From Haloterrigena alkaliphila (GTDB taxonomy: Archaea > Halobacteriota > Halobacteria > Halobacteriales > Natrialbaceae): DNA of 64,000 nucleotides. Position numbers and translations under genes: made by a program. The DNA is taken from positions 1,922,001 to 1,986,000 of the forward strand of contig NZ_CP071462.1 of the NCBI RefSeq assembly GCF_017352155.2, given 5' to 3'. The notes under the pieces are model-generated. The model was given only the letters and a program-made list of their open reading frames with translations, had not been told where the DNA came from and did no database searches. Below are positions 1 to 64,000 of the stretch, in pieces. How positions within the stretch are numbered: position 1 is the stretch's first letter; each line of letters opens with the position of its first letter.

Positions 1-195
1 GGTAACGAGAGTGAAGGTGACTATCTCTCCTGTCGACGGCAGCGTCGCCGTGGCCAGTTCGCGATCACCGCAGTGTGGACAGGCGCGGCGGGGCGGCAGC
101 GTTCCGTGGCCGCTCGAACACTCGTAGTAGTATCCCTCGCCGGCCTCGAGTGCATCGAGGAATGCATCGTAACCGTCTTCGCGAGCGTCCGTCAT
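1..195 (-). CDS. DUF35 OB-fold/zinc-ribbon protein, partial (C-terminus outside window)
   Basis: The reading frame starts at ATG 195 and runs off the left edge after 65 codons. The visible part has an N-terminal helix (YDAFLDALEAGEGYYYECS) and then a rubredoxin-like zinc knuckle with Cys residues in YYECS and ACPHCGD, as in DUF35 proteins. In archaea these proteins bind thiolases and HMG-CoA synthase and form a channelling complex (known for the family). Its ATG overlaps the TGA of the thiolase (ATGA), so the two are translationally coupled and probably act together. The OB-fold half cannot be seen. Confidence 0.85.
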   Translation of the reverse strand, partial: MTDAREDGYDAFLDALEAGEGYYYECSSGHGTLPPRRACPHCGDRELATATLPSTGEIVTFTLVT

Positions 196-1361
196 GCCAT
201 CACCTCCAGCACGTGAACGGACGCGCTAGCGACCGTTCCGCCGGCGTTGTGTGCGAGCCCGACGGTCACGTCATCATCCACGGCGTCGGAACGAGGATGC
301 GTCCCGTTCAGTAGCGTTTGGACGGCCGCGATCTGAGCCGCCCCGGTCGCACCGACGGGATGACCTTTCGCCTTGAGACCGCCTGAGAGGTTCACCGGAA
401 GCTCTCCGCCGCGTCGCGTCTCGCCACGTCGGGCCGCGCCAAGAGCTTCACCGTAACCGTACATGCCGAGTCCCTCGAGCGCGAGCACCTCCGCGATCGT
501 GAAACAGTCGTGAACTTCAACGAGACCAATGTCCGTTGGATCGATTCCGGCATCGGTGTACGCCTCGTTGGCGGCCTCTCGCGTAGCCGGCGTCTTCGCC
601 AACGACCGCCGATCTTGCAGCGCCATTGTATCGCCGCCGTGACCGGATCCGGTGATGGCCACGCCGGTATCGAGTCCGCGTTCGGCAGCGTACGACGGCG
701 ACAGCAACACGATCGCAGCCGCACCGTCGCTGATGGGACAGGCGTCGTACAGCCCCAGCGGGGTCGCGATCTCGGGCGCGTCGAGGACGTCGTCGACCGC
801 GATCTCCTCTTGGAGGTGCGCGTGGTCGTTGACGAGCGCGTGGTCGTGGTTCTTGACAGCGACGTGTGCGAGATCTTCGCGGTCGCCGCCGAAGGTATCG
901 AAGTACGCTCGCGCCATCAACGCGTAAGCCGCCGGAAAAGTGACACCGGATTGAACCTCGAAGAGATCGTCGGCCGCACGGGCCAGCCCGTCGGTCGCAC
1001 CAGCGGTTCCCATGTTGCTCATCCGTTCCATACCTCCGGCTACGACGACGTCGGCCTCGCCAGACCGGACGGCTCGGACCGCGTCCCGAATCGCCAGTCC
1101 ACTCGAAGCACACGCGCTCTCGACGCGCCTGGCCGGAGCGGTCGTCCCTACTGCTTCGGCGACGAGGGGCCCTTGATGGCCCTGGTTCTCCGAGACCGTG
1201 CCGATGAAGTTGCCGTAAAACACTTCATCGATCTCCTCGGATTCGAGGCCGGCGTCCTCTAGCGCGGCGAGTCCGGCCTCTGCGAACATGTCTCGACCCG
1301 ATCGCCTAGGGTGCGTTCCGAACGCAGTCATACCTGTTCCGGCGATGAACGCTTTTGACAT
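192..1361 (-). CDS. Thiolase-family acetyl-CoA C-acyltransferase (SCP-x/archaeal type)
   Basis: A 389-residue thiolase. It shows the nucleophilic-cysteine segment ESACASSGLAIRDA in the N-terminal half, the HDCFT motif typical of SCP-x/archaeal thiolases, and the C-terminal GHPVGATG loop. It should condense or cleave beta-ketoacyl-CoA, working with the DUF35 protein encoded directly downstream with a 4-base overlap. The gene is divergent from the propionyl-CoA synthase, so the two share a promoter region. A close relative plus DUF35 partner lies at the other end of the window (62738-64000). The physiological acyl chain cannot be read from sequence. Confidence 0.9.
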   Translation of the reverse strand: MSKAFIAGTGMTAFGTHPRRSGRDMFAEAGLAALEDAGLESEEIDEVFYGNFIGTVSENQGHQGPLVAEAVGTTAPARRVESACASSGLAIRDAVRAVRSGEADVVVAGGMERMSNMGTAGATDGLARAADDLFEVQSGVTFPAAYALMARAYFDTFGGDREDLAHVAVKNHDHALVNDHAHLQEEIAVDDVLDAPEIATPLGLYDACPISDGAAAIVLLSPSYAAERGLDTGVAITGSGHGGDTMALQDRRSLAKTPATREAANEAYTDAGIDPTDIGLVEVHDCFTIAEVLALEGLGMYGYGEALGAARRGETRRGGELPVNLSGGLKAKGHPVGATGAAQIAAVQTLLNGTHPRSDAVDDDVTVGLAHNAGGTVASASVHVLEVMA

Positions 1362-1751
1362 TGGATATCATTGACCCATTGAAGGGGCGTGGCTATATGT
1401 ATATCGACCGCTATGCTGTAGCGGCCCTCGACGATGACGATTGATTCGAGACGTCGGAACGGAGATTATTGGGCCGAGGAACTATCGACGACGCCGATGA
1501 CGCCGCTCGGGCAGCTACGGTACCGCACGGACCGTCGTCGTAGACGGCCGGGAGTTCGCGGTTCGCGTATCGTCGAAGACGCGACCGTCGCACCCGCTTC
1601 GGATTGTCTCTCCTCGGTTCGCTTCTCGTCGTGTCCCCGCTCAGGGGGACCGATGGTGGGTCACGTAAAACTCCGTGGACCTTATGTTTATGTGGTTTGA
1701 AAACCAGTCCCAAGACGAAGGTTAGCACGCGTCACACAGAGGGGAATATAA
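1362..1751. promoter_or_regulatory. Divergent promoter region between thiolase and pcs
   Basis: 390 bases without a convincing gene. Near 1391-1404 the segment GGCTATATGTATATC read on the minus strand gives a TATA-like box about 30-40 bases before the thiolase start. On the plus strand CTTATGTTTATG (about 1680) is a candidate TATA box for pcs, with a purine-rich GAGGGG ribosome-binding-like segment directly before ATG 1752. A 105-codon minus-strand frame here is Ser/Arg-rich and resembles no family; I treat it as chance. Confidence 0.5.
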
Positions 1752-4700
1752 ATGAAGGAATCCGATACCGCTGGAGAGACCGTGAGGAACAATCCGATTC
1801 GAACGCGAGAAAACTGGGAGAATGCCCGGGTGAGGGCCACGGAGGATCCCGGCGAATTTCACGGAGACATCGCCAAGCGAGAACTCCACTGGTACGTTCC
1901 AGAGGAGGACGGATGGATCTCATGGGAGGACGACGCGGGAACATGGAGAGGCTTCGATCGCGACGGCGAACGGATCGAGCCCGATCGTACGGAATCGTTC
2001 GAACCGTGGAATACCGCGTTCGACGATTCGAACGCACCGCTGTACGAGTGGTTCTCTGGCGGGCTCACCAACGCCTGCTTCAACGAGGTCGATCGGCACG
2101 TTCTGTCCGGTCACGGTGGGGAAGCGGCGTTTCACTTCGAGGGCGATCGGTGGGACCAGTCCGAAGGGGGCGGTCGAGGAGGGCCGGTGACCTCCGAAAC
2201 GATCACGAGACGAGAGTTGCTGGTAAACGTCGTCACCGCCGCGCAGGTGCTTCGCGACCTCGGCCTTGAGAAGGGAGACCGAATCGCACTGAACATGCCG
2301 AACCTGCTGGAGCAGATTTACTATACGGAGGCGGCGAAGCGGTTGGGTATCGTCTACACGCCCGTGTTCGGGGGGTTCAGCGATAAGACACTCTCCGATC
2401 GGATCGCCAAGCTGGGTGCGGACGTTCTCATCACTGCCGATGGAGGGTATCGAAATGCTGAGGTCGTCTCCTACAAGGAACAGTACGCTGATCCGGCGCT
2501 GGACGACTACCTCCCCGTCGGTCGCGTCCACGAAATCGTCGACGAGACCCTCTCGGAACTGGACGTCCCGGCCGATCTCGGCGCGTCCATACGCGACCAC
2601 ATCTCCGAGGCCATCGCCGGGGAGATTACCGTCGAGCGCGCGGACGCAATGCGCGGCGTCGGGAACGCGCTTGCTGCGGAGTCCCAGCTCGACCCTGAGC
2701 GGACGTCCGAGATACGGACTGAAATCGCACGCGCGCTCGTCAATGCCGGGGACCGCCTTGAGCGCGTCGTCGTCGTCGAACACACCGGCCAGGATATCCA
2801 GATGCACGAGCGGGACGCGTGGTCAGCGGACCTCATGTCGCGAGCGCGCGAGAGCGTTCTTGAGGCCGCTCGTGAGGCTGGTTTCGACCTCGATTCAGTC
2901 GACGATCTCTATGATCTCTCAGACCGCGATCTCGTGCGAGCGTGTCACGCGGCGAACGCACCGGAGCCTGTCGACGCCGAGTACCCGTTGTTCGTTATTT
3001 TCACGAGTGGATCGACCGGGAAGCCGAAAGGAGTCGTCCACGTTCACGGCGGATACACGGCTGGAATCGCTCACACGATGAAAATCTCGTTCGATGTCGT
3101 CCCGGGAGAGGACACTGTTTTCGTCGTCGGGGATCCCGGCTGGATCACCGGTCAGTCGTATCTCATCAGCGCCTCGCTGTCGACCCGTACGACGAGCGTC
3201 GTCGCCGAGGGATCGCCGCTGTATCCCGACGCCGGCCGGTTCACGTCCATTATCGAACGCTACAACGTCACCGTGTTCAAAGCCGGCGTCACGTTCTTGA
3301 AAACGGTGATGGAAGACGAGGAAAACGTCAGCGATATGCGGGCGTGGTCGACGGACTCCCTTCGGGTAGCGACGTTCTGTGCCGAACCCGTAAATCCGAC
3401 CGTCCAGGAGTTCGGCATGGAAGAGGTCTGCGAGCGGTACATCAACTCCTACTGGGCGACCGAACACGGTGGAATCGTCTGGACCCACTTTTTCGGAAAC
3501 GAGGACTTCGAACTGCGACCGGACGCACACACCTACCCGCTACCGTGGGTGTTCGGCGACGTCTGGCGCAAAGAAGAGACCGAGAGCGGCCTGGAGTTCG
3601 AGGCGGCCGGGTACGGCGAGCGCGGCGAGATCATGATCACCGAGCCGTATCCCTATCTGATGCGGTACGTCTGGGGCGATCTCGAAAACTGGGATCCCGA
3701 AACGTGGACGGACCAGTGGTCCGGGAACGACGAGCGCTTCGTCGATACCTACTGGGTCCAGAAAGACGGGGAGTGGGCCTATCTCCAGGGCGACGTCGCG
3801 CAGAAGTACGAGGACGGCTCGTTTTCCCTCCACGGTCGGTCCGACGAAGTGATCAACGTCAGCGGTCACCGGATGGGGACCGAGGAACTCGAGGCCGCGA
3901 TTCTCAAGGACAAGCAGCTCAATCCGGACTCCCCGGTCGCGAACGCCGTGGTCGTCGGGGCGTCGCACCACGAAAAGGGGCTGACACCGGTCGCATTCGT
4001 CCAGACCAAGCCCGACGAAGAACTGACGACGGACGTCGAGCGTCGTCTCGCGCGTCACATCCGTGACGAGAAGGGCGCGATAGCAGTCCCCGAGGACTTC
4101 ATCGAGGTCGACGCGTTCCCCGAGACTCGATCGGGGAAGTACATGCGACGGATGCTCGCGGCGATGCTCGAAGGGGACGATATTGGCGACACGACGACGC
4201 TGAAGAATCCGGATGTCCTCGAGGAGATCCGTCCGAAAGCGGAGCGCTGGCAGCGCCGCCAGCGGCTCCAGCGTGAACAGGACGTGCTCGAGCAGTACCG
4301 GTTTTTCACCGTCCAGTACAACGCGGTTCGCGGAACGGACGCAAAGCTAGCGACCGTCGTTGTGGACAACCCGCCGGTCAACGCCCTGACGGAGCGAGCG
4401 CTAGACGAACTCAACACCATCGCCGGTCATCTCGACCGTCGCGAGGACGTCGGCGCGGTGATGGTTACCGGCGAGGGAAGTGCCTTTGTCGCTGGTGCCG
4501 ACATCGAACAGTTCCTAGAGGAGGTACACGAGACGGCGAGCGCCCGGACGCTCTCGAAGAAGGCCCACGAGGCGTTCCGCAAGCTCGAGACGCTCTCGAA
4601 GCCCGTTGTCGCCGCGGTCAACGGAGTCGCGCTCGGCGGCGGGAACGAGCTTCAACTCGCGACCCACTACACGGTAGCCGACGAACACGCGGAGTTCGGA

Positions 4701-7205
4701 CAACCGGAACTTAGGCTCAATCTCATTCCCGGATACGGCGGTACGCAGCGTCTTTCGAGGGTGCTAACCGACGAACGGGGACGCGAAGGGCTGCGAGACG
4801 CCCTCACACTGATCACGAACGGTCGGTCAGTCGACGCGCACGAAGCGCTCGAGACGGGATTCGTCGACGAGGTAACGACTGGCGAAACCGCTCGCGTCCG
4901 TGCCGCGAAACTCGCGCGCGAATACGTCCGAACGGGCGACGGACCGCTGGCCGACGCACACGAGGAGCGTCTGTCCGCCGTCGAGTCGTGGCGCGAACCA
5001 GGCACGTTCGACGACTCGGTCCTCGAGGAACCGTCCGTTGCGCGCAATCGACGTCAGTGTGAAAACACGAGCGCCGGCCGCGCGAAAGCGTTCGACCGCG
5101 CGGTAGCGTCGGTCCGAGCCGGACTCAAGCGAGGCATCGACGCGGGATACGAGACGGAGGCCGATAGCTTCGCTGAGGCGGTCGTCGACCCCGAGGGAGG
5201 GAAGACGGGCATCGAGAAATTCCTCGACGGACGGCCCGAACCGCTCCCGACTCGACCGCGGGAGACGCCCGACCCTCGGGAAGCCGATCAGCTTTGCGAC
5301 GCGGGCGAGCTGTTACCGGTCGGAGCGCCGTTCTACCCTGGCGTCGACGAAATACCCGAGTACCAGTTCGGCTGGGCCACCGAGACGAATCACGAAACCG
5401 GCGAACCCGCTCACGGCGATCCCAAAGACGCGGAGGTCGAGGGGATCTATCCCGTCGAGGAGCCGGGGCCGAACGAGGTCCTGTTGTACGTGCTAGCGAG
5501 CGAAGTGAACTTCAACGACATCTGGGCGATCACTGGGATCCCGGTCAGCCAGTTCGAGAACCACGATCAGGACTACCACATCACCGGCAGCGGCGGCGTC
5601 GCGCTCGTCGTGGAGATGGGCGAAGCGGTCCGCGACGAAGGGCGGGTCGGCATCGGCGACTTGGTGACGATCTACTCCGGGCAGAGCGACCTCCTCTCGC
5701 CGCGGATGGGACTCGATCCCATGTATGCCGGGTTCAGTATTCAGGGGTACGAGGGACCGAACGGGAGCCACCAGCAGTTCATGCTCGCACAGGGTCCGCA
5801 GGTCCATCCGATCCCGGTCGACGCGACGCTCGAAGAGGCGGGTTCGTACGTGCTCGCGCTGGGAACCGTCTACCGGGCGCTGTTCACGACGCTCGAGATC
5901 GAGCCCGGGACGACGATGTTCGTCGAAGGGGCGGCGACGGGCACCGGCTGGGAATCGGCCCGATCGGCGACGCAAAATGGCGTGGCCGTCACCGGACTCT
6001 GCTCGACGGACGAGCGCGCTGAACGGATCGAGTCGTTGGGAAGCGATGTCGGCGCGATAAACCGCAAGGCCGACCGGTTCGCCGACATCTGGGGACCGAT
6101 CCCCGCTGATCCGACGAAATGGGACGAGTGGAAGGAAGCGGGCGGGGAGTTCGTTCGGGCGTTCCGTGAGCAACACGGCGGGCGCGGCGCCGACTACGTC
6201 GTCAGTCACGCCGGCGAACAGTCGTTCGCCCGATCTTTCCAGTTACTCGACGAGGGCGGGAAACTGACGTTCTGGGGCGCATCGACCGGCTACCACCTGA
6301 CCTTCCTCGGAAAGGACGGTCAGAGCACACCCTCCGAGATGTTCGATCGCGTCGACCTTCGAGCCGACGACGGCGTCCTCGTCTACTACGGCACCGACAC
6401 CGGTCCCGATGACATCGTCGACGAGACCGGCCTCTTAGCGATCGAGGCGGCCCGAGACGCGGACGCGCGGATCGTCGTCGTCGCGTACACGGAAGAGCAG
6501 CGGGAATTCGTCGAAAGCCTCGGATACGGGGACGCGGTGGTCGGATCGCTGAGCATCGAAGGACTGGAGCGGCGGGACGACGACTTCGAGTGGCCGGAGA
6601 CGATGCCCGACCTGCCGCACCCACAACGGGAGCCGGAGGCGTTCAAACGGACCGTCCAGGAGTACACGGATACCGCATTCAAACCCCTCGGTAAGGAGAT
6701 CGGCCAACACCTCAGTGACCGAAACAACCCGCGGGGAAACCCCGACGTGGTGTTCGAACGAGCGGGTCATGACGCCCTCGGCGTCTCGACGATGCTCGTC
6801 CGGCCACACACCGGTCGTGTCGTCTACAGCGAAGACGTGGGCGACGCACGCTACTCGTTCTACGCGCCGCAGGTCTGGATGCGACAGCGGACGATCCACA
6901 TGCCCACCGCCGAAATCCTCGGTTCCCACCTGAGCAACGCGTACGAGGTCGAACAGATGAACGCGGCTATCGATAGCGGCTCGCTTGAGTTGACCGAGCC
7001 AGAACTCGTCGACTGGGACGACCTTCCGACGGCTCACCAGCAAATGTGGGATAACGAGCACACCGCCGAAGCCTACGTCGCCAATCACGCGCTCCCCCTT
7101 GAAGGGCTCCAAACGAAAGAGGAGCTCTATCAGGCATGGGGACAGCACGGGACTTCTGTCGGTACCACCGACTCCCGTCAGTCCGAATCCGAGGACGGAC
7201 AGTGA
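1752..7205 (+). CDS. pcs: Propionyl-CoA synthase (trifunctional: 3-hydroxypropionate-CoA ligase / dehydratase / acryloyl-CoA reductase)
   Basis: A single 1,817-residue protein with three enzymes in the order and length of bacterial propionyl-CoA synthase (about 1,820 residues in Chloroflexus). Residues about 1-850 are an AMP-forming acyl-CoA synthetase: P-loop FTSGSTGKPKG near 416, YWATEHGG near 570, catalytic-lysine region SGKYMRR near 795. Residues about 855-1130 are an enoyl-CoA hydratase, with NGVALGGGNE near 957 and PELRLNLIPGYGGTQRL carrying the expected acidic residues. Residues about 1235-1800 are a medium-chain reductase of the crotonyl/acryloyl-CoA reductase type, with nucleotide-binding EGAATGTGWE near 1392. 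In known Pcs, 3-hydroxypropionate is converted through trapped acryloyl-CoA to propionyl-CoA using ATP and NADPH. No frameshift or missing domain is visible. The substrate here could be a close relative such as acrylate; 3-hydroxypropionate is inferred from the family. Confidence 0.88.
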   Translation: MKESDTAGETVRNNPIRTRENWENARVRATEDPGEFHGDIAKRELHWYVPEEDGWISWEDDAGTWRGFDRDGERIEPDRTESFEPWNTAFDDSNAPLYEWFSGGLTNACFNEVDRHVLSGHGGEAAFHFEGDRWDQSEGGGRGGPVTSETITRRELLVNVVTAAQVLRDLGLEKGDRIALNMPNLLEQIYYTEAAKRLGIVYTPVFGGFSDKTLSDRIAKLGADVLITADGGYRNAEVVSYKEQYADPALDDYLPVGRVHEIVDETLSELDVPADLGASIRDHISEAIAGEITVERADAMRGVGNALAAESQLDPERTSEIRTEIARALVNAGDRLERVVVVEHTGQDIQMHERDAWSADLMSRARESVLEAAREAGFDLDSVDDLYDLSDRDLVRACHAANAPEPVDAEYPLFVIFTSGSTGKPKGVVHVHGGYTAGIAHTMKISFDVVPGEDTVFVVGDPGWITGQSYLISASLSTRTTSVVAEGSPLYPDAGRFTSIIERYNVTVFKAGVTFLKTVMEDEENVSDMRAWSTDSLRVATFCAEPVNPTVQEFGMEEVCERYINSYWATEHGGIVWTHFFGNEDFELRPDAHTYPLPWVFGDVWRKEETESGLEFEAAGYGERGEIMITEPYPYLMRYVWGDLENWDPETWTDQWSGNDERFVDTYWVQKDGEWAYLQGDVAQKYEDGSFSLHGRSDEVINVSGHRMGTEELEAAILKDKQLNPDSPVANAVVVGASHHEKGLTPVAFVQTKPDEELTTDVERRLARHIRDEKGAIAVPEDFIEVDAFPETRSGKYMRRMLAAMLEGDDIGDTTTLKNPDVLEEIRPKAERWQRRQRLQREQDVLEQYRFFTVQYNAVRGTDAKLATVVVDNPPVNALTERALDELNTIAGHLDRREDVGAVMVTGEGSAFVAGADIEQFLEEVHETASARTLSKKAHEAFRKLETLSKPVVAAVNGVALGGGNELQLATHYTVADEHAEFGQPELRLNLIPGYGGTQRLSRVLTDERGREGLRDALTLITNGRSVDAHEALETGFVDEVTTGETARVRAAKLAREYVRTGDGPLADAHEERLSAVESWREPGTFDDSVLEEPSVARNRRQCENTSAGRAKAFDRAVASVRAGLKRGIDAGYETEADSFAEAVVDPEGGKTGIEKFLDGRPEPLPTRPRETPDPREADQLCDAGELLPVGAPFYPGVDEIPEYQFGWATETNHETGEPAHGDPKDAEVEGIYPVEEPGPNEVLLYVLASEVNFNDIWAITGIPVSQFENHDQDYHITGSGGVALVVEMGEAVRDEGRVGIGDLVTIYSGQSDLLSPRMGLDPMYAGFSIQGYEGPNGSHQQFMLAQGPQVHPIPVDATLEEAGSYVLALGTVYRALFTTLEIEPGTTMFVEGAATGTGWESARSATQNGVAVTGLCSTDERAERIESLGSDVGAINRKADRFADIWGPIPADPTKWDEWKEAGGEFVRAFREQHGGRGADYVVSHAGEQSFARSFQLLDEGGKLTFWGASTGYHLTFLGKDGQSTPSEMFDRVDLRADDGVLVYYGTDTGPDDIVDETGLLAIEAARDADARIVVVAYTEEQREFVESLGYGDAVVGSLSIEGLERRDDDFEWPETMPDLPHPQREPEAFKRTVQEYTDTAFKPLGKEIGQHLSDRNNPRGNPDVVFERAGHDALGVSTMLVRPHTGRVVYSEDVGDARYSFYAPQVWMRQRTIHMPTAEILGSHLSNAYEVEQMNAAIDSGSLELTEPELVDWDDLPTAHQQMWDNEHTAEAYVANHALPLEGLQTKEELYQAWGQHGTSVGTTDSRQSESEDGQ

Positions 7206-7379
7206 CCTGGGGAGCGCAGTGATCAGCGCCTAAAACCGCAGGTCGAGGCGACGATCCAGATCTATGGGCGGTCCGCTTCTGGTCGGCCCGGACTGACCGA
7301 TATCGGTTCCATTCGGAGGGACGACCGGGCGACTACAATAGAATGCGGGATACCGGAGGAAGCGTTACCAGATCGACTT

Positions 7380-7460
7380 TATCGATAATATCGATATTAG
7401 TAGATAAAGTATTGAAGTGAATCGGTAGATGTGACGGTGATTTACGACCGTCATCGATAT
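7380..7460. promoter_or_regulatory. Cluster of ATCGAT palindromes
   Basis: TATCGATA (7380-7387), the 10-base palindrome ATATCGATAT (7388-7397) and ATCGATAT (7453-7460) lie in an AT-rich stretch about 170 bases after the pcs stop. A further ATTATCGATGAT lies at 7971-7982, about 95 bases before the IclR start. Repeated short palindromes upstream of a regulator are what an operator cluster looks like, but ATCGAT is short and can arise by chance in AT-rich DNA. Confidence 0.35.
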
Positions 7461-7772
7461 AATCGAACTAGTTACGGAGAAACGGTAGAATTACTGGATC
7501 CTGCGATACCGACCGTCGTCCGCTCGGTCGGCCGCTTCGACCGGTATCGGCCGTTGTCGGGTCAGCGATTTTCGTACTCCTGAACGAAGGCTCACCCGTA
7601 TGCCGGTATTGTCCCCGTACGTTCTCCCCAGACCAGCCGGGCTCATTTCGGTCGGCTGTTCCCTGACGGATCGCCTCACTGCTGTCCGCGGCGCCTCTCC
7701 CCGTGTTCCGGGATCGTCGACTCGTCTTAGGGGGAGTGGAACCGGGCCAACAAATCGGTATTCGATCTTGTA

Positions 7773-7792
7773 TTACACCCATATGGGTGTAA
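7773..7792. promoter_or_regulatory. Perfect 20-bp palindrome, candidate operator
   Basis: TTACACCCATATGGGTGTAA equals its own reverse complement over all 20 bases. It sits in the non-coding interval about 285 bases before the IclR regulator and about 570 bases after pcs. Perfect dyads of this length are typical of sites for dimeric regulators; IclR-family proteins bind short palindromes. No second copy was seen near the other promoters of the window. Confidence 0.6.
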
Positions 7793-8077
7793 AGCAATAT
7801 TACCACATCGTTTGAATCGCGAGCGGACGATCAGGGTAGGGTTTCGCTCGAACCGGCACCGACCGGATGCGCATCCGGCTGAGACGAGCGAGGAAGCGGC
7901 TCATCCGAGAAGATCGATAAGGACGGATTGAAACGGTCGTGAATCATCCGTATGGGAGGAATTGATCGACATTATCGATGATACCTGTATAACGCCGCTT
8001 CTATCCGTCTAGCCTCGGTCTCCGAAAAAGCGGAAACGACGATACCGGATAGAATTAAGTGGATGAGTCCCGATCGT

Positions 8078-8848
8078 ATGACTACGAGTATGAATGATCA
8101 CATCCCAATCAAAACCACGAAAACGACCTTCGATCTGCTCGAGACGCTCGTCAAGGAGGGTGAGGCATCGTTGCCGGAGTTGGCTTCCCACCTTGAGAAA
8201 CCGACAAGTACAGTACACGATCACCTCATCAGTCTCCAGAAGCTCGGATACGTGGTGAAAGAGGAGAAGACCTACCGGGTCAGTACGAGGCTGCTGGACA
8301 TGGGCGAGTCGGCTCGGCGGCGAATGGACGTCTTTCCGCCCGCGAAGCGAGAGGTCGACGAGCTCGCGACACAGACCGGAGAGCACGCGTCCCTCGCGAT
8401 AGAGGAGAACGGACGGACGGTGTTGCTGTACATCTCGAAGGGGGCGGATGCGCTCGACCTCGGCGTGTCGGAGGGGTTCCGCATGCCGATGCCGACGAAC
8501 GCGCCCGGAAAAGCAATACTCGCCCACCTTCCGGAGGATCGAATCGATTCGATACTCAACGAGCACGGACTACCGTCGATAACTGAGAAGACGGTGACGG
8601 ATCGAACCGCGCTTCGGGAACAGTTAGCGGAGATCCGCGAGCGAGGGTACGCGGCGGATCGAGGTGAACGGGTCGAGGGCGTTCGGGCCGTTGCCGTCCC
8701 GATCCTCCCCGAAGGCCGCGTTCAAGGAGCGCTCACCATAAGCGGTCCGGCGAACCGAATGGAGGGCAAACGGTTCGAAGCCGAACTCCCCAATCTGCTG
8801 TTACAGTCCGCGAACGTCGTCGAAGTGCAGTACACACTCGGCGAATAA
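8078..8848 (+). CDS. IclR-family transcriptional regulator
   Basis: A protein of about 256 residues. It has an N-terminal winged helix-turn-helix (KTTFDLLETLVKEGEASLPE through KPTSTVHDHLISLQKLGYV) and a C-terminal IclR effector domain (GKAILAHLP, GYAADRGERVEGVRAVAVPI, GALTISGPANRM). IclR proteins bind small aromatic or organic acids and switch catabolic operons. It lies directly upstream of the lyase/ligase/mutase operon on the same strand and after pcs, so control of one or both is likely (inference). Start chosen at ATG 8078, about 25 bases after AATTAAG (8053-8059); ATG 8063 and ATG 8090 are alternatives in the same frame. A second IclR gene lies at 59734. Confidence 0.85.
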   Translation: MTTSMNDHIPIKTTKTTFDLLETLVKEGEASLPELASHLEKPTSTVHDHLISLQKLGYVVKEEKTYRVSTRLLDMGESARRRMDVFPPAKREVDELATQTGEHASLAIEENGRTVLLYISKGADALDLGVSEGFRMPMPTNAPGKAILAHLPEDRIDSILNEHGLPSITEKTVTDRTALREQLAEIRERGYAADRGERVEGVRAVAVPILPEGRVQGALTISGPANRMEGKRFEAELPNLLLQSANVVEVQYTLGE

Positions 8849-8923
8849 CGCGATCGGCCGTACGGACGCAGCAATTCGCCGGCGTTAAGCGGTCTTACGA
8901 CCGGCCCGTGAGCACACCTCTCG

Positions 8924-8930
8924 TATATAG
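8924..8930 (+). promoter_or_regulatory. Candidate TATA box of the lyase gene
   Basis: TATATAG at 8924-8930, followed by CTTATTA at 8932-8938, lies about 30-40 bases before ATG 8967, in the short gap after the IclR stop. Either could position a transcript with a very short leader. Confidence 0.45.
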
Positions 8931-8966
8931 ACTTATTACGCGATCCAGCGAATGGGTTGATACACC

Positions 8967-10667
8967 ATGTCAAAGACAGGTGCGACGATCGCCGCCGAGA
9001 CGCTCGCGAGATTCACGGCTAGGGTCTACGGTCTCTGCGGCGGTCACATCCAACCGATATGGGACGAGATAGGAGACACGGATTCTTCTATAATCGACAC
9101 GCGCGACGAACGCGCGGCCGTCCACGCTGCCCACGCGGACGCGGCGGTGACCGGGGAACTCGGCGTCGCGCTCGTCACTGCCGGTCCCGGTTTCACGAAC
9201 GCGATGACGGGGATCGCGAACGCATACACGTCCGGTACTCCGCTGCTGATCGTCACCGGCTATCCGCCCGTCCCGCAGTTCGAGCGAGGGGCGCTTCAGG
9301 AAATTCCCCATCGTGATCTTGCGGAGGACATCACCGTTACGGATCGAACGGTCTACGAGACCGGTCGGATTCAGGAATACCTCGTCGAGGCAGCGGGTGC
9401 CGCGCTCGATAATCGCGGCCCCGCGCTCGTCGAGATCCCGACCGACGTCCTCCGAAACGAGACCGAATGGACGCGTGGCCGTCCGGATCCGACGGCGTCC
9501 CACGATATCGTCGCCCCTCGAGAGACGCTCGATGCTGCGGCGGACGCGGTGCGGGATGCCGATCGGCCGGTCGCGATACTCGGACGGGGCGCCCGCGATG
9601 CGGCGGCGGAGATCCGTTCGTTCGTCGAAGAGACGCGGCTGCCGGTTCTCACGACGGCAGGGAGCAAGGGGGTCGTCCCGGAGACGAACGACTACTGTGT
9701 CCCGGGTGCGCGCGGCGACGCGATGGGGCGAGCGGACCTCTTCCTGATCCTCGGCAAGCGACTCGACTTCACGCTCGGCTACGGGAGTCCGGCCGTCTTC
9801 GACGAGACGGTCTTCGTACAGGTCGATACCGACCCGGACGCGCTGCGACGTAATCGAACGCCGGACGTTTCCGTTCGGAGCTCCGTTTCGTCCGCCGTCG
9901 CCGCGCTCCGGGACCGACTCGAGGGGCCCATCGGAACGGGCGAGTGGGTCGACGACCTCCGGGAGGGTCACACGAGTCGAGCGACGCGCATGGCCGAGCA
10001 GAAGACCGGCGACGAAACGCCGATTCATCCCTACCGGGTCTGCGGTGCGATCGAACGGGCGATCGACGACGACGCGATTGTGATCTGTGACGGCGGCGAT
10101 GCTCTCTCGTTCGGCCGGATAGCGATACCGACGGCGAATCCGCGCGGCTACCTCGATCCTGGACCGCTCGGCTGTCTCGGCGTCGGACTTCCGTTTGCCA
10201 TCGGCGCGTCCCTCGCCCAACCGGAGGCGGACGTCGTCTGCTTCACTGGTGACGGCTCGCTCGGGTTCAATCTGGCGGACATCGAAACTGCGGTGCGCGA
10301 GCAAGCGGACGTTACGGTCGTCGTCGCGAACAACGCCGCGTGGAACATCGAGCGGTACGACCAACTGGAGAACTACGGCAGGGAGATCGGGAGCGAACTC
10401 ACCGAAATCGCGTTCGACGAGATTGCGACCGCTATGGGTGCCGAGGGGATCTCCGTATCGGACTCGGCGGCGCTCGACGACGCCGTCGAGCGCGCCGTCG
10501 TGACGGACGGTCCCGTCGTCGTCGACGTCCCGGTCGACCCCGATGCCGTGAGCCCGGACGCAGCGAACGGGCTGGCCCGCGTTCCGGATTACCAGCCCCT
10601 CGACGCGTGGGACGATCTGGAACGGGAGTTCCGACACGGATCAACTGACGGAAGTATCGAAGAATGA
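8967..10667 (+). CDS. Thiamine-diphosphate enzyme, probable 2-hydroxyacyl-CoA lyase (acetone/formyl-CoA ligating or 2-hydroxyisobutyryl-CoA cleaving)
   Basis: A 566-residue member of the acetolactate synthase/oxalyl-CoA decarboxylase/2-hydroxyacyl-CoA lyase superfamily. Catalytic Glu48 lies in DTRDERAAVHAAHADA, and the ThDP/Mg motif runs from GDGS (428-431) to NN (455-456). No small regulatory subunit for acetolactate synthase is nearby, and Trp459-Asn-Ile-Glu462 follows the NN. An active-site Glu in this region is, as I recall, diagnostic of the actinobacterial 2-hydroxyisobutyryl-CoA lyase. That enzyme cleaves 2-hydroxyisobutyryl-CoA to acetone plus formyl-CoA, and a related enzyme is proposed to run in reverse in acetone-degrading sulfate reducers. 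The next genes (CoA ligase and the matching B12 mutase) share the presumed intermediate, which supports this call over acetolactate synthase. The exact ketone or aldehyde is not determined. Confidence 0.68.
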   Translation: MSKTGATIAAETLARFTARVYGLCGGHIQPIWDEIGDTDSSIIDTRDERAAVHAAHADAAVTGELGVALVTAGPGFTNAMTGIANAYTSGTPLLIVTGYPPVPQFERGALQEIPHRDLAEDITVTDRTVYETGRIQEYLVEAAGAALDNRGPALVEIPTDVLRNETEWTRGRPDPTASHDIVAPRETLDAAADAVRDADRPVAILGRGARDAAAEIRSFVEETRLPVLTTAGSKGVVPETNDYCVPGARGDAMGRADLFLILGKRLDFTLGYGSPAVFDETVFVQVDTDPDALRRNRTPDVSVRSSVSSAVAALRDRLEGPIGTGEWVDDLREGHTSRATRMAEQKTGDETPIHPYRVCGAIERAIDDDAIVICDGGDALSFGRIAIPTANPRGYLDPGPLGCLGVGLPFAIGASLAQPEADVVCFTGDGSLGFNLADIETAVREQADVTVVVANNAAWNIERYDQLENYGREIGSELTEIAFDEIATAMGAEGISVSDSAALDDAVERAVVTDGPVVVDVPVDPDAVSPDAANGLARVPDYQPLDAWDDLEREFRHGSTDGSIEE

Positions 10668-10712
10668 AATTGATTGAACGAATCGACAGAAACTCGGAAC
10701 CGACCATGCAAA

Positions 10713-10719
10713 CTTATAA
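10713..10719 (+). promoter_or_regulatory. TATA box before the acyl-CoA ligase gene
   Basis: CTTATAA at 10713-10719 lies about 25 bases before ATG 10738 and about 45 bases after the lyase stop. It suggests an internal promoter giving a leaderless or nearly leaderless ligase-mutase transcript. Confidence 0.5.
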
Positions 10720-10737
10720 CACCTGGCAACAGATACC

Positions 10738-12144
10738 ATGGTTAGGATGAATTGGCCAACTGCTGCCGGTTCGGACTCCCGTCCGGATCCAGATTCGGAG
10801 TACTGGGACGAGCGACAGGAGACTCGGCCCCCGGGCGAGCGCCGGGACGAGATCATCGAAAAAATAGGCGAACAGGTCCGGTACGCGTACGACAACAGCG
10901 AATTCTACCGCGAGTTCTACTCGGACGTCGACGTCGACCCGCGAAACATCACGTCGTTCGAGGAGTTCGAACAGTTACCGATTCTGAGCTCCGACGACAT
11001 CAAACAGGAGCAGAAGGAGCACCCGCCGTTCGGTCGCTTTCTTTGCATCGACGAGGAGGACATCGCTCGTATCTACGGGACGTCGGGAACGACCGGTCGG
11101 CCCAAGGTGTTCGGAATCGGTCAGGACGATTGGGACCGGATCGGCGAGTGGCACGCACAGATCCTCTGGAGCGTCGGCCTTCGCCCGGACGATCGGGTCA
11201 TCATTACGAGTCCATTCATCCAGTATCTCGGCTCCTGGGGAGCGCTCGCCGGCGTCGATCATTTGGGATGCACGACGTTCCCGTTCGGCGCCGGGATGGA
11301 GGGTCAGACCGAGCAGGCCGTCGAGTGGATCGCCGACCTGCAACCGGACGCCCTCTACGGGACGCCCTCGTACGCGCTCTACCTAGGTGAGACGGCAGAG
11401 GAGAGGGGGCACGATCCGGCCGAAGACTTCGACTTCAAGGTGATGTTCTTCTCGGGCGAACCGGGTGCCAGCGTCCCGTCGACTCGCCGACAGATCGAGA
11501 CGATGTTCGACTGTGAGGTCGTCGATCAGGGGAGCATGGCCGAGATGACGCCGTGGATGTCGAACTCCGGCTGTCGGCACTTGGAAAACGGCATGCACGT
11601 CTGGAACGATATCGTCTACACGGAACTCCTCGACCCTGATACGGAGGAGTCGCTGGAGTACGGGGCGGAAGGCGTCCCGACGTACACGCACCTCGAGCGA
11701 ACTTCTCAGCCGATGATTCGCTACTGGAGCGGCGACATCACGACGTGGGAGCGCCACGACGAGACCGACTGCGAATGTGGTCGCACGTACCCCACGCTCC
11801 CGAAAGGTATATACGGACGCGCGGACGATATGTTAGTTATCCGTGGGAAAAACATCTTCCCGTCGCAGATTGAAGACCAGCTACACGCCCTCGACGACTA
11901 CGGTGACGAGTTCCGGATTGTCGTCGAACGGGAGGGAGCGCTCGACTCCCTCCAGCTCGTTGTCGAGGTCGCGGACGACGCTGAGACGGGTCCGGACGAG
12001 TTCCACGATCTCGTCAGGCAGGAGATCAAGTCGGAAGTCGGCGTGACACCGGACGTCACTGTCGTCAAACAGGGTGAGTTGGACCGAACGCAGTTCAAGG
12101 CGGATCGTGTGAAAGACAAACGCGAACTCGCCATCGATGTCTAA
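10738..12144 (+). CDS. AMP-forming acyl-CoA ligase, phenylacetate-CoA-ligase-like; probable 2-hydroxyisobutyrate-CoA ligase
   Basis: A 468-residue ATP-dependent acyl-CoA ligase of the PaaK branch. The P-loop IYGTSGTTGRPK is at 112-123, FFSGEPGASVPSTRR occupies the adenylate-binding position, and the C-terminal lid carries YGRADDMLVIRGKNIFP and a lysine near RTQFKADR. The 2-hydroxyisobutyrate-CoA ligase of Aquincola belongs to this branch and is encoded beside the mutase, as here. The gene ends 17 bases before hcmA. By context it would activate 2-hydroxyisobutyrate or a related 2-hydroxy acid for the mutase or the lyase. Phenylacetate as substrate is unlikely because no phenylacetyl-CoA epoxidase genes are present. 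ATG 10747 is an alternative start. Confidence 0.75.
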   Translation: MVRMNWPTAAGSDSRPDPDSEYWDERQETRPPGERRDEIIEKIGEQVRYAYDNSEFYREFYSDVDVDPRNITSFEEFEQLPILSSDDIKQEQKEHPPFGRFLCIDEEDIARIYGTSGTTGRPKVFGIGQDDWDRIGEWHAQILWSVGLRPDDRVIITSPFIQYLGSWGALAGVDHLGCTTFPFGAGMEGQTEQAVEWIADLQPDALYGTPSYALYLGETAEERGHDPAEDFDFKVMFFSGEPGASVPSTRRQIETMFDCEVVDQGSMAEMTPWMSNSGCRHLENGMHVWNDIVYTELLDPDTEESLEYGAEGVPTYTHLERTSQPMIRYWSGDITTWERHDETDCECGRTYPTLPKGIYGRADDMLVIRGKNIFPSQIEDQLHALDDYGDEFRIVVEREGALDSLQLVVEVADDAETGPDEFHDLVRQEIKSEVGVTPDVTVVKQGELDRTQFKADRVKDKRELAIDV

Positions 12145-12161
12145 CGAATGGAGAACAAAGA

Positions 12162-13952
12162 ATGAGTTCAGAAACAGACGAGAAAGCTGATCCGCGGATT
12201 CCAGACGAACCGGAAGGGATGTACAATCCCGACGAAATGAGCGATGACCCCCTGTTCGACGAAGAGCGATTGCGGGAGTTCCTCGAAGCGAAGGGCGACT
12301 GGGAGGAGGGGACCCTCGGGGAGTGGCTTGAGGGCCACCCCGAGCGAAAGGAGACGTTCGAAACATTGTCGGGGTACGAACGCGAACGGCTGTACACGCC
12401 CGAAGATGTCGAGGACCTCGATTACGAGGATGACCTCGGCTTCCCGGGAGAGCCGCCGTTCACTCGCGGACCCTACCCCACGATGTATCGGGGACGCCAC
12501 TGGACGCACCGACAGATCGCGGGCTTCGAGACGGCGGAGGAGACGAACGAACGGTACAAGTACCTACTCGATCAGGGCCAGACGGGGCTGTCGACCGACT
12601 TCGATCACCCGACTCTGACGGGGTACGATTCCGACGACGAACATTCCGAGGGCGAAGTGGGCCGCATCGGCGTCGCGATCGACACACTCGACGACTTCGA
12701 AGACCTCTTCGAGGACATCCCCCTCGACGAGGTATCGTCGAGCATGACGATCAACTCGCCCGCGCCGATCCTGCTGGCATTCTACGTCGCGTTGGCTGAC
12801 CAGCGCGGCGTCGACCGGGAGAAGCTGCGCGGGACGATTCAGAACTCCATCTTCAAGGAGTTCATTGCCCAGAAGACCTACGCGCTTCCGCCGCGACCGA
12901 ACATCAAGCTCGTCGAGGATGTCATCGAGTACTGTACAGAGGAGGTTCCGAACTGGTACTGGGCGAACGTTAGTGGATACCACACCAGAGAAGCCGGCGG
13001 GACCGCCGCGCAGGAGGCGGCGTTCACCATCGGCGCGGGGATGGGCTACATCGAGTCCGGCATCAAGCGAGGACTCGATCCTGACGAATTCGCTCCCCGG
13101 ATGTCCTTCTTCTACGTCTCTCAGACTGATTTCTTCGAGGAAATCGCGAAGTTCCGGGCTGTTCGGCGCATCTGGGCGCGCATCATGAAGGACCGTTACG
13201 GCGCGGAGTCCGACGCCGCGCGCCGGATGCGCTATCACGTCCAGACGGCCGGCGAAAGCCTCACCGCAAAGCAGCCGATGGTCAACATCGCCCGCACGAC
13301 CATTCAGGCGCTCGCCGCGGTGCTGGGCGGTTGTCAGTCGCTGCACACGAACGGGTACGACGAGGCGCTGTCCATTCCGAGCGAAGACGCGATGCGCATC
13401 GCCCTGCGCACGCAACAGGTCATCGCACACGAGTCAGGCGTCACTGATACGATCGATCCCCTCGGCGGCAGCTACTACGTCGAGAAAGCCACCGATGAGA
13501 TGGAAGAGCGCATCCTCGAGTACCTCGCCGAGATCGAGGAGATGGGCGAGGGCAGCATGAGAGAGGGGATGCTGCGAGGGATCGAAAACGGCTACTTCGA
13601 GCAGGAGATCGTCGACTCCTCATACAAATGGGAGAAGCGTAAGGCCGGGGGCGACCTGAAGAAGGTCGGCGTCAACTGCTATACGGAAGGCGGTGAGGAC
13701 ACGGAGATCGAACTCTTCCAAGCGAACCCGGAGACTGAGGAGCGTCAGAAGGAACGGTTGAACCGAGTGAAAAAAGAGCGAGACGACGAACTCGTTGAGA
13801 AGCGAATCGACGCCCTCCGCGAGGCCGTCGAAAACGACGAAAACATCATGCCCTATCTCGTCGACGCCGCGAAGGCGTACGCCACCGAGGGCGAGATGAT
13901 GGGTGTGCTGCGCGAGAAGTACGGGACGTACGAAGATCCAGGAGTGTTCTAA
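12162..13952 (+). CDS. hcmA: 2-hydroxyisobutyryl-CoA mutase, large (substrate-binding) subunit
   Basis: A 596-residue B12-dependent acyl-CoA mutase alpha subunit: FTRGPYPTMYRGRHW, then RQIAGF, GYDSD, SGYHTREAGG and a full TIM barrel with no fused B12 domain. In methylmalonyl-CoA mutase the RQxAGF motif carries Tyr (Tyr89 in Propionibacterium) and the LSVAFD motif carries Ala. Here these are Ile119 and Asp146, 27 residues apart, matching Ile90 and Asp117 that define 2-hydroxyisobutyryl-CoA mutase. The reaction interconverts 2-hydroxyisobutyryl-CoA and 3-hydroxybutyryl-CoA with adenosylcobalamin. The B12 subunit follows 1 base after the stop. The N-terminal extension of about 30 residues compared with bacterial HcmA is acidic, as expected for a halophile. 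A true methylmalonyl-CoA mutase is the alternative I rejected on these residues. Confidence 0.85.
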   Translation: MSSETDEKADPRIPDEPEGMYNPDEMSDDPLFDEERLREFLEAKGDWEEGTLGEWLEGHPERKETFETLSGYERERLYTPEDVEDLDYEDDLGFPGEPPFTRGPYPTMYRGRHWTHRQIAGFETAEETNERYKYLLDQGQTGLSTDFDHPTLTGYDSDDEHSEGEVGRIGVAIDTLDDFEDLFEDIPLDEVSSSMTINSPAPILLAFYVALADQRGVDREKLRGTIQNSIFKEFIAQKTYALPPRPNIKLVEDVIEYCTEEVPNWYWANVSGYHTREAGGTAAQEAAFTIGAGMGYIESGIKRGLDPDEFAPRMSFFYVSQTDFFEEIAKFRAVRRIWARIMKDRYGAESDAARRMRYHVQTAGESLTAKQPMVNIARTTIQALAAVLGGCQSLHTNGYDEALSIPSEDAMRIALRTQQVIAHESGVTDTIDPLGGSYYVEKATDEMEERILEYLAEIEEMGEGSMREGMLRGIENGYFEQEIVDSSYKWEKRKAGGDLKKVGVNCYTEGGEDTEIELFQANPETEERQKERLNRVKKERDDELVEKRIDALREAVENDENIMPYLVDAAKAYATEGEMMGVLREKYGTYEDPGVF

Positions 13953-13953
13953 C

Positions 13954-14373
13954 ATGGCAGCAACAGATTCCACCGGAACGGAGCGCACAGTTCGCGTACT
14001 GATCGGCAAACCTGGCCTCGACGGCCACGACAGAGGCGCGAAGGTCGTGGCTCGCGCCTGTCGTGACGCGGGCTTTGAGGTCATCTACTCCGGTCTCCGC
14101 CAGTCGCCAGAGGCGATCGTTCAGACGGCGGTGCAGGAGGACGTCGACGTCTTGGGGTTGAGCATCCTGAGTGGCGCTCACGATACGCTCGTTCCGAAGA
14201 TCATCGACCTCCTAGAGGAAAAAGGGATGACGGACGTCCTGGTCCTCGTCGGCGGTACCATTCCCGAGGACGATCAGGAAGAACTCCTCGAGCAGGGCGT
14301 GGATCGGGTGTTCGGTCCAGACACCGATATTAACAACATCGTCGAGTACGTCGATCGGGAGGTAGAGACATGA
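13954..14373 (+). CDS. hcmB: Acyl-CoA mutase small subunit, cobalamin-binding
   Basis: A 139-residue stand-alone B12-binding domain. DGHDRG (23-28) supplies His25 as lower axial ligand of cobalamin; SILSG and VLVGGTIP are the other loops that cradle the nucleotide tail. It is the partner of the large subunit encoded 1 base upstream, as in bacterial HcmAB. Start chosen at ATG 13954 right after the hcmA stop; upstream in-frame codons lie inside hcmA. The isolated small subunit resembles that of archaeal methylmalonyl-CoA mutase, so identity rests on the large subunit. Confidence 0.88.
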   Translation: MAATDSTGTERTVRVLIGKPGLDGHDRGAKVVARACRDAGFEVIYSGLRQSPEAIVQTAVQEDVDVLGLSILSGAHDTLVPKIIDLLEEKGMTDVLVLVGGTIPEDDQEELLEQGVDRVFGPDTDINNIVEYVDREVET

Positions 14374-14395
14374 GCGCGCGCCATCCCGAGATACC

Positions 14396-15427
14396 ATGAG
14401 CGGGACCGACCTCGCCGTCCAGGATCTGAACGGCGACCTGCATTCGCTGGTCGAGGGCGTCCTCGACGGGAACCAGCTCTCGCTATCACGGCTCATATCG
14501 CGGATCGAAAACGGCGCACCGGGGTACCAAGACGCGGTAAAGGTGCTCCACGAACACGCGACCGGAACCCGTACCATCGGTATCACCGGACAACCGGGGT
14601 CGGGGAAGTCGACCCTCGTCGACAAACTGGTCGACAAACTGCGCGAACAGGGTCTGACCGTCGGTGTGATCGCGGTCGATCCGTCGTCGCCGTACTCCGG
14701 CGGCAGCGTCCTTGGCGACCGCGTCCGCCAGACGTCGCGCAACGAGGATCCAAACGTGTTCTTCAGATCGATGAGCGCCCGGGGACACGTCGGTGGGCTG
14801 GCGGCCGCGACGTTCGACGTCGTTCACGCGATGGACGCGTTCGGCAAGGACGTTATCCTTATCGAGACCGTCGGCGCCGGACAGAACGAAGTGGAGATCG
14901 TCCGGGCTGCGGACACCGTCTGCGTCGTCGCGATTCCGGGCGCGGGCGACGACGTGCAGGCGAACAAGGCCGGTATCCTCGAGATCGCCGACGTCTTCGC
15001 CGTCAACAAGGCTGATCTCGACGGCGCGACGGCGACGGCTCAGGAACTCCAGCAGATGATTCGCATCGGACAGGACCTCGAGCGGAGCGACGCTGGCGAC
15101 CCGGCGGACGATCCCGATACCTGGGTTCCGCGTGTCGAGTTGACCGTCGCGACAAAGGGAGAGGGGGTCGATGATCTCGTCGACGCGTTCGATGACCACT
15201 ACGCGTTCCTCGAGGAGAGCGGCGAACTCGCCGAAACGCGAGCCAGACGGTTCGAACAGGAGGTGCGAACCCATCTGGGTAACGAGCTCGACCACCTGGC
15301 CGACGATGTCGTTGAAGCGCGTCGCGACTTGCTCACTGAGGATTCGAGCGTCGACCCCTATACCACATCGGAGGAACTCGTCGTGCCGTTCCGGAGAGCC
15401 GTCGAGGAGTACTTACGCGATGACTGA
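14396..15427 (+). CDS. meaB: MeaB/ArgK-type G-protein chaperone of the B12 mutase
   Basis: A 343-residue GTPase. The Walker A motif GITGQPGSGKS is at 62-72; VDPSSPYSGGSVLGDR, ETVGAGQNEVEI and VNKADL are the family's switch and base-specificity motifs. MeaB proteins gate cofactor loading and protect or reactivate adenosylcobalamin mutases using GTP. Position directly after hcmAB shows it serves this mutase (MeaH type). It overlaps the next gene by 8 bases. Confidence 0.9.
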   Translation: MSGTDLAVQDLNGDLHSLVEGVLDGNQLSLSRLISRIENGAPGYQDAVKVLHEHATGTRTIGITGQPGSGKSTLVDKLVDKLREQGLTVGVIAVDPSSPYSGGSVLGDRVRQTSRNEDPNVFFRSMSARGHVGGLAAATFDVVHAMDAFGKDVILIETVGAGQNEVEIVRAADTVCVVAIPGAGDDVQANKAGILEIADVFAVNKADLDGATATAQELQQMIRIGQDLERSDAGDPADDPDTWVPRVELTVATKGEGVDDLVDAFDDHYAFLEESGELAETRARRFEQEVRTHLGNELDHLADDVVEARRDLLTEDSSVDPYTTSEELVVPFRRAVEEYLRDD

Positions 15428-16520
15428 CTGGACAGCGATCGACGATCCGGTCAAGCGCCTTCACGGGTTTGTGAGCGGTTTCCATGCAACGTTTTACACG
15501 TACATCGGAATCGAGTGCGGGCTGTTCGAAGCGCTCGTCGAGCCCCGAACCCCCGACGAACTCGCTTCGAGACTCGACCTCCACGAAGCGTACGTACGTC
15601 GGTTCTGCGAGGTGGGCTTGCGATGGGGCCTCCTCGAGGTCGAACCGGACGAGGGCATCGATCAATCGAACAGGGAAGCCGCGGAAAGACCCGGAGACCG
15701 AGACCGCTATGCGTTCCGCCTCTGCGAGCCGTTCGTTCGGCCGTTAGCGGATCCCGACGACGCCCAGTATATGGGCAATCTCTTCCGGTTCGCGGCCGTC
15801 CATCTGAACGAGGATTACGGGAACTATCCCCGATATTTCCGTACCGGTGAGACGAGACCGTTCGTCGATCGCGGTCCTGCGTTCACGGACGTCATCGAGG
15901 GGACGACCCGCGGACTCCAGACGATCTTCGTCGAGAAGTTGATTCCCGAGTCGCTTCCGGCGTTCGACGCCCAGCTGGCGCGAGGCGGTCGCCTTCTCGA
16001 TGTCGGCTGCGGAACGGGCCACTTGGCGTGTCGGCTCTGTGACCAGTACTCAGACCTCACCGTAACCGGCGTCGATCTAGACGAGGACGCCGTCGACCGC
16101 GCACGGGAGCGCGCCATCGACGCGGGCGTAAGCGATCGGACGACCTTTCGCGTCCGGGACGCGACGACGGCCGCAGCGGAGGGAACGTCTCCGTTCGATG
16201 CGGCAGTCCTCTTCATGAGTCAACATGAGATCGACGAGGACGCCCGAGAGGAACTCTTCGAGGTCCTCGACGAAGCGCTCGCTGACGACGGCGTCGTCGC
16301 GGTCTTCGACGAGGTGTACCCTGCGCACCCGTCGGCGTTCGACCGATCGCCGTTTGCTACCGGCGTCGAGACGCAGTGGTCAGAACTCGCGTGGGGAAAC
16401 GTCGTCCCGACGGTTTCCGAACAGCGGGACCTACTCGCTTCCGCTGGGCGGACGGAACGCTCCCGGACTACCTTTGCGGATCGGTTCGTCGTGTACGAGG
16501 GCGTGGTCGACAATGACTGA
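15420..16520 (+). CDS. SAM-dependent methyltransferase with N-terminal winged-helix dimerisation domain
   Basis: A 366-residue class I methyltransferase. Residues about 1-100 look like the dimerisation/winged-helix module of O-methyltransferases (GLFEALVEPRTPDELASRL). The SAM-binding motif I LLDVGCGTGHLA lies near 192-203, then VTGVDLDEDAVDRAR. ATG 15420 lies within the end of meaB, and its own end overlaps the next gene, so it is co-translated with the mutase operon. Its substrate is unknown. It might methylate a pathway acid or repair a by-product, but nothing in the sequence decides this. Confidence 0.8.
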   Translation: MTDWTAIDDPVKRLHGFVSGFHATFYTYIGIECGLFEALVEPRTPDELASRLDLHEAYVRRFCEVGLRWGLLEVEPDEGIDQSNREAAERPGDRDRYAFRLCEPFVRPLADPDDAQYMGNLFRFAAVHLNEDYGNYPRYFRTGETRPFVDRGPAFTDVIEGTTRGLQTIFVEKLIPESLPAFDAQLARGGRLLDVGCGTGHLACRLCDQYSDLTVTGVDLDEDAVDRARERAIDAGVSDRTTFRVRDATTAAAEGTSPFDAAVLFMSQHEIDEDAREELFEVLDEALADDGVVAVFDEVYPAHPSAFDRSPFATGVETQWSELAWGNVVPTVSEQRDLLASAGRTERSRTTFADRFVVYEGVVDND

Positions 16521-17781
16521 TGAATCTCCCCCGTCGTACGACCGAACGGTCGCCCACGAGCGAGACGTCTCCAGGTACCGTCATTCCTACCCGCAGTTCG
16601 ATTACGAGGAACGGATCGACGACCTCGCTCAAAGGCTCGAAACGAGTGAGGCCGACGCGGCGGTACTGCCGAATTACGTCGACCTCACCTACTACACGGG
16701 AAGCGGTCAGCCGGCGAACCTCTACGTTCCCGTCGGGGACGGCCGAAGCGCCAGACTCTTCGTCCGCCGAGCGATGGCCTTTGCGAGACAGGAGGTCGAA
16801 TTGCCCGACCGGTACCTCGAACGGGGCGGACTCTCTGCGCTCGCGGAATACGCAGGTGATGTCGCTACGCTGGCGGTCCCCCTCGACGCCGTTCCAGCGG
16901 CGATCACGTCGAAGCTGGCGGCTGTCCTCGACGCCGAACTCGTCGACGTTTCCGACATCGTCCTTTCACAACGAGCGACCAAAGCGGAAGGTGAAGTCGA
17001 ACTCCTGACGGAGGCGGCCGAACTCTACGAGGTTGCACACGACGCGATTCGACGACGAGCGGCGCCCGGCGTGACTGAGAAAGAGGTCGCGGGCGAAGTG
17101 ATCGGCGCACTGGTGGCGGCGGGAATGGACGATCGAATTTTCTTCCGGCGCTGGGACGCTCGCCTCCCTGCAGCGGGACTCATCGCCAGCGGCGACGTGC
17201 TCCCGCTCGTTTCGGGGCACGCGATGACCGTGACCGGAACCGGTGTCGCTCGGAGCATGCCGTGGGGCCCATCGAACCGGCCGCTGGAAAACGGGGACTT
17301 TCTGGCGGCGGACATCGCGCTGAACTGGGCCGGTTACCACGGTGACGTGGCTCGGACGTACGTAGTCGGTGATGCTACGCCGGACCAGCGCGAGTGGTTT
17401 CGCAAAGTACTCACCATCCACGAAGAAGCCAGAAACGCCGTCGAATCTGGTGTATCCGCCGAAGCGCCATATCTCGCCGCGCGCGAGTGCGCCGAGAAAC
17501 TCGGCGTCGCCGAGTGGCTGTGCGGGTACGCGGAGATGCAGGCGCCCTACATTGGGCACAGTATCGGTCTCGAAGCGGATGAAGAGCCGACGCTCGTTCA
17601 AGGTAATACGACGGAACTGCGCGAGGGCATGGTCGTCACCATAGAGCCCAAACTGATCCATCCCGACCACGGAACGGTAGTCGTCGAGGACGACTATCTC
17701 GTCACCGACTCCGGTGTGGATCGACTCTCGACGACGCCGCAGAAACTGTTCGAGATCCAGACCGGGAATAACGAATCGTAA
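16513..17781 (+). CDS. M24-family metallohydrolase (Xaa-Pro peptidase / creatinase / DddP fold)
   Basis: A 422-residue pita-bread-fold protein with N-terminal creatinase-like and C-terminal M24 domains. All five metal ligands are present: Asp267 and Asp278 (ADIALNWAGYHGDVARTY), His349 (YIGHSIG), Glu378 (TIEPKL) and Glu392 (VVVEDDY). The start ATG 16513 overlaps the methyltransferase stop. M24 proteins include prolidases but also non-peptidases such as creatinase and the DMSP lyase DddP, which yields acrylate and DMS. Placement in a catabolic operon with Pcs-type chemistry nearby makes a non-peptidase role worth testing, but peptide hydrolysis remains the default. Confidence 0.82.
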   Translation: MTDESPPSYDRTVAHERDVSRYRHSYPQFDYEERIDDLAQRLETSEADAAVLPNYVDLTYYTGSGQPANLYVPVGDGRSARLFVRRAMAFARQEVELPDRYLERGGLSALAEYAGDVATLAVPLDAVPAAITSKLAAVLDAELVDVSDIVLSQRATKAEGEVELLTEAAELYEVAHDAIRRRAAPGVTEKEVAGEVIGALVAAGMDDRIFFRRWDARLPAAGLIASGDVLPLVSGHAMTVTGTGVARSMPWGPSNRPLENGDFLAADIALNWAGYHGDVARTYVVGDATPDQREWFRKVLTIHEEARNAVESGVSAEAPYLAARECAEKLGVAEWLCGYAEMQAPYIGHSIGLEADEEPTLVQGNTTELREGMVVTIEPKLIHPDHGTVVVEDDYLVTDSGVDRLSTTPQKLFEIQTGNNES

Positions 17782-17847
17782 TTGAACTCCGACCATCCGA
17801 CGGGAACGGGTCGGCACCCGTCACCACTTCGTTCGACGATCGTGAAC

Positions 17848-18243
17848 CTACTTCCCGATACCGGGAACGAAAACGGGCTGATCGCTCTCGAGGAGCACCG
17901 ACTGCGTTACGCTTCCGAACAGTACCTTTCCCGACGGAGTGCGTTTTCGCCCGGCGACGCAAATCGCATCTCCATCTCGTTCCCTTGCGAACTCGACAAT
18001 GTTTTGGGCCGGATCGCCGCTGGATTCGCGAACGTCGACCTCGATACCGTGATCAGCGAGCCGGTCTCGAGCCGCTTTCACCGACTCGAGCTGGTGTGCG
18101 GACGCTCCCTCCGGATTGTCCTCGAATACGTGCAGGAGCGTCACGCTGGTGGTCAGTCCCGACGTCGCCAGCCCGACGAGTAGGTCCGCTTGCTCGATCG
18201 CTCGCTCCTCGTTCGTACCGATACCGGCTACGATTTCGTACAT
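17848..18243 (-). CDS. Universal stress protein (UspA family)
   Basis: A 131-residue single-domain USP with a Rossmann-like alpha/beta fold. The nucleotide-binding signature GRKRTPSGKVLFGSVTQSVL keeps the G-x2-G-x9-G(S/T) pattern approximately. Haloarchaea encode many such proteins, often beside transporters. It is convergent with the M24 gene and downstream of the hydratase on the same strand. Its role is not deducible. Confidence 0.85.
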   Translation of the reverse strand: MYEIVAGIGTNEERAIEQADLLVGLATSGLTTSVTLLHVFEDNPEGASAHQLESVKAARDRLADHGIEVDVRESSGDPAQNIVEFARERDGDAICVAGRKRTPSGKVLFGSVTQSVLLESDQPVFVPGIGK

Positions 18244-18384
18244 GACTCGAGTATTCGGGGCATAGATACATTAAACCTCGTTCCGGCGGACGGAGACTGC
18301 AGGGCCAACGCCCGTAAGCGGCGTACTATTACGCGCTGAGCGGTCTCTGATTCAAAGCGAACGATTGTTCGTCCGTACAGGGTG

Positions 18385-19182
18385 TCAGGTTCCTCGCACA
18401 GTTACCGTTCCGAAGGTAGCGAACTGAACCTCGATGAAATCATCGGGGGCGAGAGGGATGAGGGGAGTGACCGAACCGGTCAGCACGATATCGCCCGCTT
18501 CCAATCGATCGTCACGGTCGCGAAGCGATCGCGCGAGCCAGCGTACCGCATTACAGGGGTGGCCGAGTACGTCGGCGCCGACACCCGTCGCTTCCTGAAC
18601 GCCGTTCTTTCGAACTCGTATCCCCTCCAGAGCAAGGTTCGTGTCGAGCGAGGAGGGATCGAAGATTCGGTCCCCGCAGATTACGCGACCAGAGAGCGCG
18701 TTGTCGGCAATCGCTTCCGCTGCGGTGACGTTCCAACCGTCGATGCGGGAATCAACGATTTCGATGACCGGGACGACGGCTTTCGTCGCCGTTAGAATCT
18801 CGGCCGTCGTGACCGGTCCAGTAATCGGTTCCTCGAGACGGATCGCCAGTTCTGCTTCAACCTTCGGTTCGATGAGCGGTTCGAGATTGATTCTCCCGTC
18901 CGATTGGAGCGTGTCCGCGAGGAGGTGTCCGTACGCGGGTTCGTTGATGTCCAGTTCATTCTGAATTGCTTCGGAGGTGAAGCCGACCTTGTATCCGACG
19001 CGGGGACCTTCACCGGATCGACGTCGTTCCGTTACTGCTTTCTGAAGGCGATACGCATCCGATAGCGTCAATTCGTATTTCTCTCGGAGCGGTGAGAGAG
19101 GAGTCCCGGAACGGTATGCTCCATAGAGCGACGACGCAATCTCTTTTTGCTCCTCGGAGTTGTCTTCCATCGTCCGATACAC
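18385..19182 (-). CDS. 2-keto-4-pentenoate hydratase / 4-oxalocrotonate decarboxylase family enzyme
   Basis: A 265-residue member of the MhpD/DmpE/DmpH branch of the fumarylacetoacetase-like fold. Visible marks are VGYKVGFTSEAIQ, IEPKVEAELAIRL (metal-binding acidic residues), EIVDSRIDGW and AIADNALSG. These enzymes hydrate 2-oxopent-4-enoate or decarboxylate 2-oxo-3-hexenedioate in meta-cleavage pathways, using Mg2+. No aldolase, dehydrogenase or ring-cleavage dioxygenase is present in the window, so the upstream substrate is open. It is divergent from the ABC importer. ATG 19170 (MEDN) is an alternative start. Confidence 0.82.
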   Translation of the reverse strand: MYRTMEDNSEEQKEIASSLYGAYRSGTPLSPLREKYELTLSDAYRLQKAVTERRRSGEGPRVGYKVGFTSEAIQNELDINEPAYGHLLADTLQSDGRINLEPLIEPKVEAELAIRLEEPITGPVTTAEILTATKAVVPVIEIVDSRIDGWNVTAAEAIADNALSGRVICGDRIFDPSSLDTNLALEGIRVRKNGVQEATGVGADVLGHPCNAVRWLARSLRDRDDRLEAGDIVLTGSVTPLIPLAPDDFIEVQFATFGTVTVRGT

Positions 19183-19322
19183 GACCTGTCAGAGCATAAA
19201 ATTCAGTGCTGCGGACGACCGCTCACCGCCTGCTACGGTGGTTGGAGCGTCGCACTAACCACTCATTCATTCCAATCCACTCCCGGATAAATAATAGTGT
19301 TGTGTGTTAACATCCCCAAACA

Positions 19323-19329
19323 CTTAATA
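19323..19329 (+). promoter_or_regulatory. TATA box of the ABC importer operon
   Basis: CTTAATA at 19323-19329 lies 24-30 bases before ATG 19353, the spacing of a leaderless haloarchaeal transcript, and helps choose ATG 19353 over the upstream GTG 19338. Confidence 0.5.
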
Positions 19330-19352
19330 TCCGATGTGTGAATATAGGTAGC

Positions 19353-20615
19353 ATGGCATGGGATGCCGATGATGTACGGCGACGAGATGTCTTGAAGACA
19401 AGTGGTGCATTAAGTGCTGCCGGGCTCACTGGACTGGCCGGATGTGCCGGGACTCCCGGTGAACAGGACACGGAGTTGGGTGACGAGATCCACATCGGAC
19501 TCGTAGAACCGCTCAGCGGCGTGTACGCGAACCTCGGACAGGCAGAGATCGAGGGTGCGCAACTCGCGATACAGGATCTGGAGGAGGAGTTCGATATCAC
19601 AATCGAAACGACCGAGGCGGACACCGAGGCCGACCCAGACACGGGCGTTCGCCGCATTGAGGAACTCGTCACGCAGGACGGGATCGACGCCGCGTTCGGC
19701 GGGGTCTCCTCGTCGGTAGCGATCGCTATGGGACAGTGGGCGTCACGAAACGACCTCGCGTACATCGCGTCCGGGAGCCACTCGGACGCGACGACTGGCG
19801 GGGACTGCGGTCAGTACATGTGGCGGACCGCGAGTTCAAATACGATGCTTGCGCGAACGGCCGGAGCAGCGATGGCCGATCACGCTGACTCGTGGACGCT
19901 CGTCTATGCCGATTATACCTGGGGTCAAACAGCTCGAGACGCTGTTTCCGAAGTACTCCAAAACGAAGGTGCGGAGGTCGTCGACACGATATCGGTCCCG
20001 TTGGGTGCGGGAGACTATTCTTCTGCACTCAATCGAGTCCAGAATTCCGGTGCCGAAGCGATGGGGAATATCACCGCCGGTGCTGACACGACTCGGTTGT
20101 GTCAACAGTACCTCGATAGCGGTCTCGCAAGCGAGATGAAAACCGGAGGCGTACTACTCGAAGACGAAGTCATGTGGTCGCTGGGTCCGGAGGGAGTCGC
20201 TCAAATGGGTGTCTGGGCCACAGTCTGGAACCCTGCCTATCAGGAGGGGCAGATGGGAGATTTCGTCGAGCGCATACGGAACGAGTACCAGAAGACGGCC
20301 TACTCCCGGCATTACTTGGGGTACACGTCGATGGACCAACTTGTTCGCGCGGCGATCCGGGCAGAGTCCACGGCTGCGGCCGATATCGCCGGTGAGCTTA
20401 ACGGACACGACTACTCCGACGTCGGACTTCTGGATGGAACCCAAGCGTGGCGAGAATGCGACCACCAGAACGAGAAACCGACGTACGCTGTTCAGGCGAA
20501 GTCGGCCGACGATATGGTCGACGAGGACGGCGAGCGGATCTGGTTCGAACAAGTGGCAAAGCGCTCTGGGGAAGAAGTTATGCGATCGTGCGACGAGACC
20601 GGTTGCGACCTGTAG
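19353..20615 (+). CDS. ABC transporter substrate-binding Tat lipoprotein (LivK/amide-binding type)
   Basis: About 420 residues. The N-terminus has a twin-arginine motif RRRDVLK and a lipobox ending at Cys31 (GLAGC), so it is a Tat-exported, lipid-anchored binding protein. The rest is a type-I periplasmic binding fold (HIGLVEPLSGVYANLGQAEIEGA, TLVYADYTWGQ, YLGYTSMDQLVRAA) of the branched-chain amino acid/urea/short-amide family. It heads the importer operon livHMGF. Conserved Cys in GGDCGQYMW and RECDH are as in haloarchaeal relatives. The substrate is unknown; by context an organic acid or amide is possible. Confidence 0.88.
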   Translation: MAWDADDVRRRDVLKTSGALSAAGLTGLAGCAGTPGEQDTELGDEIHIGLVEPLSGVYANLGQAEIEGAQLAIQDLEEEFDITIETTEADTEADPDTGVRRIEELVTQDGIDAAFGGVSSSVAIAMGQWASRNDLAYIASGSHSDATTGGDCGQYMWRTASSNTMLARTAGAAMADHADSWTLVYADYTWGQTARDAVSEVLQNEGAEVVDTISVPLGAGDYSSALNRVQNSGAEAMGNITAGADTTRLCQQYLDSGLASEMKTGGVLLEDEVMWSLGPEGVAQMGVWATVWNPAYQEGQMGDFVERIRNEYQKTAYSRHYLGYTSMDQLVRAAIRAESTAAADIAGELNGHDYSDVGLLDGTQAWRECDHQNEKPTYAVQAKSADDMVDEDGERIWFEQVAKRSGEEVMRSCDETGCDL

Positions 20616-20677
20616 TGACTTCCGAAACCGAAACACCTAACAAGCTTTTTAGCTAGATACCCCTGTAAACACAGAAC

Positions 20678-21721
20678 ATGGCAAATGATATGCTGTCACA
20701 TGATCAGTGGATAGGACACGTCGCTAGTACGTTTTCTAACATGACGACGACGTGGAGAGTAATCTACGCGCTTTTGGGGCTCTGGGTACTCCTGACGATC
20801 GCAGTCAAACCGGGATTGTTCGCCACTCAGCTCATCAGTGGCTTAGTGTACGGGATGATCCTCGTCATGATCGCGCTCGGGTTAACATTGATTCTGGGCC
20901 TGATGGGCGTGATTAACTTCGCACATGGCGCGTTCTTCATGCTCGGGGCGTATCTCGCGTATGCGATCGTCGCTCAATCCGGATTATCGATCTGGATCGC
21001 ACTAATCGCGGCACCGATCGGTGTCGGTGTCCTCGGTGTTCTCGTCGAGAGGTTTCTCCTCAGACGCCTCTACGGGACGGAACCGATCAACGGACTACTG
21101 CTCACGTTCGGACTCGCGTTGATGATCGAGGAATCGATCCGCTTTATTTGGGGATCGTCGCCCATGTCGTACTCCGCCGACATCCTGACTGAGCCCGTTC
21201 CGCTCCTCGTGACCCAGATTGCCGGAATACGAGTGTTCACTACGATCGTCGGGATCATATCAGTGACAGCGATCTACCTGTTGATCGTTCGAACGGATTT
21301 CGGGCTCTCAATTCGTGCCGGTGTACAAGACCCTGAGATGACGGAACTCGTCGGCGAAAACTTGCCGATCAAATTCACGTTCCTGTTCTTCATCGGGTCC
21401 GCCCTCGCCGGCCTCGCGGGCGTTCTTCGAGGTGCCGAAACCGGGATCGATCCGGGGATGGCTTCGCTGTTCATTATCCTGGTATTCGTGGTGATCGTTG
21501 TCGGCGGAATCGGGAGTTTCTTCGGAAGCGTTGCTGGAGGACTCCTCATCGGGACGGCTATGTTTCTCGTACCGACGATGCTCAACACGCTCGCGACCAC
21601 TACGGGAATCTCATGGATCAATCTCCAGGGCGTCCGACGAGTCGTTCCGTTCGTCGTGATGATCGTCGTACTACTCGCTAGACCACGCGGTCTCTTCGGA
21701 GAGGAGGGGTTCTTGGAATGA
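20678..21721 (+). CDS. livH: ABC importer permease, LivH type
   Basis: A 347-residue, highly hydrophobic protein with about 8 membrane segments. It carries LivH signatures (ISGLVYGMILVMIALGLTLI, GVINFAHGAFFMLGAY, GSALAGLAGVLRG). It forms the membrane channel with LivM. It starts 62 bases after the binding-protein stop. The N-terminus has about 25 extra polar residues before the first hydrophobic segment. Confidence 0.92.
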   Translation: MANDMLSHDQWIGHVASTFSNMTTTWRVIYALLGLWVLLTIAVKPGLFATQLISGLVYGMILVMIALGLTLILGLMGVINFAHGAFFMLGAYLAYAIVAQSGLSIWIALIAAPIGVGVLGVLVERFLLRRLYGTEPINGLLLTFGLALMIEESIRFIWGSSPMSYSADILTEPVPLLVTQIAGIRVFTTIVGIISVTAIYLLIVRTDFGLSIRAGVQDPEMTELVGENLPIKFTFLFFIGSALAGLAGVLRGAETGIDPGMASLFIILVFVVIVVGGIGSFFGSVAGGLLIGTAMFLVPTMLNTLATTTGISWINLQGVRRVVPFVVMIVVLLARPRGLFGEEGFLE

Positions 21722-21790
21722 ATTGCACGAACGAGTTAGATGGGACCACAGCACGATCAGTGGACACTCCCCTTCAAACAGTGATTACCC

Positions 21791-22870
21791 ATGAGTGAGA
21801 AAACACAGACACGGAAAGAACAGTTCAGAGAGTTCATCAACGGGTCACTCTCGATAGCGGAACGGCGGATCGACGTCGCCGTTATCGCGGGATTGATAGC
21901 GGTCGCGGTTGCCATGCCGACCGTCGCAAGCGTTCTGATGGGATATCCCGGCGTGGCGTCAAACGTGCTCATCTGGATGCTGTTCGCCGTCTCGTTCAAC
22001 CTCCTCCTCGGATACACCGGTCTCCTGTCGTTCGGGCACGCGATGTTCCTCGGCGGTTCGATGTACATTGTTGCCATCGTCATGACGCAGTTCGGACCCG
22101 GGATGATCGTCCTCGGGATTCCTCTCGCCCTCGCTCTTATAGGCCTCCTTGCCTACGGGATCGGTCGGCTCATCGTTCAAAAAGGCGAGATCTATTTCGC
22201 CCTCTTGACGATCGCGTTCGGTGAAGTCGTCTGGTACATCGCGAACTCGAATCCCGGCGGGGTGACCGGTGGAGACGACGGTATCGCCAGCGGCCTCCTT
22301 CCACCCCTCGTGGAGTCATACCGCGGAATCTTGACTATCGAACTCGGTTCGTTCATCGTTTCCATTTACTGGGCCATCGCCGCCGTCTTCGTCGTCGCGA
22401 CATACTTGCTGTTCCGAATCGTTCGTTCGCCGTTTGGACGGACGCTCATCACCATCAGAGAAAATGAACAGCTTGCTCGAAGCATAGGGGTGAACACGCG
22501 ACGCTACAAGATTAACGCGTTCATGCTCAGCGCAGTGTTCAGCGCAGTCGCCGGAATAATGCTTCTGATCGTCAACCAGAGCGTCGCGACAAGTTACCTC
22601 TACTGGGAAACGAGCGGCGAAGTCGTTATGATGACGATCGTCGGTGGACTGAGTAGCTTCGCCGGACCAATGTTCGGGGCGTTCCTCTGGTTCCTCGGAT
22701 CGGAGTTCCTCAGCGGATGGCAGGCTATTGGTGCCCTCCGCCACTACTGGCAGTTCGGGTTCGGTCTGTTGTTCATCATCATCATCCTCGTTGAACCCCG
22801 AAAGGGCGGCTGGGGAGCGATCAAGAAGGCGGTCCGCTGGGCGGCGAACAAACTTCTCGGAGGAAACTAA
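21791..22870 (+). CDS. livM: ABC importer permease, LivM type
   Basis: A 359-residue multi-pass membrane protein with the LivM motifs VSFNLLLGYTGLLSFGHAMF, GEIYFALLTIAFGEV and GRTLITIRENEQLARSIGV (the EAA-like cytoplasmic loop that contacts the ATPases). It is the partner of LivH. It begins 69 bases after livH and ends 1 base before livG. Confidence 0.92.
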   Translation: MSEKTQTRKEQFREFINGSLSIAERRIDVAVIAGLIAVAVAMPTVASVLMGYPGVASNVLIWMLFAVSFNLLLGYTGLLSFGHAMFLGGSMYIVAIVMTQFGPGMIVLGIPLALALIGLLAYGIGRLIVQKGEIYFALLTIAFGEVVWYIANSNPGGVTGGDDGIASGLLPPLVESYRGILTIELGSFIVSIYWAIAAVFVVATYLLFRIVRSPFGRTLITIRENEQLARSIGVNTRRYKINAFMLSAVFSAVAGIMLLIVNQSVATSYLYWETSGEVVMMTIVGGLSSFAGPMFGAFLWFLGSEFLSGWQAIGALRHYWQFGFGLLFIIIILVEPRKGGWGAIKKAVRWAANKLLGGN

Positions 22871-22871
22871 T

Positions 22872-23684
22872 ATGGCAGAAACGATCGACACGGAACGAAC
22901 ACACGACACGGAATCAGACGTCATTCTCGAGACGCACGGCCTCACCAAAAAGTTCGGCGAGGTCGTCGCCAACGACGACATCTCGATCAGCGTCAAGGAC
23001 GACGAACTTCGCTCGATAATCGGTCCGAACGGTGCTGGAAAGACGACGTTCTTCAACCAGATCGCAGGCGTCCTGCCAGCGACATCGGGGACGGTCCACT
23101 TCCGAGGTGAAGATATCACCGAACTATCCATCGAAGAGCGCTCGCAGCTCGGCATCGGTCGGTCCTACCAGAGCAACGAGGTGTTTTTCGATCGGACCGT
23201 CTTCGAGAACGTTCGAGTAGCAGCGCAAACAGCCGAAGTCGGCGATTTCAGCTTCAATGTGTTCTCTCGCGCTCGTAATTACCAGCAAGATCGAGCCGAA
23301 GAGATCCTCGAACAACTCCGCCTGTGGGACAAACGCGATACGACAGCAGAGAACCTCTCGCACGGCGACCAGCGTCGTCTCGGAATCGCGATCGCGATCG
23401 CGACGGACCCAGATCTCCTGTTGCTCGACGAGCCGACCAGTGGAATGGGTCCGGAGGCGACCGAGGAGACGGCGGAGCTTATTGAAGACATCAGAAACGA
23501 TCTCGGAATCGCCATAGTACTGATTGAACACGACATGAGCGTCGTGATGGGAATCAGCGACCGTATCACCGTGCTCTACAACGGTGACCACATCGCGACA
23601 GGTTCCCCCGAGGAAATCCGGACCGACGAAGCCGTACAGGACGCGTACCTCGGTGGAATGAAAGAGGAGGAACTAGAGCTATGA
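22872..23684 (+). CDS. livG: ABC importer ATPase, LivG type
   Basis: 270 residues from ATG 22872, right after the livM stop; the longer upstream frame lies inside livM. It has Walker A GPNGAGKTT, signature NLSHGDQRRLGIAIA and Walker B LLLLDEPTSGM, then the LivG C-terminal tail (VLYNGDHIATGSPEEIRTD, VQDAYLGG). It hydrolyses ATP with LivF to drive import. Its end overlaps livF (ATGA). Confidence 0.93.
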   Translation: MAETIDTERTHDTESDVILETHGLTKKFGEVVANDDISISVKDDELRSIIGPNGAGKTTFFNQIAGVLPATSGTVHFRGEDITELSIEERSQLGIGRSYQSNEVFFDRTVFENVRVAAQTAEVGDFSFNVFSRARNYQQDRAEEILEQLRLWDKRDTTAENLSHGDQRRLGIAIAIATDPDLLLLDEPTSGMGPEATEETAELIEDIRNDLGIAIVLIEHDMSVVMGISDRITVLYNGDHIATGSPEEIRTDEAVQDAYLGGMKEEELEL

Positions 23685-24388
23685 ACATCGTTGAAATCGA
23701 GAATCTCAACGCAGGGTACGGAACCGGACAGGTGCTGTTCGACGTTTCGCTCGAGATCGAGGAAGGCGAAGTCGTCTCGCTACTCGGACGGAACGGTGCC
23801 GGAAAATCGACGATGATGCGCTGCGTGGCCGGTGCGAAACCGCCGCACATCCAGAGCGGCACGGTCCGGGTCAATGGTGAGGACATCACTGACCTCGCAA
23901 CGCATAAGCGAACGAGCAAGGGAATCGGATACGTTCCGGAAGAACGCCGAGTCTGGCCGGGGCTAACGATCTCGGAAAACATCAGAATGGCCATCAACAA
24001 CACATCGGATCCGATGAGTCTCGACGAGGTACTCTCGTACTTCCCGCGACTCCAAGAACTCGAGGACAAAGCAGCGCGAAACCTCAGCGGCGGTGAACAG
24101 CAGATGCTCGCAATCGGTCGCGCGTTGGCCAGCAACCCCGACGTCATGCTCATGGACGAACCGAGCGAAGGGCTCGCACCGTACATCGTCCGCGACGTCG
24201 AACAGGTCATCCGACAGCTCAATGAGGAGGAGGGGCTCACGATCTTCCTCGTCGAACAGAACGTCGTTATGGCGATGGACGTCAGCGACCGACACTACTT
24301 CCTCGATCAGGGGGAGATAGTCGACGAGATGACGCCGGGCAAACTCCAAGAGAATCCGGAGATCCGACAGCGGTACCTGAGTGTCTGA
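23681..24388 (+). CDS. livF: ABC importer ATPase, LivF type
   Basis: A 235-residue ATPase with Walker A GRNGAGKST, signature NLSGGEQQMLAIGRALASNP, Walker B VMLMDEPSEGLAP and the typical LivF end (NPEIRQRYLSV). It overlaps livG by 4 bases and completes a five-gene importer. It is convergent with the cupin gene 46 bases away. Confidence 0.93.
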   Translation: MNIVEIENLNAGYGTGQVLFDVSLEIEEGEVVSLLGRNGAGKSTMMRCVAGAKPPHIQSGTVRVNGEDITDLATHKRTSKGIGYVPEERRVWPGLTISENIRMAINNTSDPMSLDEVLSYFPRLQELEDKAARNLSGGEQQMLAIGRALASNPDVMLMDEPSEGLAPYIVRDVEQVIRQLNEEEGLTIFLVEQNVVMAMDVSDRHYFLDQGEIVDEMTPGKLQENPEIRQRYLSV

Positions 24389-24434
24389 CCCGTCGCTATC
24401 GACATTTCGTCCGAACGGGGACGAGAGAAGGGAG

Positions 24435-24851
24435 TTACTTTTCGCCGTCGATCAGATTTCCGTCCTCATCGACGGTGTACGTGTCGCCGTTGATGATCGC
24501 CGGCGAGTGAACGAACATCGCCCGAAACGTTCCATCGGCGTCGTCCGGGTTTCTCGGGTAATGCGGAACTCCCGGCGGAATGAAGACGAGGTGCTCGTCG
24601 GCGTGGCATGGCACCGCTTCGCCGTCGACGACGATTTCACCCTCGCCTTCGAGTCCGTAGAACGTCTCACCGCTGTATCGATGGACGTGTCGCGTCACGG
24701 ATTCGCCGGAATCCACGTGGATGATTCCCTGATCGAACATCTGCGTATCGTCTTGATCGGTATTCATCAGGAACTGTATCCCGATACCGAGCCGATTCCG
24801 GATGGGAGGTTCATCGACGTCGTATAATTGGTACGATTTCGAGTGATCCAT
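24435..24851 (-). CDS. Cupin-domain protein
   Basis: A 138-residue single cupin. Motif 1 HVHRYSGETFYGLEGEGE gives His-x-His and Glu as metal ligands; motif 2 FIPPGVPHYPRN gives the last His. Such small cupins are dioxygenases, isomerases or sensors in catabolic clusters. It is the last gene of a minus-strand set after an amidohydrolase and an MBL-fold hydrolase, so it likely handles the same substrate. The reaction cannot be named. Confidence 0.82.
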   Translation of the reverse strand: MDHSKSYQLYDVDEPPIRNRLGIGIQFLMNTDQDDTQMFDQGIIHVDSGESVTRHVHRYSGETFYGLEGEGEIVVDGEAVPCHADEHLVFIPPGVPHYPRNPDDADGTFRAMFVHSPAIINGDTYTVDEDGNLIDGEK

Positions 24852-24943
24852 GCAGACCGTCTCTCGAATAGGTGCTCTATCATGTTATAAGTTGCCGTGA
24901 TAGATGTTATCTCTCATCCGAATGCTATAGCAACCATCTGCGA

Positions 24944-25858
24944 TTATTGGCGGTCGAGATACCCGAGTACGCCGCGAACGTTCATCCGAATCTCCGATAC
25001 GGCGTTCTCTTCCCCCCACAGATCGACGACGTCGGTTCGTTGCGGGAAGTACTCGATAACGGCCTCGTCATCCTCGAGTTCCGCTCGCTTTTCTCTAATC
25101 TCGTCGACCCACTCTTTCAGTAGTTCTTCGTACTCGGAGAGAGCGCGATCCACGTCCGCCCGGGGTCCGAAGTGGGTATACAGTAACATATCGGGATCGA
25201 GATCACGGAGCAAGTCGATATCCGCTAGCGCCCCCTCGAGATCGAACTGGGTAGGTGGCGTCGTCGGTTGGACTCGATCCAGCTCCGGAACGTAGATTCC
25301 GGCAGCGTCGCCGGCGAATACGGCGTCCGATCGGCGATCGTAGTACACTGCCTGATGCTTAGCGTGTCCTGGTGCATGATGGACTTCGAGGTTGCGGTCG
25401 CCGAGATCGATCACGTCGCCGTCTTCTAACCCTGATACCCGGTCCTCGTCAATGGGAACCGGTTCGACGTAGAACTTCCACCGCTCACCGACAGCTTGCT
25501 TCGTTCCGGCGACGAGCTGGGACGGATCGACGAGATGACGAGCCCCCCGTTCGTAGGTCATCACGGTCGCGTTCGGACATTCGCGTGCAAGAAAACCGGC
25601 ACCCCCGGCGTGATCCAAGTGTACGTGCGTCGGTGCGATAACTTCGACGTCCTCGTACTCGATTCCGATCTCGTCGAGAGCCTCGAGAATACGTTCGTAT
25701 CGCTTTCCGACACCCGTTTCGATCACGGCGGGGCGATCCCCATCGAGAATGTACGCACATCCCATCGACGGGACGTTGTAGACGTCCAGATCGATGTAGT
25801 ACGTATCCTCGCAGTGCGTCGGGTCGACCTCGTAAAGAAACGATGAATCCATATCCAT
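24944..25858 (-). CDS. MBL-fold metallohydrolase (glyoxalase II-like)
   Basis: A 304-residue metallo-beta-lactamase-fold protein. THVHLDHAGG is the HxHxDH zinc motif; APGHAKHQ, FAGDAAGI and LYTHFGP supply the remaining ligands. It could hydrolyse a thioester, lactone or similar bond. It lies 92 bases upstream of the cupin gene on the same strand. Residues after about 230 form a helical tail (EYEELLKEWVDEIREKRAEL), common in haloarchaeal members. Confidence 0.87.
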   Translation of the reverse strand: MDMDSSFLYEVDPTHCEDTYYIDLDVYNVPSMGCAYILDGDRPAVIETGVGKRYERILEALDEIGIEYEDVEVIAPTHVHLDHAGGAGFLARECPNATVMTYERGARHLVDPSQLVAGTKQAVGERWKFYVEPVPIDEDRVSGLEDGDVIDLGDRNLEVHHAPGHAKHQAVYYDRRSDAVFAGDAAGIYVPELDRVQPTTPPTQFDLEGALADIDLLRDLDPDMLLYTHFGPRADVDRALSEYEELLKEWVDEIREKRAELEDDEAVIEYFPQRTDVVDLWGEENAVSEIRMNVRGVLGYLDRQ

Positions 25859-26081
25859 TCGAACGGATCACTTCAAGAGTAAAAAGTCTAGTAGTCCGCT
25901 CGGTATCGGGGTGCTCGAGTCTCGGTCGACTCACAACTACCATCGGTTTCCACTGGCGCTACCGTACGCTGACCGTTGCTTTCCTGCCGGAACGCTGCGT
26001 CGCCATTTTCCCCCGATGCGTACCTTGGGCTCTGGGACGGCCGACTCTCCGTCCAGCCGCGAACGCATCGGGTGGTGCATT

Positions 26082-26960
26082 TCAACTATCCTCGGGAGCC
26101 GCTCGATTGTCGAGACCGAGATAGGCAGCAGCGGTTCGATAGAAGATATCACGGACCGCCGTCCGAGGTAGATCTCGAGCGAGCAGTTCGGCGCGCTCGT
26201 CACGATACGGATACGGGATGTTCGGGAAGTCGGTCCCGTACATGATCGATTCCGAGAGTTCGACGAGCGTCTCGTCGGCGATCATAGATGGGTCGAATCC
26301 CATCGTCTCTTCAGCCGATGCGGACATCGCCATTGTCGTATCGAGATAGACGTTCGCGTTGTCTCGCGCGAGGTCAAGAAACTCTTCGACCTCGTAGGCG
26401 CCCATGTGTGCACAGCAGACTTTGAGTTCCGGATACGAATTGACGAGATCGATGAACAGGTCTACGCCGACATACGGGCTGTCCTCAAACATCGGTGCCG
26501 TACCGCCGTGGTACGTGATCGGACGATCGTACTCCACTGCCAATTCAAGTGCCGGTTCGAGCCGCGAATCGGCGGGTCGGCACTCCTGAACCGGACAGTG
26601 AATCTTCAGTCCTCGTGCCCCCTTCTCGAACGCTTCTCGGACGAGGGGCGCGACGTCTTCATCATCGGGATGAACCGTTGCGAACGGGATCAGTCGGTTT
26701 AACGAGCCTGTCTGATTGATGAGCCACTCGTTCATTTCGCTCGCGACTCCAGGCTTGTGGGCGTACGGGAGGGCGACGTACGTCGTGATACCTGCCGCCC
26801 GAAGGACGTCTTCGATCTCGGACGGGGTCGTCGGCGTCGAAAAGTCCCACCCTGCCTCGTTGCTGAGCGATCGCTGTATCGCGGCGGCGAGCCGCTCAGG
26901 AAAAAGGTGGGTGTGGACGTCGATCGCTGGACGAAAGGCGGACTGTTCTTTGGATGCCAT
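26082..26960 (-). CDS. Amidohydrolase-2 (ACMSD-like) metal-dependent hydrolase or decarboxylase
   Basis: A 292-residue TIM-barrel amidohydrolase: DVHTHLFP (HxH metal site), KIHCPVQE, ITYHGGTAP, CCAHMGAYE and the YGTDFPN Asp motif. The family includes aminocarboxymuconate-semialdehyde decarboxylase, resorcylate decarboxylases and lactonases. With the hydratase/decarboxylase at 18385 and the Liv importer it suggests catabolism of an aromatic or unsaturated dicarboxylic acid (inference). It is first gene of the minus-strand amidohydrolase/MBL/cupin set, with a 223-base gap before the MBL gene. Confidence 0.85.
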   Translation of the reverse strand: MASKEQSAFRPAIDVHTHLFPERLAAAIQRSLSNEAGWDFSTPTTPSEIEDVLRAAGITTYVALPYAHKPGVASEMNEWLINQTGSLNRLIPFATVHPDDEDVAPLVREAFEKGARGLKIHCPVQECRPADSRLEPALELAVEYDRPITYHGGTAPMFEDSPYVGVDLFIDLVNSYPELKVCCAHMGAYEVEEFLDLARDNANVYLDTTMAMSASAEETMGFDPSMIADETLVELSESIMYGTDFPNIPYPYRDERAELLARDLPRTAVRDIFYRTAAAYLGLDNRAAPEDS

Positions 26961-27329
26961 CTATCGTCCGATAGGTGGCATAGCGGTTTATCGTTGTTCG
27001 TCGCACTTCTGTCATAGGTCTCTCGACTGATCGATAGCGGTCATTATCTGATGCGGATCTGGAACGGAACTGCTGGTGATCGCGAACACTGACTCCCCAT
27101 ACGGTCAAACAGCTCGTTCTATGGCCGATTATTTCGCCCGAGCTGTGACCTCAAAGACGGCAACGGCTGATACCTCTCAAGCGCTTTTTACCGGTCTCTC
27201 CGTTCGGCTCCATAGAGTTCCCGTAGTGTTACTGTTTTTTAGCTAGTGAAGGTCGGTCACCCACCAGCCCATTCGTTTTGTGTATGATTTCGGCGGTTGA
27301 GAGTTCAGCCCTCGATCTGTTCTCTGGAC
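26961..27329. other. Intergenic region without gene
   Basis: 369 bases between the divergently read amidohydrolase start and the acetyltransferase stop. Frames here are Arg/Ser-rich and short. A pyrimidine-rich CGCTTTTTACC around 27181-27190 and TGTTTTTTAGC around 27232 resemble weak archaeal terminators. Nothing else is seen. Confidence 0.3.
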
Positions 27330-27815
27330 TCATCGCGCTCGCTCATAGACGTTTTCCGTATAGGTTTCGCCGCCGATAACTGTCTCTTCTTCGTCGACCT
27401 TCTCGAATCCGAACGTCTCGTAGAACACGTTACCGGGTTCGTTTCTGGCCAGAACCATCGCCCGAATATCGTCGACGCCTCGGGTCAACAGGGCGTCTCG
27501 AGCGCTGGCCAAGAGTTCGCTGCCGATGCCCTGCTTTCGGTAGTCGGGATCGACGTATACTCGGAGAATGAAGCCCGTCCGATGTCGACGGACGGCGTGC
27601 GCGAATCCGACCACCTCGTCGTCGATTTCGGCCACTAATAGTATCGCGTCGTCTTCTGCCAGTTCGGACGCGATCTGTTCGGAATTGTACCACTCCTCAA
27701 CGCCCTCTTCGATCGCTTCTCGATTGAGGATGTCCGGATAATCGATCCGCCAAGTTGACCCTGCAACCGCTTTGATCGCATCGATATCTGCCGAAGTTGC
27801 GCGTCTGATCTCCAT
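27330..27815 (-). CDS. GNAT-family N-acetyltransferase
   Basis: A 161-residue GNAT protein. It has the acetyl-CoA-binding motif A region LRVYVDPDYRKQGIGSELLASA (pyrophosphate loop Q/RxxGxG) and the C-terminal NEPGNVFYETFGFEKVDEEE. It transfers an acetyl group to an amine of an unknown small molecule or protein. It stands alone at the edge of the GC-rich catabolic region. Confidence 0.88.
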   Translation of the reverse strand: MEIRRATSADIDAIKAVAGSTWRIDYPDILNREAIEEGVEEWYNSEQIASELAEDDAILLVAEIDDEVVGFAHAVRRHRTGFILRVYVDPDYRKQGIGSELLASARDALLTRGVDDIRAMVLARNEPGNVFYETFGFEKVDEEETVIGGETYTENVYERAR

Positions 27816-28105
27816 GTCCGTACTAACGCTGTGTTGTTTGTTATTTCTTTTCGCGATTTCCTAACCGGTCGCGGCGAACCCGCTCGTATCTTTGAGATTG
27901 AACTGCGCGATAGCGGCCGGGGGATACTCGCTACGCGGTAGATTCGTGAAATCACGTGATCACGTAACAGAAGTTGAGACAGATCGTCTCAATACATATG
28001 ACATTCTGGCTTAGTCCAGAACTCCAGACGGACTGCTAGTTCGTTTTCATCATGCGAATTGTCAGTGTCAAAATCAGATGCTACCGATCAAAGTAATAAT
28101 ACACA

Positions 28106-28908
28106 TTACACATAGTAGCGATAGTAGGTTGGTAGGTTAATGTCATCCGCGTTCGGTTCGGCGAGAATGCCGCTCACGGCATCTGCGATCCCAATAATGA
28201 TGGGAAGTCGCTTACAGAAGTCCGAACTATTCCAATCCAACTTTGTGAAGATAAGTATCTCACGGCAGATACGGCGGAAACCACCGCCAAAGTACTCCTC
28301 GTGCGGTCTGACAACGATAGGTTTGGGCACGCCCGTCCCGTTGTACACGGACTACTCTCGCACGTAGTCAGTAGGTACCCCTCGCTCTTGTCAGACGAGA
28401 GAGCGAATGTTCTATGTAGGAGACACCCTCAGTGAGTTCGAGAACGACTGGGCACCGTATCGCAGAGCACTTTGCGTCGAGTATCAGGATCACTCCGACC
28501 GATTGTTCGACCAAGTGTGGAACTTCGCTGACGCCGGGGAATCCAAAACCATCACGATCCGATGATGACTCACCTCGTTTCGATCCTGCTCGCCCAGGAG
28601 TGCCAGATCGCCGACCTTGAAGAACGACGGGAATCTGACGGCCAATAGGCTTAATCACCGGTACTCGAATGGTTTACTCGGCGGGGAGAGGAACAACGCT
28701 GCCAACGAGTTCCGTTCGAACTGAGACATTCGTAAACGCCCCGCTCCCGATCGAGATCGGTCCACCGTCGATAGCCACCGATTGATCTCCGATCGGCTGA
28801 TCCGATTGACACACCACGGTCGGATGGAGAACTCGAGGTCGGTTCACCGCCGACGTTTTCTAACAGGAACGACACGAACAGCTGTTGCTTGACGTTGATC
28901 GTTAGAAA
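28106..28908 (-). pseudogene. Decayed PIWI (prokaryotic Argonaute) C-terminal half, 5' end cut by an IS6-type end
   Basis: Three minus-strand fragments in different frames align end to end with a PIWI domain. 28908-about 28654 reads QQLFVSFLLENVGGEP. About 28600-28368 reads SSDRDGFGFPGVSEV, with an RDG motif like the third catalytic Asp, and later LELTEGVSYIEHSLSRLT. 28378-28106 reads NGTGVPKPIVVR, then FTKLDWNSSDFCKRLPIIIG, and ends LPTYYRYYV. An in-frame TAG and at least two frameshifts disrupt it. The remaining N-terminal domains are absent because an IS6-type terminal repeat begins exactly at 28909. Assignment rests on my recognition of NGTxxPxPI and the TKLxWNS motif of archaeal PIWI proteins. 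Confidence 0.6.
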
Positions 28909-28960
28909 GGCTCAGTTGAAGCCCTCAGTCGCCTACATCTAGCACTTGCTGAATACAGTG
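28909..28960 (+). repeat. IS6-type terminal sequence (single, remnant)
   Basis: GGCTCAGTTGAAGCCCTCA at 28909-28927 followed by TGCTGAATACAG at 28948-28959 matches, with substitutions, the ends of the cassette at 45626-47382. The orientation points inward to the right. No matching right end or transposase frame was found within the next kilobase, so it marks an old insertion that truncated the PIWI gene. Confidence 0.6.
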
Positions 28961-29106
28961 GATGAATTCAGCACAACAACAGCAATTATTTCGCGGCGAC
29001 ATCAGTGGACCAACCACTCACTACCGATGGGAACGGAATACCCCATTTAATCTCAGACGGGACGGAAATATCCGCACAGCAATGCTCTATGCAGAGGCGA
29101 TACTCT

Positions 29107-29262
29107 TCAGAAGATAACGTCCCAAGCGTGTCCGCAACTGCTGCACTCGTATGATCGTTTTATATCAGTATCTACTGCTTCCCAACTGACGACCTTTGCC
29201 CCTTCATTCAGACATTCAATGCAAATTCTAACCAAGGTGTTAACAAATTGGCATTCCGCCAT
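29107..29262 (-). CDS. Small zinc-ribbon protein
   Basis: A 51-codon frame missed by a length cut-off. It has two CxxC knuckles, ICIEC and YECSSCGHAWDVIF at the C-terminus, a pattern common in haloarchaeal small zinc-finger proteins. It lies in the AT-rich start of the accessory island after the IS6-type end. No promoter or partner is clear, so it might be a fragment of a longer gene. Confidence 0.45.
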   Translation of the reverse strand: MAECQFVNTLVRICIECLNEGAKVVSWEAVDTDIKRSYECSSCGHAWDVIF

Positions 29263-29674
29263 TATAGTTGCTCTCCCCAACTAGTTTGGTAGTGAGTGTT
29301 CACTCCAGTCGAAGCCTAATTGAATGGGTAGCGACAGTACTGACCTGAAGTTCCGTCATTACCCCTGCTTTGAGGAATTCACACTGCTCCCTAGTCCGGG
29401 AGGGGTGTGGACCAACCAGACGACACTGGGTGTCAGGAGGGATAGGGCCCTAAGGCAACTGCCAGGGCGAATGTCTCGAGAATGGGACTAATAGTTTCGA
29501 ATACAATTATGACATCTAATATATGTGTCGGTCATAAAAGAGGGTAGAGCGGCGGTGTCTGAACATTCCTGAAAATTACTGATACGTAAACAAGAACGTT
29601 GCCGTCACACGAAGTCCTCTGGATTCATCCCGGTTTTTCGGGCCCTCATTCTCTCCAACGCTCTGCCTAATCGC
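29263..29674. other. AT-rich gene-poor stretch
   Basis: About 410 bases with no supported coding frame on either strand. Composition is visibly more AT-rich than the first 27 kb. It has some dispersed short repeats (GGGAGGGG / CCTAGTCCGGG near 29395) but no clear dyad or IS end. Confidence 0.3.
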
Positions 29675-29878
29675 CTAATTCGTATTACAGCCCTCGTTAG
29701 GGCATCTCTCGCCGGTATCAGGATATCCCATCTGTTCCTGACACCCCGGACACTTCCCACGTTTCGGCATGGCTGGGTTTTCATCCAACAGCAAATAGAA
29801 CCCTCCGGTCACTATACACCCTCTACTGATCGACAAGTAGGTATGCATATCGGATGCTCTACCTTCTATCCATTCCAA
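29675..29878 (-). CDS. Putative small zinc-ribbon protein
   Basis: A 67-codon frame. The C-terminal part reads MPKRGKCPGCQEQMG, then GERCPNEGCNTN, giving CxxC and CxxxxC pairs that could bind zinc; the N-terminal half is unremarkable. The true start may be MPKRG, giving about 31 residues. It is downstream of the epoxide hydrolase on the same strand, separated by about 80 bases. Confidence 0.35.
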   Translation of the reverse strand: MEWIEGRASDMHTYLSISRGCIVTGGFYLLLDENPAMPKRGKCPGCQEQMGYPDTGERCPNEGCNTN

Positions 29879-29960
29879 GACAAATTTGGGACTGCGTGAT
29901 GAATACGCAGCATGTATTCAGTGATGAGTTCCACAGATGCGTCCCGTGAATGACTCCCCC

Positions 29961-31118
29961 TCAGCGGATTTTCTGAAAAAACGTCCGAACGTCTTCGACG
30001 AACAGGTCGGGGACCTCCATAGCGGCGAAGTGGCCTCCTTCCGGTTGCTCGTTCCACTGGATGATGTTGTACACCTCCTCCGCCCAGACACGTGGGGTTT
30101 TCATGATCTCGGCTGGATAGCGAGTGTGGCCAGTTGGAACGTCGACTGAATCGGGAATCGCTGCTCTATCGTCAGTTTCGTAGTACAACCGCATCGACGA
30201 GTTGATCGTCTCTGTGAGCCAGTAAATACTGATATTGTCGAGAAGGCGATCCCGATCGAAGCTCTCATCAAGATCGTCTTCACAGTCGCTCCACCCGTGG
30301 AACTTCTCGATAATCCACCCTGCGAGTCCAACGGGTGAGTCGGTGAGACCGTACGCGAGGGTCTGTGGCTTCGTCGACTGGAGTTCCTGATAGCCCGTCT
30401 CGTGGTCGCGGAACTCCTTAGTCTCGCGGTAGTCGGCCATCCCTTGCTCGTCGAGGATCTCCATCGGATTGGAGAGCGATGACGGTTTCACGAACAGCAT
30501 GTTCGTGTGGATGGCGTCGACGCGATCAGGATAGTTCGCGCCGAGGATAGCCGTTATCAGCGCTCCCCAATCGCCGCCCTGTGCGAAGTAGGAGTCGTAT
30601 CCCAATTGCTCCATTAGTTCAGCGAACGTATCGGCTACTTCCCGGATTCCGTAACCCCGCTCGCGAGTGGATCCCGAGAATCCATATCCCGGGAGTGACG
30701 GCGCGACCACATGAAAGGCATCCGTTGAGTCGCCGCCGTGTGCGGCCGGATCGCTGAGCGGGCCAAATACGTCAAGGAATTCCGCAACCGATCCCGGCCA
30801 CCCGTGGCTCAACAGAAGTGGTCGTGCAGTTGGCTCCGGCGAGCGGATATGGTAGAAGTGGATTCGCTGGTCGTCGATAGAGGTTACATACTGTTCAAAC
30901 TGATTGACCCGATCCTCGAAGGCATCCCACTCGTAGCCCTCACACCAGTGCTCACACATGGTTTGTAGGTATCCCCGTTCGGTGCCGTATTCCCAATCTG
31001 CATCGGGGAGTTGATCTGGCCAACGCGCGTTCTCTAGTCGTGATTTGAGATCGTCAATTTCGGTTTGAGCGACGGTAACATCGAACGGCTGGATCGTTTC
31101 GTCATCCGCTGGCGTCAT
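29961..31118 (-). CDS. Epoxide hydrolase (EHN-type alpha/beta hydrolase)
   Basis: 385 residues. The N-terminal EHN domain starts PFDVTVAQTEIDDLKSRLEN and includes RWPDQ. The alpha/beta hydrolase core has the oxyanion motif HGWPGS (105-110), nucleophile Asp183 in GGDWGA and catalytic His in EGGHFAAME near the end. It should open epoxides to diols through an alkyl-enzyme ester. It is an isolated gene in the accessory region; similar genes are frequent on haloarchaeal replicons. No epoxide-forming enzyme is close. Confidence 0.9.
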   Translation of the reverse strand: MTPADDETIQPFDVTVAQTEIDDLKSRLENARWPDQLPDADWEYGTERGYLQTMCEHWCEGYEWDAFEDRVNQFEQYVTSIDDQRIHFYHIRSPEPTARPLLLSHGWPGSVAEFLDVFGPLSDPAAHGGDSTDAFHVVAPSLPGYGFSGSTRERGYGIREVADTFAELMEQLGYDSYFAQGGDWGALITAILGANYPDRVDAIHTNMLFVKPSSLSNPMEILDEQGMADYRETKEFRDHETGYQELQSTKPQTLAYGLTDSPVGLAGWIIEKFHGWSDCEDDLDESFDRDRLLDNISIYWLTETINSSMRLYYETDDRAAIPDSVDVPTGHTRYPAEIMKTPRVWAEEVYNIIQWNEQPEGGHFAAMEVPDLFVEDVRTFFQKIR

Positions 31119-31423
31119 AGTACACCCGCAATGACTTGGTCGCCGGTTAGTCTGATGTGCATACGGTCCTTAGACGGCCCGCTCAAATAAACGGGACTAT
31201 CCTGGTGAACTCATCCTCTATATTCCGCAGACCAAGTTCGACAGTTCTCAGACATATCTACAATCGTTCCGGTAACTGCAGAACCTATACTGAACACTGA
31301 TTTGGCCGCAATTCACTGGAAAGAAAACGACGATCCGTTCTGTAGATATACAAAGAATGTGCAACATCTCACCTTAATAAATAATAGCAACAATATTTTG
31401 TTGGGTCACCACAATATCATAGT

Positions 31424-31627
31424 ATGGCTGAACTATGTCTTCGATTCGGTGGGTATCAGGATATCAAACTTGACGAGATTGATATTGGGGTGGCGGATGG
31501 GGTTATCGCGTTTGATGTCTCTGGGCGGATAGTTAACCTCGACGAAGCCGTACTGAGTCAAGTCGCTGGAAAAGAATGGAAGCCAACCGAATTGCGGATG
31601 GAATCGCGGAAAATTTCTTCAAATTAA
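31424..31627 (+). CDS. Hypothetical small protein
   Basis: A 67-codon frame starting MAELCLRFGG, slightly acidic in the middle and Ser/Lys-rich at the end. It lies in a 576-base gap (31119-31694) that otherwise holds only AT-rich DNA. No family recognised; it could be chance. Confidence 0.3.
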   Translation: MAELCLRFGGYQDIKLDEIDIGVADGVIAFDVSGRIVNLDEAVLSQVAGKEWKPTELRMESRKISSN

Positions 31628-31694
31628 CCACCAGAAACCCATACGGAATGATAAAATGTAAGATTTATACATGCCGTGGTGAGAAGTGTTCGCA

Positions 31695-31952
31695 ATGGTA
31701 GACCAATCAAAGACTGATGGTGGTAATCAGGGGTGGAGCGACGGTTCAACACCCAGCGAAGCAGTCATTGAAACGATAGCCAAGGAAACTGCCAACGACC
31801 CCCTCGAATTGCCGCCATTAAGCAATGCTATTGACCCTGAAGCCCTTGATCGCTTGTTTGATAATCGACAAGGTGGGACCGTCACATTCTGCTGCTGTGA
31901 ATACGTAATAACCGTCAAACCGGACGGAACGGTTGCTATCCACGAGAGATAA
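31695..31952 (+). CDS. HalOD1 output-domain protein
   Basis: 85 residues from ATG 31695. The body SEAVIETIAKETANDPLELP, then the LSNAIDPEALDRLF and VTFCCCEYVITV segments, matches the haloarchaeal HalOD1 output domain, found alone or at the end of signalling proteins. The TATA-like GATTTATAC (about 31663) lies 25-30 bases upstream, favouring ATG 31695 over GTG 31686. Function unknown, presumably regulatory. Confidence 0.85.
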   Translation: MVDQSKTDGGNQGWSDGSTPSEAVIETIAKETANDPLELPPLSNAIDPEALDRLFDNRQGGTVTFCCCEYVITVKPDGTVAIHER

Positions 31953-32050
31953 CCTCCTATCAATTATGCACATAGAACAGACCACAGAAAGATAATAGAA
32001 GTTTGCTTCCTCTGCTGGCCGATAGATGGGTTCCCTGTACTGAACGGCAG

Positions 32051-33274
32051 CTACGTATGCTTATCGACCGCCGAGGGTTCTACCAGTTCAAGGAGATGTT
32101 CCGATAGCCGTGCGAGATACAGGGTGCAGGTCGCGCACGGAAATTCTAATATACCCACGCATAATCTCTTGTACGAAAGGGCCACACTCGACCTACCCCT
32201 TCTACCCGCTTTTAATCGCGTGATGCTAGTGCGCTGCGCATCACAGCAACATATTCCGCTCCAATACGTCTCCGCATCTGGCATCTCCCACTCTGTCCCC
32301 GCCAACTCTGAGCTGAACTCCTCGGCGAGCAGCAACACCGCCTCTGCACTCGCCTTGTACGCCGCAACGGCTTCTTCTACGCTCGCCATGTTCCCTTCAT
32401 GCGCGACAGCGTTCCGCACGTCGTGCGTGTCCCCCTTCCACGCGTCGTACTCGTCCGTGTCGCTGAATACGAAATCGAGGTGTTGTCCGATAAAATTCCC
32501 TGCGATGTTCGAGATGTACTCGTACTCTCCGTTGTCCTTCTTCAACAAGTCCGCAATCTCATCGTCACTCCACCCACGCTCGCTGGCAACCACCTCGAAC
32601 GCATTCTTCACCCACAATTCAAAGAAACGCTCCGCATTCAACACCGCCAAATTCGCTTCCTGCAAGTCGATTTTGTCCTGTACGTCTAAACCAATCACCC
32701 CGGTGAGTGGCACACTCGACGTGTTCTGCATCAGCGCGTTCAACATGCGGCACTGCTCGATGTCAAGCGTCGCGTCTGGTACTTTGAGCGATCCCGGCGT
32801 GATCTTCCGATGTCGAGCATCTGTGTCACCATCTTCGTAGACGCTCACCAATTCAAACGTCACGAGCTCCTGCGGTGTGAGTGGGCGAATCCAGTAATAT
32901 TCGAGTGACACGCGATAGACGCGCAAGAATTGGTTCAGGAATTCTATCTCTTTCTCGATAAGCCACCCGTCGCGTCCCCGTAAATCCGACGTGAGCGCGT
33001 ACTGTCCATCTGATGGTTCAGGCGCTGCGGCGAGCACATCGTCTCCGATGCCGACGCGCACCTTCGTGTATGAGACGCTTCCAAGGCGGTCGTCGGCCGC
33101 CATCCCGAACGTTTCCCCGTCGCGCATCTCCACCGACTCGCGTTTGAATCGCAGTTCAGCAGTCTCACCGTCTATTGACGGGTAGAACCGCGCGGCTTCA
33201 TTCCCGTCGAACGAGTCCGGAGCTTGGAGGAAAAATGGGATGTCGAAACACACCCACTCGTATTGAATACTCAT
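32051..33274 (-). CDS. HEPN-like protein, function unknown
   Basis: 407 residues. Residues about 205-320 look like a HEPN domain: FFELWVKNAF, then DVRNAVAHEG with the Rx4H pair Arg287/His292 typical of HEPN ribonucleases and ApeA-like proteins. The N-terminal 200 residues form an unrecognised beta-rich region with a WIRPLTPQEL segment. After about residue 340 the sequence changes to a basic, Cys-rich tail (CCCDAQRTSITRLKAG) unlike the acidic body, suggesting a frameshift or fusion near the 3' end. It may be an RNA-targeting defence protein. Confidence 0.6.
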   Translation of the reverse strand: MSIQYEWVCFDIPFFLQAPDSFDGNEAARFYPSIDGETAELRFKRESVEMRDGETFGMAADDRLGSVSYTKVRVGIGDDVLAAAPEPSDGQYALTSDLRGRDGWLIEKEIEFLNQFLRVYRVSLEYYWIRPLTPQELVTFELVSVYEDGDTDARHRKITPGSLKVPDATLDIEQCRMLNALMQNTSSVPLTGVIGLDVQDKIDLQEANLAVLNAERFFELWVKNAFEVVASERGWSDDEIADLLKKDNGEYEYISNIAGNFIGQHLDFVFSDTDEYDAWKGDTHDVRNAVAHEGNMASVEEAVAAYKASAEAVLLLAEEFSSELAGTEWEMPDAETYWSGICCCDAQRTSITRLKAGRRGRSSVALSYKRLCVGILEFPCATCTLYLARLSEHLLELVEPSAVDKHT

Positions 33275-33353
33275 ATCGAGGCGAGCCCCTGCATTAAGCT
33301 ATGAGGGTGTAATAGAAAACTCCCCCAACCAAACAGGAATCGCTCAGTGCAAC

Positions 33354-33368
33354 CTCTGTATTCAGCAC
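33354..33368 (-). repeat. Partial IS6-type inner end sequence
   Basis: CTCTGTATTCAGCAC is identical to the inner part of the right end at 47326-47382, but the outer TGAGGG..CAACAGGGCC part is missing downstream. Likely a remnant of another insertion. Confidence 0.4.
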
Positions 33369-33499
33369 GTCATTCTTGCCAGGCGTTGTAGAGAGTGCAC
33401 ATCGCAGCGTTACAGCGACCACCTGTACTTGCTACAGTAGCTACCAAACCCCTTCGTCTTGGGCAGATCAGCAGAGCAGTGACGCAAGAAGAGATTGTA

Positions 33500-34060
33500 T
33501 TATTCGAGCAGTCCGAGATCATTGAGGCGGTTGGCGATCACAGTGACGGCCTGTTCGGCATCATTCACTTGTTTCCCACCAGTGACGACCAACTTCCCAG
33601 AGCCAAAGAGAAGGGCAACGACCTCTGGCTCGTCGAGTCGATACACCAACCCGGGGAACTGCTCGGGTTCGTACTCGATGTGCTCGAGACCGAGACCAAT
33701 TGCTATCGCATTCAGGTTGAGGGTGCGGCCGAGATCAGCACTACTGACAATGTTCTGGACGATGATTTCTGGATCTTCCTCAACCTGAATCTGGAGTTCA
33801 CGGAGCTTAGCGAAGACAAGGCTCAGACTCTCGTGGACAGCGTCAGTACTTTTTGCGCCAGTACAGACGATCTTTCCCGACCGGAAGATCAGTGCGGCGG
33901 ACTTGGGGTTCTGGGTACGGTAGACGAGACCAGGGAAGTTCTCAGGGTCGTAGTCAGCCCCCTCGAGATCTAATGAGACACTCTCAAGGTCGAGTTCCTG
34001 TCCAATACTGGTTGATGCCACTACGTTTTCGATGTTGATGCTGTCCTTGGGACCCGACAT
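33500..34060 (-). CDS. tbp: TATA-box-binding protein (TBP)
   Basis: A 186-residue TBP with two imperfect direct repeats of about 90 residues (NIENVVASTSIGQELDLESV / VQNIVSSADLGRTLNLNAI; PENFPGLVYR / PEQFPGLVYR; SGKIVCTGAKS / SGKLVVTGGKQ). It recruits TFB and RNA polymerase to promoters. It lies 311 bases after the AbrB-TFB fusion gene on the same strand in the accessory island, so it is an extra TBP, probably paired with that TFB. Upstream is a TATA-like box (TTATAT near 34091-34096 on the minus strand) and a dyad at 34109-34128. The Phe residues used for DNA bending in the repeats appear partly kept, but I did not map them all. Confidence 0.9.
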   Translation of the reverse strand: MSGPKDSINIENVVASTSIGQELDLESVSLDLEGADYDPENFPGLVYRTQNPKSAALIFRSGKIVCTGAKSTDAVHESLSLVFAKLRELQIQVEEDPEIIVQNIVSSADLGRTLNLNAIAIGLGLEHIEYEPEQFPGLVYRLDEPEVVALLFGSGKLVVTGGKQVNDAEQAVTVIANRLNDLGLLE

Positions 34061-34371
34061 AGCTTGTTCAACAAGATGGATCTAATATCCATATAACCCA
34101 GTGTCATAATATGGTATTTCTACCATATATGAGAAAAGTACTGTCAATTAGTCTCATACGCAGCAGAAGTTGATTCTGTTGAAATCCTGTTTGGTCTATT
34201 CTTATGTTTTAATACAAGAGGGATACCGGTAACAGGATTAAGACACAGAAATGTACCACCTTAGAAAGAATGGGGTACCCAAAGCCATCCATGAGTGCGT
34301 GAGTAGGAACTCCATGAGAGTGACCAAGAGTCAATCCATAGTGAACTGATTGAGGTGTCTAACCAACTAAA
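34061..34371. other. AT-rich upstream region of tbp
   Basis: 311 bases between the AbrB-TFB stop and the tbp start, without a gene. It carries the dyad at 34109-34128 and a minus-strand TATA-like box close to tbp. Confidence 0.4.
34109..34128. promoter_or_regulatory. Inverted repeat upstream of tbp
   Basis: ATATGGTA at 34109-34116 and TACCATAT at 34121-34128 form an 8-base dyad with a 4-base spacer, about 50-70 bases before the tbp start. It is a candidate operator, plausibly for the AbrB domain of the neighbouring TFB fusion, since AbrB/MazE domains autoregulate through dyads. Confidence 0.45.
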
Positions 34372-35406
34372 CTAGTTCTCCAAGTCTATACTTTCCATTG
34401 CTTCAATTTGTTCCTGATATCGGTTTTGGATGGTAGCCTCAGTGACCTGGGCTACATCTGCGACTTCGCGCCGTGTACGCATCTCGTTGCAGAGCAGTGA
34501 GGCGGCATAGATTGCGGCGGCGGCATAGCCAGTGGGCGACTTGCCAGAGAGTAGTCCCTCCTCGGCCGTCTTCTCGATGATCTCGTTGGCCTTGGTCTGA
34601 ACCTCATCGGACAGTTCGAGTTCAGAGCAGAAGCGCGGGACGTACTTTTTCGGGTCGACGGGACGCATCTCGAGTTCGAGTTCCTGTGAGAGATACCGAT
34701 AGGTTCGACCGATCTCTGTTCGTTCAACGCGGGACACCTCGGAGATTTCCTCAAGGCTGCGCGGGATGCCCTCTTTTCGGCAGGCAGCGTACAGTGCGGA
34801 CGTTGCAACCCCTTCGATTGACCGGCCGCGAATGAGGTCTTCCTTCAGCGCGCGTCGATAGATCACCGAGGCAACCTCGCGGACCGAACTCGGGACACCG
34901 AGCGCCGAGGCCATCCGATCAATCTCCGACAGTGCAAACTGTAGATTTTGTTCACCGGCGTCCTTGGTTCGGATGCGCTCTTGCCACTTACGCAGCCGGT
35001 GCATCTGGCTACTTTTCTTCGGCGAAATTGACCGCCCGTAGGAGCTTTTGTCTTTCCAGTCCACGGCAGTTGTAACACCCTTGTCACTCAACCAGTTTGC
35101 ATCAATAGTGTCGCGCTGATTTGTCGACTCGTCATCGAATACATCCGGTTCAACCTCGTCAGTGGCTTCAACAGAAACGTGTTCCCACTCCGTATTGACT
35201 CTCTTGTCCCGTTGTGCTGTTCTTTGATAAGCCGAAGCAAGGTCTTGCTCGTTACCTGATTTCCGTAATAAAAGATCTCCCCTCTCGTCAACTGTAAACA
35301 CTACTTCCTCGCCAGCCGTTAGACCGAACTGCTCGCGGAATTCGATAGGGATTGTAACCTGCCCTCTATCCCCTACCTTACGTTTAAACCGCTTTTCCTG
35401 CTCCAT
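34372..35406 (-). CDS. tfb: AbrB/MazE DNA-binding domain fused to transcription factor B core
   Basis: 344 residues. Residues about 6-50 are a swapped-hairpin AbrB/MazE domain ([20 protein letters not shown], then GEEVVFTV). Residues 51-105 are an acidic linker with no Cys. Residues 106-145 match the TFB reader/linker ([30 protein letters not shown]). Residues about 150-344 are two cyclin folds binding TBP-DNA. The usual N-terminal zinc ribbon that contacts RNA polymerase is absent and replaced by the AbrB domain. The gene follows mazF by 53 bases on the same strand and precedes tbp. The AbrB domain should act as antitoxin or dimeric DNA-binding module, while the core should still bind TBP. 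I know of no described protein with this layout, so its function is inferred. Confidence 0.88.
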
Positions 35407-35459
35407 ATCAATTCATACTTCGTTCATACCTAAAACCCTGGTGGACTCTCCGGTTTCAT

Positions 35460-35810
35460 TCATTCTAACCCAAGGCTAATTTTTATAGATTGATCTATCT
35501 CTTCCATTTTTTCTCTAGATACTTCACCAAACTTATGGACAATCCGTTCACTCATATCAACTGTTCGTATTTGGTTTAGAAGGACTACTGAATCCCTATC
35601 TACATCTTCTTCTCCGGCACGTAATTCCACTTCATAAGGCGCAATATCATTTGGGTCATAACTAGTTGTCATCGGTGCGAGAATAGTCGTGGGGGCATAT
35701 CTATTTCCTACATCGTTTTGGATAATGACTGCTGGACGCCTCCCTCGTTGCTCAGATCCCTTTGTCGGGTTTAAGTTTACTAAGACAATGTCTGCGCGTC
35801 TGATGTTCAC
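35460..35810 (-). CDS. mazF: MazF/PemK-type toxin (mRNA interferase)
   Basis: 116 residues with the MazF fold: IRRADIVLVNLNPTKGSEQ, RRPAVIIQND carrying the catalytic Arg near 24-25, and LAPMTTSY carrying the catalytic Thr near 48-49. MazF cleaves single-stranded RNA at short motifs. Usually a small AbrB-like MazE antitoxin is encoded beside it; here the only AbrB domain is the N-terminus of the TFB fusion 53 bases downstream. It is first gene of the probable mazF-tfb-tbp unit, divergent from a winged-helix gene at 36102. Confidence 0.9.
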   Translation of the reverse strand: MNIRRADIVLVNLNPTKGSEQRGRRPAVIIQNDVGNRYAPTTILAPMTTSYDPNDIAPYEVELRAGEEDVDRDSVVLLNQIRTVDMSERIVHKFGEVSREKMEEIDQSIKISLGLE

Positions 35811-36101
35811 AGCTATTCTTTAATCAGTTAGCCTCTGGTAAGTAGATGCAGGGTATTTTATGGATCTCTCTTAATTTGATACAGATTGTTAATCATCCTC
35901 GTCTAAGCCCAATCACCTGAGAGCTGGTTTTGGAGACTTAAGACCAGATGGTAGATAGATCCTCAATCGGTTTGTTACGTCGTTCGCCCATAACAGTAGT
36001 TGATAATATGACTTCTTTATTGAGTTCTGCGGCCGAAAAGACCGTGATCAATTATCTTACTCGAAGATAGAATCATTGCGCTGTATCGATTACAGGGAGC
36101 C

Positions 36102-36623
36102 ATGACCGACCAGAGCCCGGGTGTTGAAGCCTGGAAAGAACACACAACAGCGTTCGACCGGGTTCAATCAGTTGCGACTACAGTCTCCAAACCGCGCCCG
36201 GTATCGTATATCGCGGATGAGGCCCACGTCGCGGAGAATACAGCACGCGACCACCTTGAACGACTTGTCGCCCTGAACGTCCTGCTGAAGACAGAACGCG
36301 ACGATGGCGCGTTCTACTCCCCTGACCCGCTCTACACGCGGATACAAACGCTCCGAAACCTTCTCGAAGAGCATGACCGCGACGGGCTGATCGATCTGAA
36401 GATTGAGTTACAGTCCAAAATCGAAGACTGGGAAACTGACTATAACGCGGACTCGCCCGACGAACTCCGTACTCATTCCGCAGAGACGGAAACCGCTTCG
36501 CAGACGCGAGATCTCAAGAAAACCGCGAGTAACTGGGAACTCGCACTCTATCGTCTCTCAGTCCTTGAGGACGCGATCGAAAACTACGAAACGTACACCA
36601 CGGACTTTCGGGCATCTACGTAG
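36102..36623 (+). CDS. Winged-helix regulator-like protein (haloarchaeal family)
   Basis: 173 residues. Residues about 20-75 form a winged helix-turn-helix (SYIADEAHVAENTARDHLER, LLKTERDDGAFYSPDPL). The rest is helical with a coiled-coil tendency (RIQTLRNLLEEHD, LSVLEDAIENYE). Such stand-alone proteins are common on haloarchaeal mobile elements and often sit beside nucleases or toxins. It is divergent from mazF with a 291-base AT-rich gap, so it could control that unit. Confidence 0.75.
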   Translation: MTDQSPGVEAWKEHTTAFDRVQSVATTVSKPRPVSYIADEAHVAENTARDHLERLVALNVLLKTERDDGAFYSPDPLYTRIQTLRNLLEEHDRDGLIDLKIELQSKIEDWETDYNADSPDELRTHSAETETASQTRDLKKTASNWELALYRLSVLEDAIENYETYTTDFRAST

Positions 36624-36680
36624 CGCCAGCAAATTGGCTGACTCATACAATTCATCTGAATCGATACCGAATGAACCGTT

Positions 36681-36990
36681 CTCCCACTGGAGTTCAACGG
36701 CTTTCTGAACCAGCACGCAGACACAGACCTTCAATCGGTGCAGCAGGTTGAGGTCTATCAGATCTTTCTAGACTATACTGATGGGGAACTGGAGCAAGAG
36801 ACGACCTGCTTGAGCATCTTGATACCGCGACGGAGAAGGACCTTGAGGAGGTGATAGACACGTTCAGTGAACAAGGGTTGACGTCCCGATATCTCTCCGA
36901 GAAGGAGACCCCCCTTTCTTGATCAAAGATAGCGACGGTGTCCGTGAACAGATCGAACAGGAGATGAAGAACCAGCTCAAACTCGACTGA
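36681..36990 (+). pseudogene. Frameshifted remnant, family unknown
   Basis: Coding-like sequence continues across three frames: LEFNGFLNQHADTDL from about 36687, DLLEHLDTATEKDL with SEQGLTSRYLSEKE in a second frame (about 36805-36915), and FLIKDSDGVREQIEQEMKNQ ending at TGA 36990 in a third. It has consistent acidic, helical composition. It directly follows the winged-helix gene. The original gene is not recognised. Confidence 0.5.
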
Positions 36991-37128
36991 GACCGGGTTT
37001 TCTGGACGAATCAACCGTCCATGACCGATCACTGTTGTTCCGGCCACTCTTGACTACGGGCACTCCGTGGATACTGATATAACGGTTTGAGCGGTAGACC
37101 TATCCTATTACAGGAATTACTTCTACAG

Positions 37129-37134
37129 TATAAA
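37129..37134 (+). promoter_or_regulatory. TATA box of the lipoprotein gene
   Basis: TATAAA at 37129-37134, 26 bases before GTG 37155, indicates a leaderless transcript and supports the GTG start. Confidence 0.6.
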
Positions 37135-37154
37135 GTCGAGGTTTGCAACCATTC

Positions 37155-38306
37155 GTGTTCAACCAGAAAATCACCAGAACACAGGTAGCTATTATCGCGG
37201 TGGCAGCCATGCTGGTCCTTGCAGGATGCAGCACTGGGACCGGGGGAGAACCCACGGCAGTACCGGCCCCAATGGAGAACAAATCCGGTGAAACGATCGA
37301 TCTGGAGTATGGGCCGGAGAACGGGCAGAACCTGACGGAGTACAGTAACGACCTCGGTCCCGATGCGGCCGGACTGACCCGTTCGGAGCGAAAGCAGATT
37401 GAGGACATGGTCGGCGGATTCTATGATGATCTGCCGGAGAACACGTCCGAACGACGGGATCTGTTCCTTGACACGGCGGACGAGCACTGCGCGTTTGAAG
37501 AAAACTACAGCAGCCGGGTGAACACGTCTGCGCTCGAGGAGAACGGGTCTGACATGGGTGACACGGTGCGGCGGATGCATTACGGGGCGCAGATCGGGAA
37601 CGAGTTCGATAGCCAGGTCCCGGTCGAACCGTTTGCAGACATCCGCAGCGAGACCGGTGATGTAACGAAGTATGCACCGTTGCTCGGGAGTTACAACCAG
37701 ATGAGTGAAGCAGCGTGCGCTGCTTCCGAGGATCGGACTGATGCGGCGATCCAGGACTACCAGTTCGCCACGTTGATGTTCGGTGTGGACGCTATGCTGA
37801 TATCAACGGGAGCGTTCTACCAGCCGGCGTTCGCTGGAACACGGTTCACGGCGAACAAGGCCAGTCAACTGGGACTGTACCGGTTACGGTACGTATGTGG
37901 TGATCGGTGCTGGGCCTTGGCGATGAGCGAGGTCCATGTGACGCTCCGTGGGTCGATGGTGTCCGGGACGTCGAACCTGCTGCGGCAGGCCGAGGAGATG
38001 GATGCAGACCTGAACCGGGAGGATCTGGAAGCGATAGCGGAGGAGCACGATACCGACGTGGATAGTATGCTGGAGGACGTGGATTCGTCGACTGCGTCTG
38101 ATGTACTGGATTCGGTGTCCGATGACGCGACAGCGTGTCGTGATGCCGTACTCGAATCAGGTGATGGAGGGAGTAGCGGTGACGGTGGCGATGGCGGGAT
38201 CTTCGGCGGTGACGGGATTGACAAAGATGATATCGTTGAGAAAGGCGAAGATGCGCTGAACAAGTCGGCACAGGCAGTTGAGGACTGTCGTGATGCAGGT
38301 GGATAG
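37155..38306 (+). CDS. Predicted secreted lipoprotein, unknown function
   Basis: About 383 residues from GTG 37155. The N-terminus is a signal peptide (QVAIIAVAAMLVL) with lipobox LAGC, so the mature protein is lipid-anchored outside the membrane. The body is acidic and Cys-containing (DEHCAFEENYSS, YVCGDRCWALA), suggesting disulfides. A Gly-rich linker (GDGGSSGDGGDGGIFGG) precedes the last 35 residues. No family recognised. An upstream TTG (37143) in the same frame is unlikely given the TATA box. Confidence 0.72.
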   Translation: MFNQKITRTQVAIIAVAAMLVLAGCSTGTGGEPTAVPAPMENKSGETIDLEYGPENGQNLTEYSNDLGPDAAGLTRSERKQIEDMVGGFYDDLPENTSERRDLFLDTADEHCAFEENYSSRVNTSALEENGSDMGDTVRRMHYGAQIGNEFDSQVPVEPFADIRSETGDVTKYAPLLGSYNQMSEAACAASEDRTDAAIQDYQFATLMFGVDAMLISTGAFYQPAFAGTRFTANKASQLGLYRLRYVCGDRCWALAMSEVHVTLRGSMVSGTSNLLRQAEEMDADLNREDLEAIAEEHDTDVDSMLEDVDSSTASDVLDSVSDDATACRDAVLESGDGGSSGDGGDGGIFGGDGIDKDDIVEKGEDALNKSAQAVEDCRDAGG

Positions 38307-38322
38307 CGGCTAGCGTTTTGCG

Positions 38323-38604
38323 TTATGACTCGATTCTGTCGACGATCAAATCCTCTCGCTCTTTGCGGACCAGATTGATCACGTCTTCCAGCTCGGTTGG
38401 TAGGTCGCCTGATGCTGTTGCGTCAAATCCGTGGTGGGTGGCGACCAGACGGAAGCGGACTTCGTCGTCTTCTTCGTAGATTCGTAGGGCATGGTGTGGG
38501 CCGAACGTCACGGAGATTTCTTGAAGCTGTCCTTCGTCTCCGGATTGAACTTCGACATCTCGGATTCCTTCTGGCATCGGTGGGTTCTCCGGTTTGTGGT
38601 CCAC
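38323..38604 (-). CDS. Hypothetical protein
   Basis: A 93-codon frame with GTG start at 38604 and acidic composition (EISVTFGPHHALRIYEEDDE, DLPTELEDVINLVRKER). Beta-strands followed by a helix are likely. Convergent with the lipoprotein gene 17 bases away. No family recognised. Confidence 0.6.
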   Translation of the reverse strand: MDHKPENPPMPEGIRDVEVQSGDEGQLQEISVTFGPHHALRIYEEDDEVRFRLVATHHGFDATASGDLPTELEDVINLVRKEREDLIVDRIES

Positions 38605-38659
38605 CGTATCATGGCAAATAGATAGGGGTGGTCACGATATTACAGGGAACAGGGGCGGC

Positions 38660-39586
38660 CTAGTTCTGGGAGACGTACCTCTCGGTTTTCATCTGAAGCC
38701 GATATGCACGGCGCTGTTCGTCTGTTTCTGCCTCGGCTCTGGTTTCGAAGTCAGTTACTTCGAGGAGTCGCCGTGGTTTGTACAGGTTGGTGAACCGGGC
38801 ACCGCCACTGGCCCGTCCCTCATAGTGCTGTTGCATGCGCTGAGGAAATTGGTCGCTGCGTCCTACGTAGAAGAGCCCTTTTGACTCATTGAGGAAGACT
38901 GCAGCGGATTCTCTTTCATCGGCGGGCTGGTAGCCATTGATGTGTTTTGCCTGTGTGTATCGACGGATCGCGGTGATGGCTTTTCGTTCGGCGTCCGGTG
39001 CGGGAGTACAATCGACTACGTAGACGATGTGATGGTTGCCGGGCGCTGGATTGATACCGCGTTCCTTGAGCAATGCTGCTGTGTCGGATTCGATAGTTCG
39101 GGAGAATCTGCAGAGGGTTGGGAAAGGTTGGTCGGGTACCGTCCGTTCAGGCAATTCGTTTTCTAGATCGCTGGGATCGATGTCTGGTGGGAGTGTCGTT
39201 GGTACGTGGTCGTAGTGTCGCCTGATGCCTTGGTCACTTGCTTTGATTGTGAGGATGATCCCGACGATGTATTTTCGTTCGAAGTCCAGGAGGGCTTTGT
39301 GGAGCGGCCAGCCGATTTGCTTGGTCATCAGCATATGTAACGCGGTTGCCCGCTTCTTTTTCGCGTTCCAGCTGTCGTCGTACGTTTCTTTGGTCTTAAC
39401 GAGGGTTCGCCAGTCCTGCGTGGGATCGATACGTTCGAAGCAGGCGATGAGAAACTCATCTTTGAGGCTGGTTTCGTAGCTGCAGTCGTACCGATCGCCG
39501 AGGAGAGCATCCAGTTCTTCGAGGACGTCGTCTATTTCGGTGAAGTGGGGATTGAAATCGTAGTACTCTTCCCGGAAATCTGCCAT
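38660..39586 (-). CDS. GIY-YIG-like nuclease domain protein
   Basis: 308 residues from ATG 39586 (MADFREEYYDF); the upstream start at 39628 adds 14 unlikely residues. The C-terminal third matches a GIY-YIG fold: HIVYVVDC, LFYVGRSDQFPQRMQQHYEG (second Y-x-G with catalytic Arg), FTNLYKPRRLLEV and RAEAE. About 45 residues are inserted between the two Tyr motifs, longer than usual. The N-terminal 180 residues are unrecognised and helical. It may be a defence or recombination nuclease. Confidence 0.68.
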   Translation of the reverse strand: MADFREEYYDFNPHFTEIDDVLEELDALLGDRYDCSYETSLKDEFLIACFERIDPTQDWRTLVKTKETYDDSWNAKKKRATALHMLMTKQIGWPLHKALLDFERKYIVGIILTIKASDQGIRRHYDHVPTTLPPDIDPSDLENELPERTVPDQPFPTLCRFSRTIESDTAALLKERGINPAPGNHHIVYVVDCTPAPDAERKAITAIRRYTQAKHINGYQPADERESAAVFLNESKGLFYVGRSDQFPQRMQQHYEGRASGGARFTNLYKPRRLLEVTDFETRAEAETDEQRRAYRLQMKTERYVSQN

Positions 39587-39750
39587 GGGGTGGTATGTCG
39601 ATAATCTAGACGATAAAGCTCCGTTCACAGTGCAACCACTGCAACAGTACTGTGTCTGAGATCTCTGAATGTGATGTATAGCTCCACAAAATATGCGGAA
39701 TATGTGACCTAAATATGTATGGGGTGTTGTATATATGAAATTCAGTGAGA

Positions 39751-40180
39751 ATGTTCTCAGTGGTTGAGTCGGTGAGCCGGAAACAGCAAATCCTCTAGGC
39801 CCTCAGAAACGCAGACCAACCGGTCTCTACAAACACGATCGCCGACCAGCTCGGCGTCCACTGGAAGACCGTCGCGGACGACCTCGAGGAACTCAAAGAG
39901 CGGATCAAGGGGGTTCGATCGGACGAAGCACATCCGGAAACGGATGAACACAGTGTAGCGGAACTTCATCGAGGAACGTTATCTGACACCGGATGGCCGC
40001 AGTTTCCGCGCTATCTACATCATCACTGGGTATGCGACCGTGTTCTACGATGTGATCAAGAAGCGGAAGGAGAAGCAGCACGATCTGTTCCGGAGCCTTG
40101 AGCAGAACCGGGAAGAGGTCATCCGGGATGCCGAGTTGAAGATCGCAGAAGCGATGGACAGTCACAGTAATTTCAGTTGA
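39751..40180 (+). pseudogene. Decayed helix-turn-helix gene with in-frame TAG and frameshift
   Basis: From ATG 39751: MFSVVESVSRKQQIL, then TAG, then continuous HTH sequence ALRNADQPVSTNTIADQLGV and HWKTVADDLEELKERIKG. A frame change near 39913 continues as RNFIEERYLTPDGRSFRAIY and TVFYDVIKKRKEKQHDL, ending at TGA 40180. The reading was clearly once a winged-helix regulator of about 140 residues. Readthrough of TAG is possible but unlikely given the additional frameshift. Confidence 0.6.
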
Positions 40181-40256
40181 TGTCTCACTGTTCGGACAGG
40201 GCAAACCAGTAGTTTGCCCAGTAAGATTATGAAACTCGTATTTATTGTCACAACTA

Positions 40257-40748
40257 ATGTCTGTTCAGCGCAAGGTTCGTAACACGACGAATGCAGCGAT
40301 ATTTAGCCGGAATTACCCTACTCGACTCGAGGAGGCCGTTGAACTTGGCGAGGTAACTCACCGTGCATCAAAGGTTTGGCGAGCAGCCGAGGTCGGCGTC
40401 AAGAAACATGGATCGATGCCGCTCTATTACGCCACCCGCGATAGAGAGGGGATGATCACACACCGTGGGGAGATCACATCAATCGTCATCGACCCGGAAC
40501 CGGAGGATCCTGAAGCAGAACGGCTGGAAGACCTCGTGTCGGACGATGATACGTATAGCCAGCACAATTCACCGCCTGAAGGCTATGCTCGGCTTGATCG
40601 AACCAACTACCTCGTAGAAGACTGTAGGGCACTCGAGGAACCGTTTCATTTCACGGAGCTTCACAAACTCTCTGATGGTACGCCGCTCGATGAGGACTAC
40701 AGCTACCAACCTGCCTACGTCTACCAGCACGGAACACATCCCGAGTAA
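40257..40748 (+). CDS. Hypothetical protein
   Basis: 163 residues from ATG 40257 (MSVQRKVRNTTNAAIF). The central part SMPLYYATRDREGMITHRGE then ITSIVIDPEPEDPEAERLED, and TNYLVEDCRALEEPFHFTEL, suggests a small beta-barrel fold of the EVE/ASCH kind that senses modified bases. That resemblance is weak and only a suggestion. It lies in the accessory island between a pseudogene and a winged-helix-like gene. Confidence 0.6.
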   Translation: MSVQRKVRNTTNAAIFSRNYPTRLEEAVELGEVTHRASKVWRAAEVGVKKHGSMPLYYATRDREGMITHRGEITSIVIDPEPEDPEAERLEDLVSDDDTYSQHNSPPEGYARLDRTNYLVEDCRALEEPFHFTELHKLSDGTPLDEDYSYQPAYVYQHGTHPE

Positions 40749-40796
40749 GGCAGTAGTCTAAACGGATCCCACCCGTACAGATGAGCTGACTGGGTT

Positions 40797-41453
40797 TTAC
40801 CAGGCTTCGGGGAAGTCCGGATGGAACTTCTTCTTCCGGCCGACTTGCTCTTTCTCGAGCAACCCGAGTTTCGAGAACCAGGAGGTATAGTAGCCGGTGA
40901 AATATTTCCCTGAACCGCTGTACTGGTCGATCATCGCGTCTTCTAGGTCCTGACGAAGGATACCGTCTTCACGGTGTTCCTCTAGCAAAGATAGGTACGC
41001 GAACCCGCTACCGTAGGGCTGGAGACCGAACAGCAATGCCCGTTCGACAGGCCGTAGATCCATACGATCGTCGAATACACTGGCAATCTCTTCGCCGATT
41101 GGTGTCAGCGAAATCTCGGTGTCGGCCTCCTGCCCACCGGTAGTATTGAAGATCGGATCGTCGTCTTCGACCGAGACAATACCGAAGTTGTACTTCCCTT
41201 CGTCCGTATCGGCGTACCCTAGATCAACGAGATGCTGCCGCAACTCCTCATAGGTGACCGTCCCGTTGTCTAAAATGAAGTTGAACGTAGCCTTGACGGC
41301 TGCAGGATTCGGTGCCCAGTTGACGACAGGATAGACATCATCGGTCTGCACTTCCATCAGGAGTTCTTCTCGCTCCTCTTCTGGGAGATTCTTCATGTAT
41401 TCCTTGATCTGTTCACGGTCGAGGTCATCTGGAACGTCTGATGGCTGTGTCAT
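40797..41453 (-). CDS. Hypothetical protein, winged-helix-like
   Basis: 218 residues from ATG 41453 (MTQPSDVPDDLDREQIKEYM). The segments AVKATFNFILDNGTVTYEEL and LSLLEEHREDGILRQDLEDA look like two winged-helix units, with a basic end EKEQVGRKKKFHPDFPEAW. No family recognised. Convergent with the previous gene. Confidence 0.6.
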   Translation of the reverse strand: MTQPSDVPDDLDREQIKEYMKNLPEEEREELLMEVQTDDVYPVVNWAPNPAAVKATFNFILDNGTVTYEELRQHLVDLGYADTDEGKYNFGIVSVEDDDPIFNTTGGQEADTEISLTPIGEEIASVFDDRMDLRPVERALLFGLQPYGSGFAYLSLLEEHREDGILRQDLEDAMIDQYSGSGKYFTGYYTSWFSKLGLLEKEQVGRKKKFHPDFPEAW

Positions 41454-41474
41454 GGCTGAACCCATCCGAAACAA

Positions 41475-41981
41475 TTCTCCCCATCCCTATAATACTTTCC
41501 TAGAATTGCCCACTCTTACATCAGAGAAGGGAATCTAAGGAAAGGATAGAAAGAAGTAGTGTAGCGGGTAGACTGGCGAACTCTAGATGAGGATATACGG
41601 CGGGAGAAACTGCTCCACCGGCCACGATACCGGATCAGAATCCCACACCCTATCTGTTCCGCGAGGATGTGGCGAGAACCACGATGTCCGAGCGTTCGGA
41701 CTACCACATCAACGGCGATCCACCACAGGCGGAGCGAATCACTGGAACAGTCTGCTAGTTTATATTACGTTTATCCACAGGGTGCGTATCGACGCGGTGC
41801 CGATGACCGTTCACGATCGCGCTGACCGATTCGCCGAACGTCACAGCGTCCAGCACACGATCGAACCGATGTTCTGCCACTGCGGCAGCTACAAATTGCC
41901 CGGCCATGACGGGTGGCAGTGCCGCCAGGGCGGGTTTTCAGCTACGATGTCCAGGAGTTGCTCGTATTCCTCTGCCATCGG
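41475..41981. other. Gene-poor stretch with one zinc-ribbon-like fragment
   Basis: About 500 bases. On the plus strand from ATG 41803 the translation includes MFCHCGSYKLPGHDGWQCRQ, which looks like a zinc-knuckle protein, but the frame then runs antisense through two better-supported genes to 42273. It may be a truncated small gene (about 41803-41940). Nothing else is supported. Confidence 0.3.
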
Positions 41982-42119
41982 TCAGGATATCTGGTGCTGG
42001 ACGACCGCGTCTGCACCACATGCGGGACAGGTAGTAGTATCGCTATCGACAGAGGTTCCGCACCGTCGGCACTCGTACACGACTTCTGTCCGGTCTGTCC
42101 AGGATAGGAGCCGGTCCAT
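41982..42119 (-). CDS. Small zinc-ribbon protein (45 residues)
   Basis: A complete 45-codon gene: MDRLLSWTDRTEVV, YECRRCGTSV, then TCPACGADAVV, giving two CxxC knuckles spaced as in haloarchaeal rubredoxin-like small proteins. It begins 19 bases after another tiny zinc-finger gene on the same strand, so the two form a mini-operon. Function unknown; some haloarchaeal relatives affect stress, motility or biofilm. Confidence 0.72.
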   Translation of the reverse strand: MDRLLSWTDRTEVVYECRRCGTSVDSDTTTCPACGADAVVQHQIS

Positions 42120-42138
42120 ACATTTCATGGATACGAGA

Positions 42139-42291
42139 TCACTCCGGGTTCACGACGTCGCGGCACTCGGGGCACTCCGCGTATACTGCCGGTCCCGTCT
42201 CGGTCTCGTACTCGAGGATCACATCGATCGTCGTGATCGCGGCGTGGCAGAACGGGCACGTACCGAGAGATGATGGATTCGTCGTGGACAT
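42139..42291 (-). CDS. Small zinc-finger protein (50 residues)
   Basis: A complete 50-codon gene: MSTTNPSSLGTCPFCHAAIT then VYAECPECRDVVNPE. The knuckles CPFCH and CPECR make one four-Cys zinc site. It matches the pattern of very small haloarchaeal CxxC proteins. First gene of the pair with 41982-42119. Confidence 0.72.
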   Translation of the reverse strand: MSTTNPSSLGTCPFCHAAITTIDVILEYETETGPAVYAECPECRDVVNPE

Positions 42292-42527
42292 AGATTAGGG
42301 GAGAGGGAGCGTGTGACTGTGACAGGATGGAAAGGATGCTCACTCTACTTCCAGTATAGCTCCCAGATTCGTATATAGCCGATCCAACCGCGGTGAAACT
42401 GAAACTACGCGGCTGATAGTGTCAGAGTTTATCCTTCAAGGGAGTCCAGGATATCCTACGAACTCAAATAGTCCTGTGGAGACGAGTTTCCACAGAGCTA
42501 TACTGATGCACTGCGGGCTGGATTTGT
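42292..42527. other. Intergenic region between zinc-finger pair and nuclease-like gene
   Basis: 236 bases, divergent promoter space. TATAGC/TATATAG elements near 42356 and 42375 are candidate TATA boxes. No gene seen. Confidence 0.3.
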
Positions 42528-43256
42528 ATGGCGAGTCCATGGCACGGGCTGTACCGGGTTCTTGACACACTTGATAAAAGCGAGCTACGGGCGATTCGCC
42601 GCCGATGTGACTGGTGTGAGGTGGATCCACCTGAAAAAGCAAAGACAGCCTTTTCCAAGCGTATCCGCGATTCTGCGAGAAGTTCCGTGGAGGACGGGGA
42701 TTACTCGTTTGAGCAAATCGTCCGGCAGATCCACGACGAGGTTCTCCGCGTAAGCCCGTATCTACCGGAAACTCGGATCAGACATATACTCCAGAAGACC
42801 TCGATCTGTGGGCATCACCGGCCGAAGGAAGTCATGGTATCCATGCAGATGTATGGGGCGCTTCGCAACGAGTTCGGGGACGACTATAAGGTATACCGTG
42901 AGCACCGTGTCCACGACCATACCCGGACGCAGTTCGATCTGTACGTTGAACATGTTCCGTCCAACAGTTGCTATCTGATCGAGACAAAGATTGCAGGTAA
43001 CCTTCCAAAAAACAAGGTTCTGGGGCAAGTATATAAGTATAATCGAATCCTTGATGAGGAAACAGAGAAGGACCGGGTGCGGACCTTTCTCTTCGTGCTG
43101 GCGGATGACGAGGACGAGTGGTGGGGGAAAATCGCACAGGACCAGGATGAAACACTTGGTGACCAGTTCCAACTATCACGGAATCTCGAAGAAGAGGTTG
43201 AGAAGCAGCCGAAAACAACGGTCATCAAACGCGTCCTTGACGAGGAGTTAGTCTAA
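42528..43256 (+). CDS. Putative PD-(D/E)XK nuclease
   Basis: 242 residues. The core FDLYVEHVPSNSCYLIETKI gives Asp137 and Glu152-Thr-Lys154, a PD-(D/E)XK signature, followed by GNLPKNKVLGQVYKYNR (Q-x-x-K-Y). The first 100 residues are a helical region with CDWCE. A nuclease with a helical DNA-recognition part is inferred; a restriction or anti-invader role fits the neighbourhood. A DUF-type non-catalytic relative cannot be excluded. Confidence 0.6.
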   Translation: MASPWHGLYRVLDTLDKSELRAIRRRCDWCEVDPPEKAKTAFSKRIRDSARSSVEDGDYSFEQIVRQIHDEVLRVSPYLPETRIRHILQKTSICGHHRPKEVMVSMQMYGALRNEFGDDYKVYREHRVHDHTRTQFDLYVEHVPSNSCYLIETKIAGNLPKNKVLGQVYKYNRILDEETEKDRVRTFLFVLADDEDEWWGKIAQDQDETLGDQFQLSRNLEEEVEKQPKTTVIKRVLDEELV

Positions 43257-43289
43257 CTATTTACTGAAGAGTATCGTCAGGGATCGGTT

Positions 43290-44102
43290 CTAATCGTCGT
43301 CTTGGGACCGTTTCCAGAGGAAATACACGATCCCGCCGACGACGACGATTAGGACAGAGGCAATAAGGAGTTGTTTGCCCAGTGAGAGGCGGAGAAATCC
43401 AGATACCCCGGTCCTTGCAGCGGCAGCAGCGCGTCCTGCAACCGTCTTCGTTGCGGTACCGATCCGCGACGCAGCACTGGTTATAGGCTTAGTTGCACCA
43501 CGTTTGATCCGAGTCCCCGACAGTTTCATCCGTTGGATCACCGACCAATCGTCGATCGTAACCACATCGATTCCGTATTCAGCCGGATCAACGCCATCCT
43601 TGAGGCCATTCGTGGTTGCGATTACGTCGACATCGGAATACTGCTCGAGAACCGATTCGCCGAGAGAGTCGGAATAATGCTTCACCTGCACCGTCTTCTC
43701 GCCTGCCGGCCCTTTGATCATCCTGTCGACCCCACCGTCAGGAGTGAATACGGAAGTCTCCTCCTCTACGATGGTTCCTCCGATATCACGTGCGTACGCC
43801 TTGGCATGCATCTGCTCCGCAAGCTCGGCCTCGGCATACCGATCCACACCTGCCCGTTCAGCCGCTGCCGTACAGGCCGAAGTTGCTGTTCCTGCGTTGA
43901 CCGCACTCTTACCAATTGATTCCAACCTATCAGATTCTGGATCGCCCAGTTCGGTCGATTCGTCTGGTTGAATTGTGATTTGAACGTTCTCGGCAGATTC
44001 GCTGTCTCCTGATTTCACGTCATCTACTTTTGACTTGGTTGCGCTGGCCCCGACTGCGAGCGCACCTGTCAGTGCGACGGCGCCTGCTAGAACGGGTATC
44101 AT
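43290..44102 (-). CDS. Membrane-anchored protein with Mrr-like (PD-(D/E)XK) domain
   Basis: 270 residues. It has an N-terminal hydrophobic segment (VLAGAVALTGALAVG), a C-terminal transmembrane segment about 243-265 (LLIASVLIVVVGGIVYFLW) and a charged end KRSQDDD. Between them, GGVDRMIKG and TVQVKHYS give Asp126, Gln139 and Lys141, then VDVIATTNGL and IDVVTIDDW, the layout of Mrr-type restriction endonucleases (D..QxK). The two membrane segments would place both ends at the membrane; which side the domain faces is not certain. Confidence 0.6.
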   Translation of the reverse strand: MIPVLAGAVALTGALAVGASATKSKVDDVKSGDSESAENVQITIQPDESTELGDPESDRLESIGKSAVNAGTATSACTAAAERAGVDRYAEAELAEQMHAKAYARDIGGTIVEEETSVFTPDGGVDRMIKGPAGEKTVQVKHYSDSLGESVLEQYSDVDVIATTNGLKDGVDPAEYGIDVVTIDDWSVIQRMKLSGTRIKRGATKPITSAASRIGTATKTVAGRAAAAARTGVSGFLRLSLGKQLLIASVLIVVVGGIVYFLWKRSQDDD

Positions 44103-44311
44103 ATTCTCTTTGCTAGATGGAAGTCCAAGTGATAGATATAGATACCAATGAGAGGAATCAGTGGAATCTGCTTATTCATGTGGATCTTCTTTGGGATATT
44201 ATCTATAAGTCCGATCAGTTGATGAGAACGTTCTCACTCTACCTGATTTGATCCTGTTCGCTGTTCAACATCATCTAATCCCGTTCAGACTGCGTTACAA
44301 GTTCACCTGGA

Positions 44312-44653
44312 TTACGATTCGAAGTTTGGTTCTCTGAGGAGTTCTCGAAGATACGCCCCAGCAGCCACACCAACATTAATACCCCATACGTAATAATCCG
44401 CTCCAAAGGCCTCAGCACCTGCCGATCGGTGGGTGAGTCCTTCAGTAAGAGAAAGCCGTACGCAGTCTTCGACCGAAGATTCCCCAAACTTATCGACAGC
44501 ATCGTAGACGTAGAGATCAAAATGCCGACCTGGGTGATCTTCCGATCGGGGAGAGGTTGCTCGTTTTAACGTAAGTTCGACTACATCGTCAATCGATGGA
44601 TGATCGGGGTCTTCTGTGTTTTCTTGGACACGATAATCCCCGTCGAAGGACAT
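44312..44653 (-). CDS. Hypothetical protein
   Basis: A 113-residue acidic protein (SIDDVVELTLKRATSPR, FDLYVYDAVDKFGESSVEDC, YYVWGINVGVAAGAYL). No signal peptide, no recognised family. Separated by about 200 AT-rich bases from its neighbours. Confidence 0.55.
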   Translation of the reverse strand: MSFDGDYRVQENTEDPDHPSIDDVVELTLKRATSPRSEDHPGRHFDLYVYDAVDKFGESSVEDCVRLSLTEGLTHRSAGAEAFGADYYVWGINVGVAAGAYLRELLREPNFES

Positions 44654-44806
44654 ATCCTAACTTTCTTCCCTCAAAGACAAAAGTACAGCTAGTTAATTTC
44701 ACACCTTAATTGGGAGAACTGGATTCTCTGACTCACTTCAGCGCCAAGTGACTCACATTCTCATCCACTGGTCGGTAGTTCTGCGTATTAACCGCTGACG
44801 GTTGTG

Positions 44807-45337
44807 TCAATACGACTTTGGGGGTGTGTAGTCCTGATCTTCCCAGAACGAATGTACTTCCTCCAGTTTCGGTTCCCACCACTCCTTTTGACGTTCTTCA
44901 TCCCACTCCTCAATATCGTCCGGCCCCAATTCCAGCGATCGAATCATCGTGAAATACCCATCTTTGGGGAACGTTTTCACTCCGTCTTCTCTCCGAACAA
45001 CGATACTCGGGAGAATTGGCCGACCATCATGCGTCTCGACGAAGCCGACTGCCCGAAGGTAATACCCTCGTGTGAAAAGGCCCAGGTCGTCTGAAATCTC
45101 ATCATAGGTGGCTTTGTCACCATTTATCGCAATCCGTTCCAAACGCGGATAGAGTAGTTTCACCTTCTCGCGGAAGGTGTCTTTTTTCACATGTTTTGCC
45201 TCGTCTGGATCGCTAATTGAAGTATTGCGGTAATCTCTATCCAGTAGTTTGTGGAAAGTCTCTGTGTCGAACGTGAGGCATTTCTCGCAGCGTGCTTTAC
45301 CGTCTAAGTGTTCACCGCAATTAGTACAAGCTGACAT
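44807..45337 (-). CDS. Zinc-ribbon-containing hypothetical protein
   Basis: 176 residues. It starts with a zinc ribbon MSACTNCGEHLDGKARCEKC, followed by a helical part with a winged-helix-like segment (DKATYDEISDDLGLFTRGYY) and VGFVETHDGRPILPSIVV. It may be a DNA-binding protein. Upstream DNA is the target of the IS6-type cassette insertion. Confidence 0.6.
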   Translation of the reverse strand: MSACTNCGEHLDGKARCEKCLTFDTETFHKLLDRDYRNTSISDPDEAKHVKKDTFREKVKLLYPRLERIAINGDKATYDEISDDLGLFTRGYYLRAVGFVETHDGRPILPSIVVRREDGVKTFPKDGYFTMIRSLELGPDDIEEWDEERQKEWWEPKLEEVHSFWEDQDYTPPKSY

Positions 45338-45617
45338 ACTATATCCTGTTGATGAGATGAGGGGCTTGGATAATCAACGTTCGGTCCTCAAGAAGTTGAA
45401 CGGGCATATGTGCCAGAACTGTTCAGTCCGAAGGAACTTCCTGGCTTTCAGGGATGGATTGCCAATACTCAATCCGTTATCGATTACGATGTAGAACCAA
45501 GCTCAGAGGTTTCGGACTTCCTCACTCTCTCATTCGGGATCGGGAAGACACTTTCAGGTGTGAGTGTGGCCGAACGGAAGTTCCTCGGCTAAGCACTCTA
45601 CTGCACTGACCGTTACC
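45338..45617. other. Intergenic stretch with a possible gene fragment
   Basis: 280 bases between the zinc-ribbon gene and the cassette. The plus-strand frame 45410-45592 reads PELFSPKELPGFQGW then VIDYDVEPSSEVSDFLTLSF, which has coding-like composition but no start context; it may be the remnant of a gene. Confidence 0.3.
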
Positions 45618-45625
45618 TCTCTCTT

Positions 45626-45682
45626 GGCTCTGTTGAAACCCTCACTACCTGACAAGAGAGGTGTGCTGAATACAGAGCGCAT
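45626..45682 (+). repeat. Left IS6-type end of cassette
   Basis: GGCTCTGTTGAAACCCTCA at 45626-45644, a variable spacer, then GTGCTGAATACAGAGC (45663-45678). The consensus GGCTCTGTTGAAACCC resembles haloarchaeal IS6 (ISH14/ISH29-type) ends. Confidence 0.7.
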
Positions 45683-45785
45683 ATTCAACAGGGTGAAGGA
45701 ACCCTTTCCCGACTACCCTTCATATAACAACGGTGGATGTTCATCAAGTTTTGTGGTTTTCCAGCATTTCCGCTGAGAATCGAAA

Positions 45786-47177
45786 TTACTCCCGTTTCGA
45801 CAGACTACCTGAGAACTCACCCGCCGGTGGTTCACCAAACACGTCCTCGTACGATTCTTCAAAGACCGAGTTCATGAGCGTCAGCAACTGGGGGCTCTCA
45901 CTGCAAAACTCGTCAACGGCAGTAGTAACTTGGACGAAATAAGACGAGACCAAGTTCTCTGGATCGAGGTCGTAGTTCTTTGTGAACAGCGAGGAGGCCC
46001 TCTCCAGGTTAATCTCGTCCACATCCAGTTTCTCTAGTTCTCCACGGATTTCATCCTCATACTCTCCCGTACACTTCTCGGTGAACACGGCATTAAACGA
46101 CCCGTCTCCTTCGAAGGTTTGCTTGTGGACTTTGCGCTGCGGTGGCAGCCGCAACCGGAACGAGAGTTCCTGGTTTCGCAGTTGCTCGGTCGTAGATGGG
46201 ATCCGGAAGTACAGTGCGATTGTACTGTCCCAGCCAAACGGATCCTGATCCCAGTATTCTGGCATCAATCCCTGCCACTTCGGGCTGTCATTAGACCGAA
46301 TCTTCCACCCGGACCCCGTCACACGGAACCGGTCCCGGATTTTATCCGCCCACTGAGCTGTGAGGTATTTGCTGACGTCGTCGAAATCGTTCTCGAATTG
46401 TCTGTGCGCTTGTTCCACTTGTTGGATGACGTCATCGTATTCGAAGTATAGTTTGAGGCGTTCGGTGAGTTCGTCTTCTTTGAATGGTGAGTCCATGTTC
46501 TCGGTCTCCTGTAGCGATTGGATGAAATCAGTGAACTGAATGACGCTCCGGTTCGGATACTGGAACAGCGAGCCTTGGAGTCGATGCTCGAACGTTTTTG
46601 CGATCGCCGCCCAATCAACCGCGTCAAATTCGTCGTCTTCAGGGGGTTCTGCTACCGCCTTCTTCACGTAGACATAGGTTGCCTCGTCAAGTTCGTCGAC
46701 ATTGATTTCGGTTGTGTCGAACCATGTGAATTGCCAGCTGTCTGCTGCGGTGTATGTTGGTGTCTGATTCTCGTTCTCGTCGGCGCCGACTTTCAACTCC
46801 AAGAATACCGCCCAGTCTGGGTGGTCGTCTAGGGCTTGCCCACCACAGATAACGAGGTCTATACGGCTATCCGAGCTCTCGTCTGCGATATGTACCTCTT
46901 CCTCAATCTCGACGTATTGGGCTGCAACGTTCAACTCGGGGACGTCAACAACCTCTAAGAACACTTCTAGGAAGGTGTCCCCGAAGCCGTGGGGCTTGTG
47001 TGGATCCAGGAAATACTTAAGCGTCTGTTGATACTTCTTCTCCCGTCGCCCGGATAGAAATGAAAATACGCCATACGGCTGTTGAGCTCGGCGATCGAGT
47101 TCCAGATACCGGTCGATGAAGTCCTCTATCCGCTCTGTATCCAACTCTAAAATATCCTCTCCCATACCTGCCCACAT
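45786..47177 (-). CDS. PD-(D/E)XK nuclease superfamily protein (PDDEXK_4-like), cassette cargo
   Basis: 463 residues. The nuclease core has Asp107 in SRIDLVI and Glu127-Leu-Lys129 in VFLELKVGADENENQ; ENQ and a following Tyr are typical of this family. The remaining C-terminal 300 residues include a long helical region (FEYDDVIQQVEQAHRQFEND) and a beta-rich part (TIALYFRIP, LSFRLRLPP) that may bind nucleic acid. It is the only gene between IS6-type ends, so it moves as cargo. A single-gene anti-phage or restriction-like function is inferred. Start may be Met5 (47165). Confidence 0.7.
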   Translation of the reverse strand: MWAGMGEDILELDTERIEDFIDRYLELDRRAQQPYGVFSFLSGRREKKYQQTLKYFLDPHKPHGFGDTFLEVFLEVVDVPELNVAAQYVEIEEEVHIADESSDSRIDLVICGGQALDDHPDWAVFLELKVGADENENQTPTYTAADSWQFTWFDTTEINVDELDEATYVYVKKAVAEPPEDDEFDAVDWAAIAKTFEHRLQGSLFQYPNRSVIQFTDFIQSLQETENMDSPFKEDELTERLKLYFEYDDVIQQVEQAHRQFENDFDDVSKYLTAQWADKIRDRFRVTGSGWKIRSNDSPKWQGLMPEYWDQDPFGWDSTIALYFRIPSTTEQLRNQELSFRLRLPPQRKVHKQTFEGDGSFNAVFTEKCTGEYEDEIRGELEKLDVDEINLERASSLFTKNYDLDPENLVSSYFVQVTTAVDEFCSESPQLLTLMNSVFEESYEDVFGEPPAGEFSGSLSKRE

Positions 47178-47524
47178 CCTTCGTGACTTCCATTAAACTA
47201 CTCCTGGATGGCAATCACTGCATAGATCCTTCCCTTCCAATCGGGTACTACATTCATATCCCCGTACAAAGTTTGGATTAGATCTCTTCAGCTGGAATAC
47301 GTAGGAACCAAGTGTTGCGTACAAGCTCTGTATTCAGCACTGTTGCTGAAAACTATCAGCAATTGAGGGTTTCAACAGGGCCCCTCTCTTCTATACTGAT
47401 CACGAATCTTCCACTCTGCTCTGGATAAAGAAACCAGTAATGCGAGTGGATCGATCAGTGGGCCCTGAACGTTAGCATCGCCGTGACGGCGTCTCTTCTC
47501 AGTCATAACATCGTTTACCTACCC
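47178..47524. other. Cassette right flank and intergenic space
   Basis: Contains the promoter side of the nuclease gene, the right cassette end (to 47382), its target duplication and about 130 bases before the helicase stop. No gene seen. Confidence 0.4.
47326..47382 (-). repeat. Right IS6-type end of cassette
   Basis: Read on the minus strand: GGCCCTGTTGAAACCCTCA (47382-47364), a short hairpin TTGCTGA..TCAGCAA, then GTGCTGAATACAGAGC. Inverted relative to the left end. Confidence 0.7.
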
Positions 47525-50500
47525 TCAGTTGTCGCTGGACACCTCCTCGTAGCCGTCAAACGTGTAAACACGGAATATCGTGCCCGTGGTCTCACCCTCG
47601 CCGGTCGTGGCGGGGCCACCCTTGGTGGCTGTCGCGTGCAAGCCCTTCCAGATTTGGGCGTCCTGATAGGCATCCTTCTCCTGCGGAACCAGTTCGAACA
47701 GCGACTCGGGAGCGACTACGACGAGCTTTTTCTTCATCCGTGAAAGCGCGACGTTGAGTCGGTTCGGATTCATGATAAAGTCACTCTCGAGGTCGAGGTA
47801 GGAGGGGTCGCTGACGGCGGCGGAGACGACGATGCACTCACGCTCATCGCCTTGGAACCGCTCGACAGTGTCCACGTCCACGTTGTCGCCGGTGCGGGCC
47901 CCAATGAGGGCCTTCTGCGCATTGTGTGGGGTGACGACGCCGACGCCCTCCTCGCCCGGTACCAACTCGCAGAGCCGACTGACGAGGTTGGCTTCCGTCT
48001 CGTTGCGCTGCTGACTGCCGCGATCATCGTGCGTGATGAGGATCAGCGGCGACTCCTCGAAGACGGGATGTAGCGCGTCGGGCACGTCGCCGTCGGCGGT
48101 CTCCAGCGTCGAGTCCACGTCGGAGACGTATTTGATGCCGTCCTGCTCGTACATCCAGCGGCGGAGGAACTCCGTGACGTCGAGGTGGCAGCGATACGTC
48201 TTCCGCAGCCGCGTGAACTCGATGCCATCTGCCTCCGGCGAGTCCTCGTCGAAGAGGTCGTGCCGCTTGAGCCGCTCGACGTCATCGCCGCGCAGGTACC
48301 GGCAGAAGTTCAGCGCCGAGAGGAACGCCGCCGACTGGATCGTAGGCGTGCGATCCTCGTCGATCCACCCGCGTTGCTGTACCGGCGGCATCTGTCGATG
48401 GTCGCCCGCGATGACCGTCTGGGCGTCCTCCGTGATGAGTGGGCTCGCCATGAACAGCTGTGGAAGCGTCATCATGGACGCCTCGTCAACGGCCAGCAAG
48501 CTGAACAACTGGGGCGAGGTACTGTAGGCTGCGGATGGAGCTTCGTTGCCGTCGTAGAGTTGCTTGGTGAGCTTGAAGACGGACTGTGGCGTGGCGAACA
48601 CGATGACCGACCGCACGTCGTCGAGTTTGGCGGTCCAGAGCGCCCGGACGAGCCAGCTCATGTCGCTGCTGTTGCTGGTGTCGAGGTACCGTACGTCGTC
48701 GTTCCCGCCGTCCGACGGGTTCTTGTCGAGGCGGACGAGCTGAACACCCTCGACATCACCGACGTCTTCGTTGAGGCACCACTCGTGGAGGTGGACGGTT
48801 TCATCCAGTACCTCGTCGATGGCGGTGTGCGTGGGCGCAGCGATGAGCCCATTGAACGGTTCCTCGTTGGCGAGGCGGCTGCTGGCGCGGGAGAGCAAGC
48901 CCGGTGCGAGCGATCCCTTTGTCTTCCCCGTTCCGGGCGGGCCCTGCAAGAGACTCAGGTTGACGTCGGTCTTCTCGATAAACTCCCGCTGCTTCTTGTT
49001 GGGCGCGACGAACTCATCGTTGTCGCTGGCCTCGGCCGCCTCCTCGAGGTCGTTAAGGAAGTCCTCGACGCCGGCGGTGTCGAAGCCGCTTGTCACGAGA
49101 TCGGCGGGGGTGTACGAGCCGGTGCGGATGGACTCTATCAGGTCGTACAATTGGTTGCCGTCTGCGCCGTTGAGCGCGTGGTTGGCGCGGGCGGCCCCGA
49201 TGGTCATGTCGTCCTCATCCAGCAGGAGCAGGTCACCCTCGTTGATGGTACACTCGTAGCCGTTCTCAGCGGGCTCGCCGAAGCGGGGCGTCGGGTACCA
49301 CTGTTCGTACTCGTCGTTGCGCCACCACATCTTGCTGGCCCCCTCAAGGTGGATGATGCCGGCGTCCCAGTCGAGGTTCTCGATGCTGAACCGGGGCGCG
49401 TTGCTGACCGACCACTCGTCGGTGTCGACAGCCAGTTCGCCGGAGTCCGCCGAGAGTTTTGAGGCGGTGACGAACGGGCCATCGACGCGGCAGGCCTGCT
49501 CAAGGAGTTCGCGGTTCTCGCCGTCGAGGGCGCGGTGGTCGTAGGCCATTTCTGCGACGACATCACAGGCGTCCGACTCGAAGGACTCGACTACGACCGG
49601 GATCGCCCGCCCGGTGCGGATGCGTTCGAGGACGGGCTTGTCGCGCCGCCGTTCGAGTTCACGGAGCGATGCCTCGTGTTCAAGGTCGACCACATCACTG
49701 CCGCAATCGGCCAGCGAACGGCTCTCGCGGTTGCCCAGTTCTACTTCGAGCCGTGGCAGATTCGCCGGCAGCGGGTGCTTCTCGACGGTGCTGTCCTTAT
49801 TGAGTATTTTCCCGCAGAACTTCAGATCCCGCTCAATGTCGCGGAGAGCGAGCGCGAGCCGCTCGCCGAGTTCCTCGATGTCCCCCTTGTAGATGGGGAG
49901 TTCCTCCTCGCTGGAGTCGACCCAGACGAAACGATTGGAGAGCCCCTCGAATCCTTCTTCAGTGTCTTTCCACTCCTCGTACGGTACGTCAATATCCGTG
50001 GCTCCCCAGAAGTACTCGACAGGGAGTTGTGAGCGGTTCCGCGCCCGTGTTGGATAGTAGACGTCGTGGCTCTCCTCGCTGTCGCTGACGAACTCGAAGG
50101 AGCCGTCTGCCCGCCTGCGACCCGGGGCGGAACGGGTAATGAACTGGTAGGCGAACTCGTCACGAAGGTCGACCGTCTCGTCGTCCGCGGCCCGCGTGTG
50201 CTGCCAAAACTCCTTGTCGTATCCAGCGACTTGGTCGTGGGCGTGCGGGATGCCGTAGCCCGGATCGGCGAACGCGCAGTGGTTCCTGAGCGCGGGCTGG
50301 ACGACGCTGACCATCGATTGCTCTAGGTGCGGCACCGAGTCCTTGATGCCGCCGCGCAGGTCGAGGACATCCCGTAGGATGCGGCAGGCGTAGCGGTCGT
50401 CGTGCCGCCGCAGGGCGTCCGTAAGGGAACGCCGCTCTCCTTCGCTGTGCAGGTAGAAGTGATACGAGGTTTCCTCTTTGTCGACGTTGATCTCGCTAGC

Positions 50501-52003
50501 GACCTGTTCGATGGCCGTGAATGCAGCCTCGGCAAACGTCTCAAGACGTTCACCTTCAATGTCGGCATACTCGCTCTCGTCTTCCGGGATTTTGTCAACG
50601 GCCGTCGAGAACGAGATGATGTTCTTGCGAGGGTCGTAGTCGTCATCGGGGTCGTCGGGATGGAGCCGACCGCAATCGACGGCGGCACTGAGCATTAGAG
50701 TTCGTTCGTTGATGTAGTCCATCTCCACATTGAGGTAGACACGGATCAGCGAGTCCTGCGGGATAGGCAGGTCAACATCCCAGCTGTCCGGCGGGTCGTC
50801 GTTTGGGAGGTCGGCCTTGCCGCTGCCCTGCAGCCAGACCTTCCCCTTCCAACCGGCCTCGCGGTTGGCGAGCGGGTGGGACGGGTTGAGCTTGCCGAGT
50901 TTGGCTTGCGCCCGTTGGGCGGTGAGTTGCATCTTCTCGGAGACACGCAGGTCACCGTTCAATTCCTGCACCACGTCCTCGTAGCCGTCGCGGACGGCAG
51001 GCAGGTCATTGTAGGGGCGCAGGTCATCCGGTTGCTCAACGAGTGCGGCGACGTCCTTGAGCGTGTGGAGGTCTTGCTCGCGGTAGGCCATCTGTTCGGG
51101 CAGCGACAGGCCGAGGAGACTGATGTCTTGCTGCTCGACCGCGATGATGTAGAAGTACTCGCCGTACTGGGATTCGTGGGCGGCCTTTCCTAGCTCGAAC
51201 ATCGGCACGTCCTCGCGGCCGAACACCTCGTTGAGAAAGCCGTCCTCGGCGAGCAACCGCCGAATGTCCTCGCGGCGGGACGCTGGGTTGAACGACGGCA
51301 GCTCCTCGTAGTCGAGAAAGTTGATGCTAGTGTCGCCGTCGATGATGCCTGCCGTGAGATCGTACTCTACATCCGTCCCTTCGTCGAGGATCTTGTTGAT
51401 GATCGTCGAGTAAAAAACGGCCTGAAGCTGATGGTGAGGCTTCTCTTCGCCCGCTTTCACGTCCATTGCCCGAATGTGGACAGCGGCGTCAGTGTCGTCG
51501 TCGGGCTTCGCCGGCCAGACGACCACGATGTCGGCCTCGCTGTTGATCGGGAAGTCATCGATCCAACCGTTGAGGTCGGGATTAACGAGCAGGGCTGGGC
51601 CGTGGGTACTTCCGCGGGCGACGCGCTCGATGGTCTCGATGATCTCGTCGTCACTGAAGTCGGGATCACAGACTGCGTCTGGGTGCCCGGAGAGGTCGGG
51701 CGCGTTCTCGGCAACTTCCCAGACGCGGACAACTCCGGCCATGGGGGCGAGTTGCTCGACGACGTGTTCCTCGTGCTTGTCGCCAAGCGTTGTGAGCGCC
51801 GGCGCGGGAGCATAATCGGGCTCCACTAACTTCTCATCGGAGACGGGGGGTACCCCGCGTTGATTGTCATCACGGGAGAGGAACTTCAGGTCCGTGAACA
51901 GTGTTGACCTACTGAACTGGACTACTTCCGTGACGTTGGATGGACTAATGGGCTCTTTGCCCTTGTCCCCGCTATCTCTATCTTCGTTCGGGTTTGGTGT
52001 CAT
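47525..52003 (-). CDS. RecB/Cas4-type nuclease fused to SF1 (Dna2/Upf1-like) helicase
   Basis: 1,492 residues. The N-terminal part holds a RecB-family nuclease: His80 (EEHVVEQL), Asp158 (SEADIVVV), Asp181-Val-Lys183 (MDVKAG) and QLQAVFY at 192-198. A central region of about 700 residues has no clear domain. The C-terminal part from about 1000 is an SF1B helicase: QGPPGTGKT near 1020, LLAVDEAS, GDHRQMPPV, RKTYRCH, GVVTPHNAQKA, VERFQGDE and NVALSRMKKKLVVV. This layout resembles Dna2 and single-protein defence helicase-nucleases. Its start overlaps the upstream recombinase gene by 26 bases, so they form one transcription unit. A defence or plasmid-maintenance function is inferred; repair is the alternative. 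Confidence 0.85.
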   Translation of the reverse strand: MTPNPNEDRDSGDKGKEPISPSNVTEVVQFSRSTLFTDLKFLSRDDNQRGVPPVSDEKLVEPDYAPAPALTTLGDKHEEHVVEQLAPMAGVVRVWEVAENAPDLSGHPDAVCDPDFSDDEIIETIERVARGSTHGPALLVNPDLNGWIDDFPINSEADIVVVWPAKPDDDTDAAVHIRAMDVKAGEEKPHHQLQAVFYSTIINKILDEGTDVEYDLTAGIIDGDTSINFLDYEELPSFNPASRREDIRRLLAEDGFLNEVFGREDVPMFELGKAAHESQYGEYFYIIAVEQQDISLLGLSLPEQMAYREQDLHTLKDVAALVEQPDDLRPYNDLPAVRDGYEDVVQELNGDLRVSEKMQLTAQRAQAKLGKLNPSHPLANREAGWKGKVWLQGSGKADLPNDDPPDSWDVDLPIPQDSLIRVYLNVEMDYINERTLMLSAAVDCGRLHPDDPDDDYDPRKNIISFSTAVDKIPEDESEYADIEGERLETFAEAAFTAIEQVASEINVDKEETSYHFYLHSEGERRSLTDALRRHDDRYACRILRDVLDLRGGIKDSVPHLEQSMVSVVQPALRNHCAFADPGYGIPHAHDQVAGYDKEFWQHTRAADDETVDLRDEFAYQFITRSAPGRRRADGSFEFVSDSEESHDVYYPTRARNRSQLPVEYFWGATDIDVPYEEWKDTEEGFEGLSNRFVWVDSSEEELPIYKGDIEELGERLALALRDIERDLKFCGKILNKDSTVEKHPLPANLPRLEVELGNRESRSLADCGSDVVDLEHEASLRELERRRDKPVLERIRTGRAIPVVVESFESDACDVVAEMAYDHRALDGENRELLEQACRVDGPFVTASKLSADSGELAVDTDEWSVSNAPRFSIENLDWDAGIIHLEGASKMWWRNDEYEQWYPTPRFGEPAENGYECTINEGDLLLLDEDDMTIGAARANHALNGADGNQLYDLIESIRTGSYTPADLVTSGFDTAGVEDFLNDLEEAAEASDNDEFVAPNKKQREFIEKTDVNLSLLQGPPGTGKTKGSLAPGLLSRASSRLANEEPFNGLIAAPTHTAIDEVLDETVHLHEWCLNEDVGDVEGVQLVRLDKNPSDGGNDDVRYLDTSNSSDMSWLVRALWTAKLDDVRSVIVFATPQSVFKLTKQLYDGNEAPSAAYSTSPQLFSLLAVDEASMMTLPQLFMASPLITEDAQTVIAGDHRQMPPVQQRGWIDEDRTPTIQSAAFLSALNFCRYLRGDDVERLKRHDLFDEDSPEADGIEFTRLRKTYRCHLDVTEFLRRWMYEQDGIKYVSDVDSTLETADGDVPDALHPVFEESPLILITHDDRGSQQRNETEANLVSRLCELVPGEEGVGVVTPHNAQKALIGARTGDNVDVDTVERFQGDERECIVVSAAVSDPSYLDLESDFIMNPNRLNVALSRMKKKLVVVAPESLFELVPQEKDAYQDAQIWKGLHATATKGGPATTGEGETTGTIFRVYTFDGYEEVSSDN

Positions 52004-53027
52004 AATCGGATTTGATTGAGTCCAGTTTCGCGGATTCGAGATACGAGCGCCGCTGCTCTAGCTTTACCTCCTCTGATCGTCGGTCGTAGTGCTTATCTAG
52101 GATTTTTCGGCTGACATCCATCCGATCCCCGACGACTTCGGTTGGGACATCCTTCGTTAGAAAGTGGGTGATGCTCCCTCGTCGAACCGCGTGTGGAGTC
52201 ACTGCTTCGGGGCACTTCGCGTCTGTACTCTCCGCACAATCAGGACACTCCTCGTCGAGGAAGCAGGGTGCTGTGATATTGTAGACATAGCGGCGCATGC
52301 TACTCCTAGAGAGTCGTCCTTGACGACTCGTCAACAGGGGTTCACGCCCGGTATCATCGGTCTGATCAGGACGCGTATTTTCGATATAGTCCTCCAGTAA
52401 GATCGCTAAACCTGGTGAGATCGCCACAAGCCGTTCGCCACCAGTCCCATTTTTTAACGGTGTTCCCGTCTCCGGTCGGTGGCTAAACCTCAAGAACTCG
52501 TCCTCTAGATCGACATCCTGCAGATCGAGTGATTTGGCAGCGCCGATCCGAATTCCCGTCTCCCATAGCAGGGCGAGCAGAACGTGTTTGATCGACGCGT
52601 AGGAGAAATTCGAGAGGTACGACAGAATCTCCTCTGCTCGGTCTTTTTCTAGCAACTCGTCCCGTTGTTGCTCCTCCGTAGGGACCTGTGGGACCATGAC
52701 TTTGGTGTAGAGGTTCGGATCAACTGCTTCGATAGACCCACACCAGCGCAGGAACACTCGGATCGTACTCATCTGCGTTTGGAGCGAGACCGCGTTCAGG
52801 TCTCCGTCTTCCTTTCGCCAGAGGCGGTATTCGTGAATGTGTCGCCCCGTAAGGTCGTTCATATTGTCGATCCCCTTCTCGTCGCACCAGCGGACGAAGT
52901 GGTTCGTTCGGTATCGGTGACCCTGGACCGTCTTCTCCATCGCCTGGGACGCTTTGTGGTCGAGGTATAGTTGCTGCGCGGTACTCGGATCGATCGGATC
53001 GAGATTGTGGTTTCCGTCTTCGGACAT
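51978..53027 (-). CDS. Tyrosine recombinase (phage/XerCD-type integrase)
   Basis: 349 residues: an N-terminal SAM-like DNA-binding part (HRYRTNHFVRWCDEKG) and a C-terminal catalytic domain with Arg160 (WETGIRIGAAKSL), His279-x-x-Arg282 (PHAVRRGS) and Tyr314 (DKHYDRRSEE). A Cys cluster (FLDEECPDC, DAKCPEA) typical of haloarchaeal integrases lies before the HxxR box. It is encoded upstream of and overlapping the helicase-nuclease, at the right edge of the accessory island. It could mobilise the island or just the helicase module. No tRNA gene or attachment site was recognised next to it. Confidence 0.88.
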   Translation of the reverse strand: MSEDGNHNLDPIDPSTAQQLYLDHKASQAMEKTVQGHRYRTNHFVRWCDEKGIDNMNDLTGRHIHEYRLWRKEDGDLNAVSLQTQMSTIRVFLRWCGSIEAVDPNLYTKVMVPQVPTEEQQRDELLEKDRAEEILSYLSNFSYASIKHVLLALLWETGIRIGAAKSLDLQDVDLEDEFLRFSHRPETGTPLKNGTGGERLVAISPGLAILLEDYIENTRPDQTDDTGREPLLTSRQGRLSRSSMRRYVYNITAPCFLDEECPDCAESTDAKCPEAVTPHAVRRGSITHFLTKDVPTEVVGDRMDVSRKILDKHYDRRSEEVKLEQRRSYLESAKLDSIKSDYDTKPERR

Positions 53028-53535
53028 GGGTTATCTCGGAATCCCAACCTGAAGGAAACCACCCGACTGAACCGGGTCTACAGAAGCGTTCAGTGCCTGA
53101 ACGGACCTATATTCGTACTGACTCATTTCCGAGTTGGCCCACTCAGTTTCTGACCGGTTCGTAGACGCCCGATACCGTCGAGTTCGCTCGTCTAGTGGCC
53201 TGGGTTCCATTCTTCCAAATCAAATCGTCACACCCGCAGAACCTGAACGAAATGCGTCCCCCTCGGGTCGAGTGGCCAGTAGCTTGGCTCGAGCAACTGG
53301 TCCAGCGCAGCCGTGTAGCACTTTCGGATTTTGGTGCCGACGCCTCGCTGCATCGGCGCACAGTTCGTCGACGAGTCGCAAGAGTCGCTGCGGAGGGGGA
53401 CTCGATCACGTCCGGACTCGCGAGAGTCGCTCGCGAACCGAAACCGGTATCGGACCGTGACTGTCTCGGACCGGTGTCGTATCGGTTACGTTCATTAGCG
53501 GTGACATGGTTGCTTTCGGGTAAGGACAGCAAGCG
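53028..53535. other. Boundary intergenic region between accessory island and core-like DNA
   Basis: 508 bases. Frames here are Arg/Ser/Pro-rich shadows. Composition returns to high GC. No tRNA cloverleaf or long direct repeat to the left side was recognised. The ATG of the reductase at 53536 lies after GGACAGCAAGCG; no clear TATA box was identified. Confidence 0.35.
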
Positions 53536-54747
53536 ATGGACGACAATCAGTCGACTGCGGCGGTGCTCGGCGGCTCCGTCTCCGGACTCGCGGCGGCGAC
53601 GGGACTGCTCCGTATCGCGGAGTTCGACCGGGTGACCGTCTACGAACGGCAAGAGTACGACGACAAACGCGTCGACTGTGGCGAGGCGATCAACGATACG
53701 ACGCTGATACCGCTCCCGAAGACGCCCGAAAACGGATTCGTCAACGACGTCGACGGCTTCCAGCTCCGCGTGTACGAAGGGACCGATCGATCGCGCGACG
53801 CCCGGCCGCTCGCGAAATCGAACGTTCGGTGCGAGCCGGGGTACATCTGCGAGCGCCCCGTCGTCGAACGGCGGTGGGCCGAGGAACTGGAGGCCAGGGG
53901 CGTCGAGTTCCGGACCGGGCGATCGGTCTCGCCCGACGAGTACGCTGACATTATCGAATCGTACGACTACGTCGTCGACGCGTCGGGTCAGCCGTCCCTG
54001 ACGCTCAAAGCGAACGGGGACGCGCGCGAGTACACCGGCGACATGGTCGCGCTCAACGCGACGGTCGAGGGCGACTTCTCGGCCTACGCGAACTGGCCCC
54101 GGATCTTCTTCGAGGGGTACGTCGGCTACGCCTGGGCGTTCCCGAAGTCCGACGGCCACGCGAACGTCGGCATCGGCTGGGCCGGCGATCGGCGTCCCGA
54201 CGACTACGTCGCCGCGCTCGAGGCCGCCGCCGAGCGGAACGCGTTCCCGGTCCCCGACCGGGCGGACGTGAACCTCGCAACCATCCCGAGGGGGCCCAGC
54301 CTCGACCCCGACCGCGTCTACGATCCCGAGGCGAACGTGTTTCTCGTCGGCGACGCGGCCGGAATCGCCAACCGGTATCAGGGCGAGGGGATCTGTCAGG
54401 GGATCAGATCGGCGTACCTCGCCGCGACGCTGATCGCGAACGGGACCGAGTCGGCCTACCCGCGGAAGCTGTACGACCTACTGCGGTCCGAGTACCGGCT
54501 CGCCCGGCTGATGCGCGGCGCGTGGGTCGAACACGAGGACCCCGACCTCCTGGCGTCCGTCGCGGACGCGCTCGAGGGGCTCACCATCGAGGATATCACT
54601 CGCCGACCCGCGACCGTGATGCGGCGCGTCGCGAAGCGACCGTCGGCCGCGCTCGAACTGGTCGCCGACGCCGGAATGCTCCGCCGGCTCTACGGTGCGT
54701 ACACCGACTCGTGGGAGTACGCTACCGAACGTGAACCGGACGGCTGA
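53536..54747 (+). CDS. Geranylgeranyl reductase-family FAD-dependent oxidoreductase
   Basis: 403 residues. The N-terminal FAD fold is VLGGSVSGLAAATGLL; CGEAIND resembles the reductase CGE motif; the second FAD motif is FLVGDAAGIANRYQGEGICQG, typical of GGR/digeranylgeranylglycerophospholipid reductases. These saturate isoprenoid chains of archaeal lipids or quinones. The real substrate may be a carotenoid or other isoprenoid. Divergent from the integrase. Confidence 0.8.
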   Translation: MDDNQSTAAVLGGSVSGLAAATGLLRIAEFDRVTVYERQEYDDKRVDCGEAINDTTLIPLPKTPENGFVNDVDGFQLRVYEGTDRSRDARPLAKSNVRCEPGYICERPVVERRWAEELEARGVEFRTGRSVSPDEYADIIESYDYVVDASGQPSLTLKANGDAREYTGDMVALNATVEGDFSAYANWPRIFFEGYVGYAWAFPKSDGHANVGIGWAGDRRPDDYVAALEAAAERNAFPVPDRADVNLATIPRGPSLDPDRVYDPEANVFLVGDAAGIANRYQGEGICQGIRSAYLAATLIANGTESAYPRKLYDLLRSEYRLARLMRGAWVEHEDPDLLASVADALEGLTIEDITRRPATVMRRVAKRPSAALELVADAGMLRRLYGAYTDSWEYATEREPDG

Positions 54748-54862
54748 CCCTCATCGCGGCCCTGTTCCATCGCGTCCTGAAAACGCACTGACGACACACC
54801 GCGGGGGCGGCGGATCGCTCGTTCGTGCGCGGTTCGCTCCCAATCGCGGACGGGGCGGTCGG

Positions 54863-55264
54863 TTACTCGACGATCAACACCGGAACCGACGCCTCCTCGG
54901 AGACGCGTTTCGACACGCTCCCGCGAACGAGGTGGTCCAGTTCTCGATGGCGACCGATGACGACGAGATCGATCTCACGGTCGTCGGCATACTGCAGAAT
55001 TGCGCTGTGGCGGAGGCCGTGAGTGACGTCACCGTCGACGCGCTCGACTCCTGCCTCCGTCGCGCGATCCCGGACGTAGTCGACCGCCTCTCGGCCGATT
55101 CCCTCGAGATCGTCGAAGTCGATTCCGGGGGCGATCGCGGCCGAATTGACCACGTAGAGCGCGTGGAGCGCCGCACCGTGTTCGACGGCGAGGTCGATCG
55201 CTTCGTCGATCGCCCGTTCGGTGCTCTCGCGGCCGTCGGTCGGGACGAGAATGCGGTCGTACAT
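54863..55264 (-). CDS. Universal stress protein (UspA family)
   Basis: 133 residues from ATG 55264 (MYDRILVPTDGRESTERAID), the usual USP start; the upstream extension to 55327 is poorly USP-like. It has the nucleotide-binding end VIGRHRELDHLVRGSVSKRV. Divergent from a second USP gene. Confidence 0.85.
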   Translation of the reverse strand: MYDRILVPTDGRESTERAIDEAIDLAVEHGAALHALYVVNSAAIAPGIDFDDLEGIGREAVDYVRDRATEAGVERVDGDVTHGLRHSAILQYADDREIDLVVIGRHRELDHLVRGSVSKRVSEEASVPVLIVE

Positions 55265-55424
55265 ACCACGTCGTTCGTCGAGAGATGCAATAATCGTGGG
55301 GCCGTCGACGGCGTCTTTCGCCGACATCGCGACTCGGTCGGTCGTCGCTCCCGACGCCGCGGCCGTGGTCCCGCGGTTCGGCCCCTCGAAATCATAAGGG
55401 ACGGACTCCGAGGTGTACTCACCG

Positions 55425-55862
55425 ATGTACTCCGACGTCCTCCTCGCGACCGACGGAAGCGAGTGTGCGCGCGCGGCGACGACCCACGCCGTCGACCTCG
55501 CGGCGACGTACGGGGCGACGTTGCACGCCCTCTACGTGATCGAAACGCGGATCGGCTACGACAGCGACATCGTCGATCCGGCGACGGTCGAGGACGACCT
55601 CCGTGCCGACGGCGAAGCCGTCCTCGAGGCGGTCGAGACCGAGAGTCGAGCGCGGGACGTGACGCTCGTCGACCGGATCCGGAAGGGCGTGCCCGAACGG
55701 GAGATCGCCGACTACGTCGAGACGGCGGACATCGATCTCGTCGTCCTCGGGGAACGGGGGAAGTCGGCGTTCAAGACGGTTCTGCTCGGGAGCACGAGCG
55801 AGGCGCTCGTGCGCGACCTCTCGATCCCCGTCGTGTTAGTTTCCGACGGCGACGACGAGTAG
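55425..55862 (+). CDS. Universal stress protein (UspA family)
   Basis: 145 residues from ATG 55425 (MYSDVLLATDGSECARAATT). It has the ATP-binding signature LGERGKSAFKTVLLGSTSEAL with G-x2-G-like and GS residues. The start GTG 55413 is in frame but less likely. The divergent pair of USP genes shares about 160 bases of promoter. Confidence 0.87.
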   Translation: MYSDVLLATDGSECARAATTHAVDLAATYGATLHALYVIETRIGYDSDIVDPATVEDDLRADGEAVLEAVETESRARDVTLVDRIRKGVPEREIADYVETADIDLVVLGERGKSAFKTVLLGSTSEALVRDLSIPVVLVSDGDDE

Positions 55863-56045
55863 CCTGCCGCGCGATCGGGTTCGGATCGCGATCGGCCTCG
55901 CCTCGAGCGGAACGGGGCAGCCGTGATGCCCGGTTCCGGTCCTCGTGGTCCGATAGCCGTCGAATCGTCGGATGGGAACCGCCGGCTACTCGTGAGCGAA
56001 TCGCGAGCAACAGCTATGTAGTTCCGTCCGCTACGGAAGGACACA

Positions 56046-56651
56046 ATGATGGCGACTACCCACGCTCTCTGGGGCATGCTGCTGGCGCTCCCCGTTCTTG
56101 TACTCGCGCCGGAGCATGCTCCCACCGCGGTCGCCGCCGGTCTCGTCGGCGGCCTGGTCCCCGACTTCGACCTCTACGCCGGCCACCGAAAGACGTTCCA
56201 CTACCCGGTCTACGCGTCGACTGCGACCGTCCCGGCGGTCGCGGCCGCCCTCGTTTCGCCGACGACGACGACCGTTGCGCTGGCCGTCGGCCTCGCCGCG
56301 GCGGCACTGCACGCCGTGACCGACGCCGCCGGTGGCGGTCTCGAACTGCGACCGTGGCAGGGCCGTTCCGAACGGGCGGTCTACAGCCACTACCACGGAC
56401 ACTGGATCCGTCCTCGCCGCTGGGTTCGCTACGACGGCGCCCCCGAGGACCTCGCGCTCGCGGGTGTCGCGGCGGTCCCGTTGATAATCGTGGCCGATGG
56501 CCCGGTCACGACCTTTGCGGCCGCGATGCTGGCAGTGTCGGCCGTCTACGTCCTGCTGCGAAAGCCGCTCGCGACCCTCGCGGCATCGCTCGCCGGGCGG
56601 GCACCGCGACCGATCGCGCCGTATCTCCCCGAGCGCTATCGGGAGACCTGA
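56046..56651 (+). CDS. Membrane-bound metal-dependent hydrolase, YdjM family
   Basis: 201 residues with four to five hydrophobic segments. The N-terminal His in MMATTHALWG and VPDFDLYAGHRKTFHYP, and SHYHGHW later, supply the His/Asp residues expected of YdjM-type membrane hydrolases. Substrate unknown; often near DNA-damage genes in bacteria, not shown here. Confidence 0.75.
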   Translation: MMATTHALWGMLLALPVLVLAPEHAPTAVAAGLVGGLVPDFDLYAGHRKTFHYPVYASTATVPAVAAALVSPTTTTVALAVGLAAAALHAVTDAAGGGLELRPWQGRSERAVYSHYHGHWIRPRRWVRYDGAPEDLALAGVAAVPLIIVADGPVTTFAAAMLAVSAVYVLLRKPLATLAASLAGRAPRPIAPYLPERYRET

Positions 56652-56757
56652 CCGTCCTGCCGATCGAACGACTCGAGTCCGGTCGACGGCCCGGACCGTG
56701 TCCGACGTTCGTGTCGATATCTCTATAAACTCCGAGTAGTCAGTGTCGCTCACGCGC

Positions 56758-57312
56758 ATGAAGAGACCGGCCGACTTGGGCGGAGAACACGGGATCCGGT
56801 ACGCGTTGCTCACCGTGTTCCTCGTCGGACTCCGACGCCGGGATCCGGGGGCGGTCGTCAACGCCGCCGTCGCGGCGATCGGCACGTACCTTCCCGAGTT
56901 CGTCGAACGCGCGTACGGCGTCGAACTCCGGCCGTGGCAGCGGGCGTACGTGAACACCGCGATGGTCACCCACGCGATCGGCATGCTCGGGCCGTACGAC
57001 GATGTCTGGTGGTGGGACCACCTCACGCACGCGCACTCCTCGTCGATTCTGGGCGGGATCGTCTACGCGGCCAGCCGTCGACGCGGACGCGATCCCGGTC
57101 CGCGGGTCGTCGCCGTCGTCGTCTGTCTCGGACTCCTCTGGGAAATCGCCGAGTACGCTATCCACGCCGCGGCGAATCGTCTCGGACTCGAGCCGATACT
57201 CGTCACGTACGGCCCGAAAGACACGCTCCTCGACATCGTCTTCAACCTTGTCGGTGCGCTGCTCGTGCTCGCGTTCGGTGACCGCGTCCTCGGCGACCTC
57301 GCCACCGAGTAG
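56758..57312 (+). CDS. YjdF/DUF2238-like membrane protein
   Basis: 184 residues from ATG 56758, with CTATAAA at 56723-56729 as probable TATA box. Several membrane helices; VWWWDHLTHAHSSSILGG and LLWEIAEYAIHAA are the conserved His/Glu motifs of the family. Function unknown. GTG 56743 is an alternative start. Confidence 0.72.
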   Translation: MKRPADLGGEHGIRYALLTVFLVGLRRRDPGAVVNAAVAAIGTYLPEFVERAYGVELRPWQRAYVNTAMVTHAIGMLGPYDDVWWWDHLTHAHSSSILGGIVYAASRRRGRDPGPRVVAVVVCLGLLWEIAEYAIHAAANRLGLEPILVTYGPKDTLLDIVFNLVGALLVLAFGDRVLGDLATE

Positions 57313-57542
57313 CTCGTCGGCGGTGTTCGATGGATCTGATCCCGACGTGAATCGAGCAGTCCGCTGTTTGTTCCCGGCCCGAGCTCGAAATTGTCAACGA
57401 AAATCCGTTGTTAGAATATCGGTTAGAACCGCCGTTTATCGGCCATTGCGCCAAGTACTCCGATTTCCGATAGTCCGTCACGATCGATCACATCAGTTCA
57501 ACGATAATCCTTATGCACGTCGAGTCGGTTCAGTGAGACAGA

Positions 57543-58970
57543 ATGGCACGTGAGAGCTGGGCGAGCCGCGCCGGATTCATTCTCGCTGCGGTCGGCAGCG
57601 CGATCGGGCTGGGGAACATCTGGCGGTTTCCGTGGATGACCGCGGAGAACGGCGGAAGCGCCTTTCTGCTGGTATATCTGCTCATCGTCCTCGGCGTCGG
57701 AGTACCGGGATTGCTGGCCGCGTTCGTGATCGGCCGGCGGTCGAACAGAAACCCGGTCGGTGCGTTCAAATCGCTCGCCGGATCGCGCGTTTGGACGGCG
57801 CTGGGCGCGCTCTGTGTGGTCACCTCGATCATGCTGATGTCGTTCTACAGCGTCGTCGCCGGCTGGATCCTTCGCTACTTCCTCGAGAGTGCGACGGGCG
57901 CCTATTTCGCGACTCCCGAGGCCCACTTCGCGGCGATCAGCTACGGCGCCGAAGCGTTCGGCTACCAGTTCGCCGTCCTCGCGGCCACGGCGCTGATCGT
58001 CACCGCCGGGATCAGACGCGGCATCGAGGCGACGACGAAGGTGATGATGCCCGGCATCGCCGTGTTGCTCGTCGGGCTCGCGGTCTGGGCGACCCAACAG
58101 CCCGGTGCCGCGCAGGGGTACGAGTTCTACCTCGGATTCGACGGCGCCTACCTCGCGGCGAACTTCCTGTCGGTGCTGGGGTCGGCCGCCGGTCAGGCGC
58201 TGTTCACCCTCTCGATCGGCAGCGGAACGATGATCACCTACGCGTCCTACGTCGACGACGACCGCTCGCTGCCCCTCGACGCCTCCGCCATCGCCGTGCT
58301 CAATCTCGGCATCGGTATCGTGGCCGGACTCGTGGTGTTCCCGCTGCTGTTTTCGTTTGCGGCGGGCCCAACCGAGGGCGGTCCCGGCGCCCTGTTCGTC
58401 GGTATCGCCGGCGCGTTCGCGAGCCTGCCCGGCGGGCGCCTCCTCGGCGCGGTCTTCTTCCTCGTCGTCCTCCTCGCAGCCCTGACGAGCCTGATCAGCA
58501 TGCTCGAGATTCCGGTCTCGTTCCTGGTCGACGAGTTCGACCTCGAGCGGTCGACGGCGACCCGGGGACTGTTCGTGCTGGTCACGCTCACCGGCGGCGT
58601 CAATGCGTTCAGCCCTGCAGTGTTCACGTTGTTCGCGGACCACCTCGTCGATCTGTTTCTGGTACTCGGCCTGACCGGATTCATGCTGTACACGGCCTGG
58701 GTGCTCGGCCCGGCCGCGATCGACGAGTACCGCAACGGTGCGGGACCGATATCGCGTCCGCTCGCGATTCCGTGGCGGTACGCGATCGGGACCCTCTTCC
58801 CGACGTTCCTGCTCTTTACGTTCTACGCCGACGTCACGGCCCTGCTTGGTCTCTCGGTGGGAACGGGACTGTTAGCGGTCGCGGCGCTGCTGACGCTGGT
58901 GGCGTTCGTGTTGGTGGCCCGCCGCTCCGTCTCCGAGAACCGTCCCCACTCGAGCGACAACGCGGACTGA
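57543..58970 (+). CDS. Sodium:neurotransmitter symporter (NSS/SNF) family transporter
   Basis: 475 residues with about 11 transmembrane segments. The first helix GFILAAVGSAIGLGNIWRFP is the hallmark Na+/substrate site of NSS transporters; SLISMLEIPVSFLVDEF and the TM6/TM8 regions follow. Likely imports an amino acid or osmolyte with Na+. It is preceded by a TATA-like CCTTATG near 57510. Stands alone. Confidence 0.9.
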   Translation: MARESWASRAGFILAAVGSAIGLGNIWRFPWMTAENGGSAFLLVYLLIVLGVGVPGLLAAFVIGRRSNRNPVGAFKSLAGSRVWTALGALCVVTSIMLMSFYSVVAGWILRYFLESATGAYFATPEAHFAAISYGAEAFGYQFAVLAATALIVTAGIRRGIEATTKVMMPGIAVLLVGLAVWATQQPGAAQGYEFYLGFDGAYLAANFLSVLGSAAGQALFTLSIGSGTMITYASYVDDDRSLPLDASAIAVLNLGIGIVAGLVVFPLLFSFAAGPTEGGPGALFVGIAGAFASLPGGRLLGAVFFLVVLLAALTSLISMLEIPVSFLVDEFDLERSTATRGLFVLVTLTGGVNAFSPAVFTLFADHLVDLFLVLGLTGFMLYTAWVLGPAAIDEYRNGAGPISRPLAIPWRYAIGTLFPTFLLFTFYADVTALLGLSVGTGLLAVAALLTLVAFVLVARRSVSENRPHSSDNAD

Positions 58971-59058
58971 CGATTAGTCGCTTCGGCGGTCATCGATCCT
59001 CTCCGCAACTGTTTCCATCCGCGTTCGGTTCTCGAGACGGTTTCAGCCGATCAATAGA

Positions 59059-59274
59059 TTAGATATCCAAAAAAATCTGATCGAGATCGTCGAGGTCGAA
59101 CAATCTGCCGAGTGAGACTACACGAACAAGCTTCGTAAGGAACGTCGACCGAACCTGGACTTCTGATCGAACCCGAGAGGGCAGTAGCGACGCTGCGGAC
59201 GACGTCTCGACCGGTTCCTCTACCTCCGACGATGGCTCGCTCGGTGGCTCGAGCACGGTACCCCTCTTCCTCAA
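59059..59274 (-). CDS. Possible small protein
   Basis: A 71-codon frame beginning at TTG 59274 (or GTG 59256), with an acidic N-terminal half and FLTKLVRVVSLGRLFDLDDL at the C-terminus. The AT-rich TATTTTATAGTATTATG directly upstream on the minus strand could be its promoter. No family recognised. Confidence 0.25.
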   Translation of the reverse strand: MRKRGTVLEPPSEPSSEVEEPVETSSAASLLPSRVRSEVQVRSTFLTKLVRVVSLGRLFDLDDLDQIFLDI

Positions 59275-59588
59275 ACTACAGAATTACATAATACTATAAA
59301 ATAAGATAGATAACCGGTCCATCATTACGGAGAGTGGGTGAAGCCGTATGGATTGAAACGCCTCAAACCCGACGAATACGTGCAGAAATATCCTTCTTGG
59401 GCGTCAGAGCGATTTCGACGAGGATCACGGCGTTCGGGATGCAGTTCGGAGGCCTGAAACGAACATCCCGTTCTCAAAACGCCGCTTTCGTGCCTTTATC
59501 GGCTGTCTCGCCGTTTTTTCCATCGCTGTTGCACCGCGGGGGTACGATCGAGCAGGGATCCGCACAAAGCATAGTATTCTCGGTAGAT

Positions 59589-59614
59589 CTACTATAGTAG
59601 CAGTATACATACTG
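59589..59614. promoter_or_regulatory. Two adjacent dyads, candidate operator of the second IclR gene
   Basis: CTACTATAGTAG (59589-59600, perfect 12-base palindrome) is directly followed by CAGTATACATACTG (59601-59614, 6-base arms with 2-base centre). They lie about 120-145 bases before the IclR start. Confidence 0.45.
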
Positions 59615-59733
59615 TTTCCGTTCGGTTCGATGCGGTCGGAGATCTCGATTTCGCGCGGATCGGTGCCCGGTCGAGATCAGCCCAGCGTCTTCCAGTGGGA
59701 ACCGCTTATGTGCGACTCGAGCGTAGGAGACGT

Positions 59734-60501
59734 ATGGAAAGCGGCGGGAACGATGGACGATCCATCAAATCGAACGAGACGCTGTTCGCCATCGTCGAAG
59801 GCCTGAAGGAAACCGGCGGCGCGGGCGTGACCGAACTCGCGGATCGACTCGGTCTGGCCAAGAGTACCGTCCACAAACACCTCGTGACCCTCGAGCGCAA
59901 CAGATACGCCGTCAAGGAGGACGGCCAGTATCGGCTCGGACTCCAGTTCTTCAACACCGGGGTCCACGTTCGAAACGGGTACGAGGTCTACCACGCCGCG
60001 AAGGATCGCATCGATCGGCTGGCCGCGGAGACCGACGAGGCGGCGTGGCTCATCGTCCACGAGAACGGCATGGGGATGTTCGTCTACGGGGTTCCACACA
60101 ACGAGTCGTTCTCCTTCGATTCGACGATCGGGACGTGGGTCTATCTCCACGCGAACTCGGCCGGGAAGGCGATTCTGGCACACCTTCCCGAGGCGGAGGT
60201 GGAGTCGGTGATCGACCGTCACGGCCTTCCGGCCCAGACCGAAAATACGATCACCGACCGCGAGACGCTGTACGACGAACTCGAGGCGATTCGCGAGCGC
60301 GGGTACGCGATGAACTTCCAGGAGGACCTGCGCGGACTCCACGCCATCGCGACGCCGATCATCAGGGACGGGCGACCGGTCGCCGCCGTCACGATCGCCG
60401 GCGCCGCGAACCGCCTCACGAACGACCGGATCGAAGACGACCTCTACGAGGCGCTGCTCGAGGCGGTCGACGACATCGAACTCCGCCTCGTCTACGGGTA
60501 A
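59734..60501 (+). CDS. IclR-family transcriptional regulator
   Basis: 255 residues from ATG 59734; CTTATG at 59705-59710 is the likely TATA box, so the longer frame from 59695 is not favoured. Winged HTH (ETGGAGVTELADRLGLAKST, VHKHLVTLERNRYAVK) and effector domain (GKAILAHLPEAEVESVI, GYAMNFQEDLRGLHAIATPI, VTIAGAANRL). It is paralogous to the regulator at 8078. It probably controls the fused dehydrogenase/hydratase and thiolase genes that follow. Confidence 0.88.
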   Translation: MESGGNDGRSIKSNETLFAIVEGLKETGGAGVTELADRLGLAKSTVHKHLVTLERNRYAVKEDGQYRLGLQFFNTGVHVRNGYEVYHAAKDRIDRLAAETDEAAWLIVHENGMGMFVYGVPHNESFSFDSTIGTWVYLHANSAGKAILAHLPEAEVESVIDRHGLPAQTENTITDRETLYDELEAIRERGYAMNFQEDLRGLHAIATPIIRDGRPVAAVTIAGAANRLTNDRIEDDLYEALLEAVDDIELRLVYG

Positions 60502-60788
60502 CCGTCGCCGTCGCAGGCGGTCCGCTTCGGGATGGGACGGGATGGGACGTGGACGAGACGGGACGGATCGGCGCCCGTTCACCTCGATTCGGTTTCTCGC
60601 CGGACTGGACCTCCACGGATCGGTAGCCATCTCACCGGTCGGGGCCCGGTGGACGCGGTGCTCGACGGCTTCCGTTCGATGATCGGAACGTCGAACCGGT
60701 CGGATCTCGCCGCGTGACGGTATCGTGCTTCGGGATTACGATTCCCGCTTCCAAAGATATATGGGACACAATAACGGAGAGTTTTACG

Positions 60789-62741
60789 ATGAGCCTTGAC
60801 ACCGTGCAGCGAGTAGCAGTGCTAGGAGCCGGGAGCATGGGCCACGGTATCGCGGAGATCGCCGCGATCGGTGGCTACGACGTCACGATGCGTGACATCG
60901 AGGAGGAGATCGTTCAGGACGGGTACGACGACATCGAGTGGAGCGTCGAGAAACTCGAGGAGAAGGGCCAGATCGACGAGTCCGCCGAGACCGTCCTCGA
61001 GCGGATCGAGACGACGACGGACCTCGCCGACGCCGTCTCGGACGCGGACCTGGTCATCGAGGCCGTCCCCGAACAGATGTCGATCAAGGAGGACACGTTC
61101 TCGACGGTCGACGAGCACGCGCCCGATCACGCGATCTTGGCGTCGAACACCTCGAGCCTCTCGATCTCGGACATCGCGTCGGCGACCGATCGACCCGATC
61201 AGGTGGTCGGCCTCCACTTCTTCAACCCGCCGGTGAAGATGGACCTGATCGAGGTGACCTACGGCGAGGCGACGACCGACGAAACCGCGGAGATCGCCTA
61301 CGAGTGGGCCGAGTCGATCGACAAGCAGCCGATCTACGTCCGCAAGGACGTCCACGGCTTCGTCGTCAACACCGTCCTCGTCCCGTTCATGGAGGAAGCC
61401 GCCTGGATGCTCTCGAACGACGAGACGACGGTCCAGGAGGCCGACGCCAGCATGGTCTACGAGCGGGGGTACCCGATGGGGCCGTTCGAACTCAACGACT
61501 TCGGCGGGATCGACATCGCGTACCACTTCCGCGACGAGTCCGGCCAGCCGGTTCCCCCGGCCATCGCCGAGAAGGTCGAGAACGACAATCTGGGGAAGAA
61601 GAGCGGCAAAGGGTTCTACGACTACGAGGAGGGTGACGGCGTCGACTACGGTCCCGAAGACGCGGGCAACTACGACACCCTCCGGACGGAGGCGGTGATG
61701 ATCAACAAGGCCGCGTGGCTCGTCGGCAACGACGTCGCGACGCCCGACGCGATCGACCTCGGCTGTCGCCTCGGCGGGAGCTTCCCTGAAGGGATGTGCC
61801 GCCGCGGCGACCGCATCGGTCTCGAGGTCGTCCTCGAGAAACTCGAGGACCTTCACGACGAGTACGGCGAAGAGCGCTACGAGCCCGCCGACTACCTCGT
61901 CGAACTCGTCGAGGAGGGATGGACGGGCGAGGACGCCGGCAAGGGCTTCTACGACTACCGTGTGGACCCGCCGTACCACTACATCAACTGGGAGGTCGAC
62001 GACGACGGCGTCCTCGCGATCGAACTCGACCGCCAGGAGCGGATGAACTCGATGTCCGACGACATGTTCATGGAGATCGATCGACTGCTCTCGGACGTCG
62101 ACGTCGACGACGTCGCCTGCGTCGTCTTCGAGGGCGCCGGCGACAAGGCGTTCAGTTCCGGCGCGGACATCACGGGCTTCACGGCCGACGACCCCGCCGA
62201 GATCATGGACGTCGACGAGATGTTCCAGACGGTCTACGAGTTCCCCCGGCCGACGGTCGCGAAGATCGACGGCTTCTGTCTGGGCGCCGGCATCGAACTC
62301 GCGCTGGCCTGCGACATTCGCGTCGCGACCGAGGACTCGACCATCGGGACGCCCGAGACGAACCTCGGCGTGATCCCCGGCGGCGGCGCGACCCAGCGCC
62401 TCGTCCGCCTCGTCGGCGAAGCGAAGACGAAGGAGATGGTCTTCCGCGGCATGCAGTTCGACGCCGCTCAGGCCGAAGAGTGGGGCATCGTCAACTACGC
62501 CGTCTCCGATACTGACGAACTCGAGGATCAGGTCGGCGAGATCGTCGACGACCTCGTCTCGGGTCCGCCGGTCGCGCTCAAGGCCGCCAAGCGAGTGATC
62601 AACGACGGCCCCGAGGCCAGTCTCGAGGCGGCGCTGGCGATGGAGAAGCAGGCGTTCGCCGTGCTGGCGACGACCGACGACATGCTCGAGGGCGTGACGG
62701 CGTTCAGACAGAACCGCGAACCGCAGTTCGAGGGTGAGTGA
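60789..62741 (+). CDS. Fused 3-hydroxyacyl-CoA dehydrogenase / enoyl-CoA hydratase
   Basis: 650 residues from ATG 60789, with a TATA-like GATATAT near 60755. Residues about 1-390 are a 3HCDH: NAD fold VAVLGAGSMGHGIAEIAA, EAVPEQMSIK, SNTSSLSI, HFFNPPVKM and KGFYDY. Residues about 395-650 are an enoyl-CoA hydratase with FSSGADITGF, GAGIELALACD and PETNLGVIPGGGATQR. The order (dehydrogenase first) is the common haloarchaeal one, opposite to bacterial FadB. It oxidises 3-hydroxyacyl-CoA to 3-ketoacyl-CoA. It could process the 3-hydroxybutyryl-CoA made by HcmAB. Overlaps the thiolase gene by 4 bases. Confidence 0.92.
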   Translation: MSLDTVQRVAVLGAGSMGHGIAEIAAIGGYDVTMRDIEEEIVQDGYDDIEWSVEKLEEKGQIDESAETVLERIETTTDLADAVSDADLVIEAVPEQMSIKEDTFSTVDEHAPDHAILASNTSSLSISDIASATDRPDQVVGLHFFNPPVKMDLIEVTYGEATTDETAEIAYEWAESIDKQPIYVRKDVHGFVVNTVLVPFMEEAAWMLSNDETTVQEADASMVYERGYPMGPFELNDFGGIDIAYHFRDESGQPVPPAIAEKVENDNLGKKSGKGFYDYEEGDGVDYGPEDAGNYDTLRTEAVMINKAAWLVGNDVATPDAIDLGCRLGGSFPEGMCRRGDRIGLEVVLEKLEDLHDEYGEERYEPADYLVELVEEGWTGEDAGKGFYDYRVDPPYHYINWEVDDDGVLAIELDRQERMNSMSDDMFMEIDRLLSDVDVDDVACVVFEGAGDKAFSSGADITGFTADDPAEIMDVDEMFQTVYEFPRPTVAKIDGFCLGAGIELALACDIRVATEDSTIGTPETNLGVIPGGGATQRLVRLVGEAKTKEMVFRGMQFDAAQAEEWGIVNYAVSDTDELEDQVGEIVDDLVSGPPVALKAAKRVINDGPEASLEAALAMEKQAFAVLATTDDMLEGVTAFRQNREPQFEGE

Positions 62742-63943
62742 TCGTGAGCGCTTCGACGCGAAACGTCGCGATCGTCGGCGGCGGGCACGCGGACTGGGGT
62801 GAACGGGACGCCACCTGGAAGGACCTCGCCCAGGAGGGCGGGAAAGCGACGTTCGACGCCGTCCCCGACGTCGGCCCCGAGGATATCGAGGGGCTGTTCG
62901 TCGGCGCCGTGCAACCGGAACGATTCGCCTACCAGTCCCACGTCGCCCCGATGGTGGCCGAACTGCTGGGCATCGAGGTTACCGAGATGACCGCCCGGAC
63001 GGAACTGGCCTGTGCCAGCGGACAGGCCGCGCTGCGGTACGCGTGGCTGGCGATCGCCGCGGGCCAACTCGACACCGCGCTCGTGCTCGGCGTCGAGAAG
63101 ATGAACCTCGGCCGCGATTACGTTCCCGAGATGCAGGGATCGATGGCGAACGTCCTCGATCGGGAGTTCGACGGCGTCAACGGGCTGGCCGCGCCGCCCT
63201 TCTTCGCGTGGTACGCCCAGCGCCACATGCACGAACACGGGACGACCCGCGAGCAACTCTCGCTGGTCGCGGCGAAGAACAAGAGCAACGCCGCCAAAAC
63301 CGACTTCGCCCAGTACCGAAAGGAGATCGACCCTGAGGACGTCCTCGAGTCGCCCGAGATCGCGCCGCCGCTGCACCTCTTCGACTGCAGCGGGATCACC
63401 GACGGCGCCGCGGGCGTGATCCTGATGAGCGAGGAGAAGGCCCGCGACGTGACCGACACCGCGGCCTGGATCACCGGCAGCGGCCAGTCCTCGATGGCGG
63501 GCAACTCGATCAACAACCTGCCGTCGTTCTCCGGCTGGCCGCAGGCCCGGAACGCGTCGCAGAACGCCTACGAGCAGGCCGGTATCGAGGACCCGCTCGA
63601 GGAGATCGACATCGCGGAGATCCACGACTGCTTCTCGATCAGCGAGATCATCGAGTACGAGGAACTGGGCTTCTGCGAGCGCGGCGAGGGCGGCCAGTTC
63701 ATCGAGGACGGCCGCAGCCACCTCGACGGCGACGTGGCGGTCAACCCCCGCGGCGGCCTGCTGGGCTGTGGCCACCCGCTGGGCGCGACCGGCGTCTCGC
63801 AGGCCCTCGAAGTAACGCAGCAGTTCCAGGGCGAGGTATCGAGCGAGAGACAGGTAGAGGACCCGGAGACCGGCCTCATCCACAACCTCAGCGGGAGCGG
63901 GTCGGTCCACAGCGTGATGACGCTCGCGAGGGATCCACAATGA
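62738..63943 (+). CDS. Thiolase-family acyltransferase
   Basis: 401 residues from GTG 62738, overlapping the previous stop. Active-site region ELACASGQAALR, HDCFSISEII and GGLLGCGHPLGATG are present. It cleaves 3-ketoacyl-CoA (for example acetoacetyl-CoA). It forms a complex with the DUF35 partner encoded next with ATGA overlap. Paralogous to the thiolase at 192-1361. Confidence 0.92.
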   Translation: MIVSASTRNVAIVGGGHADWGERDATWKDLAQEGGKATFDAVPDVGPEDIEGLFVGAVQPERFAYQSHVAPMVAELLGIEVTEMTARTELACASGQAALRYAWLAIAAGQLDTALVLGVEKMNLGRDYVPEMQGSMANVLDREFDGVNGLAAPPFFAWYAQRHMHEHGTTREQLSLVAAKNKSNAAKTDFAQYRKEIDPEDVLESPEIAPPLHLFDCSGITDGAAGVILMSEEKARDVTDTAAWITGSGQSSMAGNSINNLPSFSGWPQARNASQNAYEQAGIEDPLEEIDIAEIHDCFSISEIIEYEELGFCERGEGGQFIEDGRSHLDGDVAVNPRGGLLGCGHPLGATGVSQALEVTQQFQGEVSSERQVEDPETGLIHNLSGSGSVHSVMTLARDPQ

Positions 63944-64000
63944 GCGATACGACAGATTCGAACGGCGGAGAGGGAGAGCGAGAGCGCGTCTCGGTGCCGA
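63940..64000 (+). CDS. DUF35-type protein, partial (N-terminus only)
   Basis: ATG 63940 overlaps the thiolase stop; 20 codons are visible (MSDTTDSNGGEGERERVSVP). The position matches the thiolase-DUF35 layout at the left end of the window. The zinc ribbon is beyond the edge, so the call rests on context. Confidence 0.55.
   Translation, partial: MSDTTDSNGGEGERERVSVP

Follow-up and report, generated by a model that had tools for sequence, protein, structure and literature searches.

What does a protein do that carries an AbrB-type domain where a TFB should carry its zinc ribbon, and whose gene stands directly behind that of a toxin? This question is raised by a locus of Haloterrigena alkaliphila, which we analysed within a stretch of 64,000 nt (hereafter the window). 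An earlier note on this DNA had described a TFB in which the polymerase-binding zinc ribbon was replaced by an AbrB domain, and had offered three readings of the product: a dominant-negative factor, a repressor with two DNA-binding modes, or a factor recruiting polymerase in a different way. The features on which our analysis turns are as follows, in window coordinates.

33500..34060, minus strand: TBP paralogue (Pfam TBP, E 1.9e-59)
34372..35406, minus strand: mazE::tfb fusion gene, 344 aa, a single open ORF (Pfam MazE_antitoxin and TFIIB twice)
34396..34965, minus strand: TFB cyclin repeats 1 and 2, residues 148–337, with V324A and R327Q in the BRE-reading helix
34966..35085, minus strand: TFB B-linker, residues 108–147, from alignment to the canonical TFB of the same genome (L002)
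35086..35142, minus strand: junction, residues 89–107, without clear homology (alignments; inference)
35143..35406, minus strand: MazE antitoxin part, residues 1–88 (homology to free-standing MazE; AbrB fold; third-position GC 0.46)
within the MazE part, minus strand: AbrB DNA-binding domain (residues ~6–50) and helical tail of toxin-binding type (residues ~53–88)
35460..35810, minus strand: mazF/pemK toxin gene, 116 aa, GTG start (Pfam PemK_toxin, E 6.9e-34)

Architecture of the fusion gene

The fusion is encoded by one ORF with an ATG start and no internal stops, in which Pfam recognizes MazE_antitoxin over residues 9–54 (E 2.3e-13) and two TFIIB repeats (E 3.6e-53), in agreement with the claim that both cyclin repeats are kept; the PF04014 score of the N-terminus, 50.3 bits, is above cut-off. 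The only cysteines lie at residues 209, 260 and 306, so that a zinc ribbon cannot form, and the observation that residues 1–105 are free of Cys extends to everything before residue 209.

An AlphaFold2 model of residues 1–100, built on an alignment of 48 MazE-type proteins, has a mean pLDDT of 81–93 across residues 1–50, and its top Foldseek matches in the PDB are AbrB (1yfb, TM-score by target 0.79), SpoVT and MazE, with E-values that are weak (best 0.004), as expected with a 50-residue domain. The AbrB fold is thus present over residues 1–50, and the replacement of the ribbon is real. The assignment of residues 6–50 to AbrB matches this fold, but it stops short, as the N-terminal part is more than AbrB: residues 5–85 or beyond align with free-standing MazE proteins of ~90 aa at 32–50% identity, and homology reaches residue ~85–90, so that it takes in the helical tail as well as the AbrB domain. 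Free MazE ends in a conserved LGDAPEW; this is either missing here or has moved to DANW at residues 102–105, a string that resembles the DAPEW end and may be a remnant of it. In an AlphaFold2 model of the whole fusion the N-terminus is poor, and the core matches the archaeal TFB 1d3u best.

Third-position GC rises stepwise from 0.32 in mazF through the value of the MazE part to 0.65 in the TFB part, marking the fusion gene as a visible mosaic. We considered whether a sequencing error had joined two genes and rejected this, because the 84 missing N-terminal TFB residues are encoded in no frame of the window and the genome assembly consists of 3 contigs at 99.8% completeness.

Losses, origin and constraint of the TFB half

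Homology to TFB becomes clear at residue ~108 ([13 protein letters not shown]...), which corresponds to residue ~87 of the canonical TFB. Two parts are missing: the zinc ribbon, present in every other TFB inspected, and the B-reader, whose segment in the canonical gene (EWRAF...SRVGAP, by the usual limits of the domain) has no counterpart in the fusion. The B-linker and both cyclin repeats are retained. The motif that the earlier note had called reader/linker ([17 protein letters not shown]) is the B-linker, so the linker portion of that claim stands and the reader portion falls. Against the NCBIfam model NF001658 the fusion scores 335.6 bits, below the cut-off of 384, compared with 470.6 for the canonical protein. 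The same genome also encodes a 102-aa protein that has just one TFIIB-like cyclin repeat and lacks a zinc ribbon (L009, C1:89411–89635).

Over residues 104–337 the fusion is 91% identical to the canonical TFB, whose 230-aa linker-plus-cyclin core is itself invariant across 30 genomes sampled from many genera of the family (L002, L012–L040). Judged by its sequence, the TFB core of the fusion belongs with this housekeeping TFB, from which it appears to derive; a DNA tree gives it no firm place among the canonical TFBs. As the canonical core is identical in all 30 genomes, the 18 changes that separate it from the fusion's core would most simply all have arisen on the branch of the fusion. Relative to L002, the core shows dS ~1 and dN 0.052, with similar values in each repeat, and because dN/dS is ~0.05 it looks maintained by purifying selection. 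It appears constrained, yet clearly less so than the canonical TFB, and the selection could in part predate the fusion event.

Basic residues are hit more often than expected, in 7 of the 18 changes (hypergeometric P 0.027); six are lost from the core, which takes its net charge from +6 to +1. In the BRE-reading helix of repeat 2 the conserved Val and Arg are gone (V324A, R327Q), at positions that we take to be equivalent to the BRE contacts V283 and R286 of human TFIIB; the earlier note had missed this loss. Among 17 other TFBs, a diverse set that includes paralogues only 35% identical, position 327 is Arg without exception and position 324 is Val in 16, and Pyrococcus and human TFIIB likewise have both residues. 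The probability that both BRE sites would be changed among 18 of 230 positions is 0.006, for sites that were picked post hoc.

The toxin gene and a candidate autorepressor

The mazF gene lies directly upstream of the fusion on the same strand, across a gap of 53 bases. Its product is ~60% identical to its nearest relatives and is intact at the conserved S19, E20, R25 and T48, giving the neighbour toxin a PemK/MazF fold (Pfam) with the catalytic Arg and Thr (R25, T48). Free-standing MazE relatives of the fusion's N-terminal part adjoin MazF in 46 genomes. The order here is mazF followed by the antitoxin, whereas all 46 other genomes that have a related pair place the antitoxin first. No ORF or repeat that could represent a second mazE occurs upstream of mazF in 35811–36101, and the H. 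alkaliphila genome yielded no further MazE of this family. The remaining AbrB-domain proteins of the genome are PhoU-type proteins, AbrB/PIN pairs (PhoU and PIN being putative labels read off the sequences) or weak matches, leaving the fusion as the only visible candidate antitoxin. Because no other MazE of the family was found and an intact mazF adjoins, the fusion is likely to be the antitoxin of this MazF, and its nearly complete MazE part beside the intact toxin gene, the strongest clue and one of which the earlier note made little use, makes this the likeliest first role.

An inverted-repeat search found no operator upstream, and the TATA-like element that a motif scan gave at about −28 is not above chance; a sigma-70 scan is uninformative for archaea. 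On the other side, 311 bases downstream of the fusion and on the same strand, lies the TBP paralogue, one of three TBPs in the genome, of which the other two are 85–88% identical to it; this gene may or may not be part of the same unit. The locus sits inside a lower-GC stretch at about 27–48 kb of the window, with an integrase by the far end at 52 kb. A 322-aa GIY-YIG domain protein is encoded in the same region (38660–39628). Between 45786 and 53027, the integrase (51978–53027) is accompanied by a 1492-aa helicase matching PADLOC MkoA models (E 1.6e-29) and a PD-(D/E)XK protein matching PDC-S26 models, which together suggest a possible defence island near the fusion.

We favour, with somewhat less than even confidence, a model in which a MazF antitoxin was fused in frame to the DNA- and TBP-binding half of a housekeeping TFB, with loss of the polymerase-recruiting half, and now acts as a reinforced autorepressor. 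The sequence itself establishes the architecture, the missing parts, the intact mazF beside the fusion and the purifying selection; toxin binding, operator binding, TBP binding and repression are what we infer for this protein. The helical MazE tail would neutralise MazF, an AbrB dimer would bind an operator at the mazF and mazE::tfb promoters, and the tethered TFB core would sit with TBP on the TATA region, keeping the promoter occupied so that RNA polymerase could not be loaded. Without ribbon and reader, the fusion could at best form a TBP-DNA complex unable to start transcription. Promoter occupation would amount to stronger autorepression, relieved when the antitoxin is degraded, and since the BRE-reading residues are altered, sequence specificity would come from the AbrB domain and not from the BRE. 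More tentatively still, the antitoxin may have captured a basal factor as an operator-directed, polymerase-incompetent promoter plug, turning a general factor into a gene-specific repressor. Of the three readings in the earlier note, repression or dominant-negative action fits best, because the ribbon and B-reader are absent and the TBP- and DNA-binding core is under purifying selection; for the third, polymerase recruited differently, the kept B-linker is the one feature of the protein that speaks in its favour.

Several observations weigh against autorepression. The loss of basic residues and BRE contacts may leave the TFB part hardly binding DNA, the LGDAPEW terminus of free MazE has been lost or shifted, no inverted-repeat operator was found upstream, and the TATA-like element does not rise above chance. 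In addition, an AbrB dimer would bring two TFB cores, an awkward stoichiometry for a single promoter, and the fusion is a singleton on which selection could be partly older than the fused state.

The strongest rival, which we nonetheless regard as rather unlikely, is that a working MazE antitoxin carries the TFB core as a tail that is tolerated, or that stabilises the protein, but has no role in promoter binding. An intact mazF beside a nearly complete MazE part, the loss of the BRE contacts and of basic charge, and the occurrence of the fusion as a singleton are all consistent with such a passenger. However, cyclin repeats that are 91% identical to the canonical ones, with dN/dS of 0.05 at dS ~1, exceed the constraint expected of an inert tail.

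Less probable again is an activator or alternative TFB, in which the AbrB domain would direct the core to particular promoters and polymerase would be engaged through the B-linker, through contacts of MazF/MazE, or through a canonical TFB in trans. The kept B-linker is in keeping with this, and there is precedent: archaea are known to activate weak-BRE promoters by having a DNA-binding protein bring TFB to them, as with TFB-RF1 (PMC5937170), and Sulfolobus TFB3 activates jointly with a canonical TFB (PMC7289017). The fusion has, however, lost both the B-reader and the zinc ribbon that contacts the RNA polymerase dock, and we identified no partner that would substitute for them.

We consider it very unlikely that the fusion is a global dominant-negative TFB that competes for TBP and for promoters across the genome with the canonical TFBs, for instance as the growth-arrest arm of a toxin-antitoxin module. 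A core taken from a housekeeping TFB and deprived of the polymerase-binding half would suit this role, but the weakened BRE contacts and the reduced basic charge argue against strong competition, and antitoxins are usually of low abundance and unstable. Slightest of all is the prospect of a decaying recombination product without function or an assembly artefact, as might be suspected from the single genome, the unusual mazF-first order and the low-GC island with its integrase, given that the ORF is intact with dN/dS of 0.05 at dS ~1, that an intact mazF needs an antitoxin, and that the missing TFB N-terminus left no trace where an assembly error should leave one.

Distribution and comparison with known systems

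A second MazE-TFB fusion was found neither among the MazE-type matches listed for 391 genomes of the class nor among those listed for all 125 genomes of the family, and the matches listed for PLSDB plasmids and INPHARED phages likewise held none. Scans of IMG/VR and GTDB contigs, which detect close relatives only and yield weak negatives, also returned none. These searches covered MazE-type matches, with combinations of TFB and AbrB domains of other families covered less than exhaustively. The fusion is known from one genome, and the fused state has no comparative conservation.

In another genome (G141), an open frame of 294 aa that matches MazE was rejected as a fusion, being an ordinary MazE-MazF pair with upstream read-through. 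In a genome of another genus (G367; L065, 2015–2962 and 1117–1746), the gene for a divergent full-length TFB immediately precedes a MazE-MazF pair on its own strand, so that tfb and mazEF adjoin a second time, here without fusion. On the Halobacterium salinarum plasmid PHS2 (L132), a TFB gene is followed on the same strand by a gene of the Fic family.

How the many TFB paralogues of haloarchaea divide their tasks is a matter of debate. A natural, maintained TFB that lacks ribbon and reader, has altered BRE residues and carries an antitoxin instead would make it possible to test cleanly what the individual TFB parts contribute and whether basal factors can turn into gene-specific repressors. 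It would also add a basal transcription factor to the known partners of antitoxins and tie stress toxins directly to the initiation machinery.

Set against known regulators of initiation, an autorepressor of this kind would be a covalent counterpart of TFB-RF1 of Pyrococcus furiosus, which recruits full-length TFB in trans to weak-BRE promoters and activates them (PMC5937170). Both pair a DNA-binding regulator with TFB, but the fusion, having no part with which to recruit polymerase, would be expected to repress. Sulfolobus TFB3 and the plant protein AtBRF5, an atypical TFIIB-family member without the zinc domain (PMC7865254), similarly deviate from the rest of the family in domain content or in role; neither is fused to an antitoxin, and AtBRF5 has one cyclin repeat. 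The haloarchaeal AbrB-PhoU proteins, of which this genome probably has three, share an AbrB-type N-terminal domain set on a larger C-terminal domain, the latter being unrelated to that of the fusion.

With canonical haloarchaeal TFBs the fusion has in common the B-linker and two cyclin repeats, and it differs in having no zinc ribbon and no B-reader, in the replacement of the invariant Arg of the BRE helix by Gln and of its Val by Ala, and in falling below the NF001658 cut-off. With type II MazEF/PemIK modules it shares an AbrB DNA-binding domain, a helical tail and an intact MazF on the same strand; it differs in an antitoxin of 344 aa that bears a TFB core, in a toxin gene that comes first where the 46 other genomes have the antitoxin first, and in the lost or displaced LGDAPEW motif. 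The fusion therefore fits neither TFB, by its ribbon, reader, BRE residues and NCBIfam score, nor standard MazE, by its length, gene order and C-terminal motif. Most likely it works like MazE, and the locus is best read as a MazEF module in which half of a general transcription factor has been joined to the antitoxin.

Follow-up and report, generated by a model that had tools for sequence, protein, structure and literature searches.

The window, that is, the whole stretch of 64,000 nucleotides of Haloterrigena alkaliphila DNA that was analysed, contains at positions 45626-47382 an element of 1757 bp in which one PD-(D/E)XK nuclease gene is enclosed by inverted ends. The left terminus reads GGCTCTGTTGAAACCCTCA from 45626 and the right terminus GGCCCTGTTGAAACCCTCA from 47382 on the minus strand, with 18 of the 19 outer bases identical between the two. 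Each end consists of two blocks and forms an imperfect palindrome, GCTCTGTTGAA ... TGAATACAGAGC. The L-type end (45626-45692, plus strand) combines an outer repeat at 45626-45644 with the inner block TGCTGAATACAGAGC at 45664-45678, and the R-type end (47317-47382, minus strand) an outer repeat at 47382-47364 with an inner block at 47339-47325, the spacing between blocks being 19 bases in L-type ends versus 24 in R-type ends. An inverted-repeat search recovered the termini as arms of 27 nt with 85% identity, and a second pair of arms (28 nt, 82%) corresponding to the inner blocks with TGCTGAATACAGAGC. End models trained without the ends of the host genome scored 64.5 bits for the L end at 45626 (E 3.6e-19) and 63.3 bits for the R end at 47382 (E 7.2e-19), compared to a best score of 10.0 bits in 50 dinucleotide shuffles of the window. 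The element is flanked by TCTCTCTT on the left (45618-45625) and CCTCTCTT on the right (47383-47390), within a CT-rich stretch; these octamers match at 7/8 positions and are read as the two copies of a target-site duplication, given their sequence and the 8/8 duplications present on other such elements.

The first-pass annotation had already described the coordinates, the single enclosed gene, the inverted ends with their inner blocks and the 8-base flanks, and all of these were recovered. It had also called the element a MITE-like carrier, a term that is apt for a single-gene, transposase-free unit with transposon ends and inapt in that a MITE is short and non-coding, for the element has 1757 bp and a 463-aa gene. 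What is found instead is the set of features expected of a mobile insertion cassette (MIC): inverted IS ends, a passenger gene without a transposase and a target duplication (7/8).

Degenerate ends of the same family were observed elsewhere in the window, at 28909-36312, where a full-length L-type end at 28909 and partial ends near 29900, 31220, 33360 and 36290 are interspersed with an epoxide hydrolase, a 407-aa gene of no assigned family and a TFIIB protein; this region is perhaps a graveyard of older cassettes. The N-terminus of the TFIIB-repeat protein (34372-35406) matches MazE/AbrB (PF04014, 50.3 bits). Beside the cassette, at 42528-44102, lie a 242-aa gene with an ETK motif recognised by eye and a 270-aa gene whose match to Mrr_cat is very weak (E 0.09), possibly further nuclease-like genes. 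Positions 47525-53027 hold a 1492-aa AAA_11/AAA_12 helicase adjoining a tyrosine integrase (51978-53027) and possibly represent an integrated island; no tRNA gene was found in the window.

The cargo nuclease and its relatives

The sole long ORF inside the cassette (45786-47177, minus strand) encodes 463 aa from its first ATG. Translation probably begins at Met-5 (47165), giving 459 aa, because this alignment column hardly varies and both nearest homologues have 459 aa. The protein matches PF14281 (PDDEXK_4) with 35 bits (1.8e-8), above the curated cut-off of 22.3, and carries the catalytic residues of the family (E46, D107, E127-x-K129, Q138). Across 19 aligned haloarchaeal homologues, E46, D107, E127, K129, Q138 and Y142 are invariant, as would be expected for a RecB-like PD-(D/E)XK nuclease with a QxxxY motif. 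An AlphaFold model (pLDDT 81.6, pTM 0.50) gave no significant match when searched against PDB structures (best E 0.27), and so does not strengthen the assignment as a nuclease. Thirteen PDC-S26 models of PADLOC also matched, the best with 45 bits (E 1.9e-12) and mostly with partial coverage; a DNA nuclease of this group is the most likely identity of the cargo. It resembles the PDC-S26 phage-defence candidates and PF14281 proteins in its N-terminal nuclease domain and catalytic residues, but differs in that most matches span only residues ~16-230. With these partial PDC-S26 matches, the label of putative defence gene given in the first-pass annotation stays plausible. A putative role in defence, perhaps against viruses, is a guess from family resemblance to which we would give even chances. 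The term PDC-S26 was absent from the literature searched.

A relative with 89.3% protein identity is encoded on plasmid NZ_CP100402.1 of Halorussus aquaticus (Haladaptataceae), which belongs to a different family from the host of the window. This gene is also flanked by cassette-type ends (locus L295, positions 3792 and 5613), and comparison with the window gave identities of 89% for the CDS, 78% for the upstream spacer, 74% for the end and 36% for the outer flank on that side, versus 32% for the spacer and 47% for the end on the CDS-downstream side. Homology stops at the outer base of the element; with respect to the gene, L and R types have changed places, and no matching duplication was found at the Halorussus copy. 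Since identity is high in the CDS, the upstream region and one end, and low outside, the comparison indicates that these three parts travelled together and that the downstream end is a different one. A more distant 460-aa nuclease of the PF14281 family (L053, genome G005) also lies between such termini, in a unit of 1847 bp in total for which no matching duplication was found. The two next-closest chromosomal relatives, in genomes G013 (64%) and G114 (58%), showed no such ends, and in G013 an IS5 copy stops 0.6 kb short of the nuclease.

A family of cassettes across the Halobacteria

A DNA search across the host's family found matches in 83 of 125 genomes, most of them consisting of the two ends alone. 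With an end model (R1) built from 24 ends, 349 of 391 Halobacteria genomes gave at least one end at E <= 1e-3; no more than 14 places were scored in any one genome, a ceiling that many of them reached. A strict end pattern searched in 84,980 species genomes returned 20 stretches, all haloarchaeal, and it matched 45 plasmid records, which were all haloarchaeal among the 40 matches listed; the left end was found in none of the phage records. Among the sampled loci, 55 inverted end pairs yielded 33 distinct elements with duplications of at least 6/8, the window's included. This count leaves out the 22 pairs with a duplication no better than 5/8, which may include duplicates. The duplication was 8/8 in 23 elements, 7/8 in 9 and 6/8 in 1, while a random 8-mer would be expected to agree at 7 or more of its positions in roughly 4 of 10,000 cases (calculated for uniform bases). 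The sequence of the duplication differs between cassette copies, and 31 of the 33 elements have one L and one R end.

The first-pass annotation had proposed looking for other cargo between the same ends, and this was found in abundance. The elements range from 463 to 4977 bp, and their cargo includes an MMPL transporter, a tyrosyl-tRNA synthetase with a regulator, an amine oxidase, a GYD protein, an HNH endonuclease, a universal stress protein, a cupin with DUF998, a BrkB-like protein, a RibD_C protein, an SBF transporter, regulators and many unknowns; MITE-sized elements with no ORF of 70 aa also exist (L020, 463 bp). Of 40 cargo proteins scanned, 24 matched Pfam at 1e-3, some of them under the curated cut-off, and none was a transposase. 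This set includes some proteins from pairs outside the 33 elements (L053, L080, L132, L178, L186, L063) and omits small or doubtful ORFs (e.g. L065, L066, L195, L204, L242). As many single genes are carried by the same ends, ordinary genes seem to travel one by one, and the spread between genomes claimed in the first-pass annotation is upheld by the 33 sampled elements and by the Halorussus aquaticus copy.

Several individual units deserve mention. In the host genome, L012:1501-2713 (G000:C1:3276490-3277702) is flanked by an 8/8 duplication and carries a gene with a lysyl-oxidase domain, and in the cassette-like unit L132:13923-15389 one R and one L end enclose a DnaJ-DUF5797 protein, with no duplication detected. 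The Natrialba sp. SSL1 cassette L062:1875-3544 contains a tyrosyl-tRNA synthetase and a small regulator; this cassette (genome G046) was considered as a carrier of an essential gene and discarded as such, the synthetase being an additional copy beside the native one (75%). Related cargo genes of no assigned family, recognised by eye, recur in two genomes (L064:2219-3016 and L233:3945-4871).

Traces of insertion were visible at some loci. Dropping the element together with one copy of the duplication restored a multicopper oxidase at L240 and a full IS5 transposase at L226, with PF07732 and PF01609, respectively, spanning the junction. At L254, a PQQ beta-propeller protein is continuous across the junction with a spanning match below the cut-off, and at L165 a fourth ORF is continuous, without a Pfam match. 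At the site of the cassette itself, joining of the flanks produced no ORF of 100 aa across the junction, and the empty site that the first-pass annotation had suggested seeking was not found, a DNA search of 125 genomes revealing none with both flanks.

The above data bear on the possibility that two unrelated end remnants flank a resident gene by chance. Such ends are abundant in haloarchaea, further degenerate ones are present in the window, and the duplication is 7/8 instead of 8/8. Against this, the cassette has one L and one R end, both strong and in the right orientation, with a near-perfect 8-base duplication, and the Halorussus homologue has the gene and an end at the same place between unrelated outer flanks. 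Moreover, no orthologous locus carrying the gene in the absence of the ends, an occurrence that the first-pass annotation had named as contrary evidence, was found among 125 genomes, the end-less relatives lying in other surroundings. On balance, we consider chance flanking improbable.

The source of the ends

The ends had been attributed to the IS6 family, which would make the cassette a unit bounded by the ends of an IS6 element and moved by an IS6 transposase. IS6 termini start with GG...CTGTTG, as those of the cassette do, and IS6 elements also make 8-bp duplications; in addition, the host genome contains 4 IS6-type gene matches. However, the search for full IS6 elements bearing the cassette termini failed: the IS6 loci of the host's family mostly have GGCACTGTCTAGTT termini (33 loci inspected), and a second IS6 clade has GGCCGTGTTTAGTT instead. 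No IS6 or IS1595 gene was found inside the duplication-verified cassettes at the loci tested, a scan of viral contigs with IS6 transposase gave no match, and the cassette ends are shared with IS5 genes instead. With the termini differing in both clades examined, IS6 was rejected as the source, and an IS6 origin is very unlikely. IS1595 was likewise discarded, its termini being CGCTCTT....

The link to IS5 emerged only when the scan was loosened to inverted termini that resemble GGCTCTGTTG and are accompanied by an 8-base duplication. In two elements, L237 and L244, one end bears a transposase of ~284 aa and the opposite end is of the cassette's R type, and L230 is a remnant of an element with both transposase and R-type end. 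The ~284-aa protein is an IS5 transposase according to NCBIfam (NF033579, 203.6 bits versus a cut-off of 140) and also contains PF01609. Among 37 distinct copies of this transposase in the sampled loci, the proximal end is present in 35, and 16 form complete elements, with proximal and distal end and an 8/8 duplication; in 5 of these 16 the distal end is a two-block R-type end (inner block within 3 mismatches). ISHla2 and ISHxa2, as annotated, begin with GGCTCTGTTGAAATCCT, a proximal terminus that they share with the cassette, and they differ from it in having their own transposase; no duplication was found flanking the two annotated copies. Thus, outer termini and 8-bp duplication are common to the cassette and to the ISHla2/ISHxa2-like elements with an IS5 transposase. 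All elements on which the L-type end was seen lack a transposase, the IS5 proximal ends having just the outer ~17 bases in common with it, and both full two-block ends were not seen together on one transposase-bearing element. Since only the R-type end occurs on IS5 elements (5/16), the claim is restricted to the ends being IS5-type and does not extend to a known full parent element. Judged by these termini, the ends belong with IS5 and the IS6 label is wrong.

Besides the transposase, the complete IS5 copies contain a further 170-1478 bp. An ORF is often present there, and it varies from one copy to another even where the transposases are alike; in L260 and L271 the extra space is occupied by another transposase. 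In this variable passenger space they resemble the transporter IS (tIS, a term taken from the available part of the IS6 review PMC7986276), which has a transposase, unlike the window cassette, which lost its own or never had one. The same part of that review names one IS6 member with a passenger gene.

It is similarly very improbable that the palindromic two-block ends are integrase recombination sites of an integron-like, site-specific gene cassette, because, even though each end has an imperfect palindrome and the cargo consists of diverse single genes, the ends are inverted and not direct, IS5 elements have the same end, and 8-bp duplications varying between copies are found where integron gene cassettes have attC, an integrase and no target duplication. 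Together, the varying duplications, the inverted ends and the IS5 elements with the same end argue for DDE transposition.

Proposed mechanism and comparison with known systems

Taken together, these results make it highly probable that the element is a non-autonomous transposon of the mobile-insertion-cassette type, with a single gene between the ends of a haloarchaeal, ISHla2/ISHxa2-like IS5-family element. An IS5 transposase supplied in trans would recognise the GGCTCTGTTGAAAYCCTC termini and move the whole cassette as a unit, leaving 8-bp duplications. Genes would be captured when an IS5 element, or a single end, pairs with another end past a neighbouring gene; we infer both this pairing of distant ends and the exchange of single ends from the comparison with Halorussus and from the cargo space that IS5 copies contain. 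The first-pass annotation had invoked a resident transposase, but no intact IS5 transposase of the ISHla2/ISHxa2-like group was found in the host genome. An IS5 query gave one match (E 3.7e-38), and only a 107-aa IS5 fragment (60% identity, in L132) and one other DDE_Tnp_1 protein, of 561 aa and recovered with PF01609, were detected. With no full partner evident, present mobility of the cassette in this genome is doubtful. The cassette may have reached it by horizontal transfer, its partner having since been lost or never having been resident.

A broader reading, plausible though to our minds slightly short of even odds, is that of a class-wide haloarchaeal gene-packaging system, in which an IS5 lineage with varying passengers coexists with a much larger transposase-free set with standard L and R ends that picks up single ordinary genes (for nucleases, transporters, regulators and enzymes), swaps single ends and spreads the genes between families, thereby filling in part the role of integron cassettes in bacteria. 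If the IS5 link is true, it offers a concrete route of one-gene horizontal transfer in archaea, gene capture becomes testable with a defined end pair, and annotators could locate cargo genes via the ends; the family label is in any case corrected from IS6 to IS5. No description of IS5-ended cassettes in haloarchaea was found in the literature searched, which left out most subscription papers, and in no relevant paper there did the terminal sequences of the cassette occur; the available parts of a MITE review (PMC10969869) and of a Thaumarchaeota paper (PMC6563490) hold no such description either.

Among known systems, the MITEs of Haloquadratum walsbyi, according to the available part of their description (PMC3119063), are transposase-free and have ends in common with a transposon, as the cassette does, but for the most part they have no coding capacity and do not exceed about 520 bp, as against 1757 bp and a full gene. 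The qnrD-bearing MIC of Proteeae, as far as set out in the available part of its report (PMC3913671), shares with the cassette a passenger gene, IS-type inverted ends, the lack of a transposase and a mobility in trans that is inferred in both cases. The cassette differs in its IS5 ends, in the inner block of these ends and the distinction between L and R, in the very varied cargo of its family and in a presence that is class-wide in haloarchaea. Relative to the known MICs, the surprising part is this scale and uniformity, with uniform-ended single-gene carriers occurring in roughly nine-tenths of the sampled Halobacteria genomes. The IS231 MICs are further known mobile insertion cassettes.
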